This document shows positions 1 to 64,000 of a stretch of 64,000 bases of DNA, piece by piece. The translations under genes and the position numbers were made by a program. Within the stretch, counting starts at the first letter, position 1. Each line of letters opens with the position of its first letter. Source of the DNA: Mariprofundus ferrinatatus (lineage in GTDB: Bacteria; Pseudomonadota; Zetaproteobacteria; Mariprofundales; Mariprofundaceae); assembly GCF_002795825.1 (NCBI RefSeq), contig NZ_CP018800.1, positions 1-64,000 of the forward strand, read 5' to 3'. The notes below the pieces were generated by a model, which was not told where the DNA came from, made no database searches, and saw nothing but the letters and a program-made list of their open reading frames with translations.

Positions 1-85
1 AAATCCCACCATCTTGCTGTCAAGGAATCATCGCACATCAATCAATGGACTGGATGAAGCTGGGTAAGCATGTACTATTCAGACG

Positions 86-1414
86 ATGACGATAACCCAT
101 GATGATTCATACTGGAACCAAATCAAGGATGCGCTGATGGACGAAGTACCGGCATCACGTTTTGATGCATGGGTTCGTCCGTTAACCGCACTGTGTGATG
201 GCCATGGGCTTACCATTAAAGTTCCCAATCGATTTTTCCTTGATGGCCTGAAGGCCAGCTATGGAAAAAGAATTGGTGAGCTCGCGAAATCATTGGTGGG
301 GGATGAATGTGTTGTTCTCTATGAAGTGGATGCAAATCCTCCTCCGGAAAATGAAACTGCGCAGTCAGAGCTGAAAGAGAGTGGTACACAATCCAATGTC
401 GATGGATATATCGACCCCCGTTTTACGTTTGAAAACTTTGTGGTTGGTTCAGGTAACGAATTCTGCCATGCCGCCAGCCGGGCCGTCGCAGATAAACCGG
501 GAGAAATATATAACCCTCTCTATCTCTACGGTGGTGTGGGACTAGGCAAAACCCATCTGATAAATGCAGTCGCCAATGAACTTCTTCAGAAGGATCACAC
601 CCGCATCGCCTACCGCACCGGTGAACGTTTTACCAACGAGCTGATTCAGGCGATTCGTAACGGCTCTACCGATGCATTCCGCAACCAGTATCGCCAGGTG
701 GATGTGTTGATCATCGACGATATTCAGTTTATTGCCGGAAAGGATCGTACGCAGGAGGAGTTTTTTCATACCTTCAATGCCCTCTACGAGGTAAAGAAAC
801 AGATTATTCTAACCTCTGATCGCAGCCCTCGTGATCTGACCAATCTGATGGAGCGACTGCGTTCCCGTTTCAACTGGGGGCTGGTTGCGGATATTCAACC
901 ACCCGATCTGGAAACCCGACTGGCTATTCTCTCAAGTAAAGCAGAGTTGGCAGGTATTCAGCTTGACAAGGATGTGGCTCATCTTCTTGCATCACGAATT
1001 ACCAATAACGTACGAGAACTTGAGGGTGCACTGACGCGATTGACAGCGCATGCCACTTTGACCGGTCGCATGATCGATATTGCCTTTGCGCGCCATGTAC
1101 TGCGAGACCTTCTGCATGAAGAGGTGCGTGCTATCTCCATTGAGGATATCCAGAAGAAGGTTGCCTCCTACTTCAATATTAATGTAAGGGAGATGTCCTC
1201 TACCAAGCGAAGTCGTACCGTGGCCTTTCCTCGTCAGATTGCCATGTACGCCTGCAAGGAGTTGACCACCCGCTCACTTCCTGAAATCGGGGCAAGTTTC
1301 AACAAGGACCATACCACCATCCTCTACGCAGTAAGAAAGGTTGATAAAATGCGGCAGGAAGATGAAGATTTTGATGAAGAGATGGGTAGGATCATGAGAC
1401 TCCTTAAACAGTAA
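86..1414 (+). CDS. dnaA: Chromosomal replication initiator protein DnaA
   Basis: Binds DnaA boxes at the origin and melts DNA to start replication. The 442-residue length is normal. The N-terminal domain (about 1-75) is followed by a linker and the AAA+ core, with Walker A GGVGLGKT at 149-156 and Walker B ending in Asp211-Asp212. A C-terminal helix-turn-helix with the DnaA signature (CKELTTRSLPEIGASF...DHTT) lies near 390-410. It heads the classic dnaA-dnaN-recF-gyrB order. The ATG at 86 has no strong Shine-Dalgarno sequence; the ATGs at 70 and 99 are out of frame. Identification is certain, the exact start slightly less so. Confidence 0.97.
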   Translation: MTITHDDSYWNQIKDALMDEVPASRFDAWVRPLTALCDGHGLTIKVPNRFFLDGLKASYGKRIGELAKSLVGDECVVLYEVDANPPPENETAQSELKESGTQSNVDGYIDPRFTFENFVVGSGNEFCHAASRAVADKPGEIYNPLYLYGGVGLGKTHLINAVANELLQKDHTRIAYRTGERFTNELIQAIRNGSTDAFRNQYRQVDVLIIDDIQFIAGKDRTQEEFFHTFNALYEVKKQIILTSDRSPRDLTNLMERLRSRFNWGLVADIQPPDLETRLAILSSKAELAGIQLDKDVAHLLASRITNNVRELEGALTRLTAHATLTGRMIDIAFARHVLRDLLHEEVRAISIEDIQKKVASYFNINVREMSSTKRSRTVAFPRQIAMYACKELTTRSLPEIGASFNKDHTTILYAVRKVDKMRQEDEDFDEEMGRIMRLLKQ

Positions 1415-1682
1415 AAATGAGATGTTTTAATGAGTTTTGAAAGGTGTGAATGCATCCCCGCACAGCCTGTGGATGATTTGAGTATAAAGTGATTGACCGG
1501 TACCATTCGACTGTCCATGATCAATTATTCACATCCTGTACACAGGCTTTCCTGAACTCGCAAACAGTTCAGAGAGAGTCGAAAAGAACGTGAACAAAGG
1601 TTTTTCTAGGGTTACTCACGTTACTCACAACACCTATGATGATGATGAGTTTTTATAAATTAAAGGGGATCAGGTAGTAGAT
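1415..1682. other. dnaA-dnaN intergenic region, candidate replication origin
   Basis: This 268-base gap is the likeliest origin in the window. It has a DnaA box TTATTCACA at 1525-1533 (fits TTWTNCACA), a one-mismatch reverse box TGTGGATGA at 1469-1477, and a 9-base tandem repeat GTTACTCAC at 1611-1619 and 1620-1628 that resembles weak boxes. An AT-rich stretch sits at about 1640-1665, just before dnaN. It may also hold the dnaN promoter. The box count is low for an oriC and GC skew was not computed, so this is inference from position and motifs. Confidence 0.5.
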
Positions 1683-2783
1683 ATGAACATTACATTGTCC
1701 AGAGCATCTTTGTTGCAGGCAGTGCAGCGTTGTCAGAGTATTGTAGAAAAGCGCCATACCATCCCGATTCTTGCCAATATTCTTTTGCAGGCAGACAACG
1801 ATACCCTGCACATTACAGCGACCGACCTTGAAGTCGGTATTCGCAGTCAGGCCCCCGCCACTGTCACCAAGCCAGGTTCGATTACCGTATCTGCGAAGAA
1901 GCTATTCGATATCATTAAAGAGTTGGATCCTGATCAGGATGTCACGCTTGAAGCAGGGGATACATTTGTTCTGATTCGCAGTGGCCGATCCCGATTCCGT
2001 CTCGCGTCACTTGCAGCAGGCGAATATCCGGCCCTGACAGAGGAACAGGGGGGAAGCTCGATCACGCTCTCCAGTTCAACCCTCGCCGATATGGTGGCGG
2101 CTACTGCTTTTGCCATGTCCACCGATGAGACACGTAAATACCTCACCGGCACTCTGTTCGAGGTCGATGATCAGCATATGCTCAGACTTGTTACCACGGA
2201 CGGCCACAGGCTGGCTCTCTCGGAGGTGCGTCTGCAACAGGCAACCGATGCTGTAAAATGTATTGTACCGAGAAAGGCGGTGATGGAGATCAGGAAGCTT
2301 TGTGACGAGTGTCAGGGTCAGGTTGAACTGTTTCTCGGAGAACGTCAGATCCGCATGGTCGCCGACTCCAATATCCTTACTTCTAAACTTATCGATGCCC
2401 GTTTTCCCGTATATCAGGATGTTATCCCCAGCGGAAACCCTTCTCAGGCAGTTGTTACCAGAGGAGAGTTTGATCAGGTTCTGCGCCGCAGCATGATTGT
2501 GGCGAACGAATTTACCCACGACGTCCGGCTCACCTTTAAAGAGAATGGAATCGATATTTCGGCGCACAACACGGAACAGGAAGAGGCTGAAGAACATATT
2601 GCAACTGACTACAACGGTCAGGAGGTAGCAATCGGTTTTAATGGTCGCTATCTGAGGGATACGCTCGGTGCAATTCGTTCGGCAGCTGTCCGTATCGAGC
2701 TTAAGGATGAGCTATCGCCTGTTCTGGTACGTGGAGATGACGATGACGGATCACGTTATGTCATCATGCCGATGAGGATCTAG
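1683..2783 (+). CDS. dnaN: DNA polymerase III beta subunit (sliding clamp)
   Basis: Forms the ring-shaped clamp that tethers DNA polymerase III to DNA. The 366 residues match the family length, and the protein shows the three repeated clamp domains, beginning MNITLSRASLL and ending in the usual YVIMPMRI tail. A purine-rich stretch (AAAGGGGATCAGG) precedes the ATG. It lies between dnaA and recF; recF begins 7 bases after the stop, so dnaN and recF are probably cotranscribed. Confidence 0.97.
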   Translation: MNITLSRASLLQAVQRCQSIVEKRHTIPILANILLQADNDTLHITATDLEVGIRSQAPATVTKPGSITVSAKKLFDIIKELDPDQDVTLEAGDTFVLIRSGRSRFRLASLAAGEYPALTEEQGGSSITLSSSTLADMVAATAFAMSTDETRKYLTGTLFEVDDQHMLRLVTTDGHRLALSEVRLQQATDAVKCIVPRKAVMEIRKLCDECQGQVELFLGERQIRMVADSNILTSKLIDARFPVYQDVIPSGNPSQAVVTRGEFDQVLRRSMIVANEFTHDVRLTFKENGIDISAHNTEQEEAEEHIATDYNGQEVAIGFNGRYLRDTLGAIRSAAVRIELKDELSPVLVRGDDDDGSRYVIMPMRI

Positions 2784-2790
2784 ACAAGAG

Positions 2791-6344
<3,554 letters not shown>

Positions 6345-6354
6345 GGAAAGTAAC

Positions 6355-7407
6355 GTGAGTGCCACAGAAAAGAGTAAACTGAGCTACGCCGATTGCGGTG
6401 TGGATATCGATGCTGGAAATGCCTTCGTCGGCCGGATCAAGCAGGCTGTAAACAGCACCATGCGTCCGGAGGTTCTATCCGGACTGGGTGGTTTCGGCGG
6501 CCTGTTTAAGCCTGATTTCAAGGGTATGCAGGAGCCGGTACTGGTATCGGGTACCGACGGTGTTGGCACCAAGCTGCTGCTGCTGCAGGAGTATGATCTT
6601 CCGCATGTGGCTGGTATTGATGCCGTGGCCATGTGTGTAAACGATCTGGCTGCACTTGGAGCAGACCCACTCTTTTTCCTCGATTACCTGGCAACCGGAA
6701 AACTGGCCGGTGAAACACTGGCCGGAGTGGTGGAAGGCATTGCCGATGCATGCCGTACTTGCGAATGTGCCCTGGTAGGCGGAGAAACTGCAGAGATGCC
6801 GGGCATGTATGCGCCGGGCCATTACGATATCGGCGGCTTCTGTGTCGGTGTGGTGGATCGACCGAAGATGGTTGACGGCAGCAAGATTTCCGCTGGCGAT
6901 GTGATTGTTGGCGTGGCCTCCAATGGTCCGCACTCCAACGGTTTCTCCATGGTACGCAAACTGCTCGAACTTGGTGATGCCGACCTCAACAGCGATACCC
7001 TTTCCGATGGCCGTAAGGCAATCGAGGGCGTGCTTTCACCGACCCGGCTCTATGTTCCGGCTGTGAACGCACTGATGAAGAGCGATACCGAGATTCACGG
7101 GTTTTCCCACATTACTGGCGGAGGCATGTTCGATAATTTTGAGCGCCTGCTGAGTGAAGATCTGGCAGTAACGATTGATGTAAGCAGCTGGCCTGTACCG
7201 CCTGCATTTGAATACCTGCTCAGCTTTGCGGATGTTGAGCGCGACGAGCGCTATCGCACCTTCAATATGGGGATCGGTTTTGCCGTGATCCTGCCGGAGA
7301 GCGAAGCCGGAAAGGCGGAAGCCGTTCTTAATGCTGCAGGCGAAACCACCTTCCGTATCGGTTCTGTTCACAAGCGCAGTGGTGAACCGGTCACGCTGAT
7401 CGGCTGA
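6355..7407 (+). CDS. purM: Phosphoribosylformylglycinamidine cyclo-ligase
   Basis: Catalyses the fifth step of de novo purine synthesis, closing the imidazole ring to give AIR. The 350 residues include the family's SYADCGVDIDAGN start, the GTDGVGTK nucleotide-binding motif and GGGMFDN near 255. The start is GTG at 6355 with AAGGAAAG eight bases upstream. It follows gyrB closely and pairs with purN (15-base gap), a common arrangement of two consecutive pathway genes. Confidence 0.97.
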   Translation: MSATEKSKLSYADCGVDIDAGNAFVGRIKQAVNSTMRPEVLSGLGGFGGLFKPDFKGMQEPVLVSGTDGVGTKLLLLQEYDLPHVAGIDAVAMCVNDLAALGADPLFFLDYLATGKLAGETLAGVVEGIADACRTCECALVGGETAEMPGMYAPGHYDIGGFCVGVVDRPKMVDGSKISAGDVIVGVASNGPHSNGFSMVRKLLELGDADLNSDTLSDGRKAIEGVLSPTRLYVPAVNALMKSDTEIHGFSHITGGGMFDNFERLLSEDLAVTIDVSSWPVPPAFEYLLSFADVERDERYRTFNMGIGFAVILPESEAGKAEAVLNAAGETTFRIGSVHKRSGEPVTLIG

Positions 7408-7422
7408 TCCAAGCGAGTACAG

Positions 7423-8037
7423 ATGAGTTCCAAATCCATCGCGGTGATGGCCTCCGGCCGTGGCTCCAACCTCAAGGTTATTCTTGATGCTGTTGCGGCA
7501 GGCGAATGCCCGGTCGATGTGCGCCTGGTGATCTGTGACCGTGGCGATGCAAAAGCCCTGGATATTGCCCGCGCTGCTGGTGTGGCGAATGTGATATACC
7601 TGAATCCGAAGGATTATGACGGCCGCGAACAGTTCGATGCCGAGTGTGCCGACCTCCTGGACAGACATGGCTGCCAGTGGATCGTACTGGCCGGCTACAT
7701 GCGCATTCTCTCCTCATCATTCGTACGACGCTTCCGCGGCCGCATCATCAATATCCACCCATCCATCCTGCCAGCCTTTACGGGTGCCAGGGCGGTTGAG
7801 GATGCGCTTGCATACGGTGTAAAGCTCTCCGGATGTACCGTTCATCTTGTAGATGAGGTGCTTGATGGTGGTCCGATACTGGCACAATCTATAGTCCCGG
7901 TACTCGATGACGATAACCGGGATTCACTGCATGCGCGCATCCAGATCGAAGAGCACAAGCTCTATCCGGCGACTTTGAAACGTATGGTTGAAGATGGATT
8001 CACCATCGAAGGGCGCAGGGTGATCTGGGCCTCATAA
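7423..8037 (+). CDS. purN: Phosphoribosylglycinamide formyltransferase (folate-dependent)
   Basis: Transfers a formyl group from 10-formyltetrahydrofolate to GAR, the third purine step. The 204 residues show the N-terminal phosphate-binding MASGRGSNL, the catalytic Asn-His of NIHPSILPAFTG and the partner Asp in HLVDEVLDGGPIL. It lies directly after purM. The purine genes purH, purD and purE form a second cluster at 34-37.6 kb. No convincing terminator follows the stop. Confidence 0.96.
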   Translation: MSSKSIAVMASGRGSNLKVILDAVAAGECPVDVRLVICDRGDAKALDIARAAGVANVIYLNPKDYDGREQFDAECADLLDRHGCQWIVLAGYMRILSSSFVRRFRGRIINIHPSILPAFTGARAVEDALAYGVKLSGCTVHLVDEVLDGGPILAQSIVPVLDDDNRDSLHARIQIEEHKLYPATLKRMVEDGFTIEGRRVIWAS

Positions 8038-8486
8038 GTTTCCCTGGAGCGCCTCCGTACCTTCAGGGGATGGGACGCGTAAAGCCCTATCACTAACATT
8101 CGACAGCCATCAGATAATCAAGCCAGTTTGGCACTATTGAAAAGCGAGTACTCCGGTCTCAAAGAGGGGCTTGTCTGGATTCATTCGGATTGGTTTCAAA
8201 TATGCCTCTATGGCACCGCCGCACTCAGGGCTAAACGGTGGCGTGAATAGATAAAATGGGTGATCAATTCGGAACGCAACAGAAAAGGGCTGGCGTTATC
8301 ACTCTCCTCAGAAACCACCTTGAGCGTAGAGGAGGAATTCATAATTCTCAGGCGTGTAGAACATCAGGTGAGGCCGTTTCTTGTGGCTGGAGAGTAAAGG
8401 CATCGATTGCAGGAGAGTTCCTGAGCAGAGCACATCTGAACGAGCGATGTGAAGATACCCTGCATCCGCTGATCTGGGGCCAGCGG
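8038..8486. other. Intergenic region with no convincing gene
   Basis: About 450 bases separate purN from the convergent small lipoprotein gene. The longest reading frame here (8256-8582, plus) is low-complexity at its end and overlaps the real lipoprotein on the other strand. A roughly 45-codon protein-like stretch (ending near 8250, plus) has no start codon and matches nothing I recognise, so it could be a gene remnant. A weak inverted repeat, CCCTG...CAGGG, lies just after purN at about 8043-8069, without a T-run. Confidence 0.4.
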
Positions 8487-8651
8487 CTACGAGCCGGACA
8501 TCATGGCATCATCCATACCATTATCATAATCATCTGCATTATACCGTTCATCCGGATCCATCTCAGGCAGGTAGATCGTTGAACCCGTGAGCTTATGGGT
8601 TGTTTCGCAGCCAGCCAGTAAAATAAGCAAAGTGATAAAAACCAGTCTCAT
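8487..8651 (-). CDS. Small predicted lipoprotein, 54 residues
   Basis: I do not recognise this protein, but the reading frame is well supported. It begins MRLVFITLLILLAGCE, a lipoprotein signal peptide with lipobox LAGC and predicted lipidated Cys15. After cleavage about 40 residues remain, acidic and rich in Asp, Met and Tyr. The ATG is preceded by GAGAGG eight bases upstream. A perfect -35 (TTGACA) lies about 80 bases upstream. It lies downstream of the sensor kinase on the same strand, so it could be a target or tail of that regulon; that is only suggested by position. Confidence 0.72.
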   Translation of the reverse strand: MRLVFITLLILLAGCETTHKLTGSTIYLPEMDPDERYNADDYDNGMDDAMMSGS

Positions 8652-8705
8652 ATAATACGCCTCTCATCAGAGCCAAACAGCCCCTCCCGGCAAGTGATCA
8701 AGCTT

Positions 8706-8734
8706 ATCTTTCTGATACTGGGTAAATTTGTCAA
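8706..8734 (-). promoter_or_regulatory. Candidate sigma-70 promoter for the 54-residue lipoprotein
   Basis: On the minus strand a consensus -35 TTGACA (8734-8729) is followed after 17 bases by AAAGAT (8711-8706), a weak -10. It lies between the stop of the kinase gene and the lipoprotein start, which suggests the lipoprotein can be expressed separately from the two-component operon. Confidence 0.4.
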
Positions 8735-8759
8735 TTTGTAAGGATCGGAGCTTTGCTGC

Positions 8760-10244
8760 TTAAACTTTTCCTGACTCAGGGTCGATGAGAATATTATCCA
8801 GTCTTTTGAGATGGCTGGGGTCTGCACCGCGCAGCGGCAGGCGGACAATAAAGGTTGCTCCCTCGCCAGGCTTACTCTTCACCCTGATCTTGCCGGCATG
8901 GGCTTCGACGATACGCTTGCAGATGGCCAGTCCCAGACCGGCCCCCTCGCCCTCTTTGCGGCAGCGTGCATCATCGGCGCGGAAGAAGCGGTCAAACAGG
9001 CGGTCCTGCTGTTCCTCGGCAATACCCGGACCTTCATCACGCACGGAGATGACAGCATATCCGTTCTCAGTTTTGGCAGAAAGCTGGATGGCGGAGTGCT
9101 CTGGGGCATGTTTAAAAGCGTTGGAAAGCAGATTCATCATGGTGCGCTCCAGTTGGCTTGCCTCGCCCATCACCTCGATATCATCTTCAATATCCATGTT
9201 GAGATTCACATTATGGCTGTCGAACAGGATCAGGTGCTGTTGACCCACCTCCTGCAGCAGAAGTGAGAGATCAACCGGTGACTGGGTCAGCTCAAGTTGA
9301 CCGGCATCTGAGCGGGCTAGAGTTAAGAGGTCGTTCACAATCCGCTGGATACGGTCGATGGTACCCAGTTGCTGGTGCAGGATCTGTTCATACTCCTCTT
9401 CAGTTCGGGGGTGACGCAGAGCCACCTCGATTTCACCCTTGAGGATCGTTAGCGGAAGGCGCAGTTCATGCGATGCATCGGCTGTAAATCGTTTCTGCGC
9501 CTGAAAGCTTGCCTCAAGGTCGGTGAACATCTTGTTCAGCACCCGCACCAGTACGCGGATCTCTTTATCCTGCGATTCGGATTTCAGACGGCGGGAGAGA
9601 TCGCCGGCAGCAACGCCGCGCGCTGTAGTGGTAATCTCCTGAATCGGTTCCAGTGCCCGCTTGGCCATGTAGTAACCGGCTCCGGCACTGATTACGATTG
9701 ATATGGCGCCAAGGATGCCGCCGAGAAGATAGAGCAGGTTGAACACGGAACGGATATCCCGTGTGCTGTGGCCCAGCATCAGGGTGGCGACGACCTGTCC
9801 GTCACGATGAATCGGAAAAGCGATAACACGGATATTATCCTTGTTAAGCAGTGATTCTGTGGATGCAAAAGCGGGCGCACCGGCACGGAAGGCGTGGCCG
9901 AGTGCGCGGCTGACATCATTGCCACCCTTGTCTATCAGCGAACGATCGGAGCGGAACAGAATCAGCCCGTTGGCTCCAATCAGCTGGATTGCACCCGGAT
10001 AGTGGTTGGCAAAGCTGCTCAGGTGACCGGACCAGAAGTAGAAAGGAGAGCTCTCCAGCTCATTGGAGAGGGATGTGGCCTGACTTGTAAGCTGCTCGTC
10101 CACCTCGTAATAAACCCGGTTGGCCAGAGCCGCATAGAGGACGCCGGCGGCAAAGATGAGAATGCCCAGCTCCAGACTGATATAGAGAAGCGCAAGCCTG
10201 CCTCGAAAGGTGCGGAAGAGGTTGGAGCGAATCGAGTTGAGCAA
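8760..10244 (-). CDS. Sensor histidine kinase with HAMP domain (OmpR-partner type)
   Basis: Inner-membrane kinase of a two-component system. Transmembrane segments at about 18-42 and 168-190 flank a periplasmic sensor domain of about 125 residues. A HAMP domain follows, then HisKA with the phospho-acceptor His259 in ASHELRLPL, and an HATPase domain with N (NLLSNAFKHA), G1 (DEGPGI) and G2 (GAGLGLAIC) boxes. The 494 residues resemble metal- or envelope-stress kinases such as CusS, but the ligand cannot be told from sequence. The apparent start is TTG at 10244 with no Shine-Dalgarno sequence, 33 bases after the regulator gene, suggesting coupled translation. Confidence 0.9.
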   Translation of the reverse strand: MLNSIRSNLFRTFRGRLALLYISLELGILIFAAGVLYAALANRVYYEVDEQLTSQATSLSNELESSPFYFWSGHLSSFANHYPGAIQLIGANGLILFRSDRSLIDKGGNDVSRALGHAFRAGAPAFASTESLLNKDNIRVIAFPIHRDGQVVATLMLGHSTRDIRSVFNLLYLLGGILGAISIVISAGAGYYMAKRALEPIQEITTTARGVAAGDLSRRLKSESQDKEIRVLVRVLNKMFTDLEASFQAQKRFTADASHELRLPLTILKGEIEVALRHPRTEEEYEQILHQQLGTIDRIQRIVNDLLTLARSDAGQLELTQSPVDLSLLLQEVGQQHLILFDSHNVNLNMDIEDDIEVMGEASQLERTMMNLLSNAFKHAPEHSAIQLSAKTENGYAVISVRDEGPGIAEEQQDRLFDRFFRADDARCRKEGEGAGLGLAICKRIVEAHAGKIRVKSKPGEGATFIVRLPLRGADPSHLKRLDNILIDPESGKV

Positions 10245-10271
10245 AGCGAAGGGGTTAAGGGTCAGGAGAAG

Positions 10272-10289
10272 CCCCCGTTAAACCGGGGG
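10272..10289. promoter_or_regulatory. GC-rich hairpin across the stop codon of the response regulator gene
   Basis: The sequence GCCCCCG-TTAAAC-CGGGGGC at 10271-10290 is a perfect 7-base-pair stem whose loop holds the regulator's stop codon (minus strand). It sits between the regulator and kinase genes and has no T-run, so it is more likely to set relative expression or mRNA stability than to act as a full terminator. Confidence 0.5.
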
Positions 10290-10961
10290 CGAGTCGTCGC
10301 TGAGCAGGTAGCCCTGACCGCGCAGGGTGTGCAGCAGAGCCGGCTCAAAACCCTTATCGATCTTGGCGCGCAGGTGGCTGACATAAACATCAATGACGTT
10401 GCTCTCGGGATCGAAGTTCATGTCCCATACATGTTCACCGATCAGGGTGCGCGAGAGCACCTTGTCCGGGTTGCGCATCAGGTACTCAAGCAGCGCATAC
10501 TCCTTGGTGGTCAGGCGGATTGCTTTGCCACGGCGGCTGACGCGGCGGCTGATCGGGTCAAGTTCCAGATCGGCCAGCTTGAGGATCGGGGACTTGCTGT
10601 CGGACTGGCGGCGCAGCAGTGCGCGCACACGTGCGAGCAGCTCTTCAAAGGCGAACGGTTTTGGCAGGTAGTCGTCGGCGCCTGCATCAAGGCCACGCAC
10701 CTTGTCCTCGACCGAATCACGGGCGGTCAGCATCAAAACAGGTGTGGCAACACCGCTGGCGCGTAGTTCGCGGCAGACAACAATGCCGTTCTTTTTAGGC
10801 AGCATCAGATCGAGAATGATCAGGTCGTAGTCGTTCACTTCGGCAAGAAATTCACCATCTTCACCGTCGTAGGAGACATCGACGGCGTGCCCCTCCTCCT
10901 TCAGCCCCTTCTGAATGAAGTGTGCAACTCGCTCTTCGTCTTCAACCACCAGTATCTTCAT
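10278..10961 (-). CDS. OmpR/PhoB-family response regulator
   Basis: DNA-binding partner of the downstream kinase. The receiver domain (1-115) has the acidic pocket Glu7-Asp8, phospho-acceptor Asp51 in ILDLMLPKKNG and the conserved Lys in LPKPFAFEELLARVRALLRR. The C-terminal winged helix (about 130-225) has the family's TTKEYALLEYLM and VDVYVSHLRAKID motifs. The 227-residue length is typical. It is divergent from the NUDIX gene, sharing about 100 bases of promoter region with a consensus TATAAT on its strand at 11008-11003. Confidence 0.95.
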   Translation of the reverse strand: MKILVVEDEERVAHFIQKGLKEEGHAVDVSYDGEDGEFLAEVNDYDLIILDLMLPKKNGIVVCRELRASGVATPVLMLTARDSVEDKVRGLDAGADDYLPKPFAFEELLARVRALLRRQSDSKSPILKLADLELDPISRRVSRRGKAIRLTTKEYALLEYLMRNPDKVLSRTLIGEHVWDMNFDPESNVIDVYVSHLRAKIDKGFEPALLHTLRGQGYLLSDDSPPV

Positions 10962-11002
10962 GCGGCTTACTGTAGCAGTTAAGAATAAGCTAAAAAAGCG
11001 GG

Positions 11003-11037
11003 ATTATACTTATTCGCGGCGGAACTCATGCTATGAT
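11003..11037. promoter_or_regulatory. Divergent promoter pair for the response regulator and NUDIX genes
   Basis: On the plus strand TGCTATGAT (11029-11037) is an extended -10 that would start transcription about 20 bases before the NUDIX ATG at 11066. On the minus strand TATAAT (11008-11003) would start transcription about 35 bases before the regulator start. No good -35 is visible for either. Confidence 0.4.
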
Positions 11038-11065
11038 ACGTGAAGCAGGGATTCGGAGGTCGGCC

Positions 11066-11653
11066 ATGGAGTACCACATCAAGAAAAGCGAGAGGGTCTA
11101 TCAGGGCTTTTTTGCCATGGACAGGCACACCGTCGAGCACGACCGTTTTGACGGTGGCTCCCTTACGGTCACAAGGGAAAACATGGAGCGCGGCGATGCC
11201 GCAGCCCTGCTTCTTTACGATCCGAATGCGGACGAGGTGCTGCTGCTTGAGCAGTTCCGAATCGGCCCGGTCCTGCGCAATGACAACCCGTGGCTGGTCG
11301 AGATCGTGGCCGGCATCATCGATAAGGGGGAGAACGCAGAGGAGGCGGTGATCCGCGAATCCAGGGAGGAGGCAGGTTTCATTCCCTATGAAACAAAGTT
11401 TCTCGGCCGTTACTACACCACACCCGGCGGTTGCTCCGAGCGCATTGATCTGTTTCTCGGGCTGGTGGATAAGAACAGTCCGGTCGGTGATGGTGGTGGT
11501 TGTGACCATGAGTATGAGGATATCCGCCTTGCATGGGTTTCGCGCCAAGAGGCGCTCGATATGCTCGATGAGGGGCGCATCGCCTCCGGCGCTCCGATGC
11601 TCGCCCTTCTCCTCGCCTTCGGCTGGAAGGGCGTGGTTGGCGAAGAAGATTAG
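11066..11653 (+). CDS. NUDIX hydrolase, ADP-ribose pyrophosphatase type
   Basis: Probably hydrolyses ADP-ribose or a related nucleoside diphosphate sugar. The complete Nudix box GX5EX7REUXEEXGU is present, running from GIIDKGENAEEA to RESREEAGF. The length (195 residues) and the preceding sequence fit the NudF group. I chose ATG 11066 because GGAGG lies seven bases upstream and because the earlier in-frame ATG at 11033 falls inside a likely -10 element. Its stop overlaps the stop of bioD on the other strand by four bases (TTAG). Confidence 0.9.
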   Translation: MEYHIKKSERVYQGFFAMDRHTVEHDRFDGGSLTVTRENMERGDAAALLLYDPNADEVLLLEQFRIGPVLRNDNPWLVEIVAGIIDKGENAEEAVIRESREEAGFIPYETKFLGRYYTTPGGCSERIDLFLGLVDKNSPVGDGGGCDHEYEDIRLAWVSRQEALDMLDEGRIASGAPMLALLLAFGWKGVVGEED

Positions 11654-12294
11654 GAGCCGAGCGCAACCTCTTCGGTGAATTTCAGGGTATGGACTTCACA
11701 ATGTTTGTTCAGGAATGGTTTGACAGAGCGCAGAGTAGGATTGAGCCAGTCGTTCTGCTCTGCTTTGGTGGCGTTGAAAAAGATGCGGGAGGGAGTTCGT
11801 CCCATCTGTTTCAGTTTTTCCAGCGTCAGCAGGGTCTGGTTGATGGCACCAAGCTTGCAGCCGACAACCAGCCATATCTCCGCATCGGGCATCGCCTCGA
11901 CCCAGCCTGAGACAAGCCAGCTGTCGGTGATCGGGACCATCAGGCCACCTACCCCTTCGATCAGGCAGGTATCCACATCGGCTGATTGCGATTCACACCA
12001 CTCAACCAGTTTATCGGCATCAATCGTGGCTCCTTCGGCAGCCGCAGCCTGTGAGGGTGCTGCAGGGAGTGCGTAGCGGTAGAGGCTGATCTGGTCCGGG
12101 TCGGTTAAACCCTGGGCGGCAAGCAGCGCGTCGATATCCTCGTTGCGGCCATGATCATCGAGCCCGCAGGCGACCGGTTTCAGCGCTATAGCACGATTAC
12201 CCTCTTTCAAAAGTGCACGGATGGCCGATGCCGTTACCCAGGTTTTGCCGGCCTCGGTGTCGGTGGCAGATATAAATACCCTTTTAGATGCCAT
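11650..12294 (-). CDS. bioD: ATP-dependent dethiobiotin synthetase
   Basis: Closes the ureido ring of dethiobiotin, the penultimate biotin step. The 214 residues begin with the modified P-loop ATDTEAGKTW and contain the conserved LIEGVGGLMVPI stretch. It is last in the minus-strand run bioF-bioH-bioC-bioD, overlapping the end of bioC by 11 bases. bioA and bioB are not in the window. Confidence 0.95.
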   Translation of the reverse strand: MASKRVFISATDTEAGKTWVTASAIRALLKEGNRAIALKPVACGLDDHGRNEDIDALLAAQGLTDPDQISLYRYALPAAPSQAAAAEGATIDADKLVEWCESQSADVDTCLIEGVGGLMVPITDSWLVSGWVEAMPDAEIWLVVGCKLGAINQTLLTLEKLKQMGRTPSRIFFNATKAEQNDWLNPTLRSVKPFLNKHCEVHTLKFTEEVALGS

Positions 12295-13180
12295 CGATTT
12301 TCAGATCCCCTTCCGCCTTGATAGGGATAATGCCGTCTCGGTGCTCGAAACCACCCTCCTTGTACCACGCCTGTGCATAGAGCGCCTCGAAGGTGGCGCG
12401 GATGCGGCCATTCTCATCGCGGTAACGCTCACTGTAACGTGCTTCGAGCTTTTTGATCAGGGAGCGACCGTAGAGGCCGCTCTTGCGACCGCGAATGGCG
12501 GAGGCGGAGGCGCCCAGCCCCTTGAGTTCGCGCACAAGGCTGATGGTGTCCGGGTAGGTGAGCGTGAAGAGGTCGGCATCGGTTACCGGTGTTTCGACGG
12601 CCAGCTTCATGATGGCATCGCCAAGGCTCATCACATCGGGGAATGGCAGTACATGCCCTGCATTGCCCGGATCGATCTCAGCCAGAGCCTGTCTGAGCTC
12701 TGAGAGTGTGCGGCGTCCGAAGGTTGAGAAAAGCATCAGGCCGCCCGGTGCCAATACGCGACGCATCTCGGCAAGCATCTTTTCAGGTTCGGGAACCCAC
12801 TGCATGGCAAGGTTCGAGCAGACCAGGTCAAAACTCCCGGTCTTGAACGGCAATGCTGCCGCGTCTCCTGATGCATGCTGGTGGCGTCCATGCCAGGGAA
12901 GCCTGCGCGCATGCCCCTTGCGGGTTGTGGCCACCATCGACTCGGAGAGGTCGAAGGCGGTGATCTCCGCCTTTTTGAACTTGCCACGCAACAGGCGTGT
13001 GAAATAACCGGTGCCGCAACCGATATCGAGGATGCGCATCGGTTCGATCCTGGTGAAGTTAAGGTGGGCAATCAGGCGGTCGCCGATCTCACGCTGCAGG
13101 ACGGCGTGCTCATCATAGCTGTCGGAGGCCGAGGAGAAGGAGCGTTTTACCCGGTCGATATGGATATGTGCATTTTTCAC
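12284..13180 (-). CDS. bioC: Malonyl-ACP O-methyltransferase BioC
   Basis: SAM-dependent enzyme that methylates malonyl-ACP, disguising it so that fatty acid synthesis can build the pimeloyl chain. The class I methyltransferase core shows ILDIGCGTGYFT, the acidic strand TAFDLSESM and DLVCSNLAMQWV. I chose GTG 13180 because it forms a GTGA overlap with the bioH stop and places the protein start nine residues before the conserved VKRSF; ATG 13195 is an alternative five codons upstream. At about 298 residues it is longer than E. coli BioC because of a C-terminal extension. Confidence 0.9.
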   Translation of the reverse strand: MKNAHIHIDRVKRSFSSASDSYDEHAVLQREIGDRLIAHLNFTRIEPMRILDIGCGTGYFTRLLRGKFKKAEITAFDLSESMVATTRKGHARRLPWHGRHQHASGDAAALPFKTGSFDLVCSNLAMQWVPEPEKMLAEMRRVLAPGGLMLFSTFGRRTLSELRQALAEIDPGNAGHVLPFPDVMSLGDAIMKLAVETPVTDADLFTLTYPDTISLVRELKGLGASASAIRGRKSGLYGRSLIKKLEARYSERYRDENGRIRATFEALYAQAWYKEGGFEHRDGIIPIKAEGDLKIDGI

Positions 13181-13902
13181 AGTTGTTGCCACCATCTTTG
13201 AAGTGTTGTGTTGAATTCTTCCGGCTGCGTCAGGAACGGCGCATGTCCGCATGCCCGGAATATGTGCTGTTCTGCGCCGGTAATCGTATCGGCCAGCCAG
13301 ATTCCAGCTGCAACAGGAACAATGGCATCACCCTCTCCGTGCAGGATCAATGTTGGAGAGCTGACTTCTTCGGCAAGCGTGCGCAGGTCGAGCCGCTCAA
13401 GCAATTCAAGGCCGCCAGCCAGACCTGCTGCACCAGGCCTGTTTTCACGGTCCACTGATTCTCTGGCCAACGCGTTGTAATCGCTTCGGCTCAGGTCATC
13501 GCCGTGCAGCATCAGCATGAAGAAGCGATTGAGGGCTTTCGGCGAACCGGATGCAACGGCGTCTCTGAAGCCTTCGAAAATCTCCTCGCTGCTGCCATGC
13601 GGCCAGCCATCAGCAGCGCGAAAACGCGGGGTCGTTGCGACCAGGGCAAGCGATGCCACCCGCTCTGGAAAGGCTGCGGCAACCTGCATGGCCAGCATGC
13701 CGCCGAGCGACCAGCCGACCAGATGGACAGGCTCTTCAGGCAGCTGGGCAACAATGCTGTCCAGCCAGCGATCGGCCGGAATATCGGCCGCACCACCGTG
13801 ACCCGGCAGATTTAGAAACCGAGTCGCCGCGAATGTCTCAAACTGGTTGAACCAGATCTGTCGCGACTGCGCCCAGCCGTGTATAAACAGAGAGGGCTTC
13901 AC
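13177..13902 (-). CDS. bioH: Pimeloyl-ACP methyl ester carboxylesterase BioH
   Basis: Alpha/beta hydrolase that removes the methyl group put on by BioC, releasing pimeloyl-ACP for BioF. The 241 residues carry the nucleophile elbow GWSLGG, an N-terminal FIHGWAQS oxyanion region, an Asp in LHGEGDAIVP and a late His in ACGHAPFL, giving the catalytic triad. It overlaps bioF by four bases (ATGA) and bioC by four (GTGA). Adjacency to bioC supports BioH over a generic esterase. Confidence 0.92.
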   Translation of the reverse strand: MKPSLFIHGWAQSRQIWFNQFETFAATRFLNLPGHGGAADIPADRWLDSIVAQLPEEPVHLVGWSLGGMLAMQVAAAFPERVASLALVATTPRFRAADGWPHGSSEEIFEGFRDAVASGSPKALNRFFMLMLHGDDLSRSDYNALARESVDRENRPGAAGLAGGLELLERLDLRTLAEEVSSPTLILHGEGDAIVPVAAGIWLADTITGAEQHIFRACGHAPFLTQPEEFNTTLQRWWQQL

Positions 13903-15050
13903 AGCACACGCCTCAATGTGGCGGCAAGCGCCTCAATCTGCTCAGGCGAGTGGGCTGCAGTAATCGTGAAACGCAGCCTTGCGGTTCCCTCGGGAACCGT
14001 TGGCGGGCGAATCGCCGGCACAAAGAATCCTGCTTCCCGAAGTGCATTTGCAATCTGTAACGCCTTCTCATCTGTTCCGACGAGTAACGGCTGAATCGGG
14101 CTCTCCGACTCCATGAAACCGATGTCGGCTGTTCTCTGTTTGAACAGATCCAGGTTTTGGTTCAGCTGCTCAACCAGTTCGCCCTTCCGGATCAGGGTCA
14201 GTGCACTCTCCGCCGCAGCAATCATCGCGACGGGAAGGGCTGTGGAGTAGATCACCGTGCGCTGGCGCTGCCTTAAACCTTCGATCAACTCCCGGGTACC
14301 AAGGATAAAAGCGCCATAACTTCCGAATGCCTTGCCGAAGGTGCCCACCTCGATCAGCCGAGGATGGCCTGCGATGCCGGCTGTTGCCGTGACTCCCCTG
14401 CCCTCTGGCCCAACCGTGCCGGTGCCGTGGGCATCATCAATCACCAAAAGCGTGTCAAACGCTTCAGCCAGCGACAGAAGTGAAGCGGCATTGGCGCTGT
14501 CGCCGTCCATGCTGAAGACACCATCGGACACAATGATGCGTTTTTCAGAGACATGCCTCTCAAGCAGCGCGGCAAGGGCGGTGTAATTGAGGTGGGAAAA
14601 ACGGTGTGACTTTGCGCCCGATAGCCGGGTACCATCGACCAGTGAAGCGTGATTGAGCCTGTCGCCAAAGATATGGGTGTGGCGATCGGCCAGTGCCTGC
14701 AGCAGCCCGATATTGGCCAGCATGCCGGAGCCTGCGATCAGGCACGCCTCGTACCCCTTCCATTCGGCCAGCTTTGTCTCCAGCCGGTGCAGCATCGGAT
14801 CGTCCCCGGAAACAAGGCGCGAAGCACCGCTGCCAACCGCTTCATCAAGTGCCCCGCGCGCCCCGTCACAGACTGCAGGGTGAAAACTTAAACCGAGATA
14901 GTCGTTACTGGCGAAGTTAACCAGCGAGTTGCCGCCGACATGGATCAAGACGCCTTCGCGCCGTGAGGCGAGAAAGTGACGGCGCCGGCTGTCGGAGATG
15001 TCGGAAAACCAATTGCGCGAATCTGGCATGTCCGGCATGCTGGTAGGCAT
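13899..15050 (-). CDS. bioF: 8-amino-7-oxononanoate synthase
   Basis: PLP enzyme that condenses pimeloyl-ACP with alanine, the first committed ring-building step of biotin synthesis. It has the NFASNDYLGL motif, the DDAHGTGT region and the PLP lysine in GTFGKAFGSYGAF. The open frame extends to 15218 but that part runs into comF. Starts at 15050, 15038 and 15029 give 383, 379 and 376 residues, all near the family norm; none has a good Shine-Dalgarno sequence. First gene of the biotin run, head to head with comF. Confidence 0.94.
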   Translation of the reverse strand: MPTSMPDMPDSRNWFSDISDSRRRHFLASRREGVLIHVGGNSLVNFASNDYLGLSFHPAVCDGARGALDEAVGSGASRLVSGDDPMLHRLETKLAEWKGYEACLIAGSGMLANIGLLQALADRHTHIFGDRLNHASLVDGTRLSGAKSHRFSHLNYTALAALLERHVSEKRIIVSDGVFSMDGDSANAASLLSLAEAFDTLLVIDDAHGTGTVGPEGRGVTATAGIAGHPRLIEVGTFGKAFGSYGAFILGTRELIEGLRQRQRTVIYSTALPVAMIAAAESALTLIRKGELVEQLNQNLDLFKQRTADIGFMESESPIQPLLVGTDEKALQIANALREAGFFVPAIRPPTVPEGTARLRFTITAAHSPEQIEALAATLRRVL

Positions 15051-15078
15051 GAAGAGCCTGTCAACCAAAGCCTTCAGG

Positions 15079-15801
15079 ATGGTTAACGGGGTGCAGAGGC
15101 TTCTGTTTCCTCCGACCTGCCTGTTTTGCCAGCAACTGCTGGATACCCCCTCTCTGTCGACAGGCTGTTGCCGTGACTGCTTTGAAAAGATTGCTGTCTG
15201 GCCACGATCCACCTGCATGCGCTGCGGAACCGAACTGCCCGAGGTGATGGCTCCTGGGCCATGCGGCCACTGCCTGAATCATCCGCCTGCGCAAATTGAG
15301 AGCCGAAGCCTTTTCGCGTATCGCGGACCTGTTCGCGATGCGATTCTGGGCTGGAAGCTGCAGGGGCAGGATGGCGCTGTACGCTGGCTACTTGAGTCGG
15401 CTATTCCGGGTTTGAAGGAGATTATCAGCGAACAAGACCTGCTTGTGCCGGTGCCTATGCCACTGTCGAGGATGCGCAAAAGCGGGAGCCACCACGCGGC
15501 GGACCTGTGCAGATGGATGGCTGGTGGAGCAGGCTGCCGTTGGGATTGGCAGCTTCTGCGAAGGGTGGGAGAGCAGCCGCGCCAGTCCTCACTCTCTGGT
15601 CAGGCGCGCAGAAGAAATCTGCGTAAGGCTTTTTCCCTGTCTGACGACTTCCGTGCGCGCAGAGGCGAGGCTTCCGTGGTCTGGGTTGTCGATGATATTA
15701 TGACGACAGGATCTACACTTCACTTTGCTGCCAGGGCGATTAAGCCAGTTGGATGCGAGGTCAAGGTGTTGTCGCTGGCGCGGACTTTAAACAGAGGATA
15801 G
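15079..15801 (+). CDS. comF: ComF family protein (phosphoribosyltransferase fold)
   Basis: Homologue of ComF/GntX, linked to DNA uptake in competent bacteria. The N-terminus carries zinc-finger-like cysteines (CLFC, CCRDC, CMRCG, CGHC), followed by a phosphoribosyltransferase fold ending in the PRPP-binding VVWVVDDIMTTGSTL. Start is uncertain: ATG 15079 (240 residues) puts the conserved LLFPPTCLFC seven residues in, while ATG 15049 is ten codons longer and overlaps the bioF start. Ten bases separate it from the glutaredoxin gene. Confidence 0.88.
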   Translation: MVNGVQRLLFPPTCLFCQQLLDTPSLSTGCCRDCFEKIAVWPRSTCMRCGTELPEVMAPGPCGHCLNHPPAQIESRSLFAYRGPVRDAILGWKLQGQDGAVRWLLESAIPGLKEIISEQDLLVPVPMPLSRMRKSGSHHAADLCRWMAGGAGCRWDWQLLRRVGEQPRQSSLSGQARRRNLRKAFSLSDDFRARRGEASVVWVVDDIMTTGSTLHFAARAIKPVGCEVKVLSLARTLNRG

Positions 15802-15810
15802 ATTTTACCC

Positions 15811-16068
15811 ATGGCAAATATAGAGATCTACTCGGGCGACTTCTGCCCCTACTGCGTACGGGCCAAGAGTCTGCTGAAAAAAAAGGGTGTTGAATTCACC
15901 GAATACAATGTGCAGCGCGATATGAAACGCCAGGCCGAGATGCTTGAGAGGGCTGGTGGAGCCCGTACCATTCCGCAGATATTTATTGATGGAAGGCATG
16001 TCGGTGGTTGTGATGAGTTATATGCGCTCGATAGTCAGGGCAAACTTGACCCGTTGCTTGCTGGCTGA
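15811..16068 (+). CDS. grxC: Glutaredoxin 3
   Basis: Small thiol-disulfide oxidoreductase that uses glutathione. The 85 residues form a single thioredoxin fold with active site CPYC at 12-15, the cis-Pro stretch TIPQIF and the GGCDEL glutathione-binding motif. It lies between comF and the carbonic anhydrase gene with short gaps, likely one transcript. Confidence 0.95.
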   Translation: MANIEIYSGDFCPYCVRAKSLLKKKGVEFTEYNVQRDMKRQAEMLERAGGARTIPQIFIDGRHVGGCDELYALDSQGKLDPLLAG

Positions 16069-16076
16069 GGGGGATT

Positions 16077-16736
16077 ATGTGTAGTCCTGAAAAACTGCTT
16101 GAAAATAACAAGGCGTGGGCAGCGCAAACACTGAAGGAAGACCCCGGGTTTTTTGATCGCCTGGCCGGATTTCAGAATCCCCGTTTTTTCTGGATCGGTT
16201 GCTCCGACAGCCGTGTCCCCGCCAACGAGATTACCGGCCTGCAGCCCGGACAGGTGTTTGTGCACCGAAATGTTGCCAATCAGGTGCACCATACCGATCT
16301 GAACTGCCTCTCTGCAGCGCAGTACGCGGTGGATGTTCTTGGCGTGAAACATATTGTCATTACTGGCCACTACGGTTGCGGCGGTGTTCGCGCAGCGATG
16401 GCAGGGCAGCATCACGGTATTGTCGATAACTGGATCCGAAGTATTCGCGACACCTATATGCTCTTCGAGAAAGATCTGGAGCAGTTGCCGGAGCAGGAGC
16501 GTATGGATCGCCTTTGCGAGCTTAATGTGGCGCGCCAGGTCGATAATATCTGTCATACGCGCATCGTTCAGAATGCATGGGAGCGTGGTGATGAGCTATC
16601 CGTGCATGGCTGGATCTACCGCCTGAAGGATGGAATCCTGCGCGATCTCAAAGTGACCAAGCGCTCACCGAAGGATGTGGCACCGCTCTACCGTGTCACC
16701 GGCATGGAATACAGTTCCTGGCCGGTATCGAGCTAG
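16077..16736 (+). CDS. can: Beta-class carbonic anhydrase
   Basis: Zinc enzyme interconverting CO2 and bicarbonate. The 219 residues show ligands Cys42, His98 and Cys101 and the Asp44-Arg46 dyad (CSDSR, GHYGCGG). The length and the VHRNVANQV stretch match proteobacterial Can. Supplying inorganic carbon for autotrophy is plausible but not shown here. A GGGGG run precedes the ATG. Its stop overlaps the rsmA stop by four bases (CTAG). Confidence 0.95.
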   Translation: MCSPEKLLENNKAWAAQTLKEDPGFFDRLAGFQNPRFFWIGCSDSRVPANEITGLQPGQVFVHRNVANQVHHTDLNCLSAAQYAVDVLGVKHIVITGHYGCGGVRAAMAGQHHGIVDNWIRSIRDTYMLFEKDLEQLPEQERMDRLCELNVARQVDNICHTRIVQNAWERGDELSVHGWIYRLKDGILRDLKVTKRSPKDVAPLYRVTGMEYSSWPVSS

Positions 16737-17512
16737 TCTCTCCGCGACAGAGCAAGGGTGATCCGGCTCCAGGCATCGTAATCGAGCTGTTCGGGCCGCT
16801 TGCGCGGATCGATTCCGATCGACTCAAACTGTTCGGCTGACAGATCTCCCCTGAAATTATTGGCAATCGTCTTGCGCCGGTGGGCGAAACCCTGACGAAC
16901 CGCCTTCTGCAGCGATTCGTAGCTGCATGGCGGCGTTTTGCCGTGCGGCGTCATCAGGATCACAGCTGAGTGTACCTTGGGTGGCGGACTGAAGGCACCC
17001 GGAGGCAGTGTCAGTAAGCGCCTCACATCATAATAGTGACGGACAAGTACGGAGAGACCTCCGTACACCTTACTGCCGGGCTCGGAAGCGATGCGCTCAG
17101 CCACTTCGCGCTGATACATCAGCACCATGCCGCCGGAGAGGCTGAAGCCGGCCAGCTTGGCGGTCAGCGGCCCGCTGATGTTGTAAGGCAGGTTGCCGGC
17201 AATCCACTGTGGAGCACATGATACGATGGCTCCATCCAGCTCCTGCATGACATCACCGTGTATGACAGAGAGAGCAGGATTTTCTTCTGCTTCGCCCTGC
17301 CACTGGGCTGCAAAACGGTTATCCATCTCGATAACAGTGAGGTGGCTGACACGCTTCAGCAGTGACTCTGTGAGTGCTCCGGGCCCAGGCCCTATTTCAA
17401 TCGCAGTTGCCCCTTCGGGGATTGCAGAAACAATGCGGCGAATGGCACTAAAATCGCGAAGAAAGTGCTGGCCGAGCGATTTTTTGGCTTGCTGTTCAAG
17501 GTGTGATGACAT
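16733..17512 (-). CDS. rsmA: 16S rRNA (adenine1518/1519-N6)-dimethyltransferase
   Basis: Dimethylates two adjacent adenines in the 3' hairpin of 16S rRNA during late 30S assembly. The true start is probably ATG 17512, giving 259 residues beginning MSSHLEQQAKKSLGQHFL; the upstream in-frame extension to 17620 lacks similarity. Conserved motifs are IEIGPGPGALT and NLPYNIS. It is convergent with the carbonic anhydrase gene and divergent from tpiA. Confidence 0.95.
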   Translation of the reverse strand: MSSHLEQQAKKSLGQHFLRDFSAIRRIVSAIPEGATAIEIGPGPGALTESLLKRVSHLTVIEMDNRFAAQWQGEAEENPALSVIHGDVMQELDGAIVSCAPQWIAGNLPYNISGPLTAKLAGFSLSGGMVLMYQREVAERIASEPGSKVYGGLSVLVRHYYDVRRLLTLPPGAFSPPPKVHSAVILMTPHGKTPPCSYESLQKAVRQGFAHRRKTIANNFRGDLSAEQFESIGIDPRKRPEQLDYDAWSRITLALSRRD

Positions 17513-17637
17513 GGCCGAAGCGTAGCCGATAACGGCTCCAATCACAGCCCCTCCGATTTTCCCTTGCCTTATATGGGAGGCTTCATAGAATCCGCGTCCT
17601 TTTTCGAGCCGTTGGTTCAAATTCCGGGAGGTCTGAG

Positions 17638-18387
17638 ATGAGCAATGAAAAGCGCAAGTTGATAGCAGGGAACTGGAAGATGAACGGACTGTTACAGGAG
17701 GCCAATGATTTCATGGATGCCTTCGGTGGCAATCCTGCACCGGATGTTGTTGAGGTGGCGCTGATGCCTCCATTTACACTGCTGCATTCGATGTCGGCGC
17801 GTCTGGCGGAGATGGGTGTGGCCCTTGGTGCACAGAATGTATACTACGAGGACAAGGGTGCTTTCACCGGTTCCATCTGTCCGATTATGTTGCGTGATGC
17901 CGGTTGTCATTATGTAATTCTCGGCCACTCCGAGCGCCGTAGTATTATCGGCGAGAGCAATGCGCAGATCCGCTCGAAGATGAATGCGGCATGGCTGCAC
18001 GGACTTGAGCCGATTCTCTGCATCGGCGAAACGCTGGAGCAGCGCGAAAAGGGTGTAACCAACCATGTGCTTGCAGAACAGCTTGCCATTTTGAAGGGAG
18101 CACCGAAGAGTGCGCCGCTTACAGTGGCATATGAGCCGGTATGGGCAATTGGTACAGGTGTCACCGCATCGCCTGAGCAGGTGGTGGAGACCCATGCATT
18201 CGTGCATGCTGAGTTGCAGCGACTGGGGCATGACTGCCGTGTACTTTACGGTGGCAGTGTAAACCCGGGAAATGCTGAAGAGTTGATGGCTTGCCCTGGC
18301 GTGGAAGGTGCGCTGGTAGGTGGCGCGAGTCTGAAGGCCGAGTCGTTTATGGAGATTGTACAGGCTGCCGCGAAAGTGGCGGGCTAA
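17638..18387 (+). CDS. tpiA: Triosephosphate isomerase
   Basis: Interconverts glyceraldehyde-3-phosphate and dihydroxyacetone phosphate. The 249 residues contain the N-terminal GNWKMNG, catalytic His in LGHSERR, catalytic Glu in AYEPVWAIGTG and phosphate-binding YGGSVNPGN. GGGAGG lies upstream of the ATG. secG follows after 15 bases, the usual tpiA-secG arrangement. Confidence 0.98.
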   Translation: MSNEKRKLIAGNWKMNGLLQEANDFMDAFGGNPAPDVVEVALMPPFTLLHSMSARLAEMGVALGAQNVYYEDKGAFTGSICPIMLRDAGCHYVILGHSERRSIIGESNAQIRSKMNAAWLHGLEPILCIGETLEQREKGVTNHVLAEQLAILKGAPKSAPLTVAYEPVWAIGTGVTASPEQVVETHAFVHAELQRLGHDCRVLYGGSVNPGNAEELMACPGVEGALVGGASLKAESFMEIVQAAAKVAG

Positions 18388-18402
18388 GGAGAACAAGAAC
18401 AG

Positions 18403-18777
18403 ATGACAACAGTTCTTATCATTATTCACGTGCTTATCGCACTGCTGCTGATCGGGGTGATCCTTGTTCAGCGCGGGCAGGGTGCGGATATCGGCGCCTC
18501 TTTTGGTGGCGGCGGTGCTCAGACCCTGTTTGGTAGCCGTGGTTCGGGTTCATTCCTGGGCAAGATGACCGGCGGCCTGGCAGCGGCATTTATGGTGACC
18601 AGTCTGACGCTGGCTTTTTTCTCCCAGCAGCAGACCGGCTCCGTAGTAGAACGTACTGTTGTCGATGAGATTCCGGTTGAGGCTCCAGCCGAGACTCAGC
18701 CACAGCAGGGTGGATTTGATCCATCCAAACTGAAAGATACAACTGCACCGGCGGATGGCCTGCCGGGTGCGGAATAA
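18403..18777 (+). CDS. secG: Protein translocase subunit SecG
   Basis: Small SecYEG channel subunit. The 124 residues have two transmembrane segments (about 2-22 and 55-75) around the conserved QRGQGADIGASFGGGG loop. The C-terminal tail of about 45 residues is rich in Pro, Glu and Gln, a common variable feature. AAGGAG precedes the ATG. The tRNA-Leu gene follows. Confidence 0.95.
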   Translation: MTTVLIIIHVLIALLLIGVILVQRGQGADIGASFGGGGAQTLFGSRGSGSFLGKMTGGLAAAFMVTSLTLAFFSQQQTGSVVERTVVDEIPVEAPAETQPQQGGFDPSKLKDTTAPADGLPGAE

Positions 18778-18780
18778 GTT

Positions 18781-18806
18781 AGACTCTCCGGTCTCATAGA
18801 GAGTCT
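18781..18806. promoter_or_regulatory. Hairpin between secG and tRNA-Leu
   Basis: A perfect 8-base-pair stem, AGACTCTC (18781-18788) and GAGAGTCT (18799-18806), with a 10-base loop. It starts three bases after the secG stop and ends four bases before the tRNA. No T-run follows, so it may be an RNA-processing or stability element in a secG-tRNA transcript. Confidence 0.4.
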
Positions 18807-18810
18807 GAAA

Positions 18811-18895
18811 GCCGAAGTGGTGGAATTGGTAGACACGCTACCTTGAGGGGGTAGTGGCGCAAGCCGTGCTGGTTCGAGTCCAGTCTTCGGTACCA
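18811..18895 (+). tRNA. tRNA-Leu (anticodon GAG)
   Basis: The sequence folds as a class II tRNA. The acceptor GCCGAAG pairs with CTTCGGT (last pair G-U), the anticodon stem CTACC/GGTAG encloses loop TTGAGGG with anticodon GAG, and a long variable arm and the T-loop GGTTCGAGTCC are present. The CCA end is encoded. It is 85 bases long. Confidence 0.95.
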
Positions 18896-18900
18896 ACAAG

Positions 18901-18938
18901 AAAGGGGAAGCAACGAAAGTTGCTTCCCCTTTTGTTTT
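18901..18938 (+). terminator. Rho-independent terminator after tRNA-Leu
   Basis: AAAGGGGAAGCAAC, a GAAA tetraloop, and GTTGCTTCCCCTTTT form a 14-base-pair stem followed by GTTTT. It begins five bases after the tRNA CCA end. Confidence 0.9.
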
Positions 18939-18967
18939 GATGGAGATCTGCTTTGATGGAGATCTGC
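18936..18967. repeat. 16-base tandem duplication
   Basis: The unit TTTGATGGAGATCTGC occurs twice in tandem (18936-18951 and 18952-18967) just after the tRNA terminator. It is probably a recent slip duplication; no function is evident. Confidence 0.8.
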
Positions 18968-19043
18968 ACCGGATTATAAGCTCTGGTTAATCCAGCCCTC
19001 CTGTGTTTATAGTGAGTTATTCTTGTTCAGCGCGGGTGTGGTT

Positions 19044-19175
19044 ATGAAGTATATTGCGATGGCACTGATATTTATGCTGGCCGCCTGCTCTATTCATGTC
19101 AGGCCTGTTCCGAATGTAAGCGTACATATTCCGGTTCCTGCGCCGCTTGATGTCGAGCATCAGGGCAGTGAATAA
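19044..19175 (+). CDS. Small predicted lipoprotein, 43 residues
   Basis: Not a family I recognise. The frame begins MKYIAMALIFMLAACS, a lipoprotein signal peptide with predicted lipidated Cys15. The mature part is only about 29 residues, alternating Val, Pro and His (HVRPVPNVSVHIPVPAP). The Shine-Dalgarno sequence is weak (GCGGG region). It stands alone between the tRNA terminator and a DUF2784 gene. The clear lipobox supports it; the short length and weak start lower confidence. Confidence 0.6.
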   Translation: MKYIAMALIFMLAACSIHVRPVPNVSVHIPVPAPLDVEHQGSE

Positions 19176-19214
19176 TACACGATTTGCGGCTTTCTGCTCA
19201 GGTAAGGCACAGGT

Positions 19215-19592
19215 ATGATCTACAGCATATTTGCCGATACGATTCTCCTGTTGCATCTGATTTTTATACTGTTTGTGGGGCTGGGCGGCCTATTGTCACT
19301 TAAATGGCCAAGGCTGGCATGGCTACATCTTCCGGCTGTCGGCTGGGCCCTCTGGATCACATTTTCCGGCGCTATCTGCCCGCTTACGCCTCTGGAACAA
19401 GCGCTGCGAAATCTGGCCGGCGAACGATCTTATAGCGGAAGCTTTCTCGACCACTACATCGAGCCGCTCATCTATCCGGCAGGTCTGACACAGACCATGC
19501 AGTGGAATGTCGGATTTTTTGTGCTGTTAATCAACCTTGCTATCTACTTATGGTTGCTCAGACGGTGGCATAAAAGCAATCCTGTGGGGTAA
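19215..19592 (+). CDS. DUF2784 family membrane protein
   Basis: Uncharacterised inner-membrane protein of 125 residues with four likely transmembrane helices (about 5-25, 35-55, 60-75 and 98-118). The conserved HLIFILFVGLGGLL start and the CPLTPLE...GSFLDHYIEPLIYP middle are typical of DUF2784. It is followed 9 bases later by the PfkB kinase gene. No function is known for the family. Confidence 0.85.
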   Translation: MIYSIFADTILLLHLIFILFVGLGGLLSLKWPRLAWLHLPAVGWALWITFSGAICPLTPLEQALRNLAGERSYSGSFLDHYIEPLIYPAGLTQTMQWNVGFFVLLINLAIYLWLLRRWHKSNPVG

Positions 19593-19601
19593 GCTGTCGG
19601 C

Positions 19602-20498
19602 ATGCTTGATCTTCTTTGTGTGGGGCACGCCTCCTTTGATATCACGATGGCAACTGCCACTCATCCGGGACCGGATGAAAAAGTGTTCGCCGATGCCATG
19701 CAGTTGGCCGGAGGAGGGCCTGCCGCCAATGCGGCGGTGTGCGCGGCACGTCTGGGCGGCAAAGCCGGATTCTGTGGATACTTAGGCAACGATCCATTCG
19801 GTGATATGCAGATGCGAGAGTTCGGTTCAGAAGGGGTAAATACCGATTTCGTTATCCGTGGATTATATCCCTCCCCCGTCTCCCAGATTATAGCTAAACC
19901 AAATGGGGCGCGTTCACTGGTAAACTTCAAGGGCAATACGCCCTGGCTTGATGCAGATGCCATCTCATTGAATGAGATGCCAAAGGTCATGCTCTTCGAT
20001 GGCCACGAACCGCTGCTTTCGCCTCGCCTCTGCCGCCGGGCTGCTGAGCATGAAATCCCGACTGTACTCGATGCGGGATCACTACACAGGGGGACCCTGG
20101 AGCTCGCAGGCATGGTCGACTATCTGGTCGCCTCTGAGAAGTTCGCACGCCAGTGGTGTGAAAGCAGTGATATGGAACAGGCGCTTGATGAACTGGCGGC
20201 AGTATCTGAATGCGTGGTGATTACGCTCGGCGAACATGGGCTGATCTGGACCAGGGACGGGGAGTACGGAAAAGCACCCGCCTTCAGCGTGCAGGAAGTC
20301 GATTCGACCGGTGCGGGCGATGCTTTCCACGGCGCCTTCGCTTACGGACTGACACTGGCTCTGGATTGGAGAGATCTGCTCTCGTTCGCCTCCGCGGCGG
20401 GGGCGCTAACCTGTTGCAAGCTTGGTGCTCGCCCTGCGCTGCCTGATATGGATGAAGTACAAGCGTTGCTGAGAATGAAGGAGAGCGGTAATGGATAG
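19602..20498 (+). CDS. PfkB-family carbohydrate kinase
   Basis: ATP-dependent sugar or nucleoside kinase of the ribokinase fold. The 298 residues show the N-terminal GGGPAANAAVCAARLGG motif and the C-terminal anion-hole motif DSTGAGDAFHGAF with the catalytic Asp. Substrate cannot be assigned; sequence and length resemble sulfofructose- and ribokinase-like members equally. It overlaps the next small gene by 8 bases. Confidence 0.88.
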   Translation: MLDLLCVGHASFDITMATATHPGPDEKVFADAMQLAGGGPAANAAVCAARLGGKAGFCGYLGNDPFGDMQMREFGSEGVNTDFVIRGLYPSPVSQIIAKPNGARSLVNFKGNTPWLDADAISLNEMPKVMLFDGHEPLLSPRLCRRAAEHEIPTVLDAGSLHRGTLELAGMVDYLVASEKFARQWCESSDMEQALDELAAVSECVVITLGEHGLIWTRDGEYGKAPAFSVQEVDSTGAGDAFHGAFAYGLTLALDWRDLLSFASAAGALTCCKLGARPALPDMDEVQALLRMKESGNG

Positions 20499-20811
20499 AA
20501 ATTACAGTGACGAACAGCTGTTACGCATCATTGACCAGGCAATGGTCTACCAGTGCGCCTGCCCTGCCCAGGTGGCGTCGGTAATGCGGGAGTTGCGACG
20601 GGTGCATCAATATCAGCTGAGGTGCCTGAATTTGTCAGGCACTGATGAAATGGTACATCAACGCATTTCAGAAGATGTTAGAAAATCCCATGAGGTGATG
20701 GAAGCATGCCTGGGAGAAGTGCTTCGTTTGGAAGGGTGGGATATGGAGACCCTGACCATGCCGGAAAACCTGAAAAAGCAGATGCGGGAGGAAAATGCAG
20801 AGGGGGATTAG
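20491..20811 (+). CDS. Uncharacterised protein, 106 residues
   Basis: Not recognised. It is a soluble, mostly helical, charged protein with a Cys-x-Cys-Pro (YQCACPAQVA) near residue 22 and a further Cys at 45, 72 and 74-75 region. It overlaps the kinase gene by 8 bases, so it is likely cotranslated with it. The stop overlaps the mipA stop by four bases (TTAG). The position in an operon and normal codon use suggest a real gene. Confidence 0.75.
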   Translation: MDRNYSDEQLLRIIDQAMVYQCACPAQVASVMRELRRVHQYQLRCLNLSGTDEMVHQRISEDVRKSHEVMEACLGEVLRLEGWDMETLTMPENLKKQMREENAEGD

Positions 20812-21641
20812 TCGGCACCTCTCGCATCTGACATCCAGAAGCTCCATGCCATGCCAATGGCAGCCGAGATATAATTGTTATCTTTTACCAGCGGACTGGC
20901 GGCGACCACACCTGCTGCCAGATTGCGGTAACGAAGCGCAGAAAAAAACGAAAGTGAATCACTGTACTGATAGCGGATGCTTGTCGTCAGCGACAATGAG
21001 TGCAGCCCGGCATGTGCAGTATAGGCAGGCCTCGAGGCTGTAGTGTAGATCGGCGCAACACCGTAGTAAGTGTCATTAAATCCCTTTGATCCGTAAAGGA
21101 GGCCGGCAGCAAGTGTCACCTTTAATTTGTCATTTGCCTGATGCTCCAGCAGAAGGTCCGGTTCCGATAACCAGCCCAGCCAGTTACCGGAGGTGTTGAT
21201 GACGCCACGCCACGGCAACCTCAGTTTCAAGCTGTTTTGGTTGTCTTTGTATATACTCCAATTCAGCCGCGGACCCAGTTGGAAACTGAATTTGAGGTCA
21301 GGCATGCCGGCCCGGGCACGGTTTGAATTGCGTACGGGCAATCCGAATCCGAGCGAGAGATCCAGGTTCAGGTTGTTGATGCCAAAAAGCTCACGCCTGA
21401 TGCCGGAGCGATCCACCTTCAGTCGATCGCCGCGGTAAATCACATAGGGAATCGGTGCGCCAAAGAGATAGCGTTCATCGCTACCCATATATTGCGGCAG
21501 GCTTGCGATGCCAACTGCGATGCCAACCTCCCAAAGCGGAAGCGCGGTTTCAGGCAGATCATCTGCATATACCGATGCCGGATGCATCAGCACAAGTGTT
21601 AAAGCCAGACATGTTATGTGGTGGCGAAGGTTCTTTTGCAT
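20808..21641 (-). CDS. MipA/OmpV family outer-membrane protein
   Basis: Outer-membrane beta-barrel protein; E. coli MipA scaffolds peptidoglycan enzymes, while most relatives are uncharacterised. The 277 residues begin with a Sec signal peptide (cleavage likely after SVYADD), followed by the family motif LPQYMGSDERY and alternating beta strands with a C-terminal MAWSFWMS-type end. It is divergent from the UV-endonuclease-like gene with about 46 bases between starts. Confidence 0.88.
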   Translation of the reverse strand: MQKNLRHHITCLALTLVLMHPASVYADDLPETALPLWEVGIAVGIASLPQYMGSDERYLFGAPIPYVIYRGDRLKVDRSGIRRELFGINNLNLDLSLGFGLPVRNSNRARAGMPDLKFSFQLGPRLNWSIYKDNQNSLKLRLPWRGVINTSGNWLGWLSEPDLLLEHQANDKLKVTLAAGLLYGSKGFNDTYYGVAPIYTTASRPAYTAHAGLHSLSLTTSIRYQYSDSLSFFSALRYRNLAAGVVAASPLVKDNNYISAAIGMAWSFWMSDARGAD

Positions 21642-21687
21642 GGCAAAATCATTTCACATGGCAATGGTAAACGCTACCCTGTCAGAT

Positions 21688-22368
21688 ATGAGGATATGGG
21701 ATATTGATCCAGGTTACCTTGCCCGGCAGCAGTTGCTCGGTGAACACAGGGAACTGCACGGCCTTTTCAATATCCTTACCATGAACAAAAAAGGCTATGC
21801 CAAACATCCCGAAACAGTACGTTGGATTGGCCATGTCGATGCACTGGTTTTACGTCATAAACAGCTGCTCTGCGAGATGGCGCTGAGGGGCTACAGGCAT
21901 CAATCACCATTGCCTGATTCTACCGATATGGATTCCTGGCCCGGGGAATATATCGATCCCCCGGCACGCCAGCTTGAGCTTTTGGCAGGCAAATATTCAG
22001 GCGATGGCCGCAGTGGTCGCATACCGTTGCCCGACAATTGCCAGGAGCTGTGGGCTCACCATAAGTACTCGGTGATGGCGCATGACCCTAACCTTTATAG
22101 GGAGCTGGGCCCTGAAGTGGCGCATGGGAAGTTCCGAAATAATATGAATGCACTTGCATGTCTGATGATTTCGACACTTAGAAAACCACCTGAACCGGGA
22201 CACCTGCTCAATGCCCTGCAGCATATGTGGGGATATGTGCAAGAGGCCGGGTCGCCTCCCTCCAATATAGAAGAGTTGCTCGCGACAATACAGTCAGCGG
22301 CGATCAAGGAAGATAGAATATACCTGCTTCACTCCACCGCCCTTTCCGAATTGGCAGTATGGGTCTAA
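21688..22368 (+). CDS. Fusion of a pyrimidine-dimer-glycosylase-like domain and DUF1722
   Basis: The N-terminal half (MRIWDIDPGYLARQQLLGEHRELH, split here as two motifs: MRIWDIDPGYL and LLGEHRELHGLF) matches the Pyr_excise family related to T4 endonuclease V, which cuts DNA at UV-induced dimers. The C-terminal half (WAHHKYSVMAHDPNLYRELG to the NALQHMWGYVQ region) matches DUF1722, the YbgA domain. I chose ATG 21688 because the family starts at MRIWDI; the frame stays open upstream to 21508 but overlaps mipA. A DUF523 gene, the usual fusion partner of DUF1722, lies two genes downstream. DNA repair of photodamage is inferred. Confidence 0.75.
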   Translation: MRIWDIDPGYLARQQLLGEHRELHGLFNILTMNKKGYAKHPETVRWIGHVDALVLRHKQLLCEMALRGYRHQSPLPDSTDMDSWPGEYIDPPARQLELLAGKYSGDGRSGRIPLPDNCQELWAHHKYSVMAHDPNLYRELGPEVAHGKFRNNMNALACLMISTLRKPPEPGHLLNALQHMWGYVQEAGSPPSNIEELLATIQSAAIKEDRIYLLHSTALSELAVWV

Positions 22369-22377
22369 TCTAGGACT

Positions 22378-22911
22378 ATGTTCAAGCGTACGCTCCTCTG
22401 CTTTTTCCTCTCCGTTTTTGCAGTCGGCTGCACCAGGCTGCCGGAAGGGATACAGCCTGTTCAGGGATTTGAACTGCCCCGTTATTTGGGAAAATGGTAT
22501 GAAATTGCACGCCTGGACCACTCGTTTGAACGCGGCCTGGAGCAGGTAACTGCGGAATATTCGCTGCGAGAGGATGGTGGTGTCAGGGTTATCAATAGAG
22601 GCTACCTGAGCGATGGAGAAGCGTGGAAGCAGGCCGAAGGAAAAGCCTATTTTGTGGATGGTGCGAATAAGGGGCATCTTAAGGTCTCTTTCTTTGGTCC
22701 TTTTTATGCCTCGTATGTGGTGTTCGATCTGGATCAGGAGCACTACCAGCACTCTTTTGTCACTGGCCCCGACCGCTCATATCTCTGGCTGCTGAGCCGG
22801 AATCCGTCAGTTTCACCCGCTTTGATGGATCGCTTTATTAAACGGGCCAAAGCCCTCGGTTATGATACGGATCAGCTCATCATGGTTAAGCATGCAGAAG
22901 ATCCTCGTTAG
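22378..22911 (+). CDS. blc: Lipocalin-family lipoprotein (Blc-like)
   Basis: Outer-membrane lipocalin that binds lipids such as lysophospholipids or fatty acids. The 177 residues have a lipoprotein signal with lipobox AVGC (Cys18), the lipocalin GxW motif in YLGKWYEIARLD and the C-terminal YLWLLSR strand. It is placed between the UV-endonuclease-like fusion and DUF523 genes, apparently in one operon. Confidence 0.93.
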   Translation: MFKRTLLCFFLSVFAVGCTRLPEGIQPVQGFELPRYLGKWYEIARLDHSFERGLEQVTAEYSLREDGGVRVINRGYLSDGEAWKQAEGKAYFVDGANKGHLKVSFFGPFYASYVVFDLDQEHYQHSFVTGPDRSYLWLLSRNPSVSPALMDRFIKRAKALGYDTDQLIMVKHAEDPR

Positions 22912-23389
22912 CGCTTGTCTGTTAGGCCAAAAGGTGCGCTATGACGGTGGCGACTGCCTGCAGCACGGTCTTCTAGACGCATGGCAGAGCGATGGACGTT
23001 TGGTCCCGTTCTGTCCAGAGGTGGCCGGAGGCTTGACGGTGCCCAGAGCTCCGGCCGAGATTGTTCTGGGCGATGCCGATTTCGTATTGCGCGGCTGTGG
23101 CATGATTTGTACGCAGCATGGGGATGATGTGACAGACGCTTTTGTCGATGGTGCGGAGCGGGCACTGGCCGAATGCATGCGTCACGGGATCAGGATTGCC
23201 ATCCTGAAAGAGGGCAGCCCCTCCTGCGGTGCCACACGAGTCAACGATGGCAGTTTCTCAGGCAGGAAAATCGATGGCTTGGGAGTGACCGCAAGACTAC
23301 TGGTGCGTCATGGAGTTCACGTTTTCAGCGAGCAGCAGCTTGATGCGGCGGAAGCGCATCTGAGGCAGAGGGAGTCCAGCCATGGCTAA
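22892..23389 (+). CDS. DUF523 family protein (TudS-like)
   Basis: DUF523 includes the Fe-S enzyme TudS, a 2-thiouracil desulfurase. The 165 residues keep the three conserved cysteine regions: SACLLGQKVRYDG at the N-terminus, RGCGMIC in the middle and KEGSPSCG. I chose ATG 22892, which overlaps the lipocalin gene by 20 bases, because the family begins at KILVSACLLG. It overlaps the next methyltransferase gene by 8 bases. In many bacteria this domain is fused to DUF1722, which here lies in the nearby 21688-22368 gene. Confidence 0.85.
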   Translation: MQKILVSACLLGQKVRYDGGDCLQHGLLDAWQSDGRLVPFCPEVAGGLTVPRAPAEIVLGDADFVLRGCGMICTQHGDDVTDAFVDGAERALAECMRHGIRIAILKEGSPSCGATRVNDGSFSGRKIDGLGVTARLLVRHGVHVFSEQQLDAAEAHLRQRESSHG

Positions 23390-24044
23390 CCGCACGATAG
23401 GCCTTGACGCGGATCTATACGGTTATCTGCTGGAGATGGGGGTGCGCGAACCAGAGGTTCTTCAGCAGCTGCGTGAGGCGACTGAAAAAGAGGAGCTCTC
23501 CATCATGCGTTCGGCACCCGAGCAGTGCCAGATGATGGCCCTGCTGCTTCGTTTGAGCGGCAGCAAGCGGGTCATTGAAGTGGGCACCTATACAGGTTAT
23601 GCCACGCTATGGATGGCCCTCTCCCTTCCTGAAGATGGCGAGATCGTTTCCTGTGATGTTTCCGAACGCTGGAGTTTTGTCGCGCGGCGCTTCTGGGAGA
23701 TGGCAGGTGTAGAAGCGAAAGTGCATCTGCATCTGAGGCCTGCTCTGGAAACACTTGATACGTTGCTGAACCAGGGTGAGGAGGCGTGTTTTGATTTCGC
23801 CTTTATTGATGCAGACAAGGAAAATTACGACCACTACTTTGAACGCTGTCTGAAACTGATCAGACCGGGCGGCCTGATCGTTATCGATAACGTATTGTGG
23901 GGAGGAAGCGTGATTGATGAGCAGGACCATTCGGCAGCAACCGAGGCGATCCGAATATTTAACAGCAAGCTGAAAGTGGATGCGCGCGTTGATCTCTCCA
24001 TGCTACCGATAGCTGATGGTGTAACGCTGGCAGTGAAGCGCTGA
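23382..24044 (+). CDS. Class I SAM-dependent O-methyltransferase
   Basis: Member of the catechol/caffeoyl-CoA O-methyltransferase family (PF01596). The 220 residues show VIEVGTYTGYATLWMA, the SAM-ribose acidic strand IVSCDVSE, the metal-binding FIDADKENYDHY and DNVLWGG. The native substrate is unknown. It overlaps the DUF523 gene by 8 bases and probably ends that operon. Confidence 0.92.
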   Translation: MANRTIGLDADLYGYLLEMGVREPEVLQQLREATEKEELSIMRSAPEQCQMMALLLRLSGSKRVIEVGTYTGYATLWMALSLPEDGEIVSCDVSERWSFVARRFWEMAGVEAKVHLHLRPALETLDTLLNQGEEACFDFAFIDADKENYDHYFERCLKLIRPGGLIVIDNVLWGGSVIDEQDHSAATEAIRIFNSKLKVDARVDLSMLPIADGVTLAVKR

Positions 24045-24137
24045 GGGGAATATCTGCGAGATTGGGGGCTGCAATCCCGACTGCAAAGGAGATCACATCG
24101 CTACAGCATTGACCTGATCAGCATCAGGAGGAGTCAC

Positions 24138-24452
24138 ATGAGATTAGCAACATTCTATACTGCCCCCCTTCTGGCCCTGCTGCTTGTTTCCACGCCCGCA
24201 CTGGCTGATGAAAACAGCAGCGCATTCGATGCCAATGGCGATGGCCAGATTACCTTTGAAGAGGTGATGCAGCGGTTGGAGACATCTGCACGAGCCACCT
24301 TTGACGCGATGGACCGGAATAAAGATGGCGTGATTTCGGATAAGGACTTTGATGATGTTCGAGAGGGAATGGAGAAACTGGAACGGTGGTTTGAGGATCT
24401 TTTAAAACCATTCCTGCCCGAGCAGGAAGAGACGGGTCATCTCGAGACCTGA
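24138..24452 (+). CDS. Exported EF-hand protein, 104 residues
   Basis: A signal peptide (cleavage after TPALAD) is followed by two canonical EF-hand loops, DANGDGQITFEE and DRNKDGVISDKD, each with Asp/Asn at positions 1, 3, 5 and Glu/Asp at 12. It is probably a periplasmic calcium-binding protein of unknown role. AGGAGG lies upstream of the ATG. A second EF-hand exported protein lies at 25341 beyond the YdjM-like gene. Confidence 0.82.
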   Translation: MRLATFYTAPLLALLLVSTPALADENSSAFDANGDGQITFEEVMQRLETSARATFDAMDRNKDGVISDKDFDDVREGMEKLERWFEDLLKPFLPEQEETGHLET

Positions 24453-24521
24453 GACATTCGGGTGAGCCGGCTCACTGCCCTGATGGTTATATACGCCAGA
24501 CTTCCCCGCACAGGAGGCGGT

Positions 24522-25166
24522 ATGGCAAACTTCAGAACACATCTCACCGTCGCGGCGGCAGGCTCTCTGGCAGCTACAGCCGTGGTGATGCAGACCTCTC
24601 ATACAGATCATATGGAAGCCCTGCTGCTGTTCCTGCTTGGGCTGCATGCCGGCATTCTTCCCGATATCGATTCAGACCACTCCATTCCTGCGCAGCTTCT
24701 GTTTACGATCCTCAGTTTTGTTACTGCGATCGCAGTGGTTTTTCTCTACTACGACAAGTTATTGATTGTTCCACTGCTCTTTGCTGCAGGTGTAGCGGCA
24801 CTGGCGGTGAGGTTCCTGCTCTGCCCGCTTTTTGCGGCAACTACCGAACATCGCGGGCTGTTTCACTCGTTGCCGGCTGCCCTGCTGTTCGGTATGGCCA
24901 CGTTCTCAGCAGGCATTCACCTGTTTGCCTGGCAGATCTCATTTGCTTGGCTGGCTGCCGGATTTGTCAGCGGCGGTTACCTGCTGCACCTGCTGCTTGA
25001 TGAGTTCTACAGTGTGGATTTTACCGGGGCTGTCCTGAAAGAGTCATTTGGCAGTGCGCTCACCCTGTTCAGCGGTAAGGCATGGCTCTCCTATCTGCTG
25101 CTCTATGCAGCTGTAGGGATTGGTGCAATGCAGCTACCGCTGCCTGGCCAATTACTTCCCATGTAA
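24522..25166 (+). CDS. YdjM-family (DUF457) integral membrane protein, putative metal-dependent hydrolase
   Basis: Homologue of E. coli YdjM, a LexA-regulated inner-membrane protein. The 214 residues have about six transmembrane helices and the family's polar motifs NFRTHL at the start, DIDSDHS near 50 and TEHRGLFHSL near 108, likely metal ligands. I chose ATG 24522, with AGGAGG seven bases upstream, over the GTG at 24462. It lies between two EF-hand genes. Confidence 0.82.
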   Translation: MANFRTHLTVAAAGSLAATAVVMQTSHTDHMEALLLFLLGLHAGILPDIDSDHSIPAQLLFTILSFVTAIAVVFLYYDKLLIVPLLFAAGVAALAVRFLLCPLFAATTEHRGLFHSLPAALLFGMATFSAGIHLFAWQISFAWLAAGFVSGGYLLHLLLDEFYSVDFTGAVLKESFGSALTLFSGKAWLSYLLLYAAVGIGAMQLPLPGQLLPM

Positions 25167-25239
25167 TAGAAGGCCGAAAACATTAGAGGTTTTTTATTAT
25201 ATATTAATTCACTAATAAATCATTGCTGCTAGGGTTTGG

Positions 25240-25297
25240 GCCCGCTTTTCAGGAGCGCTGTTGGTGAAGCACGCATCATGCGTTAGGCTTTGCGGGC
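25240..25297. promoter_or_regulatory. Nested inverted repeats upstream of the EF-hand gene
   Basis: GCCCGC (25240-25245) pairs with GCGGGC (25292-25297), and between them ACGCA-TCA-TGCGT (25271-25283) forms a second hairpin. Together they make a possible structured leader 44 bases before the EF-hand start. No known riboswitch was recognised. Confidence 0.35.
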
Positions 25298-25340
25298 TCT
25301 GAAGCGTGAAGACTATCTACCGAGAAGAGGGGAATGTTTG

Positions 25341-25835
25341 ATGAAGAAACTGGTACTACTTGCAGCATGTATGATGCTTGCCTCGCCACTCCAGGCCGAG
25401 CCAGCCTACGATCCACAGGCATCTGCTGACCGCACAATGAAAGTAAAAGACGCCAACAGTGACGGTGTGATTGATCCTGCAGAGTATGAACATGTGGCGG
25501 TGATACAGTTTAACAAGATCGATATCGATGGCGACGGCATGATCAGCGGCGAGGAGATGTTCGCGCACCGTTATGCAGGCAGATCTGAAATGGATATCAA
25601 GTCGCCAGAGGTTAAAAAGAGCATCATCACCAATATTATGAAACGCTGGGATGCGAACAAGGACGGTCAGATCAGCATGGATGAAAAGCTCGAGCCGGTC
25701 CGCAATGATTTCATGCGAATTGACCGTGATCTGGATAAAAAGATTACCCGTGAAGAGGTGGTTTCCTTCTGGGAGCGCAAGCAGGCAGAGCTTAAAAAGA
25801 GCCAGCAAGAGGGTTCAGGCAAAGACAGGGATTGA
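25341..25835 (+). CDS. Exported EF-hand protein with four EF-hands, 164 residues
   Basis: A signal peptide (MKKLVLLAACMMLASPLQAE) is followed by four EF-hand-like loops: DANSDGVIDPAE, DIDGDGMISGEE, DANKDGQISMDE and DRDLDKKITREE. It is likely a periplasmic calcium-binding protein. I chose ATG 25341, preceded by GAGGGGAA, because it begins the signal peptide; the frame is open to 25290. A strong terminator follows 24 bases after the stop. Confidence 0.85.
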   Translation: MKKLVLLAACMMLASPLQAEPAYDPQASADRTMKVKDANSDGVIDPAEYEHVAVIQFNKIDIDGDGMISGEEMFAHRYAGRSEMDIKSPEVKKSIITNIMKRWDANKDGQISMDEKLEPVRNDFMRIDRDLDKKITREEVVSFWERKQAELKKSQQEGSGKDRD

Positions 25836-25858
25836 TCGACCGTTAGTCCAATTAATAT

Positions 25859-25896
25859 AAAGCCGCCGCGATGGTTATCGCCGGCGGCTTTTTTAT
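25859..25896. terminator. Bidirectional Rho-independent terminator
   Basis: AAGCCGCC-GCGAT, loop GGTT, ATCGCCGGCGGCTTTTTT form a 13-pair stem with one bulge, followed by a T-run on the plus strand. It lies between the convergent EF-hand and ferredoxin-reductase genes. Confidence 0.9.
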
Positions 25897-25908
25897 GGGT
25901 TGGTGAAT

Positions 25909-26868
25909 TTAGCCGAATGCATCGCTATGGATGGCTGATTCATCCAGGCCGCTACTGATGCAGCTGCTGCGCATGGCCTCAACGATGCCTGAGTCACCGC
26001 ATAGAAAGGCGATCCAGTTTTCGCCGCCCGCAAGCTGCCTGCCAAGATGCGAATTGATCGGACCACTCACACCACCTGAAGGCGTGTCACCATTCAGGAC
26101 ACATGGGATATAGGTGAGGTTGGCATGTGCAGCTGCCAGATCGCGCAGATCATGGTCCAGATAGAGATCGCCACCGCTTAGACCACCGTGAAGCAACCGG
26201 ATTTGACCCGTGTGACCTCTGCTGAGCGCATCGCGTAATATGCCGTAGAGCGGGGCAAGACCGGTGCCGGTACCGGCCAGAAGAAGCGGCTGGTCACCAT
26301 AACTGTCGCGATAGCAGCAGTCCCCCATCGCATCGCTTAACAGTAATTCATCACCGGGCTTCAGCTCACTGGCCAGCCATCCGCTCATTCTTCCGCCTGG
26401 CAGCAGCCTGATATGAAATTCGAGCCTGTCATCATCCGGAATGCTGGCCAGCGAGTAACTGCGCGACAGGCCATCTGCAGCGCGGATAAAATTGACGAAT
26501 TGACCCGGCCGGTAGTTGAATCCATCCGGGCGGGTTGTCATTAAACGTAAGACGCTCGGATTCAGGTGATCGATGGTGGTAATGGTTGCGGGGGAAAACT
26601 CATCCCTCCTGTCCGGCAGGGCTATCTCAATATCGGATTCCGGGTTGCAGAGGCAGGCAAGAAAATAACCTTTCTTCTGCAGGGAGGGTTTGATGCCAGC
26701 CTGTGCGGCAGCAGGTGGCGTACCCTTAACTGCTTTGACCATACATGCCTGACAGAGGCCACCACGGCAGCCGTAAGATATGTTGGCACCCTGCCGGTTC
26801 ATGCCATCCACTAAGGATTCCTCGGAGCTGCATTCATAGGTTTTACCCTGATAGGTGATGATTGGCAT
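25909..26868 (-). CDS. 2Fe-2S ferredoxin-NAD(P)H reductase fusion
   Basis: A plant-type ferredoxin domain (1-90) with Cys34, Cys39, Cys42 and Cys72 or 74 as cluster ligands is fused to an FNR-like reductase. The FAD motif RSYSLAS and NAD motif GTGTGLAPL are clear, and the end has LCGDSGIVEAM. At 319 residues it matches the electron-transfer component of Rieske oxygenases or CDP-deoxyglucose reductase. No oxygenase partner is adjacent, so the pathway is unknown. It is divergent from the glycosyltransferase gene. Confidence 0.88.
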   Translation of the reverse strand: MPIITYQGKTYECSSEESLVDGMNRQGANISYGCRGGLCQACMVKAVKGTPPAAAQAGIKPSLQKKGYFLACLCNPESDIEIALPDRRDEFSPATITTIDHLNPSVLRLMTTRPDGFNYRPGQFVNFIRAADGLSRSYSLASIPDDDRLEFHIRLLPGGRMSGWLASELKPGDELLLSDAMGDCCYRDSYGDQPLLLAGTGTGLAPLYGILRDALSRGHTGQIRLLHGGLSGGDLYLDHDLRDLAAAHANLTYIPCVLNGDTPSGGVSGPINSHLGRQLAGGENWIAFLCGDSGIVEAMRSSCISSGLDESAIHSDAFG

Positions 26869-26997
26869 GGATACTCCCTGCTGAGAAGATCACGACATTC
26901 TGACCGTATGGCAATGCAATTCAACGCAAACGCGTTGGGGCTATTGACCGCAGTGGCCGCCGCTGTTGATATCCCGCCCATGTTGCCGGAGAGAGAG

Positions 26998-28236
26998 ATG
27001 CATGTGCTGATCATCAGTGCCCTGTGGCCTGAGCCAGCTTCATCCGGCGCCGGCCTGCGCATGATGGAGCTTTCACGCCTCTTTGTGCAGCAGGGCTGGC
27101 GAGTCACCTATGCCGCGACAGCCGCCGCGAGCGAATATTCGCTGGATATCAAACAGTTCGGCATAGCCGCTGTCGAGATCAGGGTGAATGACAGCAGTTT
27201 CGATACCATTGTTAGCGAACTGAGCCCGGACATCGTGCTTTTCGATCGCTTCTCGATGGAGGAGCAGTTTGGCTGGCGGGTGGAGAGGTGTTGTCCTGAA
27301 GCCGTGCGAATCGTTGAGACGATCGACCTGCACCTGCTTCGCAATGCACGCCATAGCCGCTTCAAACAGAGTCACGGTGTCGCCTGCGAGCTATCCAGAG
27401 AGGAGCTTTTCAGCGAGACGGCAATGCGTGAAATTGCCTCGTTGCTGCGCTCCGATCTTTCGATTCTGGTCTCAGGTTATGAAATGGACCTGCTCGAAAA
27501 GGTGTTCGGCATTGATGCTTCGCTGCTGCACTGCTGCCCTTTCATGTTCGATGCTTCCCAGATCGCCGAGGATGCGCCGGCTTTCACTGATCGCAGCCAT
27601 TTCATCACCATAGGCAATTTTCGCCATGCACCGAACTGGGATGCGGTGCTCTGGCTGAAAAGCGAGATCTGGCCGCGTATCCGAAAGGCGCTGCCCGATG
27701 CCGAGCTGCATATCTACGGCGCCTATACGCCGCCCAAGGCGACCGCGCTCGACGATCCTAAAAGCGGCTTCAGGGTTCTAGGTCGAGCAGAAGATGTGCA
27801 TAAGGTGATGCAAAGCGCACGCGTATGTCTTGCCCCGCTCCGCTTCGGAGCCGGAATCAAGACGAAGCTTGCCGATGCGATGTTAAACGGTACGCCGAAT
27901 GTCACAACCTCGGTTGGAGCGGAGGGTATGCACGGAGAGCTGCCCTGGAGCGGCATTGTGGCGGACAGTGCGGATGCATTTGCAGATGCGGCGGTGAAGC
28001 TCTACCGGGACGGGGCCGCGTGGCAATCGGCCAGGCAGCATGGGTTTGATATTCTGAAGAGGTTGTTCGATGCGGAGACGAACGGCGCAGCACTGATCTC
28101 TCGCATAACCGGGATTAGAGAAGATCTGCAAGCACACCGGCTGAAGAACTTTACCGGCGCCATGCTGCGCCATCACCATCAGCGCAGTACAGAGTTTATG
28201 TCACGCTGGATCGAGGCGAAAAACGTCAGATCTTAG
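26998..28236 (+). CDS. Glycosyltransferase, GT4-like fold
   Basis: Predicted retaining glycosyltransferase. The 412 residues have an N-terminal Rossmann half (HVLIISALWPEPASSGAGLR) and a C-terminal half with FITIGNFRHAPNWDA, FRVLGRAEDV and the acceptor/donor stretch CLAPLRFGAGIKTKLADAM. I chose ATG 26998 with GGAGAGAG upstream; the frame stays open to 26908. Sugar and acceptor are unknown and no polysaccharide cluster surrounds it. Its 3' end overlaps the hemC end by 11 bases. Confidence 0.85.
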   Translation: MHVLIISALWPEPASSGAGLRMMELSRLFVQQGWRVTYAATAAASEYSLDIKQFGIAAVEIRVNDSSFDTIVSELSPDIVLFDRFSMEEQFGWRVERCCPEAVRIVETIDLHLLRNARHSRFKQSHGVACELSREELFSETAMREIASLLRSDLSILVSGYEMDLLEKVFGIDASLLHCCPFMFDASQIAEDAPAFTDRSHFITIGNFRHAPNWDAVLWLKSEIWPRIRKALPDAELHIYGAYTPPKATALDDPKSGFRVLGRAEDVHKVMQSARVCLAPLRFGAGIKTKLADAMLNGTPNVTTSVGAEGMHGELPWSGIVADSADAFADAAVKLYRDGAAWQSARQHGFDILKRLFDAETNGAALISRITGIREDLQAHRLKNFTGAMLRHHHQRSTEFMSRWIEAKNVRS

Positions 28237-29161
28237 CGTGTCCTTCAGCGTAGAGCGCTTCAAGAATCGGACGCGCACCGGCATCAAGTACTTCGTTGGC
28301 AAGATCGGTGCCGATCTGCGCTGCATCAGCACATGAACCGGTCGCTTCGCGGACGATCACAACCGAACCATCAACGGAACCTACCAGCCCCTTCAGATGT
28401 AGTGAGTCACCGTGAAGCGTGGCGTAGGCGGCAATCGGCACCTGACACCCCCCCTCGAGTGTGGCAAGAAATGCGCGCTCGGCTCTGGTACGCAGAACGG
28501 TTTCCGGATCGTTGAGCCGGTCGACCAGTGCATTGATCAGATCATCGGCATCGCGGGTCTGGATGCCGAGCGTTCCCTGTGCCACGGCAGGCAACAGCTC
28601 TTCAGTATCAATGAAGTCATGCATCTGAGCTTCCATGCCCATGCGACGGATGCCGGCTGCGGCAAGAATAACTGCATCGACCTCATCTCCCAGTTTGGAG
28701 AGGCGGGTCTGGATATTGCCGCGGATCGAGGTGAATTCGAAACTCGGATGTTTGGCGCGAATCTGTGCAACGCGGCGCAGGCTGGAGGTGCCGATCTTCG
28801 CCCCCTCCGGCAATGTGTCGAGGCCGCCGCCGGTGATCGTGGCGATCGCATCGCGTGGATCTTCGCGTTTCGGGTGTGCTCGAATACTTGTTCCCTCGGG
28901 CAGCACGGTTGGCACATCCTTCATTGAGTGAACAGCGATATCGGCGCGCCCGTCAAGCAGGGCCTCATCGATCTCTTTGGTAAAGAGTCCCTTTCCACCT
29001 ACCTGTGCCAGCGGTACGTCGAGAATTTTATCGCCCTTGGTGACGATCTTAACCAGTTCAGTGGTGACATCCGGGTCGAGTCTTTTCAGCTCGGAAGATA
29101 CGTGCTCTGCCTGCCAGAGGGCGAGCGGAGAACGGCGGGTAGCAATGCGGATATGTGTCAC
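28226..29161 (-). CDS. hemC: Hydroxymethylbilane synthase (porphobilinogen deaminase)
   Basis: Polymerises four porphobilinogens into hydroxymethylbilane for haem and related tetrapyrroles. The 311 residues include IATRRSPLALWQAE, the active-site Asp in AVHSMKDVP and the dipyrromethane cofactor Cys in LEGGCQVPIA. It is separated from rsmD by 44 bases and is last in the minus-strand run M16-M16-rsmD-hemC. Confidence 0.97.
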   Translation of the reverse strand: MTHIRIATRRSPLALWQAEHVSSELKRLDPDVTTELVKIVTKGDKILDVPLAQVGGKGLFTKEIDEALLDGRADIAVHSMKDVPTVLPEGTSIRAHPKREDPRDAIATITGGGLDTLPEGAKIGTSSLRRVAQIRAKHPSFEFTSIRGNIQTRLSKLGDEVDAVILAAAGIRRMGMEAQMHDFIDTEELLPAVAQGTLGIQTRDADDLINALVDRLNDPETVLRTRAERAFLATLEGGCQVPIAAYATLHGDSLHLKGLVGSVDGSVVIVREATGSCADAAQIGTDLANEVLDAGARPILEALYAEGHAKI

Positions 29162-29205
29162 GGGAACCTCCTGATCGGGTGCGAACGGTAACGGCGATCT
29201 CTATA

Positions 29206-29742
29206 TTAGGGAAGGCGGGATAGGAAATGCAGCGTCGTATCGCCGTAACGGCGGCTCTGTGCGCATTGCCAGCCTGTGGGCCAGACCGGTTGCATGCGAG
29301 AGGACTCTTCGATGATCAGCTGCGCACAACCAATCTCAAAGCTGTCCAGCCATGTTGGGATGTTCTCACAAAAGCCCTGCTGATACGGGGGATCGGCAAA
29401 GATCAGGTCGAAGCTATTGCCGGCCAGCGCGGCCAGCCCTTTTTCAACGCTGGCCGTTTTAATCTGCCACTGCGATTCAAGGCCCCAGGCCATTCGAATA
29501 GCCGATAGCCGCTGCGTCAAACTGCGGTTTTTTTCAATGGAGAGAGCATTGGCGGCACCGCGGGAGAGCGCTTCGAGCGCCATGACACCTGAACCGGAAA
29601 AGAGATCGAGAACGGACATATCTTCAACAGGGCCGAGGATATTGAACATGGCCTGGCGCACCTTGGATGGCGTAGGGCGTAGGCCCGTGATATCGGGAAC
29701 CTTAAGAATGCGCCCGCGCAAGACTCCTGCAGTTATTCTCAC
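29206..29742 (-). CDS. rsmD: 16S rRNA (guanine966-N2)-methyltransferase
   Basis: Methylates G966 of 16S rRNA. The 178 residues show RITAGVLRGR, VLDLFSGSGVMALEALSRGA and the catalytic FADPPYQQG. It overlaps the upstream M16 gene by four bases (ATGA), a linkage also seen in other proteobacteria. Confidence 0.94.
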   Translation of the reverse strand: MRITAGVLRGRILKVPDITGLRPTPSKVRQAMFNILGPVEDMSVLDLFSGSGVMALEALSRGAANALSIEKNRSLTQRLSAIRMAWGLESQWQIKTASVEKGLAALAGNSFDLIFADPPYQQGFCENIPTWLDSFEIGCAQLIIEESSRMQPVWPTGWQCAQSRRYGDTTLHFLSRLP

Positions 29743-31040
29743 TTCAGGTCAGAGCCGATCCGTATACGATTCCACTGCTCAGGATCAAGGTAGATGGCCG
29801 CCTGATCTTTTACCTCTTGCAGCGATACTTCTTTCACCCGGCGGGTCCATTGGCTGAGATAATCGAGCGGCATGCCATAGAAGCCGATCATGGCAATCAG
29901 CGCCACACGTTCACGATTGGAGTCCATGCGCTGCGCAAAACTTCCGGTCAGGTTCTCTTTGGTCGCTTTGAGAGCTTTGGCGCTGATTTTCCCCTCAGCC
30001 ATCGTGGAGAGTACGCTGCGAACCACCCTCTCCGCTTCAGCTGCCTGATCACCGCGGGTCTGCAGGCTGATGACAAAAGGGCCATTCGTCGCCAGTGGCA
30101 CGAAGTAGGAGTAGACGCCGTAAACCAGCCCGCGCTTCTCGCGCACCTCCTCCATCAGCTTTGATCCGAAGCCACCACCACCGAGCATGTGATTAAGCAC
30201 AAAAACAGGGAAGAAGTCCGGGCTTGTGCGCTCAGGCCCCAAACGCAGCAGTTGCAGCTGAGTCTGGCTGGTCGGCAGTTCGACATCGGCTTGCTGGCCG
30301 ATAACATTCACCGGCCGGACGATATCGTACAGTCCTGTTTCAGGTGTTCCCTTCCAGTTGGAAAGCGCTTTTGCGATCAGTGGCTTGAGCTCATCCATCG
30401 TGATATCGCCACTGACTGCAAGCACCGCTCCATCAGGCTTAACCTGACGCTGGTAGAGCGCTTTCAGGTCTGACAGTCCGATTGCCTGAAGTGATGCAAG
30501 CGAGCCTTCGGAGCGATGGCCGTAGGGATGATTCGAGAAAATCAGTTCGGCAGCCGCTTCGGCGGCGCGTATACCCGGCTCCTCCAGTTCTTTGCGGGCT
30601 GCGGCAATTGAATCCTCTTTGAGTATGGTGAAACGCTTCTCGCTCCAGCCGGGCATCAACAGCGCTTCAGTGAGCGCATCAATGCCGGGCTCAAGCACAT
30701 CCTTAAGTACGGTAAGCGACAGGGTCATTCCGTCATTGTCTACGGCGCTTCCAAGCATCATCGCATCGGCATCGAGCATATCCGCCCATGCCTTATGCTC
30801 GTGCCTGGCTGTGTGGTCCGCGAGCATCGCGGCGAGCATCGATGCCGTGCCTCCCCGCTTCTCAGGATCAAAACGGGAACCGGCCGGTACGACCAGGCTC
30901 ATCGACACCATTGGCACATTGTGTGCCTCCATGAGCAGGATACGCAGGCCGTTATCAAGACGCGTTTCCTGAATCGATGGCACGGCCTGGGCTGTGAAGG
31001 GAAGCATCAACAGGATAATTGCAAACAGGCGCTGTTTCAC
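29739..31040 (-). CDS. M16-family peptidase-like subunit lacking the zinc motif
   Basis: Second member of a two-gene M16 pair. The 433 residues begin with a signal peptide (cleavage after FTAQA) and keep the M16 fold, including PAGSRFDP, SNHPYGH and the C-terminal half EVREKRGLVYGV. The HxxEH zinc site is replaced by a MLAAM-like stretch, so it is probably the non-catalytic partner that supplies substrate-binding Arg/Tyr residues. The start is GTG 31040, overlapping the partner's stop by four bases (GTGA). Confidence 0.88.
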   Translation of the reverse strand: MKQRLFAIILLMLPFTAQAVPSIQETRLDNGLRILLMEAHNVPMVSMSLVVPAGSRFDPEKRGGTASMLAAMLADHTARHEHKAWADMLDADAMMLGSAVDNDGMTLSLTVLKDVLEPGIDALTEALLMPGWSEKRFTILKEDSIAAARKELEEPGIRAAEAAAELIFSNHPYGHRSEGSLASLQAIGLSDLKALYQRQVKPDGAVLAVSGDITMDELKPLIAKALSNWKGTPETGLYDIVRPVNVIGQQADVELPTSQTQLQLLRLGPERTSPDFFPVFVLNHMLGGGGFGSKLMEEVREKRGLVYGVYSYFVPLATNGPFVISLQTRGDQAAEAERVVRSVLSTMAEGKISAKALKATKENLTGSFAQRMDSNRERVALIAMIGFYGMPLDYLSQWTRRVKEVSLQEVKDQAAIYLDPEQWNRIRIGSDLK

Positions 31041-32359
31041 GGGGTCACCTCCGGTACCAGAATGCCGGTGGTGGAGCGTTCACGCTTCAGCCAGCGGCCG
31101 ACTGTGTTTTTGATGTCGGCAGCAGTAACCTCCCTGACAGCTTCGATCCAGCGGTCACGATTGCTGGCCCCGATGCCTACAACCTCCATGCGGCCAATAT
31201 CCTTGGCGCGAAGGTAGAGCGAGTCCTGGGCAAAGACATTGGCAGCAATGATATTGCGTTTGGCCGCATTCAAGCGCTTTTCATCGACCTCTTTCATCCC
31301 CATCTCATCGAGAAGCGCCCACAGGCTTTTCTCGAATGCTTCGGCGCTTTGGTCGGGGCCGAGCATGCCGTAGGCATACCAGAGATCGAGCCCCATGCCG
31401 TGGGCATCGTAACCAGCTCCGGCGCCGAATGCTTTGCGCTGCTCATCGACAATTTCTCGCGTCAGGCGGGCGGCACGGCCACCTGCCAGAATCTGGGTGG
31501 CCAGTGCCAGAGCTGCCGCCTCACGATCATTTTCAGCCGGCTTCCAGACCGGAACTGGCACGGTTACCGCCAACATCGGAAGCTGGGCCGGAAGTTTCAC
31601 CTGGATGCGTTTGGGGCCAAAGGGTTGTGGCTCGACAGGATTGAAGCGGGCGAGTGCCGGCCGCGCCTGCATGCGTCCGAAAGTGCGGCTTACGGTCTCT
31701 TTCATCTGCCCGAAATCAACATCACCTACTACGACCACGATGACATTGCCCGGAACGTAATGTTTTTCGTAAAAAGATTTCACGTCCTCGATGGTCAGTT
31801 TCTCGAGATCCTGCATCCAGCCAATGACCGGATTGCGGTAAGGGTGCAGACGCAGGGATGCAGCAGAGAGCTCTTCGAACATGCGGCTGTTGGGATCATC
31901 CTCGGTACGCATGCGCCGCTCCTCCATGATCACCCGAATCTCTTTCTGAAAATCCTCATCACGCAGTTTAAGGTTGGCGAAGCGCTCAGCCTCCATTTCC
32001 AGCACTTCGTTAACTCGCTCAGATGGTACGGTTTCAAAATAGGCCGTGAAATCAGTGGAGGTAAAGGCATTGTCGTTACCGCCCATGGCCGAGATACGCT
32101 TGCTGAACTCGCCGGGGCCGAGTTTTTTCGAGCCTTTGAACATCATATGCTCGAAGACATGCGCCAGCCCTGTTTTTCCCGGCAACTCGTCGCGCCCACC
32201 CACTTTCAGCCAGATCTGGACCATGGCAACGGGTGCTGAGTGATCCTCTTCGACGATCAATTTAACACCATTCTTGAAGCTGGTCTCTTGCAGTTGTGCT
32301 GCTTCGGAGGCGGGTATCAGACAGATCAGCAATAGCAATGTCAGTAGTAGCTTGATCAT
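31037..32359 (-). CDS. M16-family zinc peptidase, catalytic subunit
   Basis: Predicted periplasmic zinc metallopeptidase of 440 residues. After a signal peptide (MIKLLLTLLLLICLIPASEA) the inverted zinc motif HVFEH occupies 67-71, with the distal Glu in the ETVPSERVNEVLEMEAERFAN-like region (E about 147). The start ATG 32359 has CTGGAG upstream; the frame is open to 32437. The neighbouring gene encodes the inactive partner, as in two-chain bacterial M16B proteases. Confidence 0.9.
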   Translation of the reverse strand: MIKLLLTLLLLICLIPASEAAQLQETSFKNGVKLIVEEDHSAPVAMVQIWLKVGGRDELPGKTGLAHVFEHMMFKGSKKLGPGEFSKRISAMGGNDNAFTSTDFTAYFETVPSERVNEVLEMEAERFANLKLRDEDFQKEIRVIMEERRMRTEDDPNSRMFEELSAASLRLHPYRNPVIGWMQDLEKLTIEDVKSFYEKHYVPGNVIVVVVGDVDFGQMKETVSRTFGRMQARPALARFNPVEPQPFGPKRIQVKLPAQLPMLAVTVPVPVWKPAENDREAAALALATQILAGGRAARLTREIVDEQRKAFGAGAGYDAHGMGLDLWYAYGMLGPDQSAEAFEKSLWALLDEMGMKEVDEKRLNAAKRNIIAANVFAQDSLYLRAKDIGRMEVVGIGASNRDRWIEAVREVTAADIKNTVGRWLKRERSTTGILVPEVTP

Positions 32360-32494
32360 GGTTTCTCCAGGGAGGGAATTGTCAGGGTGGCGATCATGAT
32401 TCAAAGCGGGAAGAGGTGCAAATCGGGAAAGTTGCATTTCAGGTGCAACCGTTGCGCATGGCTAACCCGGAACTGCACAAGGGGGCCGTTTATG

Positions 32495-32503
32495 TGATAT
32501 AAT
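32495..32503 (+). promoter_or_regulatory. Extended -10 promoter of the diguanylate cyclase gene
   Basis: TGATATAAT is a perfect extended -10 (TGn plus consensus TATAAT at 32498-32503). Transcription would begin near 32510, only about three bases before the ATG at 32513, so the message would be nearly leaderless. Confidence 0.65.
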
Positions 32504-32512
32504 AGTAGCGTT

Positions 32513-33919
32513 ATGATCAAGCAGTCGCTTAATGCCAAGGTTGTACTCATTCTGGTTGCTATATTCCTCCTCAGCGGGGCGGCATTTGGCGCCTTCTATC
32601 ACCGGTTTGAACATGACGCTGAAGTCTCGCTGATGCTTGCGCAGTCGAAGGCGCTGTTTCGTCAGATCCAGCTGACCCGCCACTGGAACGCCAATTATGG
32701 TGGGGTATATGTTCTCAAGCGTCAGGGGATGCAGACCAACCCTTATCTCTATGAAGTAGGGCCGAAAGAGGGCGAGAAGGCAGCAATCAAGCCGGAGATC
32801 ATCGACTTGGACGGCAACGTGTATACGCTTAAAAATCCTGCCCTGATGGCCCGCGAGCTCTCTGAACTGAGCAGGGCCAGAAGTGATATCGGTTTTCATT
32901 TAACAAGCCTTAAGCCAATCAACCCGAATAACATCCCTGACCCCTTTGAGAAGCGGGCACTTGAAGCATTTCAGGCCGGAACAACGGAACTTTACGAGGT
33001 GCAGGGGGAACGTTTTCGCTACATGGCGCCATTGGAGGTGGAGAGGTCTTGTCTCAATTGCCACGGATTCCAGGGCTACAGGCTTGGCGACATTCGTGGT
33101 GGCCTTGCCATCGATCTGCCTATGCATAGCGCTATTGAAATGACAGCAGCCGGCCGCATGGTCACGATTATCGGTGGCATTGTTGTCATCGTGCTGGTGC
33201 TGCTGACACTATGGATTCTTTTAAGGCGACTGATTCTGCATCCCATGAAGGCGATGGAAGCGTTCGCATCCCAGATAGGGTCTGGCCGGGAAGTGCGGCT
33301 AAACCTGCCTCTGCGCAGCGACGAGGTGGGCAGACTGTCTCGTGTGTTGATCGCCACCGAAAAAGAGGTTCGCAATCAGCAGCAGGAGCTCTCGAAGCTC
33401 TCGGGTCACCTGGATGACAGTCGCCGCCACGACCACCTGACCGGTATCCACAATCGTCGCCACCTCTACCTCGAGGGTGAGCGGTTAATGGCCATGGCTC
33501 GTCGCGAAGAGTTTACCGTTAGTGTGCTGATTCTCGATCTGGACCATTTCAAAGAGGTGAACGAAAGCTACGGGCGTGCAGCGGGTGACCGGGTGCTGAT
33601 TGAAGTGGCCCACGCGTTGCAGAAGCACAGCCGAATTTATGACCTTCTGATTCGCTTTGGTGGCGAAGAGTTTGCCATCGTGGTGATGGATTGCGGCAAG
33701 GATCAATCGATGCGTATCGCAGAAAGGTTTCTTAACGATATCGCTTCACTAGCGGTCGAAAATAAAGGTCAAATGATTCGGGTAAGCTGCAGCATTGGTG
33801 TCTGCAGCAGCGATGAGCTGGAGATGGAGCAGATGATTCTTGCAGCCGATGAGGCGTCTTACAGAGCCAGAAGCGATGGGGGGAACCGGATCTGTCACAG
33901 TGAAAGCGGAGGCGAATAA
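32513..33919 (+). CDS. Membrane diguanylate cyclase with a DUF3365 haem-binding sensor domain
   Basis: Makes cyclic di-GMP. A transmembrane helix (about 10-28) is followed by a periplasmic DUF3365/Tll0287-like domain with a c-type haem motif CLNCH at 180-184, a second transmembrane helix (217-236), a HAMP domain and a GGDEF domain with active site GGEEF at 383-387. The feedback-inhibition I-site RxxD is present (Arg374, Asp377). Haem attachment outside the membrane would allow redox or gas sensing; the System II cytochrome c maturation genes lie 5 kb away. No Shine-Dalgarno sequence is seen. Confidence 0.9.
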   Translation: MIKQSLNAKVVLILVAIFLLSGAAFGAFYHRFEHDAEVSLMLAQSKALFRQIQLTRHWNANYGGVYVLKRQGMQTNPYLYEVGPKEGEKAAIKPEIIDLDGNVYTLKNPALMARELSELSRARSDIGFHLTSLKPINPNNIPDPFEKRALEAFQAGTTELYEVQGERFRYMAPLEVERSCLNCHGFQGYRLGDIRGGLAIDLPMHSAIEMTAAGRMVTIIGGIVVIVLVLLTLWILLRRLILHPMKAMEAFASQIGSGREVRLNLPLRSDEVGRLSRVLIATEKEVRNQQQELSKLSGHLDDSRRHDHLTGIHNRRHLYLEGERLMAMARREEFTVSVLILDLDHFKEVNESYGRAAGDRVLIEVAHALQKHSRIYDLLIRFGGEEFAIVVMDCGKDQSMRIAERFLNDIASLAVENKGQMIRVSCSIGVCSSDELEMEQMILAADEASYRARSDGGNRICHSESGGE

Positions 33920-34125
33920 GCAGGATTTCCGGATGCACTCCCAGACAAACGCCGGCGGATTATTATTCTCTCCATGCCGGTTTTAAATACTACCACCCCG
34001 TTTTTGCCTCATGCTTTGGCAACATATAGCGCCAACTTATCCTGCGGGTCGGTTATGGTTGCTTCGCATCCATCAATGCGTAGCCTTTCGTTCCCTTTTT
34101 TATTTCCCTTTCGGAGTGGCTTAAG

Positions 34126-35679
34126 ATGGCATCGATCAAACAGGCGCTGATCAGCGTTTCAGACAAAACAGGCGTAGAGGGCTTTGCCCGGGCGCTGGCC
34201 GAGCGCGGCGTAAAGATTCTTTCCACCGGCGGCACTGCCAAACTGCTGCGCGATGCCGGCATCGCGTGCCGCGATGTCTCTGACTACACCGGTTTTCCCG
34301 AGATGATGGACGGTCGCGTGAAAACGCTGAACCCGAAGGTGCACGGCGGCATCCTCGCCCGCCGCGATAATGAAGGCGACCTGGCATCGATGGCCGAGCA
34401 TGGCATTGAGCAGATTGATCTCGTTTGTGTGAATCTCTACCCCTTCCGCGAAGCGGTGGCCAAGGAGGGCTGCACGATCGAGGATGCGATCGAGAATATC
34501 GATATCGGCGGCCCATGCATGGTTCGTGCCTCGGCCAAAAACCACAAGTTTGTCACCATTGTCGTTGATCCCTCTGATTATGATATGATCATCGACGGGA
34601 TTGATAACGGTTCCCTGAACGAAGAGATTCGCCGCGCCTTGGCAACCAAGGCGTTTGCTCATACCGCAGCCTATGACGGCGCGATTGCCAACCATTTTTC
34701 AGCACTAAACAGCGACGGGTCGAAGCGCAAGTTTCCGGATATCTTTACCCGCCAGTTTATCAAAACTGCTGATGAGTTGCGTTACGGTGAAAATCCGCAT
34801 CAGGACGGCGCCTTTTATGCCGATATCGAGGACGAGGGTCTTTCTCTGGCAGACTGCGAAGTGCTGCAGGGCAAGGCGCTCTCTTATAACAATATCGCAG
34901 ATGCCGATGCGGCCTACGGTTGCGTTCGCGATTTCGCCGATAATGCGGCAGTGATCGTCAAGCATGCCAATCCGTGCGGCGTTGCCGTGGGTGGTGTGCA
35001 GGCTGAAGTGTACGAGCGTGCCCGTGCGGCCGATTCTGTCTCCGCTTTTGGCGGCATCGCGGCATTTAACCGCCCGCTTGAAGGCGAGACAGCGAAACTG
35101 ATCGCCGAGACCTTTATGGAGGTGGTGATCGCACCGGGCTTCTGCGATGAAGCGCGTGAAGTTCTGGCTGCCAAGAAGAATCTTCGCCTGCTGCTGGCTC
35201 CGAGTGCCGATCCGGTGACCGGTGGTCTGGAGTTCAAGCGTGTCAACGGTGGCCTGCTGGTGCAGGAGCGCGATGCGCATATCCTCAACCGCGATGCCTG
35301 CAGGGTGGTTACCGATCGTGCGCCGACGGAAGATGAATGGAACGATATGCTCTTCGCCTGGTCGGTGGCCAAGCATGTGAAATCGAACGCCATCGTCTTC
35401 GCCAAGGATGGCGTCACCCTTGGTGTCGGAGCGGGCCAGATGAACCGTGTTAACTCTACACGCATTGCGGCACATCATGGCGGCGAGGCGATCAAGGGCT
35501 CTGCTGTGGCATCCGATGCCTTCTTCCCGTTCCGTGACGGGGTTGATGCGCTTGCCGAGGCCGGGGCCAAGGCGGTGATCCAGCCGGGCGGCTCGGTTCG
35601 TGATGACGAGGTGATTGCCGCAGCCAATGAGCACGGCCTGGCGATGATCTTCACCGGCATTCGCCACTTCAGGCATTAA
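34126..35679 (+). CDS. purH: Bifunctional AICAR formyltransferase/IMP cyclohydrolase
   Basis: Performs the last two steps of IMP synthesis. The 517 residues comprise the N-terminal cyclohydrolase (MGS-like, [21 protein letters not shown]) and the C-terminal formyltransferase with [24 protein letters not shown] and the RHFRH end. Preceded by a 206-base spacer with only a weak hairpin at about 33950-33985. purD follows after 10 bases. Confidence 0.98.
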
Positions 35680-35689
35680 GGAGCAGTTG

Positions 35690-36970
35690 ATGAAAGTACT
35701 GGTGGTCGGCGGTGGTGGCCGCGAACATGCACTTTGCTGGAAACTGAAGCGCAGCCCGAGTGTAAGCGAGGTGGTTTGTGCGCCCGGCAATCCCGGCATT
35801 CAGCGCGAGGCGCGCTGTGTGGCGGTTGGTGCCGAGGACGTTGACGGACTGGTTAATCTGGCTCTTTCAGAAAGGCCTGATCTGGTCGTGGTTGGTCCGG
35901 AGGTTCCTCTCGTGCTTGGTTTGGCCAACCGTCTCCGCGAAGAGGGATTCCCGGTTTACGGGCCGGATAAAGCTGCGGCCAATCTTGAGGGAAGCAAATC
36001 ATTCTCCAAACGGTTGATGTATGACGCAGGCGTGCCTACAGCACGTTTCGAGGTGCATGTCGATGTTGAAGAGGCGATCGAAACGATCCGCTCTTGGGGC
36101 GCACCGATTGTGGTGAAGGCCTCCGGTCTTGCCGCGGGCAAGGGCGTGATTGTGGCGCAGAATGAGAAAGAGGCGATCGATGCGGTACGCGACATGCTGG
36201 CCGGCAACAGTTTTGGCGAAGCAGGTTCTCAGGTGGTGATTGAGGAGTGCCTTGTCGGAGAGGAGGCGAGTTGCCTGTTCATCGTATCCGGCGATACGAT
36301 TTTGCCACTGGCCTCTTCGCAGGATCACAAGGCGCTGCTCGATGGTGACAAGGGGCCGAACACAGGCGGCATGGGTGCATATTCACCAGCACCCTGCGTT
36401 ACCGATGCAGTGGCCAGTGAGGTTCTGGAAACCATTGCCCGCCCGATCATTGCAGCATTGAAGAAGCGCGGCGCTGAATTTATCGGTACTCTCTATGCCG
36501 GCGTGATGCTGACGGAAGAGGGACCCAAGACGCTTGAGTTCAATGTGCGCTTTGGGGATCCTGAGTGCCAGCCATTGATGAGTCGGTTGAAATCGGACCT
36601 GGGAGAGGTATTGCTTGCAGCTGCCACAAAACAGCTCGAAGGTGTTACGCTTGCGTGGGAGAATGGAACCGCGCTCTGCGTGGTTGTAACTTCGGAGGGC
36701 TATCCGGCTGACTTTGACAAGGGGCAGGCAATTGGCGGGCTTGATGCTGTAGAGGCAGCGGGTACCACAGTCTTCCATGCCGGCACTGCTGAAAAGGATG
36801 GTGTTATTGTAAATGCAGGCGGCCGCGTGCTAGGCGTAACCGCCGTAGCTCCGACCGTGAAAGAGGCTCAGCAAACTGTTTATGCTGCGCTTGAACACCT
36901 TGACTGGCCGGGCGGATTTTACAGAACGGATATCGGTTACCGCGCCGTAGCAAGAGAAGAGGGAAAATAG
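35690..36970 (+). CDS. purD: Phosphoribosylamine-glycine ligase
   Basis: ATP-grasp enzyme of the second purine step. The 426 residues show KVLVVGGGGREHAL, the ATP-grasp KASGLAAGKGV and FNVRFGDPECQ near 290. ATG 35690 is chosen because AAGGAG lies six bases upstream; TTG 35687 is a near-equal alternative. It is cotranscribed with purH, and purE follows after a structured 128-base gap. Confidence 0.97.
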   Translation: MKVLVVGGGGREHALCWKLKRSPSVSEVVCAPGNPGIQREARCVAVGAEDVDGLVNLALSERPDLVVVGPEVPLVLGLANRLREEGFPVYGPDKAAANLEGSKSFSKRLMYDAGVPTARFEVHVDVEEAIETIRSWGAPIVVKASGLAAGKGVIVAQNEKEAIDAVRDMLAGNSFGEAGSQVVIEECLVGEEASCLFIVSGDTILPLASSQDHKALLDGDKGPNTGGMGAYSPAPCVTDAVASEVLETIARPIIAALKKRGAEFIGTLYAGVMLTEEGPKTLEFNVRFGDPECQPLMSRLKSDLGEVLLAAATKQLEGVTLAWENGTALCVVVTSEGYPADFDKGQAIGGLDAVEAAGTTVFHAGTAEKDGVIVNAGGRVLGVTAVAPTVKEAQQTVYAALEHLDWPGGFYRTDIGYRAVAREEGK

Positions 36971-36975
36971 TTAAA

Positions 36976-37052
36976 GGGTGTAGAAGTGCACCCGTTCTCC
37001 GGCCATAGATGGCTGGAGCAACGTGTAAGCGAATCAACTCCACGGAGTTGAT
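36976..37052 (+). promoter_or_regulatory. Three consecutive hairpins in the purD-purE spacer
   Basis: GGGTG...CACCC (36976-36993), CTCCGGCCAT...ATGGCTGGAG (36997-37018, one G-U pair) and ATCAACTC-CACG-GAGTTGAT (37033-37052) occur in a row. No T-run follows. They could form a structured leader controlling purE or be copies of an intergenic repeat. No match to the known purine or PRPP riboswitches was recognised. Confidence 0.45.
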
Positions 37053-37098
37053 GAGCGTAAGACAAGCAAAAGGCAGGATGCTCTTTTGTGGATAGGAG

Positions 37099-37578
37099 AT
37101 GTCTATGGAAGCAATTAAAGTTCTGATTCTGATGGGTAGCGCCAATGACCGGCCGGTGATGCAGAAGGCTGAAGCTGTGCTGGATGAGTTCGGTGTTGCC
37201 TACAAAACGATGGTTCGTTCGGCGCACCGTACGCCTGAAGCAACGGTTCAGGCGGTCAAAGAGGCAGAGGCGGCAGGGTGCAAGGTGTTCATCTGTGCAG
37301 CCGGCATGGCCGCGCATCTGGCAGGCGTAGTCTGTTCCAAGACGGTAAAGCCAGTGATTGGCGTGCCGATTGCATCAGGACCGATGAACGGCGAAGACGC
37401 ACTGCTCTCTACTGTCATGATGCCGCCAGGACTACCGGTTGCGACCGTGGGCATCAATGGCGCCAAGAATGCCGGCCTGCTGGCTGTTCAAATGCTGGCT
37501 CAGAACGACGACGAGCTCAGTGTAAAGCTGAAGGCCGACCGTGCTGCGCAGGCAGAGGCGATCCTCGCGGAAGACTGA
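37099..37578 (+). CDS. purE: N5-carboxyaminoimidazole ribonucleotide mutase
   Basis: Class I PurE, which rearranges N5-CAIR to CAIR. The 159 residues include [12 protein letters not shown], the active-site His in [19 protein letters not shown] and [23 protein letters not shown] lies upstream of the ATG. purK is not adjacent. The YrdC-like frame begins inside its 3' end. Confidence 0.96.
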
Positions 37579-38143
37579 GGGGCGCGCCCGGACAAAGGAT
37601 AAGCTGGCAGCCCTGAGGGCTGCCACTATCCTGAACCGCGGCGGGGCGATCGCCCATTACACGCACACCCTTCCCGGTGCTGCGGCCAACCCCCGTATTC
37701 CAGCCTCTGTAGCGCGACTGATAAACTTCAAGCAGCGCAAAGGGCCCTTCCTGTTGCTGGCCGATTCAGTAAAGACGGCTGCAGGCCTTATCCGCTACTA
37801 CTCTCCGGAACTCAGGCGGATTATTCGCGATTCGTGGCCAGGTCCCTATACGCTGGTTGTCCCGGCAAAACCGGGGCTGACGCCTGTCTGTTATCGAGGA
37901 GGCATGGCAGCGATTCGTGTTGATGCCAGTCTGCAGACCCGCCAGCTGGCTTCAGCTTGCGGAGGCCTGTTGCTCTCATCCAGCCTGAATCGAAGGGGTC
38001 GCACGACTGCCGATGTAAACCGAAAGGTGAGGATGCGCTGGCACAGTTATCTGTCTGCCGCGCTCCCCGGCCCGGTCAGTTCAGGCAAAGCCTCAGTTCT
38101 GTTGCGTGTATGGCGCAATGATTCCACCATAATTCGGCCATGA
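37541..38143 (+). CDS. Divergent YrdC/TsaC-domain protein
   Basis: Probably L-threonylcarbamoyladenylate synthase, the first step of t6A tRNA modification. The fold is suggested by SVARLINFKQRKGPFLLLADS, DSWPGPYTLVV and AAIRVDASLQTRQLA. The usual PTETVYGL motif is replaced by HYTHTLPG, so the protein is well diverged. The only start is GTG 37541, overlapping purE by 38 bases; no ATG, GTG or TTG follows soon after. tsaB lies at 42063. Confidence 0.75.
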   Translation: MLRRQRRSSRKTEGRARTKDKLAALRAATILNRGGAIAHYTHTLPGAAANPRIPASVARLINFKQRKGPFLLLADSVKTAAGLIRYYSPELRRIIRDSWPGPYTLVVPAKPGLTPVCYRGGMAAIRVDASLQTRQLASACGGLLLSSSLNRRGRTTADVNRKVRMRWHSYLSAALPGPVSSGKASVLLRVWRNDSTIIRP

Positions 38144-38174
38144 CGGCGCAGGCTTGAATGGCTAACATGCCGCC

Positions 38175-39851
38175 ATGAATTCATTCTCTGACTTTTTGAA
38201 ATTGCTCTGGCAGCGGCTGGGTTCAATGTCGCTCGCAATTGTTCTCTTGATGGTACTCTCGATCGCATCGGTTATCGGTACGGTTCTGCTACAGAACCAG
38301 CAGCAGACCGATTACCTGCAGCAGTTCGGCCCCCTCTGGTATTGGGTGTTCCGCTCACTCGGCCTGTTCGACATGTATCACACATGGTGGTTCCTGACGC
38401 TGCTTGCTTTCCTGATGCTCTCGTTGACCGCCTGCCTCTGGCGCAACGTTCCGAAGATGCTCAAAGAGATGCGCAGCCGCAAGGTGACCATAAACGATCG
38501 TTCGCTGGGGCGCATGGAGCTTCTGCAGCAGTGGCAGCTAAAGGCGGATACTTCTGTCGATCAGCTGCAACAGACATTCCAGAAGCACCTGCATGGCTGG
38601 GAATTCAAAACGCAGGAGGAGAGCGGGGTACACTATGTCCGCGCCGATAAAGGGCGTAGACATAAGTGGGGTTATATCTCCGTGCATGCCGCGATCCTGG
38701 TTATTCTTGTTGGCGGATGGATAAGTGTGCAGTTCGGTTTTCGCGGCAACATGTCGGTGGCTGAGGGGGCAGTTGAGCAGGAGATATTCTTCCTGAAAGG
38801 TACTGCAACCGAAACACTTGATATGCCGTTTCAGGTGCGCTGTAACTCTTTCGAAATTGACTTCTTCCCGACAGGCGCACCGAAGGAGTTCCGCAGTAAT
38901 CTGACCATTATCGATGAGGGCAAAGAGGTTCTTACCTCTGACATCATTGTGAACGAGCCTCTTTTCTATAAGGGTGTTTATATCTACCAGGCGAGCTTTG
39001 GCGACGGCGGCTCCGATGTTTACTTCAAGCTGTATCATATGAATGGCAGTGAAGAGACATCCTTCGTCAAAACCAAGGTTTATAATACCTGGAAGGATGA
39101 GGAGAGCGGCATCTCACTTGAGGTGACCGACTTCAGGCCATATAACGTGGAAAATGTCGCCCATGAGGGGCAGCCACGCAAATTCAAGGACATAGGCCCG
39201 TCAGTCGAGTTTGTCTTTCGCGGCCCCGGTATCAAGCCTGTGAAGGTGAAGGCCTACATGAATCCGTACATTGATGGCGATGGCCACAATCAGGGTTCCT
39301 GGCTGATGGTGTCACTCTCCGGCGACACCAAGGATTACCAGCCGGTAGCCCTTGGTCTCGATTTCACCAATCAAGATGAGTGGCGCCTGTTCAATGCCTT
39401 TGGCCGAAACCTTTCCCGACTTTCAGGGGAGCAGAATGAGAAAGAGAATTTCCAGGCATTCAAGGATGCCATGAAGGAAGTGTATGGCGACAATCCGCCA
39501 GAAAATGTGCAGAACATCGCCATGCGTGCAGTTCAGGCTATGAACCTGATTCCACAGCTTCCCTGGCCCGTTATTCCGATGCTTGAGGATTTTGAGCATG
39601 TCTATTACACCGGCCTGCAGCTGGCAAAAGACCCCGGAATGAATGTGGTTTGGGCCGGAAGCGCGATCCTGGTTATTGGTCTCTGCATCATGTTCTATGT
39701 GCCGCATCGCAAGCTGTGGCTGGTAATTCGCCAGAATGGCGATGCCACCGAAGTGCAGCTGGCCGGTAACACCAATCGTAATATGATGTCGTTTAAACAG
39801 ACCTTTCACGATCTGTTCACAAAACTCGATGAAGATTTCCGCACCAACTGA
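38175..39851 (+). CDS. resB: Cytochrome c biogenesis protein ResB/Ccs1
   Basis: Membrane partner of CcsA in System II cytochrome c maturation. The 558 residues have N-terminal helices (about 15-35 and 55-85), a further helix at 175-190, a large periplasmic domain, and a last helix near 500-520. The ADKGRRHKWGYISVHAAILV stretch carries the conserved haem-handling His. No clear Shine-Dalgarno sequence before ATG 38175. ccsA follows 53 bases later. Confidence 0.93.
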   Translation: MNSFSDFLKLLWQRLGSMSLAIVLLMVLSIASVIGTVLLQNQQQTDYLQQFGPLWYWVFRSLGLFDMYHTWWFLTLLAFLMLSLTACLWRNVPKMLKEMRSRKVTINDRSLGRMELLQQWQLKADTSVDQLQQTFQKHLHGWEFKTQEESGVHYVRADKGRRHKWGYISVHAAILVILVGGWISVQFGFRGNMSVAEGAVEQEIFFLKGTATETLDMPFQVRCNSFEIDFFPTGAPKEFRSNLTIIDEGKEVLTSDIIVNEPLFYKGVYIYQASFGDGGSDVYFKLYHMNGSEETSFVKTKVYNTWKDEESGISLEVTDFRPYNVENVAHEGQPRKFKDIGPSVEFVFRGPGIKPVKVKAYMNPYIDGDGHNQGSWLMVSLSGDTKDYQPVALGLDFTNQDEWRLFNAFGRNLSRLSGEQNEKENFQAFKDAMKEVYGDNPPENVQNIAMRAVQAMNLIPQLPWPVIPMLEDFEHVYYTGLQLAKDPGMNVVWAGSAILVIGLCIMFYVPHRKLWLVIRQNGDATEVQLAGNTNRNMMSFKQTFHDLFTKLDEDFRTN

Positions 39852-39904
39852 ATCTGCGCAAAACCTGCTGCGCCCTCTGAAGCGGACAATTAATAGGAGA
39901 ACTC

Positions 39905-41146
39905 ATGACTGCAACGACTGCTGAATCATCGATATGGGAAACACTAAATCAGGGGCGCTGGGCATTTGTCCGTTTCTACGCCTACATCGGACTGTCGCTC
40001 GGCATATCTGCCATGGCAATGTATGGACAGGGCGGTTACGACGAGGATGCCTTTCTCTATCAGATTCTCGGCAGTCAGGGCTTGATCTGGGGCGGAACCG
40101 GTATTCTTCTTGGCTGCGCAGTTGCGGCAGTTCTCTCTGCCATCAAGCCTGCACTGCTTAACGGTCGCGTTGCTCCCAATACCGTGCCCTGGCTGGACGG
40201 CTCACTGTTGATGGTCGTGCTGGCCGTTGTGGCCGCGCAGTTTGAGCCTGCAGCCGCACAGATTTCCTACGAAGACCAGTCCAACCTGATCGCTGCCAAG
40301 ATCATCATGGCGATGAATGTTGTCTACATCTTCTCGGCTGTTGCCTATATCGCGTATCTTTTCGCTCCCGAGTCATTTATTGGTCGCGTGGCGACATGGT
40401 CTGCATGGTTTGCCACCTATGCTGGCGGAACCGCCCTGCTGCTGCGCTGGCACGAGTCATACCTGTTCGATATGGGGATGGGCCATGCTCCTGTATCCAA
40501 TCTTTATGAAGTATTCATCCTGCTGTTCATGATCACGGCTGCCGTTTACCTCTCCTTTGAGCGTCGCTATCAGGCCAAAGCGATGGGCGCATTTGTGATG
40601 TTGCTGGTTTCTGCCGGCGTATTCTTCGGTATCTGGCTCGACTCGATTGGCCAGGGCGATATCAAGCCGCTGGTACCCGCCCTGCAGTCCTACTGGATGA
40701 AGATTCACGTGCCGATGAACTTTGTCGGTTACGGTGCCTTTGCGGTGGCATGTGGCGCCGGCATGGCCTATTTGCTGCGCCATCGGATTGAGGCCAACAA
40801 CAGCAGTTCAAAAATGCTGAAGATTTTCCCGACACTCGAACAACTCGACCAGCTGGCCTACAAATCGGTTGCGGTCGGCTTCCCTGCTTTCACCCTGGCT
40901 ACCATTCTTGGCGCCGTCTGGGCTGCTGAGGCCTGGGGTGGATACTGGTCATGGGATCCCAAAGAGACCTGGGCGCTGATCGTCTGGCTGGTTTACGGCG
41001 CCTACCTGCACGCCCGCGTTTCACATGGCTGGCACGGTAAGGCTCTGGCATGGTGGGCTGTGGCTGGATTCCTCGTAACCATATTCTGCTTCCTGGGTGT
41101 GAACATGTATCTTTCCGGATTGCACTCCTACGGCCGCCTAAGCTGA
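39905..41146 (+). CDS. ccsA: Cytochrome c biogenesis protein CcsA/ResC (haem-handling)
   Basis: Integral membrane haem-exporting and ligating component of System II. The 413 residues have about eight transmembrane helices and the Trp-rich WWD motif WGGYWSWDPKETWAL. Flanking His residues (GHAPVSNLYE and KIHVPMNF) are the expected haem ligands. A TAGGAG precedes the ATG. The resB-ccsA pair implies System II in place of CcmA-H. It would also mature the c-type haem of the cyclase at 32513. Confidence 0.95.
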   Translation: MTATTAESSIWETLNQGRWAFVRFYAYIGLSLGISAMAMYGQGGYDEDAFLYQILGSQGLIWGGTGILLGCAVAAVLSAIKPALLNGRVAPNTVPWLDGSLLMVVLAVVAAQFEPAAAQISYEDQSNLIAAKIIMAMNVVYIFSAVAYIAYLFAPESFIGRVATWSAWFATYAGGTALLLRWHESYLFDMGMGHAPVSNLYEVFILLFMITAAVYLSFERRYQAKAMGAFVMLLVSAGVFFGIWLDSIGQGDIKPLVPALQSYWMKIHVPMNFVGYGAFAVACGAGMAYLLRHRIEANNSSSKMLKIFPTLEQLDQLAYKSVAVGFPAFTLATILGAVWAAEAWGGYWSWDPKETWALIVWLVYGAYLHARVSHGWHGKALAWWAVAGFLVTIFCFLGVNMYLSGLHSYGRLS

Positions 41147-41202
41147 TCGGCACAAAACTATGCTATGCTTGCGTAACAGTTTGAGTTGAGAGGGAGTCTT
41201 TC

Positions 41203-42066
41203 ATGAAACCGTTGCGCAAAATTATCTTTCCGGCCGCCGGAATGGGCACGCGTTTTCTGCCTGCAACCAAGGCGAGCCCCAAAGAGATGCTTACCATTGT
41301 CGATAAACCTCTGATTCAGTACGGCGTTGAAGAGGCGCTTGCCGCAGGCATGGATGAGATCATCATGGTAACCGGACGCGGCAAACGCGCCATTGAGGAT
41401 CATTTTGATATTTCGGCAGAGCTTGAAGCCAATCTGAAGGCTGCGGGTAAGAGTGATCTCTATCAGGAGGTCTCCCGTGTAGCGCGCATGGCGGAGGTGG
41501 TTTACCTGCGCCAGAAAGAGTCGCTGGGTCTGGGTCATGCTGTTCTATGTGCCAGCCACTGGGTAAGTGATGAGCCTTTCGGTGTGTCGCTAGCCGATGA
41601 GCTGATTATCCATGAGACAGGCGCTATGCAGCAGTTGCGCGAAGTGCATGAACAGACCGGTTGCTCAGTAATCGGCCTGATTCAGGTTGCTGAGAGTGAC
41701 GTCTCAAAATACGGCATTGTCGCCTTTGAGGCCGAAGAGAACGGCTTGCTGCGCCTGACCGACATGGTCGAGAAGCCGGATGTTGATGAGGCACCATCGC
41801 ACCTGGCAATGATTGGCCGTTATATCTTTACGCCGCGTCTGATGGATCTGCTTCAGGAGGTGAAGCCTGGCAAGGGTGGCGAGTTTCAGCTCACCGATGC
41901 AATTGCCATGCTGGCAAAAGAGGAGCCGGTCTACGGCGTCCTGCTCGAAGGACAGCGTTTTGATGCGGGCAATCCGGGCGGCTTTTTGCTGGCTAACGCC
42001 GTGCTCGGTCTGCAGCACCCCGAATATGGCGAATCACTGCGCCGGGCACTGAAAAAACAGCTGTGA
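41203..42066 (+). CDS. galU: UTP-glucose-1-phosphate uridylyltransferase
   Basis: Makes UDP-glucose for lipopolysaccharide and exopolysaccharide synthesis. The 287 residues show the nucleotide-binding IFPAAGMGTRFLPATKASPKEM and the VEKP motif; the E. coli-type length and end are normal. GAGGGAG precedes the ATG. The tsaB GTG overlaps the stop by four bases. Confidence 0.97.
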   Translation: MKPLRKIIFPAAGMGTRFLPATKASPKEMLTIVDKPLIQYGVEEALAAGMDEIIMVTGRGKRAIEDHFDISAELEANLKAAGKSDLYQEVSRVARMAEVVYLRQKESLGLGHAVLCASHWVSDEPFGVSLADELIIHETGAMQQLREVHEQTGCSVIGLIQVAESDVSKYGIVAFEAEENGLLRLTDMVEKPDVDEAPSHLAMIGRYIFTPRLMDLLQEVKPGKGGEFQLTDAIAMLAKEEPVYGVLLEGQRFDAGNPGGFLLANAVLGLQHPEYGESLRRALKKQL

Positions 42067-42719
42067 ATCAAGATTCGAATGTTCTTGCGCTGGATACGGC
42101 GTTCGGTGAGATATCGGCTGCTATCCACACGGCCAGGGGAGACTTTCTGGCAGCGATGCCTGCCGATCACGGTAAAACCCGTTCTGTCAGCATTATACCG
42201 ATGCTTGACGGGCTCCTCTCCGAGGCAGGGCTGAGCTGGAAGGAGTTAGACCTTCTGTCGCTTGGTGCCGGGCCGGGATCATTTACAGGCCTGCGCATCG
42301 CGGCCGCCACTTTGGCCGGTATCAACAGCGGTATGAACTTGCCGATCCTGCATCTTTCATCGCTGGCGATTACTGCACGGCAGGCCGAAAGCAGCGATCC
42401 GATCTGGGTGCTGGAGGATGCGCGAGCCGGTGAAGCCTTTATCGGCCACTATCAGGCAGAAGTTGCACTGGATGAAGATCGTTGTCTGACCTGGGCCGAG
42501 GTGGCATCTGAGATAATACCGGGACTCTATGTCTGTCACAGTGAACCACAGGGGAGTTTAACCGGCTGGCAGCGACTGCCGCTTACGGTTTCTCGCGCCA
42601 AAGCTCTGCTGGCGGCAACACTGGCGGAAATGGACATGGCAAACGTCGCTATGCTGCCACGTTACCCCGATCCGGTTTATCTGCAACGTTCACAAGCGGA
42701 GAAGAATGTCCATGTCTGA
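42063..42719 (+). CDS. tsaB: tRNA threonylcarbamoyladenosine biosynthesis protein TsaB
   Basis: Partner of TsaD and TsaE in t6A formation on ANN-decoding tRNAs. The 218 residues have the ASKHA-fold motifs VLALDTAFGEISAAI and the LSLGAGPGSFTGLRIA stretch. GTG 42063 forms a GTGA overlap with the galU stop. It overlaps the phosphatase gene by 14 bases. Confidence 0.95.
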   Translation: MNQDSNVLALDTAFGEISAAIHTARGDFLAAMPADHGKTRSVSIIPMLDGLLSEAGLSWKELDLLSLGAGPGSFTGLRIAAATLAGINSGMNLPILHLSSLAITARQAESSDPIWVLEDARAGEAFIGHYQAEVALDEDRCLTWAEVASEIIPGLYVCHSEPQGSLTGWQRLPLTVSRAKALLAATLAEMDMANVAMLPRYPDPVYLQRSQAEKNVHV

Positions 42720-43188
42720 AAGTAAGAAAGCGAAGGTGCTGTTTGTATGTCTCGGCAATATCTGCCGGTCGCCGCTGGCCGAGGTCGTGGTGAAAAGCGT
42801 AGCCAGGGAGCGGGGAATCGATCAGTTCCACTTCGAGTCGGCAGGCACTGGTAGCTGGCATGTCGGCGGCCCCGCCGATCCCCGTTCTGCCGCCAAGGCA
42901 CAGGAGAAGGGGCTCGATCTCTCCGCCCATCGTGCGCAGCAGATCACGCCGCGCAATGTCGATAGCTGGGACTGGTTTGTCGCCATGGACAGCAGCAACC
43001 GTTCCGACCTGCTGCGTATGGGGGTGCCCGAATCTAGGCTGCTGATGATGCGACAGTTTGAGAACGATAGATTTATCCCGGATGTGCCGGACCCCTACTA
43101 CGGCGGGCCTGACGGCTTCGAGGATGCCTACTGGATGCTCAAAGAGAACGCCGGCAAGCTGCTCGACCATCTGGAGGCGCAGGCCTAA
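42706..43188 (+). CDS. Low-molecular-weight protein tyrosine phosphatase
   Basis: Phosphatase with the signature CLGNICRSP (nucleophile Cys near residue 15) and general acid Asp in DVPDPYYGG. The 160 residues are typical. In other bacteria such enzymes act in exopolysaccharide control or on phosphoarginine; the target here is unknown. Overlaps tsaB, and its stop overlaps the tlyA stop by four bases (CTAA). Confidence 0.93.
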   Translation: MSMSESKKAKVLFVCLGNICRSPLAEVVVKSVARERGIDQFHFESAGTGSWHVGGPADPRSAAKAQEKGLDLSAHRAQQITPRNVDSWDWFVAMDSSNRSDLLRMGVPESRLLMMRQFENDRFIPDVPDPYYGGPDGFEDAYWMLKENAGKLLDHLEAQA

Positions 43189-43940
43189 TTAAGCGGCGAC
43201 CTCTTTTTTAATCCCAGCAGGTACTCGACATTGCCCTTGGGGCCGTGGATAGGCGATTCGGTGATGCCTATGATCTCTGTACTGTCCAACTCAGCTTCGA
43301 CCATTGCTGTGACACGCGCTATCGCTGCCTGGCGATGCTCTTCTTCGCGGACTACGCCGCGATCAAGATATTTCGGCTCAACCTCGAACTGTGGCTTGAT
43401 CAGTGCTACGCACCAGCCCCCGGCTTTCACGAATGGCCATGCGCAGGGCAGCACCTTGGTCAGGGAGATGAATGAGGTGTCGATCACCAGGGCATCAATC
43501 GGTTCCGGAATCAGTTCGGAGGTGAGTTTGCGAACATGCGTTTTTTCGAGATTGATCACACGCGCATCGTTCTGGAGTTTGTAGTGCAATTGGCCGTGGC
43601 CGACATCGACAGCGTAGACCTTTTCAGCGCCGTTCTGCAGCAGAACATCGGTAAAGCCGCCGGTTGAGGCCCCTACATCGAGACATATGGCGCCCTTGGG
43701 CGAAAAGGGGAAATCCTTGAGCGCCTTCTCAAGCTTCAGTCCGCCACGGGATACATAGGGAAGCAGCTCGCGCACCTCGATCTCGGCATCTTCGCGAAAC
43801 TGCATGCCTGGCTTGTCTGCTTTCTGGCCGGCAACATAGACGAGCCCCGCCATAATCTGGCGGGAAGCAATATCTGCCGAATCACAGAGACCGCGTTCAA
43901 AAAGAATCTGATCCAGCCGCAATTTTCTGGCTTTTGCCAA
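43185..43940 (-). CDS. tlyA: TlyA-family rRNA (cytidine-2'-O)-methyltransferase
   Basis: S4 RNA-binding domain (KLRLDQILFERGL) followed by an FtsJ-like methyltransferase with CLDVGASTGGFTDVLLQ and the catalytic tetrad region DVGHGQL and LIKPQFE. The 251 residues match TlyA/hemolysin-A proteins, which methylate ribosomal RNA. It is last of the minus-strand xseB-ispA-dxs-tlyA run, 3 bases after dxs, a widespread gene order. Confidence 0.93.
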   Translation of the reverse strand: MAKARKLRLDQILFERGLCDSADIASRQIMAGLVYVAGQKADKPGMQFREDAEIEVRELLPYVSRGGLKLEKALKDFPFSPKGAICLDVGASTGGFTDVLLQNGAEKVYAVDVGHGQLHYKLQNDARVINLEKTHVRKLTSELIPEPIDALVIDTSFISLTKVLPCAWPFVKAGGWCVALIKPQFEVEPKYLDRGVVREEEHRQAAIARVTAMVEAELDSTEIIGITESPIHGPKGNVEYLLGLKKRSPLN

Positions 43941-43943
43941 GGC

Positions 43944-45800
43944 TCAGCAGCCTCGCAGCTGTTTGAGAATACCGTTCGCGTCCAGTTCGAGGTCGCGCAG
44001 GATCTCAGGCTGGGTGCCGTGGGCAGGGAATATATCGGGCATGGCAATGTGGACAAATGGCCCGCTCCAGCCGGACTTCAGGGCTAAAGCTGCGATCTCC
44101 TGACCAATGCCACCCTGTGCAACGCCCTCTTCGACTATTGCCAACAGCTTACCCTGCTGCAGATGCTTGAGAATGGCTTCGAGATCAAGCGGCTTGATAA
44201 AGCGCAGGTTTAACAGGGTCACTGCCTTGCCATCCTCCTGGCGCAATCTTTCGACAGCTGCCAGCGTATCACGCACGCGGGTACCGACGGCAATTACCAG
44301 GCCATCATTCCCGGCTTCGAGTATTTCAGCTTTGCCAACAGAGAGCGGCGCTGGCAGTTGAGAGATGTCTACACCGTAGCCGTTGCCGCGCGGGTAGCGA
44401 ATGGCAACCGGGCCGTTGATCGTGGCAGAGGTGATGAGCATCGCCTTGAACTCTGCCTCATCCTTCGGCGCCATGACTGTCATGTTCGGCAGGTTTCGCA
44501 TGAAGGCAATGTCGAACATGCCTGTGTGTGTTGCCCCGTCAGCACCGACGATGCCCGCACGATCCATGCAGAAGGTGACAGGCAGATTCTGGATGCAGAT
44601 ATCGTGAATGATCTGATCATAGGCGCGCTGCATAAAGGTTGAGTAGATCGCTACATAAGGGCGCTTGCCTGCAACCGCCAGACCACCGGCAAAGGTGACG
44701 GCATGCTGTTCTGCAATCCCGACATCAAAGCAGCGTTCCGGATGCCGTTTCTCAAAGCGGGAGACTCCCGTTCCAGCCGGCATGGCGGCAGTAATGGCGA
44801 CAATTCGATCATCATGATCAGCCATGTCGGCAAGCGTGTCGCCGAACACCTGGGTGTAAGTGGGTGGTTTGCCGTTGCTCTTGTGCGGGATGCCGGTCTC
44901 GACACTGTAGGGGCCAAGGCCGTGCCATGTTTCAGGGTCTTCCTCAGCGGGCGAGAAGCCAAGGCCCTTCTTGGTGACCACATGCAGCAGTATCGGCCCA
45001 TCCAGATACTTGCAGTTTGCAAGCGTCGGCAGCAGGTGGTCGAAATCGTGGCCATCGACCGGTCCGATATAGCGAAAGCCCATCTCCTCAAACAGTGTGC
45101 CGGGCGTGATCATGCCTTTAACATGTTCTTCCAGCCGTTTGGCTGCATCGAGAGCACCGGGCAGCTTTTCAAGAATACGTTTGGCGGTGTCTTTGGCCTG
45201 CGTATAGGGCTTGCCGGTAATGATACGGGCAAGATAAGAGGACATTGCTCCGACATTGGGCGCGATTGACATCTCATTGTCGTTGAGGATCACCAGCAGG
45301 CGCTTGTTGTGGGCACCGGCATGGTTGAGTGCTTCGAATGCCATGCCTCCAGTCAGGGCGCCGTCACCGATGACTGCGATGACATTATAATGCTCATTGT
45401 TCAGGTCGCGGCCCGCAGCAATGCCGTAGGCCGCTGAGATCGAGGTGGAAGCATGACCGGCGCCAAAAGGGTCGTGCTCGGATTCGGCGCGCTTGGTGAA
45501 ACCGCAGAGGCCGCCGTACTGGCGAATGCTTGGCATACGGTCTAGGCGGCCGGTAAGGATCTTGTGCGGATAAGCCTGATGGCCAACATCCCAGACGATC
45601 TTGTCGCGGGGTGAGTCAAACAGGTAATGCAGCGCGATGGTAAGTTCGACCACACCGAGTCCTGCACCGAGATGGCCTCCGATAGGGGCCAGTGTTTCGA
45701 TCAGGTAGTGGCGCATCTCTTTGGCAAGCGTTGGCAGTTGCTCGGGGTAGAGCGCTTTGAGGTCAGCCGTGCCGTGGATTCTGCTCAGGAGTTCTTGCAT
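43944..45800 (-). CDS. dxs: 1-deoxy-D-xylulose-5-phosphate synthase
   Basis: Thiamine-diphosphate enzyme that begins the non-mevalonate isoprenoid pathway from pyruvate and glyceraldehyde-3-phosphate. The 618 residues show HLGAGLGVVELT, the ThDP motif GDGALTGGMAFEAL with its later Asn, and the transketolase pyrimidine-domain EQHAVTFAGG. Starts in a one-base TAATG overlap with ispA. Confidence 0.98.
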   Translation of the reverse strand: MQELLSRIHGTADLKALYPEQLPTLAKEMRHYLIETLAPIGGHLGAGLGVVELTIALHYLFDSPRDKIVWDVGHQAYPHKILTGRLDRMPSIRQYGGLCGFTKRAESEHDPFGAGHASTSISAAYGIAAGRDLNNEHYNVIAVIGDGALTGGMAFEALNHAGAHNKRLLVILNDNEMSIAPNVGAMSSYLARIITGKPYTQAKDTAKRILEKLPGALDAAKRLEEHVKGMITPGTLFEEMGFRYIGPVDGHDFDHLLPTLANCKYLDGPILLHVVTKKGLGFSPAEEDPETWHGLGPYSVETGIPHKSNGKPPTYTQVFGDTLADMADHDDRIVAITAAMPAGTGVSRFEKRHPERCFDVGIAEQHAVTFAGGLAVAGKRPYVAIYSTFMQRAYDQIIHDICIQNLPVTFCMDRAGIVGADGATHTGMFDIAFMRNLPNMTVMAPKDEAEFKAMLITSATINGPVAIRYPRGNGYGVDISQLPAPLSVGKAEILEAGNDGLVIAVGTRVRDTLAAVERLRQEDGKAVTLLNLRFIKPLDLEAILKHLQQGKLLAIVEEGVAQGGIGQEIAALALKSGWSGPFVHIAMPDIFPAHGTQPEILRDLELDANGILKQLRGC

Positions 45801-46690
45801 TAGCTGTCACGCTCCAGGATATAGTTGGCCAGCGCCTTCAGTTGTGCGCCATCACTATCAAATAGTTCGCAGGCATTGATGGCGATCTCTCGCATCTCCT
45901 CTGCAAGCTCCCTGGCCTGCTTCAGGCCTAGCAGCGACACATAGGTCGCCTTGTTTTGTGCTTCATCTTTGCCGGCACTTTTGCCAAGTGCAACGGAACT
46001 GGCCGTAACATCAAGGATATCATCGGCAATCTGGAATAGAAGCCCTGTCGCCTTACCGTAACGGGAGCAGGCATCGAACTGGGCACTGCTCGCGCCGGCT
46101 AATAGAGCCCCTGCTTCGCAGCACCAGCGCAGCAGTGCCCCGGTTTTGTGCAGGTGGATACGCTCAATAGCCAGAAGATCAATGCCGGAGCTGTCAATTT
46201 CACTCTGGATGTCGAGCATCTGACCGCCGACCATGCCCTGGGCACCAGATGCAATGGCCAGGGTGCGAATCAGTTCGCAACGCAGTTCGGCGGGAGACGA
46301 TGGCGTGGCCAGAAGCTCAAAGGCGAGCGTCTGGAGGGCATCGGCGGCAAGTACTGCAGTTGCCTCGTCGAATTTAGTATGACAGGTCGGATTGCCGCGC
46401 CGAAGATCATCATCGTCCATGCAGGGAAGGTCATCATGAATCAGCGAATAGGTGTGAATGCACTCGATCGCCATGGCAGCCGGTAAGGCTGTGCCGATAT
46501 CTTTTCCGCCGCAGGCGCGGAAGCATTCGATCACAAGGCCAGGCCGGATACGCTTTCCACCGCCAAGCAGGCTGTAGGACATTGCCTCAAACAAGCGCTC
46601 GGATACACCCGAGCCATGGGTTTTGAGCATGTCGGCCAGTGCCTTTTCCACATGCGCCGCATGGGAAGCGAGAAATTCCGGAGCCTGCAT
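45800..46690 (-). CDS. ispA: Farnesyl diphosphate synthase (short-chain prenyltransferase)
   Basis: Condenses isopentenyl and allylic diphosphates to farnesyl diphosphate. The 296 residues contain the first aspartate-rich motif DDLPCMDDDDLRRG and the second ADDILD. It is linked by single-base overlaps to xseB (TGATG) and dxs (TAATG), indicating translational coupling. Confidence 0.96.
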   Translation of the reverse strand: MQAPEFLASHAAHVEKALADMLKTHGSGVSERLFEAMSYSLLGGGKRIRPGLVIECFRACGGKDIGTALPAAMAIECIHTYSLIHDDLPCMDDDDLRRGNPTCHTKFDEATAVLAADALQTLAFELLATPSSPAELRCELIRTLAIASGAQGMVGGQMLDIQSEIDSSGIDLLAIERIHLHKTGALLRWCCEAGALLAGASSAQFDACSRYGKATGLLFQIADDILDVTASSVALGKSAGKDEAQNKATYVSLLGLKQARELAEEMREIAINACELFDSDGAQLKALANYILERDS

Positions 46691-46905
46691 CAGCTGGCGT
46701 CTTCGCTGTTGCCCAGTACCTGCAGGCGCTGCTCGGCCTGATCCAGCAAGGCTTCGCAGCGACGGGAGAGTTTTACACCCTTCTCGAAAGCGGCCACGCT
46801 CTCTTCCAGCGGCAGTTCGCCGGACTCAAGCTTCTCGACCAGGCGGGTCATCTGCTCCAGAGCCTGTTCGAATGAGAGGTTGCTAATGTCTTTGTCGGTG
46901 CTCAC
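46690..46905 (-). CDS. xseB: Exodeoxyribonuclease VII small subunit
   Basis: Small subunit of the single-strand nuclease. From GTG 46905 the protein has 71 residues, the usual length, and contains LSFEQALEQMTRLVEKLESG and LPLEESVAAFEKG. AGGAG lies nine bases upstream of the GTG; the frame is open to 46968 but that extension is not family-like. xseA is elsewhere. Confidence 0.93.
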   Translation of the reverse strand: MSTDKDISNLSFEQALEQMTRLVEKLESGELPLEESVAAFEKGVKLSRRCEALLDQAEQRLQVLGNSEDAS

Positions 46906-46996
46906 AACTGGCCGCTCCTTTCCCCGGAAGGGGATTGCCGATTCTAGGAGCCTATCCCCCTTGGTCAATGCGTATAAGGCCGGCTAGGCTTCGAAG

Positions 46997-47605
46997 ATGC
47001 AGATTATTCACCACGACAGGCAGGAATATACCGATTCTGTCTCCGAGCAGGAGGCCCTGGTGGCCGCCGTGCTGGCCGGTAAGGCGGAACCATCGCTGAT
47101 TCTTACTGAGCATGCACCGGTCTATACTATCGGCACCTCAGGCTCGGAGCGCGATGTGCTGGCCTGCGAAATTGACGGTGAGAAAATAGCGGTGTTCCCG
47201 ACCGGACGTGGCGGCGAAGTCACCTACCATGGCCCAGGCCAACTGGTCTGTTATGTGATTGCCGATTTGCGCCGAAGGCAGGATCTTCATAAACATGTCT
47301 GGCGTCTGGAAGAGATGGTGATTCGCACACTGGCCGATTTTGCTATCGAGGGTGAGCGCAGCGAGCGCGGTATTGGCGTCTGGGTTGAGGGCAAAAAAAT
47401 TGCCGCTGTCGGTGTGCGCTGCAGAAAGTGGATCACGTATCACGGCATAGCGCTGAACATCAACCCTAACCTCAAACACTTTTCAGGCATTGTCGCCTGC
47501 GGCATGGCGGATAGCCCTGTTACATCGATGTGGCAGCTGGGCGCTGAAGTCAGCCGTGAGGCGGTCGAACAACATATCCGCCGACACAGCTCAATTTTTT
47601 CTTAA
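46997..47605 (+). CDS. lipB: Lipoyl(octanoyl)-ACP:protein transferase
   Basis: Moves octanoyl groups from ACP to lipoyl domains. The 202 residues have GRGGEVTYHGPGQLV, the catalytic Lys in KIAAVGVR and the Cys of IVACGMAD. It is divergent from xseB with 91 bases between starts. No lipA nearby. Confidence 0.95.
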   Translation: MQIIHHDRQEYTDSVSEQEALVAAVLAGKAEPSLILTEHAPVYTIGTSGSERDVLACEIDGEKIAVFPTGRGGEVTYHGPGQLVCYVIADLRRRQDLHKHVWRLEEMVIRTLADFAIEGERSERGIGVWVEGKKIAAVGVRCRKWITYHGIALNINPNLKHFSGIVACGMADSPVTSMWQLGAEVSREAVEQHIRRHSSIFS

Positions 47606-47833
47606 CTCCAGTGATAAATTGATTACATTTCGGGGCTTCGAAAAGAACACCCATGAAGTAAGTGTGAAGATATAAGGACTTTGACTGGAAACATGCAGGT
47701 GATCTTCTTGACAGGTGGCCTGCCGGTGCATGGGTAAATATGCGGCACCGGGTGATCATAATTTTTATTAAGGTGTTGCCAGTGTCCTCAATCTGGTAGT
47801 CAATGCCGATCCCGGCTCAGGAGCAGTTGTCTT
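47606..47833. other. Spacer before the porin gene with an inverted repeat
   Basis: This 228-base gap has no gene. CCGGTGC (47723-47729) and GCACCGG (47745-47751) form a 7-base inverted repeat with a 15-base loop, close to a consensus -35 TTGACA at 47708-47713. GGTGATC occurs at 47698-47704 and again at 47751-47757. These may be promoter or operator parts for the OprB gene. Confidence 0.4.
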
Positions 47834-48946
47834 ATGAATTCAAACATGAAAAAGCATGGTCTGGCCTGCCTGATTATCGCCTGTTTTGCTGCCGCTCCTG
47901 CTTTGGCTGAAGATGGCGATAGCGCCATTACAGCAGAGCTCAGCTATATCGCCGAGAGTGTGCGCAATTTCTCCGGCGGATTGCAGAAAGGGGTGAAAAA
48001 TGAAGCGGCGGGCACCCTGGCTGCAACTGTTGATCTTGAAAAGGCTGCCGGCTGGAGTGGCGCAACGGCTTATGTTGAGTTCATCGTCAACCACGGAAGA
48101 GATCCCAGTGGTTCACTTATCGGCGACTTCCAGACAGCCAGTAACATTGCCGACGGCAACCGCACGCGACTGCAGCAGGCATGGATAGAACAGCGATTCC
48201 TGGATGATATGGTTGCAGTTCTGGTTGGCGCACATGATTTGAATTCCGAATTTTATGTCTCCGAGTATGGCGGGCTTTTCACCAACTCATCATTCGGCAT
48301 CGGTCCGGAAATCAGTGGTAATGTAGGTACTTCGCTGTGGCCTGAGGCGGGGCTGGCTTCCCGGGTCGCTATTCAGCTGGATGATCAGGCATCTTTTCGT
48401 GTTGCCGGCTATGACGGTGACCCTGCAACGCGCGGCCTGAGTGCTGCAGAGGGCTATGTGTATATAGCTGAAGCGGCCTATGCCACTGCAGGAGGAGCCT
48501 ACAAAATCGGTGCCTGGAGGCACACCAAGGCCCCAGTGCAGGGCGGAGGTGCCGGCCTGGCGGGCGGTTACATTGTGATCGATCAACCCTTGATGGAGTG
48601 GGGCGGGGGTGAGCTCGGCATGTTCCTGCAGTACGGCCTTGCACAGCGCTCTGCTGAAAGTATCAAGAATTATATAGGGGGCGGCTTGCATATCAGCGGC
48701 CTGATTCCGGGGCGCGGCGATGATGAAGCCGGCATTGCTGTGGCGAGGGCTGATTTTTCCAGTAATTACAGGACGATCAATCCCGGCTTCAAAAAAGCAG
48801 AGACTGTTATCGAGCTGACCTATCGAGCCCAGTTATTTGACTGGCTGGCTATCCAGCCGGCTTTCCAGTATATCATTTCACCCTCAGGTGATCCCGCACT
48901 GGCTAACGCAAAAGTTGGTATCCTGCGAGCTGAAATAGGGATTTAG
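47834..48946 (+). CDS. OprB-family carbohydrate-selective porin
   Basis: Outer-membrane beta-barrel porin. A signal peptide (cleavage after APALAED) is followed by the OprB fold with DLEKAAGW, RLQQAWIEQRF, the LVGAHDLNSEFY stretch and a strand-rich end. The 370 residues fit the family. In OprB relatives the solute is a sugar, but here it could be another small molecule. It stands alone with its own promoter region. Confidence 0.88.
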   Translation: MNSNMKKHGLACLIIACFAAAPALAEDGDSAITAELSYIAESVRNFSGGLQKGVKNEAAGTLAATVDLEKAAGWSGATAYVEFIVNHGRDPSGSLIGDFQTASNIADGNRTRLQQAWIEQRFLDDMVAVLVGAHDLNSEFYVSEYGGLFTNSSFGIGPEISGNVGTSLWPEAGLASRVAIQLDDQASFRVAGYDGDPATRGLSAAEGYVYIAEAAYATAGGAYKIGAWRHTKAPVQGGGAGLAGGYIVIDQPLMEWGGGELGMFLQYGLAQRSAESIKNYIGGGLHISGLIPGRGDDEAGIAVARADFSSNYRTINPGFKKAETVIELTYRAQLFDWLAIQPAFQYIISPSGDPALANAKVGILRAEIGI

Positions 48947-49057
48947 CCACCCCCTTCTCTTTCTCACGGGCGCGTCACGGGTTTGCCATATTGCTGACAT
49001 AGCGGTGCCACACTTCTTTCCATTATTCGCATCAACTTGATTGAAAAGGAGATAAGT

Positions 49058-49255
49058 ATGGCTCCCCTAACACTGGACCCATCTTCTGCACGCTATGAAT
49101 TCATGAAATGGGTCAGCGAGCGCAATGCGCATATTCCGGTTACCGAGCTGGAGTTTTTGATCTGTTTCTCTCCGCTTGGCCCCGACGATGAGGATGACTG
49201 GGATGAGGACAACTGGCGTTATGGCGCCACTGTTTTTTTCATGCTTTCTGAATAA
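49058..49255 (+). CDS. Small acidic protein, 65 residues
   Basis: Not recognised. The protein is strongly acidic with a run of Asp/Glu in the middle (PDDEDDWDEDNW), and begins MAPLTLDPSSARYEFMKWVSE. AAGGAG lies 7 bases before ATG 49058, so translation is likely. It stands between the porin gene and the suf regulator promoter. No metal or nucleic-acid motif is visible. Confidence 0.7.
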   Translation: MAPLTLDPSSARYEFMKWVSERNAHIPVTELEFLICFSPLGPDDEDDWDEDNWRYGATVFFMLSE

Positions 49256-49273
49256 CCCTAAATCATACTATAT

Positions 49274-49302
49274 TGTTCCGGTTTATAAACCGGACTAGAA
49301 TG
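49274..49302 (+). promoter_or_regulatory. Promoter and palindromic operator of the rrf2-suf operon
   Basis: A -35 TTGTTC (49274-49279) and -10 TAGAAT (49297-49302) are 17 bases apart. A perfect 18-base palindrome TCCGGTTTA-TAAACCGGA (49278-49295) fills the spacer. Overlapping the -10, GACTAGAATGGTC (49294-49306) resembles an IscR-type core (GACTAnnnTAGTC). The layout is what a repressor operator would need, so I infer autoregulation by the Rrf2 protein. Confidence 0.65.
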
Positions 49303-49354
49303 GTCGCCTTTAAATCGGAGCGCTCTGTTTGCAAGTCGCTCTATAGAGGTGGCC

Positions 49355-49810
49355 ATGCTCAGACTGACCAAATTGACGGACTACGGCATCCTTCTGATGA
49401 CGCATATGGCGGCATCAAGCCAGGAGCGTTTCACCGCGGGCGAACTTGCCGAGATTACCCGCATTCCGTCCCCCACTGTCAGCAAAATCCTGCAGATGCT
49501 GCTGCATGAAGGGCTGCTTGATTCCACCCGTGGCGCCAAAGGCGGATATCGACTTACCCGCCCATCCACTGACATCAACGTGCGCGACATCATCAATGTG
49601 TTTGAAGGTTCAATTGCGCTGACCGAGTGCAACCTCGATAACAGTTCATGTGATCAGCATGATGTCTGCTCCACCAGCAACAACTGGAAGCGGATCAACC
49701 AGGCGGTGCGTCAGGCGTTGCAGGATATATCTCTGGCAGACATGACCGAGCAGGATTTCGTGCCCATCTTCCGCCTGCAGCGTGGCATTGCCATCTCGAA
49801 GGTGCACTGA
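49355..49810 (+). CDS. Rrf2-family Fe-S cluster assembly regulator (IscR/SufR-like)
   Basis: Transcription factor with an N-terminal winged helix ([15 protein letters not shown]) and C-terminal cluster-binding region. From ATG 49355 the three cysteines are at 92, 99 and 105, close to the 92/98/104 of E. coli IscR, so a [2Fe-2S] ligand is likely. ATG 49355 is preferred over the GTG at 49349 because GAGGTGG lies upstream. It shares a one-base TGATG overlap with sufB and probably represses the operon it heads. Confidence 0.93.
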
Positions 49811-51264
49811 TGAGTGACATTAAGCAGGAGCGCAAACCGGAAGAGTTTACAGGCCGCGAATATGAGGCGGGCTTCGTTACCGATATCGAGGCGGACACCC
49901 TGCCGCCGGGGCTGAACGAGGATGTGATTCGCCATATCTCCATGATGAAAGAGGAGCCCGAATGGCTGCTCAACTGGAGGCTTGAGGCATTCCGCCACTG
50001 GCAGACCATGACCGAGCCGCACTGGGCGCATGTGAGCTATCCAGCGATCGACTACCAGGCCGTATCCTATTACTCCGCGCCGAAATCGAAGAAGGATGGC
50101 CCCAAGAGCCTCGATGAGGTTGACCCCAAGCTTCTGGAGACCTATGCCAAGCTCGGTATTCCGCTGCGAGAGCAGGAGATGCTGGCCGGCGTTGCAGTCG
50201 ATGCGGTGTTCGATTCGGTCTCAGTAGCAACCACCTTCAAAGGCAAATTAAAGGAGGCGGGTGTAATCTTCTGCCCGATCTCCGAGGCCGTTCGTGACTA
50301 TCCTGAACTGGTGCAGAAGTACCTTGGCACCGTGGTTCCGACCGGTGACAACTATTTTGCCGCGCTCAACTCGGCAGTGTTTACCGATGGCTCGTTCGTA
50401 TACATCCCGAAAGGGGTGCGTTGCCCGATGGAGCTTTCGACCTATTTCCGCATCAATGCAATGAATACAGGCCAGTTCGAGCGTACGCTGATCATTGCAG
50501 ATGAGGGTTCGTATGTATCATACCTGGAGGGGTGCACAGCACCGCAGCGCGACGAGAACCAGCTGCATGCTGCGGTCGTTGAACTCGTGGCACTCGATGA
50601 TGCGCAGATCAAGTATTCGACAGTGCAGAACTGGTATCCGGGCGATGAAAACGGCGTGGGCGGTATTTACAACTTCGTCACCAAGCGGGCCGATTGCCGT
50701 GGCCATCGCTCCAAGGTGAGCTGGACGCAGGTGGAGACAGGAAGTGCCATCACATGGAAATATCCGAGCTGCGTGCTGCAAGGCGATCACTCGGTTGGCG
50801 AGTTCTACTCCGTGGCCTTGACCAAGATGTGCCAGCAGGCAGATACCGGCACCAAGATGATTCATCTTGGAAAAAACACCAGAAGTACGATCGTCTCCAA
50901 GGGCATCTCTGCTGGGCGCGGTAACCAGTCCTATCGAGGTCTGGTTCGCATCGGCAAGGATGCCGAGAACGCTCGCAACTACACCCAGTGTGACTCGCTT
51001 TTGATTGGCGACAAATGCGGAGCGCACACCTTTCCCTATGTCGAAGTGAAGAATGCAACAGCAACGATGGAGCATGAAGCTACCACCTCAAAGATCGGAG
51101 AGGATCAGCTCTTCTACTGTCAGAGCCGCGGCATCTCTGAAGAGGATGCCGTCAACATGATCGTCAACGGCTTCTGCAAGGATGTGTTTAACGAATTGCC
51201 GATGGAGTTCGCCGTTGAAGCGAACCGGCTGATGGAAGTGAGCCTAGAAGGCGCAGTGGGATAA
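49810..51264 (+). CDS. sufB: Fe-S cluster assembly protein SufB
   Basis: Core scaffold of the SufBCD complex. The 484 residues show the [20 protein letters not shown] stretch, SYLEGCTAP, the RGRSxx-type [15 protein letters not shown] and the C-terminal catalytic Cys region. It is first of the structural genes; sufC follows 12 bases later. Confidence 0.98.
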
Positions 51265-51276
51265 CAAGGAATGAAC

Positions 51277-52029
51277 ATGATCAAAATAGAGAATTTACAC
51301 GCATCAGTGGGCGGCAAGGAGATCCTCAAGGGGATTAACCTGGAGATCGGTGCCGGTGAAGTGCACGCCATCATGGGGCCGAACGGTTCCGGAAAATCGA
51401 CCCTCTCCAATGTGATAGCCGGCCGTGATGGCTACGAAGTCACCCAGGGCACGATCACCTATAAGGGCAAGAACCTTCTGGAAATGAATCCGGAAGAGCG
51501 CGCCTGGGAGGGCGTGTTTCTCGCCTTCCAGTATCCGGTCGAGATTCCCGGCGTGAACAACACCTATCTGCTCAAGGCGGGCGTTAATGCCAAGCGCAAG
51601 CATCAGGGTGAACAGGAGCTCGATGCGATCGATTTCATGCAGCTGGTGAAAGCGAAGGCAAAACTGGTCGAGCTCGATCAGTCATTCCTGTCACGCGGCG
51701 TGAATGAGGGTTTCTCCGGCGGTGAAAAGAAACGTAACGAGATTTTCCAGATGGCAGTGCTTGAGCCATCACTGGCGCTGCTCGACGAAACCGATTCTGG
51801 GCTTGATATCGATGCCCTGCGTATTGTCGCCAAGGGTGTGAATACGTTGCGTGCGGCAGATCGCTCGATTGTTATGGTGACGCATTATCAGCGCCTGCTC
51901 GACTACATTAAACCGGATGTCGTGCACGTGCTGGCAGACGGTAAAATCCTCAAGACCGGCGATGCCTCTCTGGCGCTGGAGCTGGAAGAGCGCGGATATG
52001 ACTGGGTTCGCGAAGAGGCTGCTGCATGA
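51277..52029 (+). CDS. sufC: Fe-S cluster assembly ATPase SufC
   Basis: ABC-type ATPase that drives SufB-SufD. Walker [10 protein letters not shown], signature [11 protein letters not shown], and Walker [15 protein letters not shown] are clear. ATG 51277 is chosen, with AAGGA spaced six bases upstream; ATG 51271 would sit directly against it. 250 residues. Overlaps sufD by four bases (ATGA). Confidence 0.98.
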
Positions 52030-53276
52030 GCAGTGTGTTGAATGCAATCCGAGAATCGGCTTGGCGGGCTTTTGCATCCGACGGGATGCCCTCTAGCCGC
52101 GATGAGGACTGGAAATATACCGACCTGTCACGCATCACAGCGGTACAGGGCGATTTGTGGTGGGAGTCTGCAGGCAAAGCCGTTGTCGATGCCGATAGCG
52201 TTACCATTCCCGGTCTTGATGCCTACCGTCTGGTGATCTGCAACGGCGTGGTCGATCTTGGCGCATCTGTAATCCCGGATGCGATCACCATTACCCCGCT
52301 GGCATCGCTGCTGCAGGATGATCCCGATGCGGTCGTTGAATTGATGCTGGATGATCGTGATGCACCGTTTGCCAGTGGCATTACCGCCTTGAACAGCGCC
52401 AGAGCATCAGATGGCTGCTGTATCTGTGTGCCCGACAGCCTGAAGCTGGACAGGCCGATCCATATTCTGCATCTGAGCAGTGGCGGTGCATCACATACCA
52501 GAACCGGCATCACTGTCGGCAGCTACGCCGAAGTTGAGATCATCGAACATTTTGCCGGCAGTGACGTTGCAGAAGGTGTGACCAACAGTGTAACGGCGAT
52601 CCGTCTGGCTGCCGGGGCCAAATGTGAGCATTATCGCCTGCAGCTTGAAGGTGCCAAACAGTGGCATCTCGGGCGTGTCGAGGTGAATCAGAAGCGTGAC
52701 TCAAACTACACCATGCATGCAGTCGAGCTGGGTTCGCAGCTCTCCCGCGTCGATGTAGTGAATGATCTTAACGAGCCCGGTGCCGAGAGCGAGCTTAATG
52801 GCCTGTTCGTGCTCTCCGGTCGCCAGCATGTCGATCACCACACCCGTATTGCACACGAGGTGCCGCACTGTCGAAGCCGCGAGAACTATCGCACTGTGCT
52901 TGATGGACGTTCGCACGGCGTATTCAACGGCAAGGTGGTGGTGGCCGAAGGGGCGATCAAGACCGACTCGGCACAATCCAATGCCAACCTGCTGCTTTCG
53001 AACCGTGCCGAGATCGATACCAAGCCGGAGCTTGAGATCTACAACGATGATGTGAAGTGCGCGCATGGTGCGACGGTGGGCCAGCTGGACAAGAACCAGC
53101 TCTTCTATCTGAAATCGCGCGGGCTTTCAGAGGAAGAGGCGAAACAGCTGCTTACGTTCGCTTTTGCCGATGCGATTCTGGCCAGAATGGGCAGCGATTC
53201 CGTGCGCCGCTATATCGAGCGCGCCGCGTTTGCCAAGTTGCCCAATATCTCCGGCCTTGAGGGGTTACTGGTATGA
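52026..53276 (+). CDS. sufD: Fe-S cluster assembly protein SufD
   Basis: SufB paralogue and partner in the SufBCD scaffold. The 416 residues carry a conserved C-terminal half with [27 protein letters not shown] and [11 protein letters not shown]. It overlaps both sufC and sufS by four bases. Confidence 0.96.
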
Positions 53277-54493
53277 CGATCGATATCCACTCAGTGCGCG
53301 CCGATTTTCCGATTCTGGATCAGCAGGTTTATGGCAGGCCGCTGGCCTACCTCGATAATGCTGCGACGACCCAGAAGCCGCAGTGTGTAATTGATGCGAT
53401 CACGAATTATTACACCCGCGACAATGCCAATGTGCACCGCGGCGTGCATGCGCTATCCGAGCGCGCAACCGCTGCCTACGAGGGGGCGCGGAAGAAGATT
53501 GCCGATTTCTTCAATGCAAAAAGCGTGCGCGAGGTGGTTTTCACGCGTGGAACCACCGAGGCGATCAATCTGGTGGCGCACAGCTGGGGCGGCGTCAATG
53601 TGCGTCATGGCGACGAGGTACTGATTACCCACATGGAGCACCACTCCAACATCGTGCCGTGGCAGATGCTTTGCGACCATGTCGGGGCAACGCTCAAGGT
53701 TCTCCCTATCAACGAGAAGGGCGAGCTGATCATGGAGGCGCTCGACGAGATGCTCTCCGGCCGCACGAAACTGGTGGGTGTTGTGCAGATGTCCAATGCG
53801 CTCGGCACGATCAACCCGGTGGCCGAAATCATTGAGCGGGCTCACGCTGTGGGTGCAAAGGTGCTGGTGGACGGGGCACAGGCGGCGGCACATATTGCCG
53901 TGGACGTGCAGGCACTCGACTGCGACTTTTATGTCACCAGTGCCCACAAGATGTACGGTCCGACCGGCATTGGCGTGCTGCTGGCCAAAGAGGGGTTGCT
54001 TGATGCCATGCCTCCCTATCAGGGCGGCGGCGACATGATCCGCATGGTCACCTTCGAGAAGACCGAGTTTAATGATCTCCCCTATAAGTTCGAGGCGGGA
54101 ACACCGAACATCTCCGGCGCCATCGGATTTGGTGCGGCGATCGATTATATCAGTGAGATTGGATTCGATGCGATCCATGCGCGAGAGAAAGAGCTGCTCG
54201 CCTACGCCACTTCCCAGGCAGAGGCATTTAAAGGATTGCGTCTGATCGGCACGGCGAAAGAGAAGGCGTGTGTATTATCCTTTGTGCTCGAAGGCGTGCA
54301 TCCGCATGACCTCGGTACTATTCTTGATCGTGAGGGGGTGGCAATCCGCGCCGGCCACCACTGCGCCATGCCGGTGATGCAGTTTTTCAAAGTTCCGGCC
54401 ACTGCGCGTGCTTCATTCTCGATCTACAACAGCGAGGCCGAAGTGGATGCGCTCTTCACGGCCCTGAAAAAAGCGCAGGAGATTTTCGGCTAA
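53273..54493 (+). CDS. sufS: Cysteine desulfurase SufS
   Basis: PLP-dependent enzyme that strips sulfur from cysteine. The PLP lysine is in TSAHKMYGPTGIG and the persulfide-forming Cys in RAGHHCAMP. Length (406) is that of group II desulfurases. Its stop overlaps the sufU start by one base. Confidence 0.97.
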   Translation: MTIDIHSVRADFPILDQQVYGRPLAYLDNAATTQKPQCVIDAITNYYTRDNANVHRGVHALSERATAAYEGARKKIADFFNAKSVREVVFTRGTTEAINLVAHSWGGVNVRHGDEVLITHMEHHSNIVPWQMLCDHVGATLKVLPINEKGELIMEALDEMLSGRTKLVGVVQMSNALGTINPVAEIIERAHAVGAKVLVDGAQAAAHIAVDVQALDCDFYVTSAHKMYGPTGIGVLLAKEGLLDAMPPYQGGGDMIRMVTFEKTEFNDLPYKFEAGTPNISGAIGFGAAIDYISEIGFDAIHAREKELLAYATSQAEAFKGLRLIGTAKEKACVLSFVLEGVHPHDLGTILDREGVAIRAGHHCAMPVMQFFKVPATARASFSIYNSEAEVDALFTALKKAQEIFG

Positions 54494-54948
54494 TGTTCGA
54501 GTTAAGGGATCTGTATCAGCAGGTGATCGTCGATCACAACAAGGCTCCGCGCAATTTCGGCAAACTGGAGCATTACAATCACGATGCCGACGGCTATAAC
54601 CCGCTTTGCGGCGACAGGCTGCATGTCTATCTTAACATCAACGATGAGGGGATTATTGATGGAGTCTCCTTCGAAGGGGAAGGCTGCGCCATTTCGGTCG
54701 CTTCTGCATCGCTGATGACCGAGACGCTGAAAGGCACGCCTGTTGCTGAGTTCAAAGAGAAGTTCGACACGTTCCAGCATATGGTAACAGCCGATCTTTC
54801 CGAGGAGCCGGATACCGAGAAGCTAGGCAAGCTGGCTGTGCTCTCCGGCGTGCGCGAATTCCCCAGTCGCATCAAGTGCGCCGTACTCTGCTGGCACACG
54901 ATGAAGTCGGCGGTTGAGGACTCCAGCGAGGTGGCGAGGACAGAATGA
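54493..54948 (+). CDS. sufU: SUF scaffold/sulfurtransferase SufU
   Basis: IscU-like protein that accepts sulfur from SufS in SUF systems without SufE. Three cysteine motifs are visible: NPLCGDRL, GEGCAISVASAS and KCAVLCWHTM. The SufU-type insertion of about 18 residues precedes the last Cys. 151 residues. Overlaps sufT by four bases. Confidence 0.94.
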   Translation: MFELRDLYQQVIVDHNKAPRNFGKLEHYNHDADGYNPLCGDRLHVYLNINDEGIIDGVSFEGEGCAISVASASLMTETLKGTPVAEFKEKFDTFQHMVTADLSEEPDTEKLGKLAVLSGVREFPSRIKCAVLCWHTMKSAVEDSSEVARTE

Positions 54949-55514
54949 ACAGAGCGGGCGATATGATTACAACCACACGCGATGTCGATGCAGTGCTGAT
55001 TCCCCTCGGCACGCCCGTGACTATTCCTGCGGGAGCGCTGGTGCTGATCACCCAGGAGCTCGGAGGCTCATATACTGTCAGCGTATCCGGCAATCTGGCC
55101 CGCATCGAAGGCAAGGATGCTGATGCCCTGGGCTTTGGTGCAGCAGAGGGTGAGGAAAAAGAGGCTGCCGCCGAAGAGAAAAAAGAGGTGACGACAGGAC
55201 CCGTCGATGAACAGCAGATATGGGATGTACTGCGAACCTGTTATGATCCGGAGATTCCGGTCAATATCGTTGATCTTGGGCTTGTTTATGATGTGCATGT
55301 GGTTGAGACCGACGAGGGTGGTAACCATGTCGATATCGTCATGACGCTGACTGCGCCCGGCTGCGGCATGGGCCCATTCATTGTCGATGATGTAAGGCAG
55401 AAGGCACTTTCGGTAGATCATGTCAGCGATGTCGAGGTGGAGCTGGTGTTCGAGCCGGCCTGGGACCGATCGATGATGTCCGATGAAGCACGCCTGCAAC
55501 TGGGCATGTTCTAA
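54945..55514 (+). CDS. sufT: SUF-associated DUF59/MIP18 protein SufT
   Basis: Accessory factor for Fe-S cluster maturation. The N-terminal part resembles the SufT-specific domain (VLIPLGTPVTIPAGALV). An Ala/Glu-rich linker at about 67-85 leads to a MIP18 (DUF59) domain with DLGLVYDV and TAPGCGMGP. 189 residues. The nnrS gene begins 5 bases after the stop. Confidence 0.93.
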   Translation: MNRAGDMITTTRDVDAVLIPLGTPVTIPAGALVLITQELGGSYTVSVSGNLARIEGKDADALGFGAAEGEEKEAAAEEKKEVTTGPVDEQQIWDVLRTCYDPEIPVNIVDLGLVYDVHVVETDEGGNHVDIVMTLTAPGCGMGPFIVDDVRQKALSVDHVSDVEVELVFEPAWDRSMMSDEARLQLGMF

Positions 55515-55519
55515 AGCAC

Positions 55520-56728
55520 ATGTCTGAGGGTTCCCCTCCAGTGATCAACATTTCCAATGGGGGCTCTGTTTCCACGCCAAAGAGGTGGAGCCCGTTCGCC
55601 CTGGGGTTCCGTCCCTTCTTTCTGCTGGCCGGGTGGTTCGCCACTCTTTTCATGGCCACTTCACTCGGTGGCTTCGTTAGCGGCATCTGGCACTACAACT
55701 ATTTCGAACTCTCCCTCTGGCATGCACATGAGATGCTGTTCGGATTCGGCGTGGCCGTCATTGCAGGTTTTTTGCTTACAGCTGTGCGCAACTGGACGGG
55801 GCTTGCCACGCCGAGCGGCTTGCCACTGGCCCTGCTGGTGCTGCTCTGGCTGGCTCCACGGGTTCTCTCGGCCGTGCCGATGCCGGCGATGATTTTTGCC
55901 CTGCTCGATATGCTGTTTCTGCCGGTTCTGGCATTGCTTATCTACCTGCGAGTGAAGCAGGCAAAACAGCCGCACAACTACAGCGTACCGGCACTATTGC
56001 TGCTGCTTGCAGTGGCCAATGCCGGCATCCACCTCGATCTGCTCGGCCAATTACCAGGGGTTTCGTCAGGGATGCTGCATCTGGGCGTTCTCACGTTTGT
56101 TGCGATCATCGTGCTGATTGGCGGGCGCGTTGTACCCTTCTTTATCGGCAGTGCAACGGCTTCGCAGGCGGGATCAAAGCGGTGGATTGAGAAGGCAGCG
56201 CTTCCTTCGGTAATGCTCTTTGCCGGGGTTAATTTACTGTTGCCTGTGGATGGGCTGGTTGCCGTCCTGGCAGTCGCAGTAGGGTTGCTGCATGCTAAGC
56301 GTATGCAGCAATGGTATGTTGCTTCTATCTGGAAAGAGCCGATGCTCTGGGTGCTCTATCTGGGTTACGCATGGCTTGTTGCAGGATTCTTCTTCTATGC
56401 AGCTGCCCTGATGTTTAATCTTCCGTTGACTGAAGCGGTGCATGCCTGGACGGTTGGTGCGATTGGTGCATTTACGCTTGGTATGATGGCGCGCGTTTCT
56501 CTCGGGCACACCGGTCGCCCTGTGCAGGCACTGCCATGGATGCCAGCAGGTTTCATTCTGATAGTTGCGGCCGCATTTGCCCGGGTTGTCATGCCTCTGA
56601 TTAATCCGGCCTGGCTTGACAGCATCGTGATGTTCAGCGCAACGTGCTGGATTATCGCATTCCTGATTTTTGCTATCCGCTATTCGATGTTGCTCCTGAA
56701 GCCGCGGCTGGATGGCAAGGAAGGCTGA
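55520..56728 (+). CDS. nnrS: NnrS family haem-copper membrane protein
   Basis: Polytopic membrane protein of 402 residues with about 12 predicted helices. NnrS proteins bind haem and copper and protect against nitric oxide, which attacks Fe-S clusters. Conserved features include FALGFRPFFLLAGWFA, WHAHEMLFGFG and GGRVVPFF. It is only 5 bases from sufT, so it appears to belong to the suf operon. It overlaps nothing but runs into the Rieske gene 10 bases later. Confidence 0.92.
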   Translation: MSEGSPPVINISNGGSVSTPKRWSPFALGFRPFFLLAGWFATLFMATSLGGFVSGIWHYNYFELSLWHAHEMLFGFGVAVIAGFLLTAVRNWTGLATPSGLPLALLVLLWLAPRVLSAVPMPAMIFALLDMLFLPVLALLIYLRVKQAKQPHNYSVPALLLLLAVANAGIHLDLLGQLPGVSSGMLHLGVLTFVAIIVLIGGRVVPFFIGSATASQAGSKRWIEKAALPSVMLFAGVNLLLPVDGLVAVLAVAVGLLHAKRMQQWYVASIWKEPMLWVLYLGYAWLVAGFFFYAAALMFNLPLTEAVHAWTVGAIGAFTLGMMARVSLGHTGRPVQALPWMPAGFILIVAAAFARVVMPLINPAWLDSIVMFSATCWIIAFLIFAIRYSMLLLKPRLDGKEG

Positions 56729-56738
56729 GGAGAGGGGT

Positions 56739-57053
56739 ATGTCTGAGTGGATCAATATTGTGGCGGAGGGCGAGTTGTCTCCGGGAAGCCGGAAAGTGGT
56801 GGCAACCCCCTATGCAGAAATTGCTGTCTTCAATATCGATGGCAAGTTCTATGCGATTGAGGATATCTGCACGCACGATGGCGGCGAACTGGCCAGTGGA
56901 ATCTGTGAGGGTGATCAGATTGTCTGTCCGCGTCACGGTGCCCGCTTCTGCATCCGGGATGGCAGGGCTCTGACTCCGCCTGCCTATGAAAATATCGATA
57001 CCTTTCCTGTGCGTATTGAGGGCGGCATGGTACAGGTAGACATCGATGGATGA
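56739..57053 (+). CDS. Rieske-type [2Fe-2S] ferredoxin
   Basis: Small soluble Rieske ferredoxin of the NirD/biphenyl-dioxygenase ferredoxin type. The two motifs CTHDGGEL and CPRHGARF supply two Cys and two His ligands. From ATG 56739, with GAGAGGGG upstream, it has 104 residues. Rieske genes of this kind often sit near suf operons; the partner is unknown. Confidence 0.93.
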   Translation: MSEWINIVAEGELSPGSRKVVATPYAEIAVFNIDGKFYAIEDICTHDGGELASGICEGDQIVCPRHGARFCIRDGRALTPPAYENIDTFPVRIEGGMVQVDIDG

Positions 57054-57056
57054 GTG

Positions 57057-57251
57057 ATGGTTCGAGCCGATGAGCAAAGGGTCAAAGCACCCTGCCTAAG
57101 TTGTCGCCACTACTTCATTACCTGGGACCAGCATCGCCCCTACGGTTGCCGGGCCTTCGGGTTTAAGGCCGCAAGGTTGCCCTGCTACGAGGTGCAAAAC
57201 GCTTCAAGCGTCCATTGTCTGAAACACGAGCTTAAACCAAAAAACAAGTGA
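57057..57251 (+). CDS. Small cysteine-rich protein, 64 residues
   Basis: Not a characterised family. Five cysteines are at 13, 16, 31, 43 and 54, in the frame CLSCRHYFITWD, GCRAFGFKA and LPCYEV, which I think is conserved in several proteobacteria. Such spacing suggests metal or cluster binding. ATG 57057 lies three bases after the Rieske stop, so it closes the suf-linked operon; GTG 57054 is an alternative. Confidence 0.75.
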   Translation: MVRADEQRVKAPCLSCRHYFITWDQHRPYGCRAFGFKAARLPCYEVQNASSVHCLKHELKPKNK

Positions 57252-57283
57252 TATGGGGCTATTATTGCTGTTAGCGTAGCCGT

Positions 57284-59752
57284 ATGGGGATAAAGTGGCT
57301 CAAATCAGTGAAGATGCGACTTAAGGCTCGTTCGGATGCCGAACATGAGCAGGCGATCTTACGAATTCTGATTGCTACCATCTGTTGCTTTTACTTCTAT
57401 CTCGCCGGGCCACAGGTGGCCTTTTATATAGCCGCGTCATATTTGCCGACATCTCTAGCAATTATTGGATGGATCGTATTCTTCCCTGATGTTAATCCGG
57501 TGCGAAGATATGTCGCGATTACTACCGATGTCGGAATGGTTTCTTTGGGCGTCATCCTGTCTGGTGGCGAGGAGGGAGTTGTTTTTGTAGCAATTTATCT
57601 CTGGATTATTACCGGCAATGGTTTCCGCTTTGGCGTTAATTATCTGCTATACGCCACGCTGCTATCGTTGGCATCATTTACAGTGATTACGCGGTACAAT
57701 GCTTATTGGCACGAGCATATTCCCATGGTTGTCGGATTGTTGATAATTATTGCAATAGTTCCACTATTTATGGCGAGCCTGATTCGCAAGTTAAACAGGG
57801 CAATTGATGCGGCAGAAGCAGCAAATCAGGCCAAGTCTCAGTTTATTGCCAATATGAGCCACGAGTTGCGCACGCCGCTGAATGGCATCATTGGCATGAA
57901 TGACCTTTCATTGAGCACAAAGCTGAACAAGGAACAGAAGCGTTTCGCTATTGTGATCAGGGATTCTGCTTACCATCTTCTCGGGCTGATCGAACGCATT
58001 CTAGATATGTCCAAGATTGAGGCGGGCGGGCTTGAGCTCGAGAAAATCCCTTTCGACTTGCATCAACTTATGCATGGTGTGGTCGCCATGTTTGAAGGAA
58101 AGGCGCTGGAAAAAGGCATCAGGATTTCTCTTCATATTGATCCGGAAGTGCCCTTCTCCCTGATTGGAGATCCCAAACACCTGAAGCAGATCCTGCTCAA
58201 TATCATAGGTAACGCCGTGAAATTTACTGAACAGGGTAGCGTTAGCGTGAAGGTGGGGCTTGCTGATACAAGTGAAGAGACACGGATCGTATTCAACATT
58301 TCCGACACGGGAATTGGCATGTCTGAAGCAGCCCAGGAGAAAATCTTCGAGCGCTTTTCTCAGGCGGATTCCTCTATTACCCGTCGCTTTGGCGGCACTG
58401 GCCTCGGCACCACCATTTCAAAAAACCTGACGGAGATGATGGGAGGCTCCATTGGGCTGTTCAGCACTGAAGGGGTGGGCAGCGTGTTTACGATAGAAAT
58501 TCCCTTCGAGCGACAGGAAGACAAAACCGTTCCAAGGGATTTGACCAAGATCAATATTCTGGTGCTTGGAGAAAACTATTCGGGTAATCCACTGGAAGCG
58601 ATGCTCCATAGATGGGGGACTCATTATACTTTCATTGATAATGAAAAATTTCTTTTGTCCAGCATTGAGGATGCCTGGTCAACCGGGCATCCCTACGATG
58701 TTGTCATGGTCTGTCGCGATGCGCTCCAATGTGCGCCCGAGTTGGTAGCGCAATCGATTCGGAATAAATGTGAGTTTGCTGGTATTGATTTGATTTTGAT
58801 TGAGTCCGACAGGGCCGCCTCTTCACATTCAAGCATGGTAGAGGCCGGCTACTCTTCCGTGCTCCACCTGCCGGTTCAGCAGTCACTGCTTTTCAATGCC
58901 CTGCATGCATCCAGCATTATTCATCACTCTGCAGATATTATTTCTATCAAGGATGTAATGAAGCGAAAGATGGCTCTGCGCTCACTGAACATTCTTCTGG
59001 CCGAAGACAATCCTGTTAATCAGGAGGTGGCGAATGAGATGCTTACGAGGGCAGGTCATAAGGTCGATATCGCACACGATGGAGAAGAGGCGCTCGATGC
59101 CCTCGCCAGCGACAAAGAGTACGACCTTGTCCTTCTGGATATGAATATGCCCAATGTTTGCGGTCTTGATGTGCTGAAGCAGTTTCGCTTTATGGATACC
59201 AGTGCATCCACTCCGGTACTGATGCTCAGTGCAGATGCGCTCCCTGAAACCGTTAACGAATGTATGGAGGCGGGTGCAAACGATTACCTGACAAAGCCGA
59301 TCCGGGTTTCTGAATTGCTGGCGAAGGTAGCCGAGTTCTGCGGTGAACAGGATGAAAAATTAGAAAGGTCGGATGATGAGAGTCATTCACCCCCGCCCGC
59401 TAAGGGAAGTATTCTGGATGATGAGGTACTGGGTGAGCTGTTCGGTCTGGTTCGCGAATCTGATACTCGCGATCGTCTGTTACGTTCTTACGAAACCTCC
59501 GGCAGTGAAAGCCTGATACAGCTTCGCCAGGCTGCGGCTCAGGGTAGTAGCCAGGACTATCTATTAAGAATTCATGGGTTCAAAGGCTCTTCCGGCACGC
59601 TGGGGCTGAAAGAGGTTGTTATGCTGTGCGGGGAAATAGAAACCATTGGTGATGCCATTGGCCCTCCTGCTATGGCTGATTTCTGCAGCAAACTGGATGT
59701 TGCATTCAAACAGGGCTGTGATGCCCTGCGAGATTATCTGCGAGACAATTAA
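57284..59752 (+). CDS. rpfC: RpfC-type hybrid sensor histidine kinase
   Basis: Predicted receptor of diffusible signal factor (DSF). The N-terminus ([12 protein letters not shown]) aligns with the Xanthomonas RpfC sensor segment, followed by five membrane helices to about 168. HisKA has the phospho-acceptor His193 in [12 protein letters not shown]; the HATPase domain follows, then a receiver with [12 protein letters not shown] and a C-terminal Hpt domain with [13 protein letters not shown]. Length (822) and domain order fit RpfC. The rpfF gene is convergent, 97 bases away. No rpfG (HD-GYP) is nearby. Confidence 0.9.
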
Positions 59753-59795
59753 TATCTGTCGGGATTCTTGTTGAGGCCAGCCTTGGGATAAATAA

Positions 59796-59831
59796 GGAGT
59801 ATTACTCCGGGGAGAGAGCACCCCCCGGAGT
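59796..59831. terminator. Convergent hairpins between rpfC and rpfF
   Basis: ACTCCGGGG (59804-59812) and CCCCGGAGT (59823-59831) form a perfect 9-base-pair stem with a 10-base loop. An overlapping alternative, GGAGTA-T-TACTCC (59796-59808), cannot form at the same time. There is no T-run on either strand, so they could be weak bidirectional terminators or protect the 3' ends. Confidence 0.45.
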
Positions 59832-59849
59832 TATACAGTTGCTTTCAAA

Positions 59850-60863
59850 TTATCCCACCTTCTGAGTCTGTTTTTTTACCAGCCGTTCCATCATGCGTAA
59901 GTCCTTGGCCTCCAGCTTGAATGCTGTGTCAACCCAGATTGAAGCAACATTCAATAGCTCTTCATAGGTTACAGGGTTGCTGCAACGCTTCGCTTTTCGG
60001 AAGGCGCGATAGCCATTTCTGAAACGGCCCTCTTTTTTGATGTAATCGTAGACGGCCTGCTCTCCTTTGCCATCCTCGGCTAGAAAATCGACTACGCCAA
60101 GTTCATGCATCTCTTCCGCTGTATAAAGTCGACCGCTTAATACCAGCCGCTCTGCTTCGACCATGCCTACCTTGCGCGAAAGAAGTGCATATGCTCCTGC
60201 TCCTGGAAACAGGTTAAACAGAATATCCGGAAGGCCCATTTTTGCACTGCGTTCGGCAATAAGAACTTCGCTGGAGATGGCTGCTTCGAAACCACCACCA
60301 AGTGCGTCACCTTGAACAAGCGCAATTGTGGTAATCTCACCATTAATACCGGTATGATTTCGGTAAAGAATGTCGTTGCATGCTGTAGCATATTGCATCA
60401 AGCCATCTCGGTCTCCGTTGCCGATCAGTTCACAAAAAAGACTAAGGTCTCCGCCGAGGTTATAAATACCCGGTACATCAGAGCCGGAGACAATATATTG
60501 CACATCCTTATATAAGTGAGGTTTGGCAGTAACTTCGTCATACCAGTGTTGAATCTCTTTTGTTAGTTCATATGAGAAGCATGGCCTTGGCTTGGCGTTC
60601 ATTTTCAACCATGCAATGCCCTTATCCTGTTCAAAATGGAGGCCCATATACTTATAGCTCTCCATGGGTGTGGAAATGTTCTCATGGGCACTTGTTCGTA
60701 GTGCATTAGCTTTGAAGTGGTACTGTTCAACGTATTTGTATGCATCCAAATTATGGCTGTGCTGTTTCATGTTTGGACTCCCCTCATTGTGCACAAAGGG
60801 TTCGTTTACTTCTCTAATGTTGGTTGGTCGTAAGCTGTTGGTGTCATACTTAATTTGCCCCAT
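59850..60863 (-). CDS. rpfF: RpfF-type DSF synthase (crotonase superfamily)
   Basis: Predicted to make a cis-2-unsaturated fatty acid signal (DSF) from an acyl-ACP. Motifs shared with Xanthomonas RpfF are YNLGGDLSLFC, IALVQGDALGGGFEAA, FNLFPGAGAY and IWVDTAFKLEAKDLRMMERLVKKQ. The first catalytic Glu is kept (Glu193, GGGFE) but the second is Asp213 (GLPD). ATG 60863 has AAGGAG nine bases upstream (337 residues); ATG 60770 has GAGGGG upstream (306 residues). Either way it is longer at the N-terminus than the 289 residues of Xanthomonas RpfF. Confidence 0.88.
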   Translation of the reverse strand: MGQIKYDTNSLRPTNIREVNEPFVHNEGSPNMKQHSHNLDAYKYVEQYHFKANALRTSAHENISTPMESYKYMGLHFEQDKGIAWLKMNAKPRPCFSYELTKEIQHWYDEVTAKPHLYKDVQYIVSGSDVPGIYNLGGDLSLFCELIGNGDRDGLMQYATACNDILYRNHTGINGEITTIALVQGDALGGGFEAAISSEVLIAERSAKMGLPDILFNLFPGAGAYALLSRKVGMVEAERLVLSGRLYTAEEMHELGVVDFLAEDGKGEQAVYDYIKKEGRFRNGYRAFRKAKRCSNPVTYEELLNVASIWVDTAFKLEAKDLRMMERLVKKQTQKVG

Positions 60864-61362
60864 CTTTGTAATCTCCTTATCACAATTGTTGCGAAGGACT
60901 GCTCCCCCGGATTCGCCAGAATGCACTCTGTTCTAGTGTTACGTCAACATTCCGACGTAAATATGCATAATTTAAGGCTATATTTGCCTATACCTATGGC
61001 TAGGTTTGAGGCTTTCCTCGATGGATAAGCTGTAGCTGGCGGAATTTTGACGACAGGGAGGCGGTGAAATAAGGCGATATAGCAGGGTCGTTATTATCGA
61101 CAGCAGGCCAACTGAAAAAAGGTTTGTCGCTGTCGGTAACTATGCCGCTGTTCACAATGCCACCTTCAGTTGTTCCGTCCGAATAGCAGGTACGTATTGT
61201 TGGCAAGGTGAACAGGGTGAGCTAACAGGACTGGAGAAACCGGACAGGTTGTTGTCGTATGAAATCTGCGGGCTCGACTGATGGCGGACAGGGTGTATCT
61301 TTTGATGGATGAATGAATGTAACGCGAGCTTTGGCAGCGCTGAAGAGTGGCGAGAGAAGGCG
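60864..61362. other. Long intergenic region between rpfF and the small gene at 61363
   Basis: About 500 bases without a convincing gene. It contains the TTACGTC-N8-GACGTAA inverted repeat and an AT-rich stretch near 60961-61000. Two minus-strand frames (61000-61206, 61166-61381) lack a Shine-Dalgarno sequence and recognisable content. Frequent TATA-like words occur near 60970-61000, as expected of a divergent promoter region. Confidence 0.4.
60939..60960. promoter_or_regulatory. Inverted repeat upstream of rpfF
   Basis: TTACGTC (60939-60945) and GACGTAA (60954-60960) are a perfect 7-base inverted repeat around an 8-base spacer (22 bases in all). It lies 76 bases upstream of the 60863 start of rpfF, a normal place for an operator. 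The regulator is unknown. Confidence 0.5.
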
Positions 61363-61551
61363 ATGCAGAGATCCGGCTCAATCGATGGCGATGAGTCCGA
61401 ACGGCGCAGCGCCCTTGCCGAAGCCCATAATCGGAAGCATAAGATAATAGACCCGGATATTCTGGCCGACCAGCAGCTCTACATTCTTGGTAAGATGGAT
61501 TTGGAGGAGTATCAGGCGTACCTTCTGTTTAAACACGGCAAGGCAGGATAA
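61363..61551 (+). CDS. Small uncharacterised protein, about 62 residues
   Basis: Not recognised. It is hydrophilic and helical, with a conserved-looking end (DPDILADQQLYILGKMDLEEYQ, read as DPDILADQQLYILG then MDLEEYQAYLLFKHG). GAGAG lies about 6 bases before ATG 61363; the frame is open to 61309. The TauE/SafE gene follows 8 bases later, suggesting cotranscription. The ending resembles small antitoxin-like proteins, but no toxin is adjacent, so this is not claimed. Confidence 0.6.
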   Translation: MQRSGSIDGDESERRSALAEAHNRKHKIIDPDILADQQLYILGKMDLEEYQAYLLFKHGKAG

Positions 61552-61559
61552 GAGATCGT

Positions 61560-62378
61560 ATGTCTGAAATAGAGTTGGGGCTGATCATATACGGGCTGCT
61601 GGTTGGGCTTGGGGCAGGATTGATTGGAGGCGCTCTCGCAGGGTTGGCAGGGGTCGGTGGCGGGCTGATTTATGTGCCGCTATTTTATCTGTTTGCCCCT
61701 CCTGATACCAATGGCATGGCAATGCATGTTTTTGCCAGCATGGTGGCTGTTGTGATGACAGGCTACTTCTCAGCAAGGTCGCACTGGCACCTGGGGCATG
61801 TTAACGGTAAAAAACTTGTGGCACTGTTGCCGGGGCTTGTAATCGGGGCTGCAGTCGGGCTGTGGAATACGCTACAGCTGTCGCAGTTCTGGATACTGAC
61901 AGCTCTTGCTCTGCTCAATGCATGGGTGGCTTTTGATTATGGTCGGGATTTCCATCTCAAACTCAGAAAAAATATGATTTCGACCAAGCTTCTTGCCTGG
62001 CCTATAGGCTTTATATCCGGAACGGTCGGTATCGGAGGCGGTACGATGATCGTACCCTTGCTAAGGCGGACCCTGCCTCTGAAAGAGGCGGTTGGTACTG
62101 CATCGATGGCCGGCGTATTTATGGTGCTTTGCGCAGTCATCCTGAATTTTTCTCTGGAGCCTGATTGGGTAGGTGTGCTTGTCGAGGATTGGCAGTTTCT
62201 GGTTGGGGTATGGATCGGGATTGTATTAATAGTACCGTTTTCTGCGCATAAAGCCGCTGCCCTTCATGGATCGGTAGATGAGGGAAAGCTGCGCCTTGCG
62301 CTCAAGACACTGTTTATTGCGCTTTCGCTTGGATTGCTTGGAGCTGCACTTCTGGCGCTGTTTCAGTTCGGGCTTTAA
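61560..62378 (+). CDS. TauE/SafE family anion exporter
   Basis: Membrane transporter of 272 residues with about eight helices and two inverted repeats carrying GLAGVGGGLIYVPL and GFISGTVGIGGGTMIVPLL. The family moves sulfite, sulfoacetate or related anions; the substrate here is not known. Its stop overlaps the rodA stop by four bases (TTAA). Confidence 0.92.
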   Translation: MSEIELGLIIYGLLVGLGAGLIGGALAGLAGVGGGLIYVPLFYLFAPPDTNGMAMHVFASMVAVVMTGYFSARSHWHLGHVNGKKLVALLPGLVIGAAVGLWNTLQLSQFWILTALALLNAWVAFDYGRDFHLKLRKNMISTKLLAWPIGFISGTVGIGGGTMIVPLLRRTLPLKEAVGTASMAGVFMVLCAVILNFSLEPDWVGVLVEDWQFLVGVWIGIVLIVPFSAHKAAALHGSVDEGKLRLALKTLFIALSLGLLGAALLALFQFGL

Positions 62379-63487
62379 AGCAGCGGGCTTCCCGGCCGCT
62401 GCCAGGGAATACGATCCTTTGATTCGATAGCAACCCGCATGACAAGACCGAGGGCGGCCAGCATGGTGACCAGTGCCGAGCCTCCGTAGCTGATGAAGGG
62501 AAGCGGCAAACCCACGACCGGAAGCAGGCCTGAAACCATGCCGATGTTTACGCTGATGTAGAGCAGGAATACCGAAGCCACGCCGATGCAGACCAGCGAG
62601 CCGAATCGGGAATGGGCGCGATAACTGATCATCAGAATGCGAGTGATCAGGATGGTATAGAGAACCAGCAGTATGGTGGCTGCGACAAAGCCGCCCTCTT
62701 CTGCCAGTACCGCGAAGATAAAGTCGGTGTGCTGTTCAGGCAGGAAGTGCAGGGATGCCTGTGTTCCCTGCATATAACCTTTGCCGAACAGGCCTCCCGA
62801 GCCGATCGCAATCGTTGACTGAATCACATGGTAGCCGGCCCCCAGAGGATCTGATTGTGGGTCAAGCAGGGTCAGTACGCGCCGCTTCTGGTAGTCGTGC
62901 ATGATGAAGTTCCAGAGTACCGGCAAAGAAGCTAGTGCAAGAACAACAGCAATGCCGAACCAGCGCCATGGCAGCCCGGACGCGATCAGCATTGCCGAGG
63001 CGGCAAACAGCAATACAAGTGTCGTTCCGAGATCGGGCTGAATGACAATCAGAGCTGCGGGTGCAACGGCAAGCATAAGGGCGATTGCCAGATTCGCCAT
63101 GGAGTCGGCCTCACGGCTGGCAAACCAGTGGGCCAGCACAAACATCAGCGCCCACTTCATCAGTTCCGACGGCTGCAGGTTGATTACGCCGAGATCAAGC
63201 CATCGCCTGGCCCCCATCTGGACATCCCCAACCAGCGGCACCAAAGCCAGCAGAATCAGGGCTACGATGTAGAAGGGCCAGCTGGCAAGTCCCAGAAAGC
63301 GAAGCGGAATGAAGCAGAGAAGCAGGAATACAGAGAAGCCGACACTCAGAAATATGAGCTGTTTCTTCCACAGCAATGCATCACCCTGATGTATCGCCGC
63401 ATACAGGGTAATCAGGCCGACCGTGATCAGGCTGGCAACCGATGCAAGCAGAATCCAGTCAACGGAGCGAAGGGCACGGAAGATCAC
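62375..63487 (-). CDS. rodA: Peptidoglycan glycosyltransferase RodA
   Basis: SEDS-family polymerase that builds the side-wall peptidoglycan with PBP2. The 370 residues have ten membrane segments and the family's WKKQLIFLSVGF, QPDLGTTLVLL and LLPVVGLPLPFISYGGSALV motifs, with the catalytic Asp in the latter loop region. GTG 63487 overlaps the PBP2 stop by four bases (GTGA), the usual mrdA-rodA order. Confidence 0.96.
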   Translation of the reverse strand: MIFRALRSVDWILLASVASLITVGLITLYAAIHQGDALLWKKQLIFLSVGFSVFLLLCFIPLRFLGLASWPFYIVALILLALVPLVGDVQMGARRWLDLGVINLQPSELMKWALMFVLAHWFASREADSMANLAIALMLAVAPAALIVIQPDLGTTLVLLFAASAMLIASGLPWRWFGIAVVLALASLPVLWNFIMHDYQKRRVLTLLDPQSDPLGAGYHVIQSTIAIGSGGLFGKGYMQGTQASLHFLPEQHTDFIFAVLAEEGGFVAATILLVLYTILITRILMISYRAHSRFGSLVCIGVASVFLLYISVNIGMVSGLLPVVGLPLPFISYGGSALVTMLAALGLVMRVAIESKDRIPWQRPGSPLL

Positions 63488-64000
63488 AGTTGCTGCCCCT
63501 CATCTCTTGCTTCCTCTTTGGCAGCAAGAACCCTGATAATGGCATCTGCAACAGGTGCAGCATCACTGCCGCCATGGCCGCCATGTTCGACAAAAACTGC
63601 AAAAGCGACTTTCGGCTTGTCATAAGGTGCATAGCCCATAAACCACGCATGATCACGATGGCGCTTGAGAATTTCCTGTTTGCTGAGCTTGCCACTCTTT
63701 TCATCATCCTGTGCCATTTTGACCACTTGCGCCGTACCGGTTTTGCCTGCCACCGGCCAGGGGGTGGATCTGAGCGGCCAGTAGGCGGTGCCTCCCGGGC
63801 TGGCAACCACATCGCGCATCGCCTTGCGAACCTGTTCGAGATGTTTCGGATCTACTTCAGCTTGATGCAGGAGTTCAGCCTCCTGATCCGCGAGAAGCTG
63901 CGGCTTGAGGATTTTGCCGCCATTGGCAATGGCCGCAGCAAGGCGGGCAATCTGCAGCGGCGTGGTGGTAAGCTGCCCCTGTCCGATGGCGGTGATCATC
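63484..64000 (-). CDS. mrdA: Penicillin-binding protein 2, C-terminal part (cut by window end)
   Basis: Transpeptidase partner of RodA in cell elongation. Only the last 171 or so residues are in the window; the start lies beyond 64000. The visible part includes SxN-to-KTGTA region with KTGTAQVV and the downstream DHAWFMGYAPYDKPK stretch, typical of the PBP2 transpeptidase domain. The full protein cannot be judged from here. Confidence 0.94.
   Translation of the reverse strand, partial: MITAIGQGQLTTTPLQIARLAAAIANGGKILKPQLLADQEAELLHQAEVDPKHLEQVRKAMRDVVASPGGTAYWPLRSTPWPVAGKTGTAQVVKMAQDDEKSGKLSKQEILKRHRDHAWFMGYAPYDKPKVAFAVFVEHGGHGGSDAAPVADAIIRVLAAKEEARDEGQQL

Follow-up and report, generated by a model that had tools for sequence, protein, structure and literature searches.

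A putative DSF-type signalling module beside the suf genes of Mariprofundus ferrinatatus: co-inheritance of the synthase with the sensor domain

Genes of the locus

The analysed stretch of DNA (the window, 64,000 nucleotides) is part of the single-contig genome (2,301,665 bp) of Mariprofundus ferrinatatus, and the first-pass annotation had rightly taken the host for a lithotroph; it is a zetaproteobacterium. In the window, a gene for an RpfC-type kinase faces a gene for an RpfF-branch crotonase, with the stop codons of the two open reading frames 97 bp apart. The genes considered here are:

51271–56728, + strand: suf run upstream of rpfC, made up of the next six genes (Pfam; conserved linkage)
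51271–52029, + strand: SufC (Pfam)
52026–53276, + strand: SufD (Pfam)
53273–54493, + strand: SufS (Pfam)
54493–54948, + strand: SufU (Pfam)
54945–55514, + strand: SufT-like protein (Pfam)
55520–56728, + strand: NnrS (Pfam)
56712–57053, + strand: Rieske [2Fe-2S] protein, located past the suf run and ahead of rpfC (Pfam)
57057–57251, + strand: small cysteine-rich ORF of 64 aa with CxxC (no Pfam match; conserved in at least eight relatives)
57284–59752, + strand: RpfC-type hybrid histidine kinase of 822 aa with sensor, HisKA, HATPase, receiver and Hpt parts (Pfam)
59850–60863, − strand: RpfF-branch, DSF-synthase-like crotonase; preferred start ATG at 60863 with AAGGAG upstream

The proposed identity of the pair was borne out by Pfam domains, phospho-sites, and PDB sequence and structure matches. 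A strong homologue of the synthase was found in 33 of the 78 Zetaproteobacteria genomes and also in Thiobacillus-type bacteria, whose synthases were the nearest relatives outside Zetaproteobacteria among those found. The nearest named relative judged by the synthase was a zetaproteobacterial bin (MNWZ01000037.1; G050). The rpfF and rpfC genes were convergent in all 31 zetaproteobacterial loci in which both could be seen, which excludes a chance pairing, and also in the Thiobacillus-type loci wherever both lay on the DNA examined. The facing orientation, initially regarded as a peculiarity of this host in place of an arrangement on one strand, is shared with Xanthomonas, where rpfGHC is convergent with rpfF, and with Burkholderia, where rpfF is convergent with rpfR (PMC4504480). 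Gene orientation as a novelty was rejected, convergence being the canonical rpfF/rpfC layout.

In line with the first-pass annotation, the literature searched yielded no account of a DSF system from Zetaproteobacteria; in PMC8250860, papers on RpfG and quorum sensing appear only among the citations. For iron oxidisers as such, DSF signalling has a precedent, since a DSF system has been studied in the iron oxidiser Leptospirillum (PMC8357829). The suggested connection with stalk formation proved weak, as M. ferrinatatus is a dread-former and, while the presumed stalk-formers G049 and G070 (inferred to be strains ET2 and SR1) carry rpfF, others do not. The presence or absence of rpfF was also considered as a predictor of stalks and rejected because of G049 and G070.

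The RpfC-type kinase and its sensor

Pfam placed the HisKA domain at residues 183–248 of the kinase, HATPase_c at 295–409, Response_reg at 570–682 and Hpt at 732–816, following a hydrophobic N-terminal segment of about five helices as judged by Kyte-Doolittle hydropathy only. The phospho-sites H193, D619 and H764 are all kept, and the kinase has the RpfC order of multi-helix sensor, HisKA, HATPase, receiver and Hpt together with its phospho-sites. The receiver matched that of RpfC in 3m6m_D (E 1.9e-26).

57284–57800, + strand: sensor domain (N-terminal segment and about five hydrophobic helices), co-varying and exchanged with the synthase
57329–57352, + strand: putative DSF-binding motif RSDAEHEQ, equivalent to R15–Q22 of Xanthomonas campestris (Xcc) RpfC, in which Ala stands in place of the essential Ser18

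Full DSF sensing by Xcc RpfC needs R15, D17, S18, E19 and Q22; S18 can be substituted only by Thr, and the S18A change strongly lowers sensing (PMC5391125). The window sensor has R, D, Ala, E and Q at these positions and thus keeps four of the five. Two classes of sensors were distinguished: in class I the DSF-sensing motif is complete in most members, whereas class II sensors carry (S/N/T)PExxQ instead and are without D17 and S18. The differing motifs suggest that the sensors may recognise different ligands.

Two loci from other genomes had unusual kinase contents. In G022, about 10 kb separate the rpfC/rpfF pair from another RpfC-like kinase (L085, 1929–3998), which is divergent but similar in its sensor. 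In G057 (L104, 7348–7533), the rpfC ORF is kept (788 aa, class II sensor) and rpfF is reduced to scraps of 24 and 28 codons; this strain is possibly a listener that no longer produces a signal.

Identity of the synthase

The longest ORF of the crotonase gene extends from a GTG at 60926 (59850–60926, − strand). The best PDB sequence matches of the protein were all RpfF or DfsA enzymes (E 1e-58 to 1e-54), with the best ordinary hydratase at 6e-17. Its AlphaFold model (mean pLDDT 92.9) gave RpfF/DfsA chains as the top 12 structural matches, with TM scores of about 0.9. The synthase is thus nearer to RpfF/DfsA than to metabolic hydratases in both sequence and fold. This comparison covered the possibility raised at first pass that it would cluster with ordinary enoyl-CoA hydratases, and the DSF-synthase reading was not refuted. 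The score for the NCBIfam RpfF equivalog SgnlFctrSynRpfF was below the cut-off (232.6 against 550 bits), and the best NCBIfam match was the broader model PRK08788 for general crotonase/enoyl-CoA hydratase (365 against a cut-off of 177). Because the RpfF cut-off was missed, the protein is referred to here as RpfF-branch and not as a proven RpfF.

A long N-terminal extension of RpfF (about 90–120 aa) was observed in the window (60665–60926) and in G046 (L071, 8919–9320) and was absent from most relatives. It offers several candidates for the start codon and the ribosome-binding site, and no tandem repeats were found behind the long N-terminus in the two dread-formers. Sphingobium-type homologues, for which no RpfC was seen on the DNA stretch examined, were entered in the RpfF tree only.

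Changes in the active site

The 34 zetaproteobacterial synthase copies were aligned to solved RpfF enzymes, and three codons of the window gene were located in this way (Xcc RpfF numbering):

60285–60287, − strand: conserved codon for catalytic Glu141
60225–60227, − strand: Asp codon at the position of catalytic Glu161
60198–60200, − strand: Ala codon at the position of substrate-contact Met170 (role of Met170, PMC9864630)

Glu141 is kept in all 34 copies. At position 161, Asp replaces Glu in 15 copies, including that of the window, in which the catalytic pair is therefore incomplete; the other 19 have both glutamates. When all positions were scanned, two split the synthase classes without exception, namely Glu161 or Asp, and Met170 or Ala/Ile. 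In Xcc RpfF, Glu161 is catalytic and Met170 probably contacts the DSF precursor (PMC9864630). On the RpfF tree the Asp class needed three changes, of which well-supported branches compel at least two.

We take these replacements (E161D and M170A) to alter the substrate or product of the enzyme without killing it. It is unlikely that the Asp-type synthase is instead weak or dead and serves as a regulatory partner of RpfC in strains that listen and do not speak. Both glutamates matter for DSF synthesis in Xcc (PMC9864630), signalling in Xylella persists with an RpfF that lacks catalytic activity (PMC4504480), and G057 retains rpfC with only remnants of rpfF, all of which agree with such a loss. 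However, Asp is not an inert residue and is always coupled to the change in the pocket, its repeated origin on well-supported branches does not fit a dead enzyme, and the genes stay open and conserved, unlike genes in decay.

Co-inheritance and exchange of synthase and sensor

The pairwise identity of RpfF was compared with that of five RpfC segments (sensor, kinase, middle, REC and Hpt) in 27 zetaproteobacterial loci. RpfF identity tracked sensor identity with the other four segments held constant (partial Mantel r 0.63, p 0.0005), and leaving out the bins with most contamination gave a similar result for the remaining 23 loci (r 0.62, p 0.0002), many of the relatives being metagenome bins. 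An independent set of 17 Thiobacillus-type loci gave r 0.96 (p 0.0005). The receiver did not track RpfF in Zetaproteobacteria (r −0.13). Out of 24 tree splits, the sensor and RpfF shared 10, RpfF and kinase 3, sensor and kinase 3, and kinase and receiver 17. In the AU test, the kinase topology was rejected for both the sensor and RpfF, and the sensor and RpfF trees, closer yet not identical, were each rejected on the data of the other; either synthase and sensor were therefore at times exchanged separately, or the tree of the short sensor lacks resolution.

Mosaic breakpoints were seen in individual loci. L083 and L093 share 90% identity in the kinase, 95% in the middle segment and 94% in REC, as against 34% in the sensor and 58% in RpfF; at the DNA level, two islands of low identity (the sensor, and rpfF after about codon 33) stand amid mostly 80–98% identity, with the region upstream of rpfF and its first ~33 codons 88–98% identical. 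Likewise, L081, L092 and L098 have a common rpfF upstream region and N-terminus (87–100%) followed by three different bodies (40–85% identity per 60-base window). The window locus shows 44% identity to G046 in the sensor, 82% in the kinase and 57% in RpfF; the corresponding values against G050 are 68%, 83% and 84%. About ten synthase types are present in Zetaproteobacteria at a 68% cut-off. In one bin (G029; L091, L092), several different rpfF/rpfC types were found together; this may mean that the bin, with 5% contamination, mixes strains, or that one cell contains several systems.

We read the shared ancestry of the synthase and the RpfC sensor, in which kinase and receiver have no part, as switching of pherotype (signal type). 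A sensor and synthase that simply evolve faster than the kinase, diverging in parallel with no exchange, could resemble it, and RpfC is indeed most variable in its sensor, which in the Thiobacillus-type loci has a median identity of 50%, compared with 84% for the kinase. We consider this very improbable, as the topologies conflict: L083 is nearer to L091 than to L093 in the sensor (65 against 34%) and in RpfF (70 against 58%), and the reverse holds in the kinase (77 against 90%). Speed of divergence alone cannot account for such a pattern, and the abrupt edges in DNA identity also contradict it. Least credible of all is an ordinary crotonase of fatty-acid metabolism beside an unrelated hybrid kinase, which would fit the missed equivalog cut-off and the general PRK08788 match but is opposed by the grouping with RpfF/DfsA well apart from metabolic hydratases, the invariable association with a sensor of RpfC type in two bacterial classes and the co-inheritance with the sensor domain.

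Linkage to suf genes and the missing rpfG

In the window, rpfC comes last in the order SufC, SufD, SufS, SufU, SufT, NnrS, Rieske protein, small cysteine-rich ORF, rpfC. As the cysteine-rich ORF is conserved, only about 30 bp are unoccupied in the run up to rpfC, and no terminator-like site was found between 57053 and 57284. The rpfC gene follows suf genes on the same strand in 28 of 37 rpfC loci; most exceptions end at a contig edge within 1 kb, and two (L096 and L101) are real, with long upstream sequence present. The run from suf to rpfC is likely to form one transcript, as far as gene arrangement can indicate. Since rpfC ends a run for Fe-S assembly, its expression, by this argument from gene order, may follow iron/Fe-S status.

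Neither rpfG nor rpfB adjoins the window pair, in agreement with the first reading of the locus. Among the zetaproteobacterial loci, rpfG (REC-HD-GYP) adjoins rpfC only in G068. The rest of the window genome yielded no REC-HD-GYP match above the threshold (E 1e-50); the matches above it cover the HD-GYP part only, and HD-GYP proteins with other N-termini are present. In the Thiobacillus-type bacteria, each of the 18 loci in which this stretch of DNA was covered has rpfG (REC-HD-GYP, ~373 aa) after rpfC.

Proposed mechanism and its meaning

Gene identity, co-inheritance, mosaic breakpoints, residue changes and suf linkage were seen in the analysis. From them we infer an account of how the signal is made, its chemistry, the target of the phosphorelay, the dependence on iron and the outputs. 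In it, the crotonase would most likely convert 3-hydroxyacyl-ACP into a cis-2-unsaturated fatty acid or something closely similar. RpfC, the membrane kinase, would bind this signal by its N-terminal segment, autophosphorylate and relay via its receiver and Hpt domains to a response regulator, presumably one encoded at another locus, as rpfC has no rpfG next to it. The synthase body and the sensor would constitute a split, co-inherited specificity unit, recombined repeatedly around an unchanging kinase/receiver core, and its repeated replacement may have created many signal types. The window synthase would represent the type with Asp for Glu161 and Ala for the pocket residue Met170, and with a changed substrate or product, while the amount of receptor would be tied to iron/Fe-S status through the suf run. 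As a whole, a DSF-type cell-cell signalling module with a co-exchanged synthase and sensor, altered signal chemistry and a suf-tied receptor appears to us a probable interpretation. What weighs against it is the missed RpfF equivalog cut-off, the loss of Glu161 and the Ala in the sensor motif where Xcc RpfC has Ser18.

The gene pair and its layout are expected. What is notable is the repeated co-exchange of synthase and sensor, the coupled change of a catalytic and a pocket residue, and a sensor that lacks an adjoining rpfG and is linked to genes for Fe-S assembly. Peptide systems of Gram-positive bacteria are well known for switching of signal type. For fatty-acid signals, only two variants in one species (Stenotrophomonas) were found among the literature retrieved; here such switching appears to be class-wide in Zetaproteobacteria and repeated in a second class. 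The specificity unit could be narrowed to a single domain plus a single enzyme, with known catalytic and substrate-contact residues at the positions that tell the synthase classes apart, which makes the basis of DSF specificity directly testable by domain swaps. The module also provides a candidate for cell-cell signalling among marine iron oxidisers. More tentatively, it may amount to a multi-allelic DSF language built on the co-exchanged unit, in which the signal of the Asp/Ala class would differ chemically and be heard by matched sensors only, and which, with the iron link through the suf operon, would divide neighbouring iron oxidisers into separate signalling groups; we hold this extended version to be possible but doubtful.

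Comparison with known systems

The window resembles the RpfF/RpfC/RpfG system of Xanthomonas campestris in the convergent synthase and sensor genes and in the kinase domain order, and it keeps R15, D17, E19 and Q22 of the DSF-binding segment and the catalytic Glu141. It differs in having no adjoining rpfG, rpfH or rpfB, in the suf linkage of rpfC, and in the replacement of Glu161 by Asp, Met170 by Ala and RpfC Ser18 by Ala.

In Stenotrophomonas maltophilia, the synthase and the sensor N-terminal region likewise vary together, the rpf-1 and rpf-2 variants being fully associated and having predicted recombination breakpoints (PMC4517397). There, two variants within one species differ in DSF output and in the length of the sensor, which has 10 or 5 helices (PMC4517397), whereas Zetaproteobacteria have about ten synthase types across the class, with nearly the whole synthase body and active-site residues exchanged.

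The Thiobacillus-type rpfF-rpfC-rpfG loci share the convergent layout and the sensor-synthase co-inheritance with the zetaproteobacterial ones but have rpfG after rpfC and Glu161 in all. The rpf cluster of Leptospirillum (PMC8357829), likened here by its description, also represents DSF-type genes in an iron oxidiser; unlike the window, it belongs to an acidophile of another phylum and is organised as an rpfFCG cluster.
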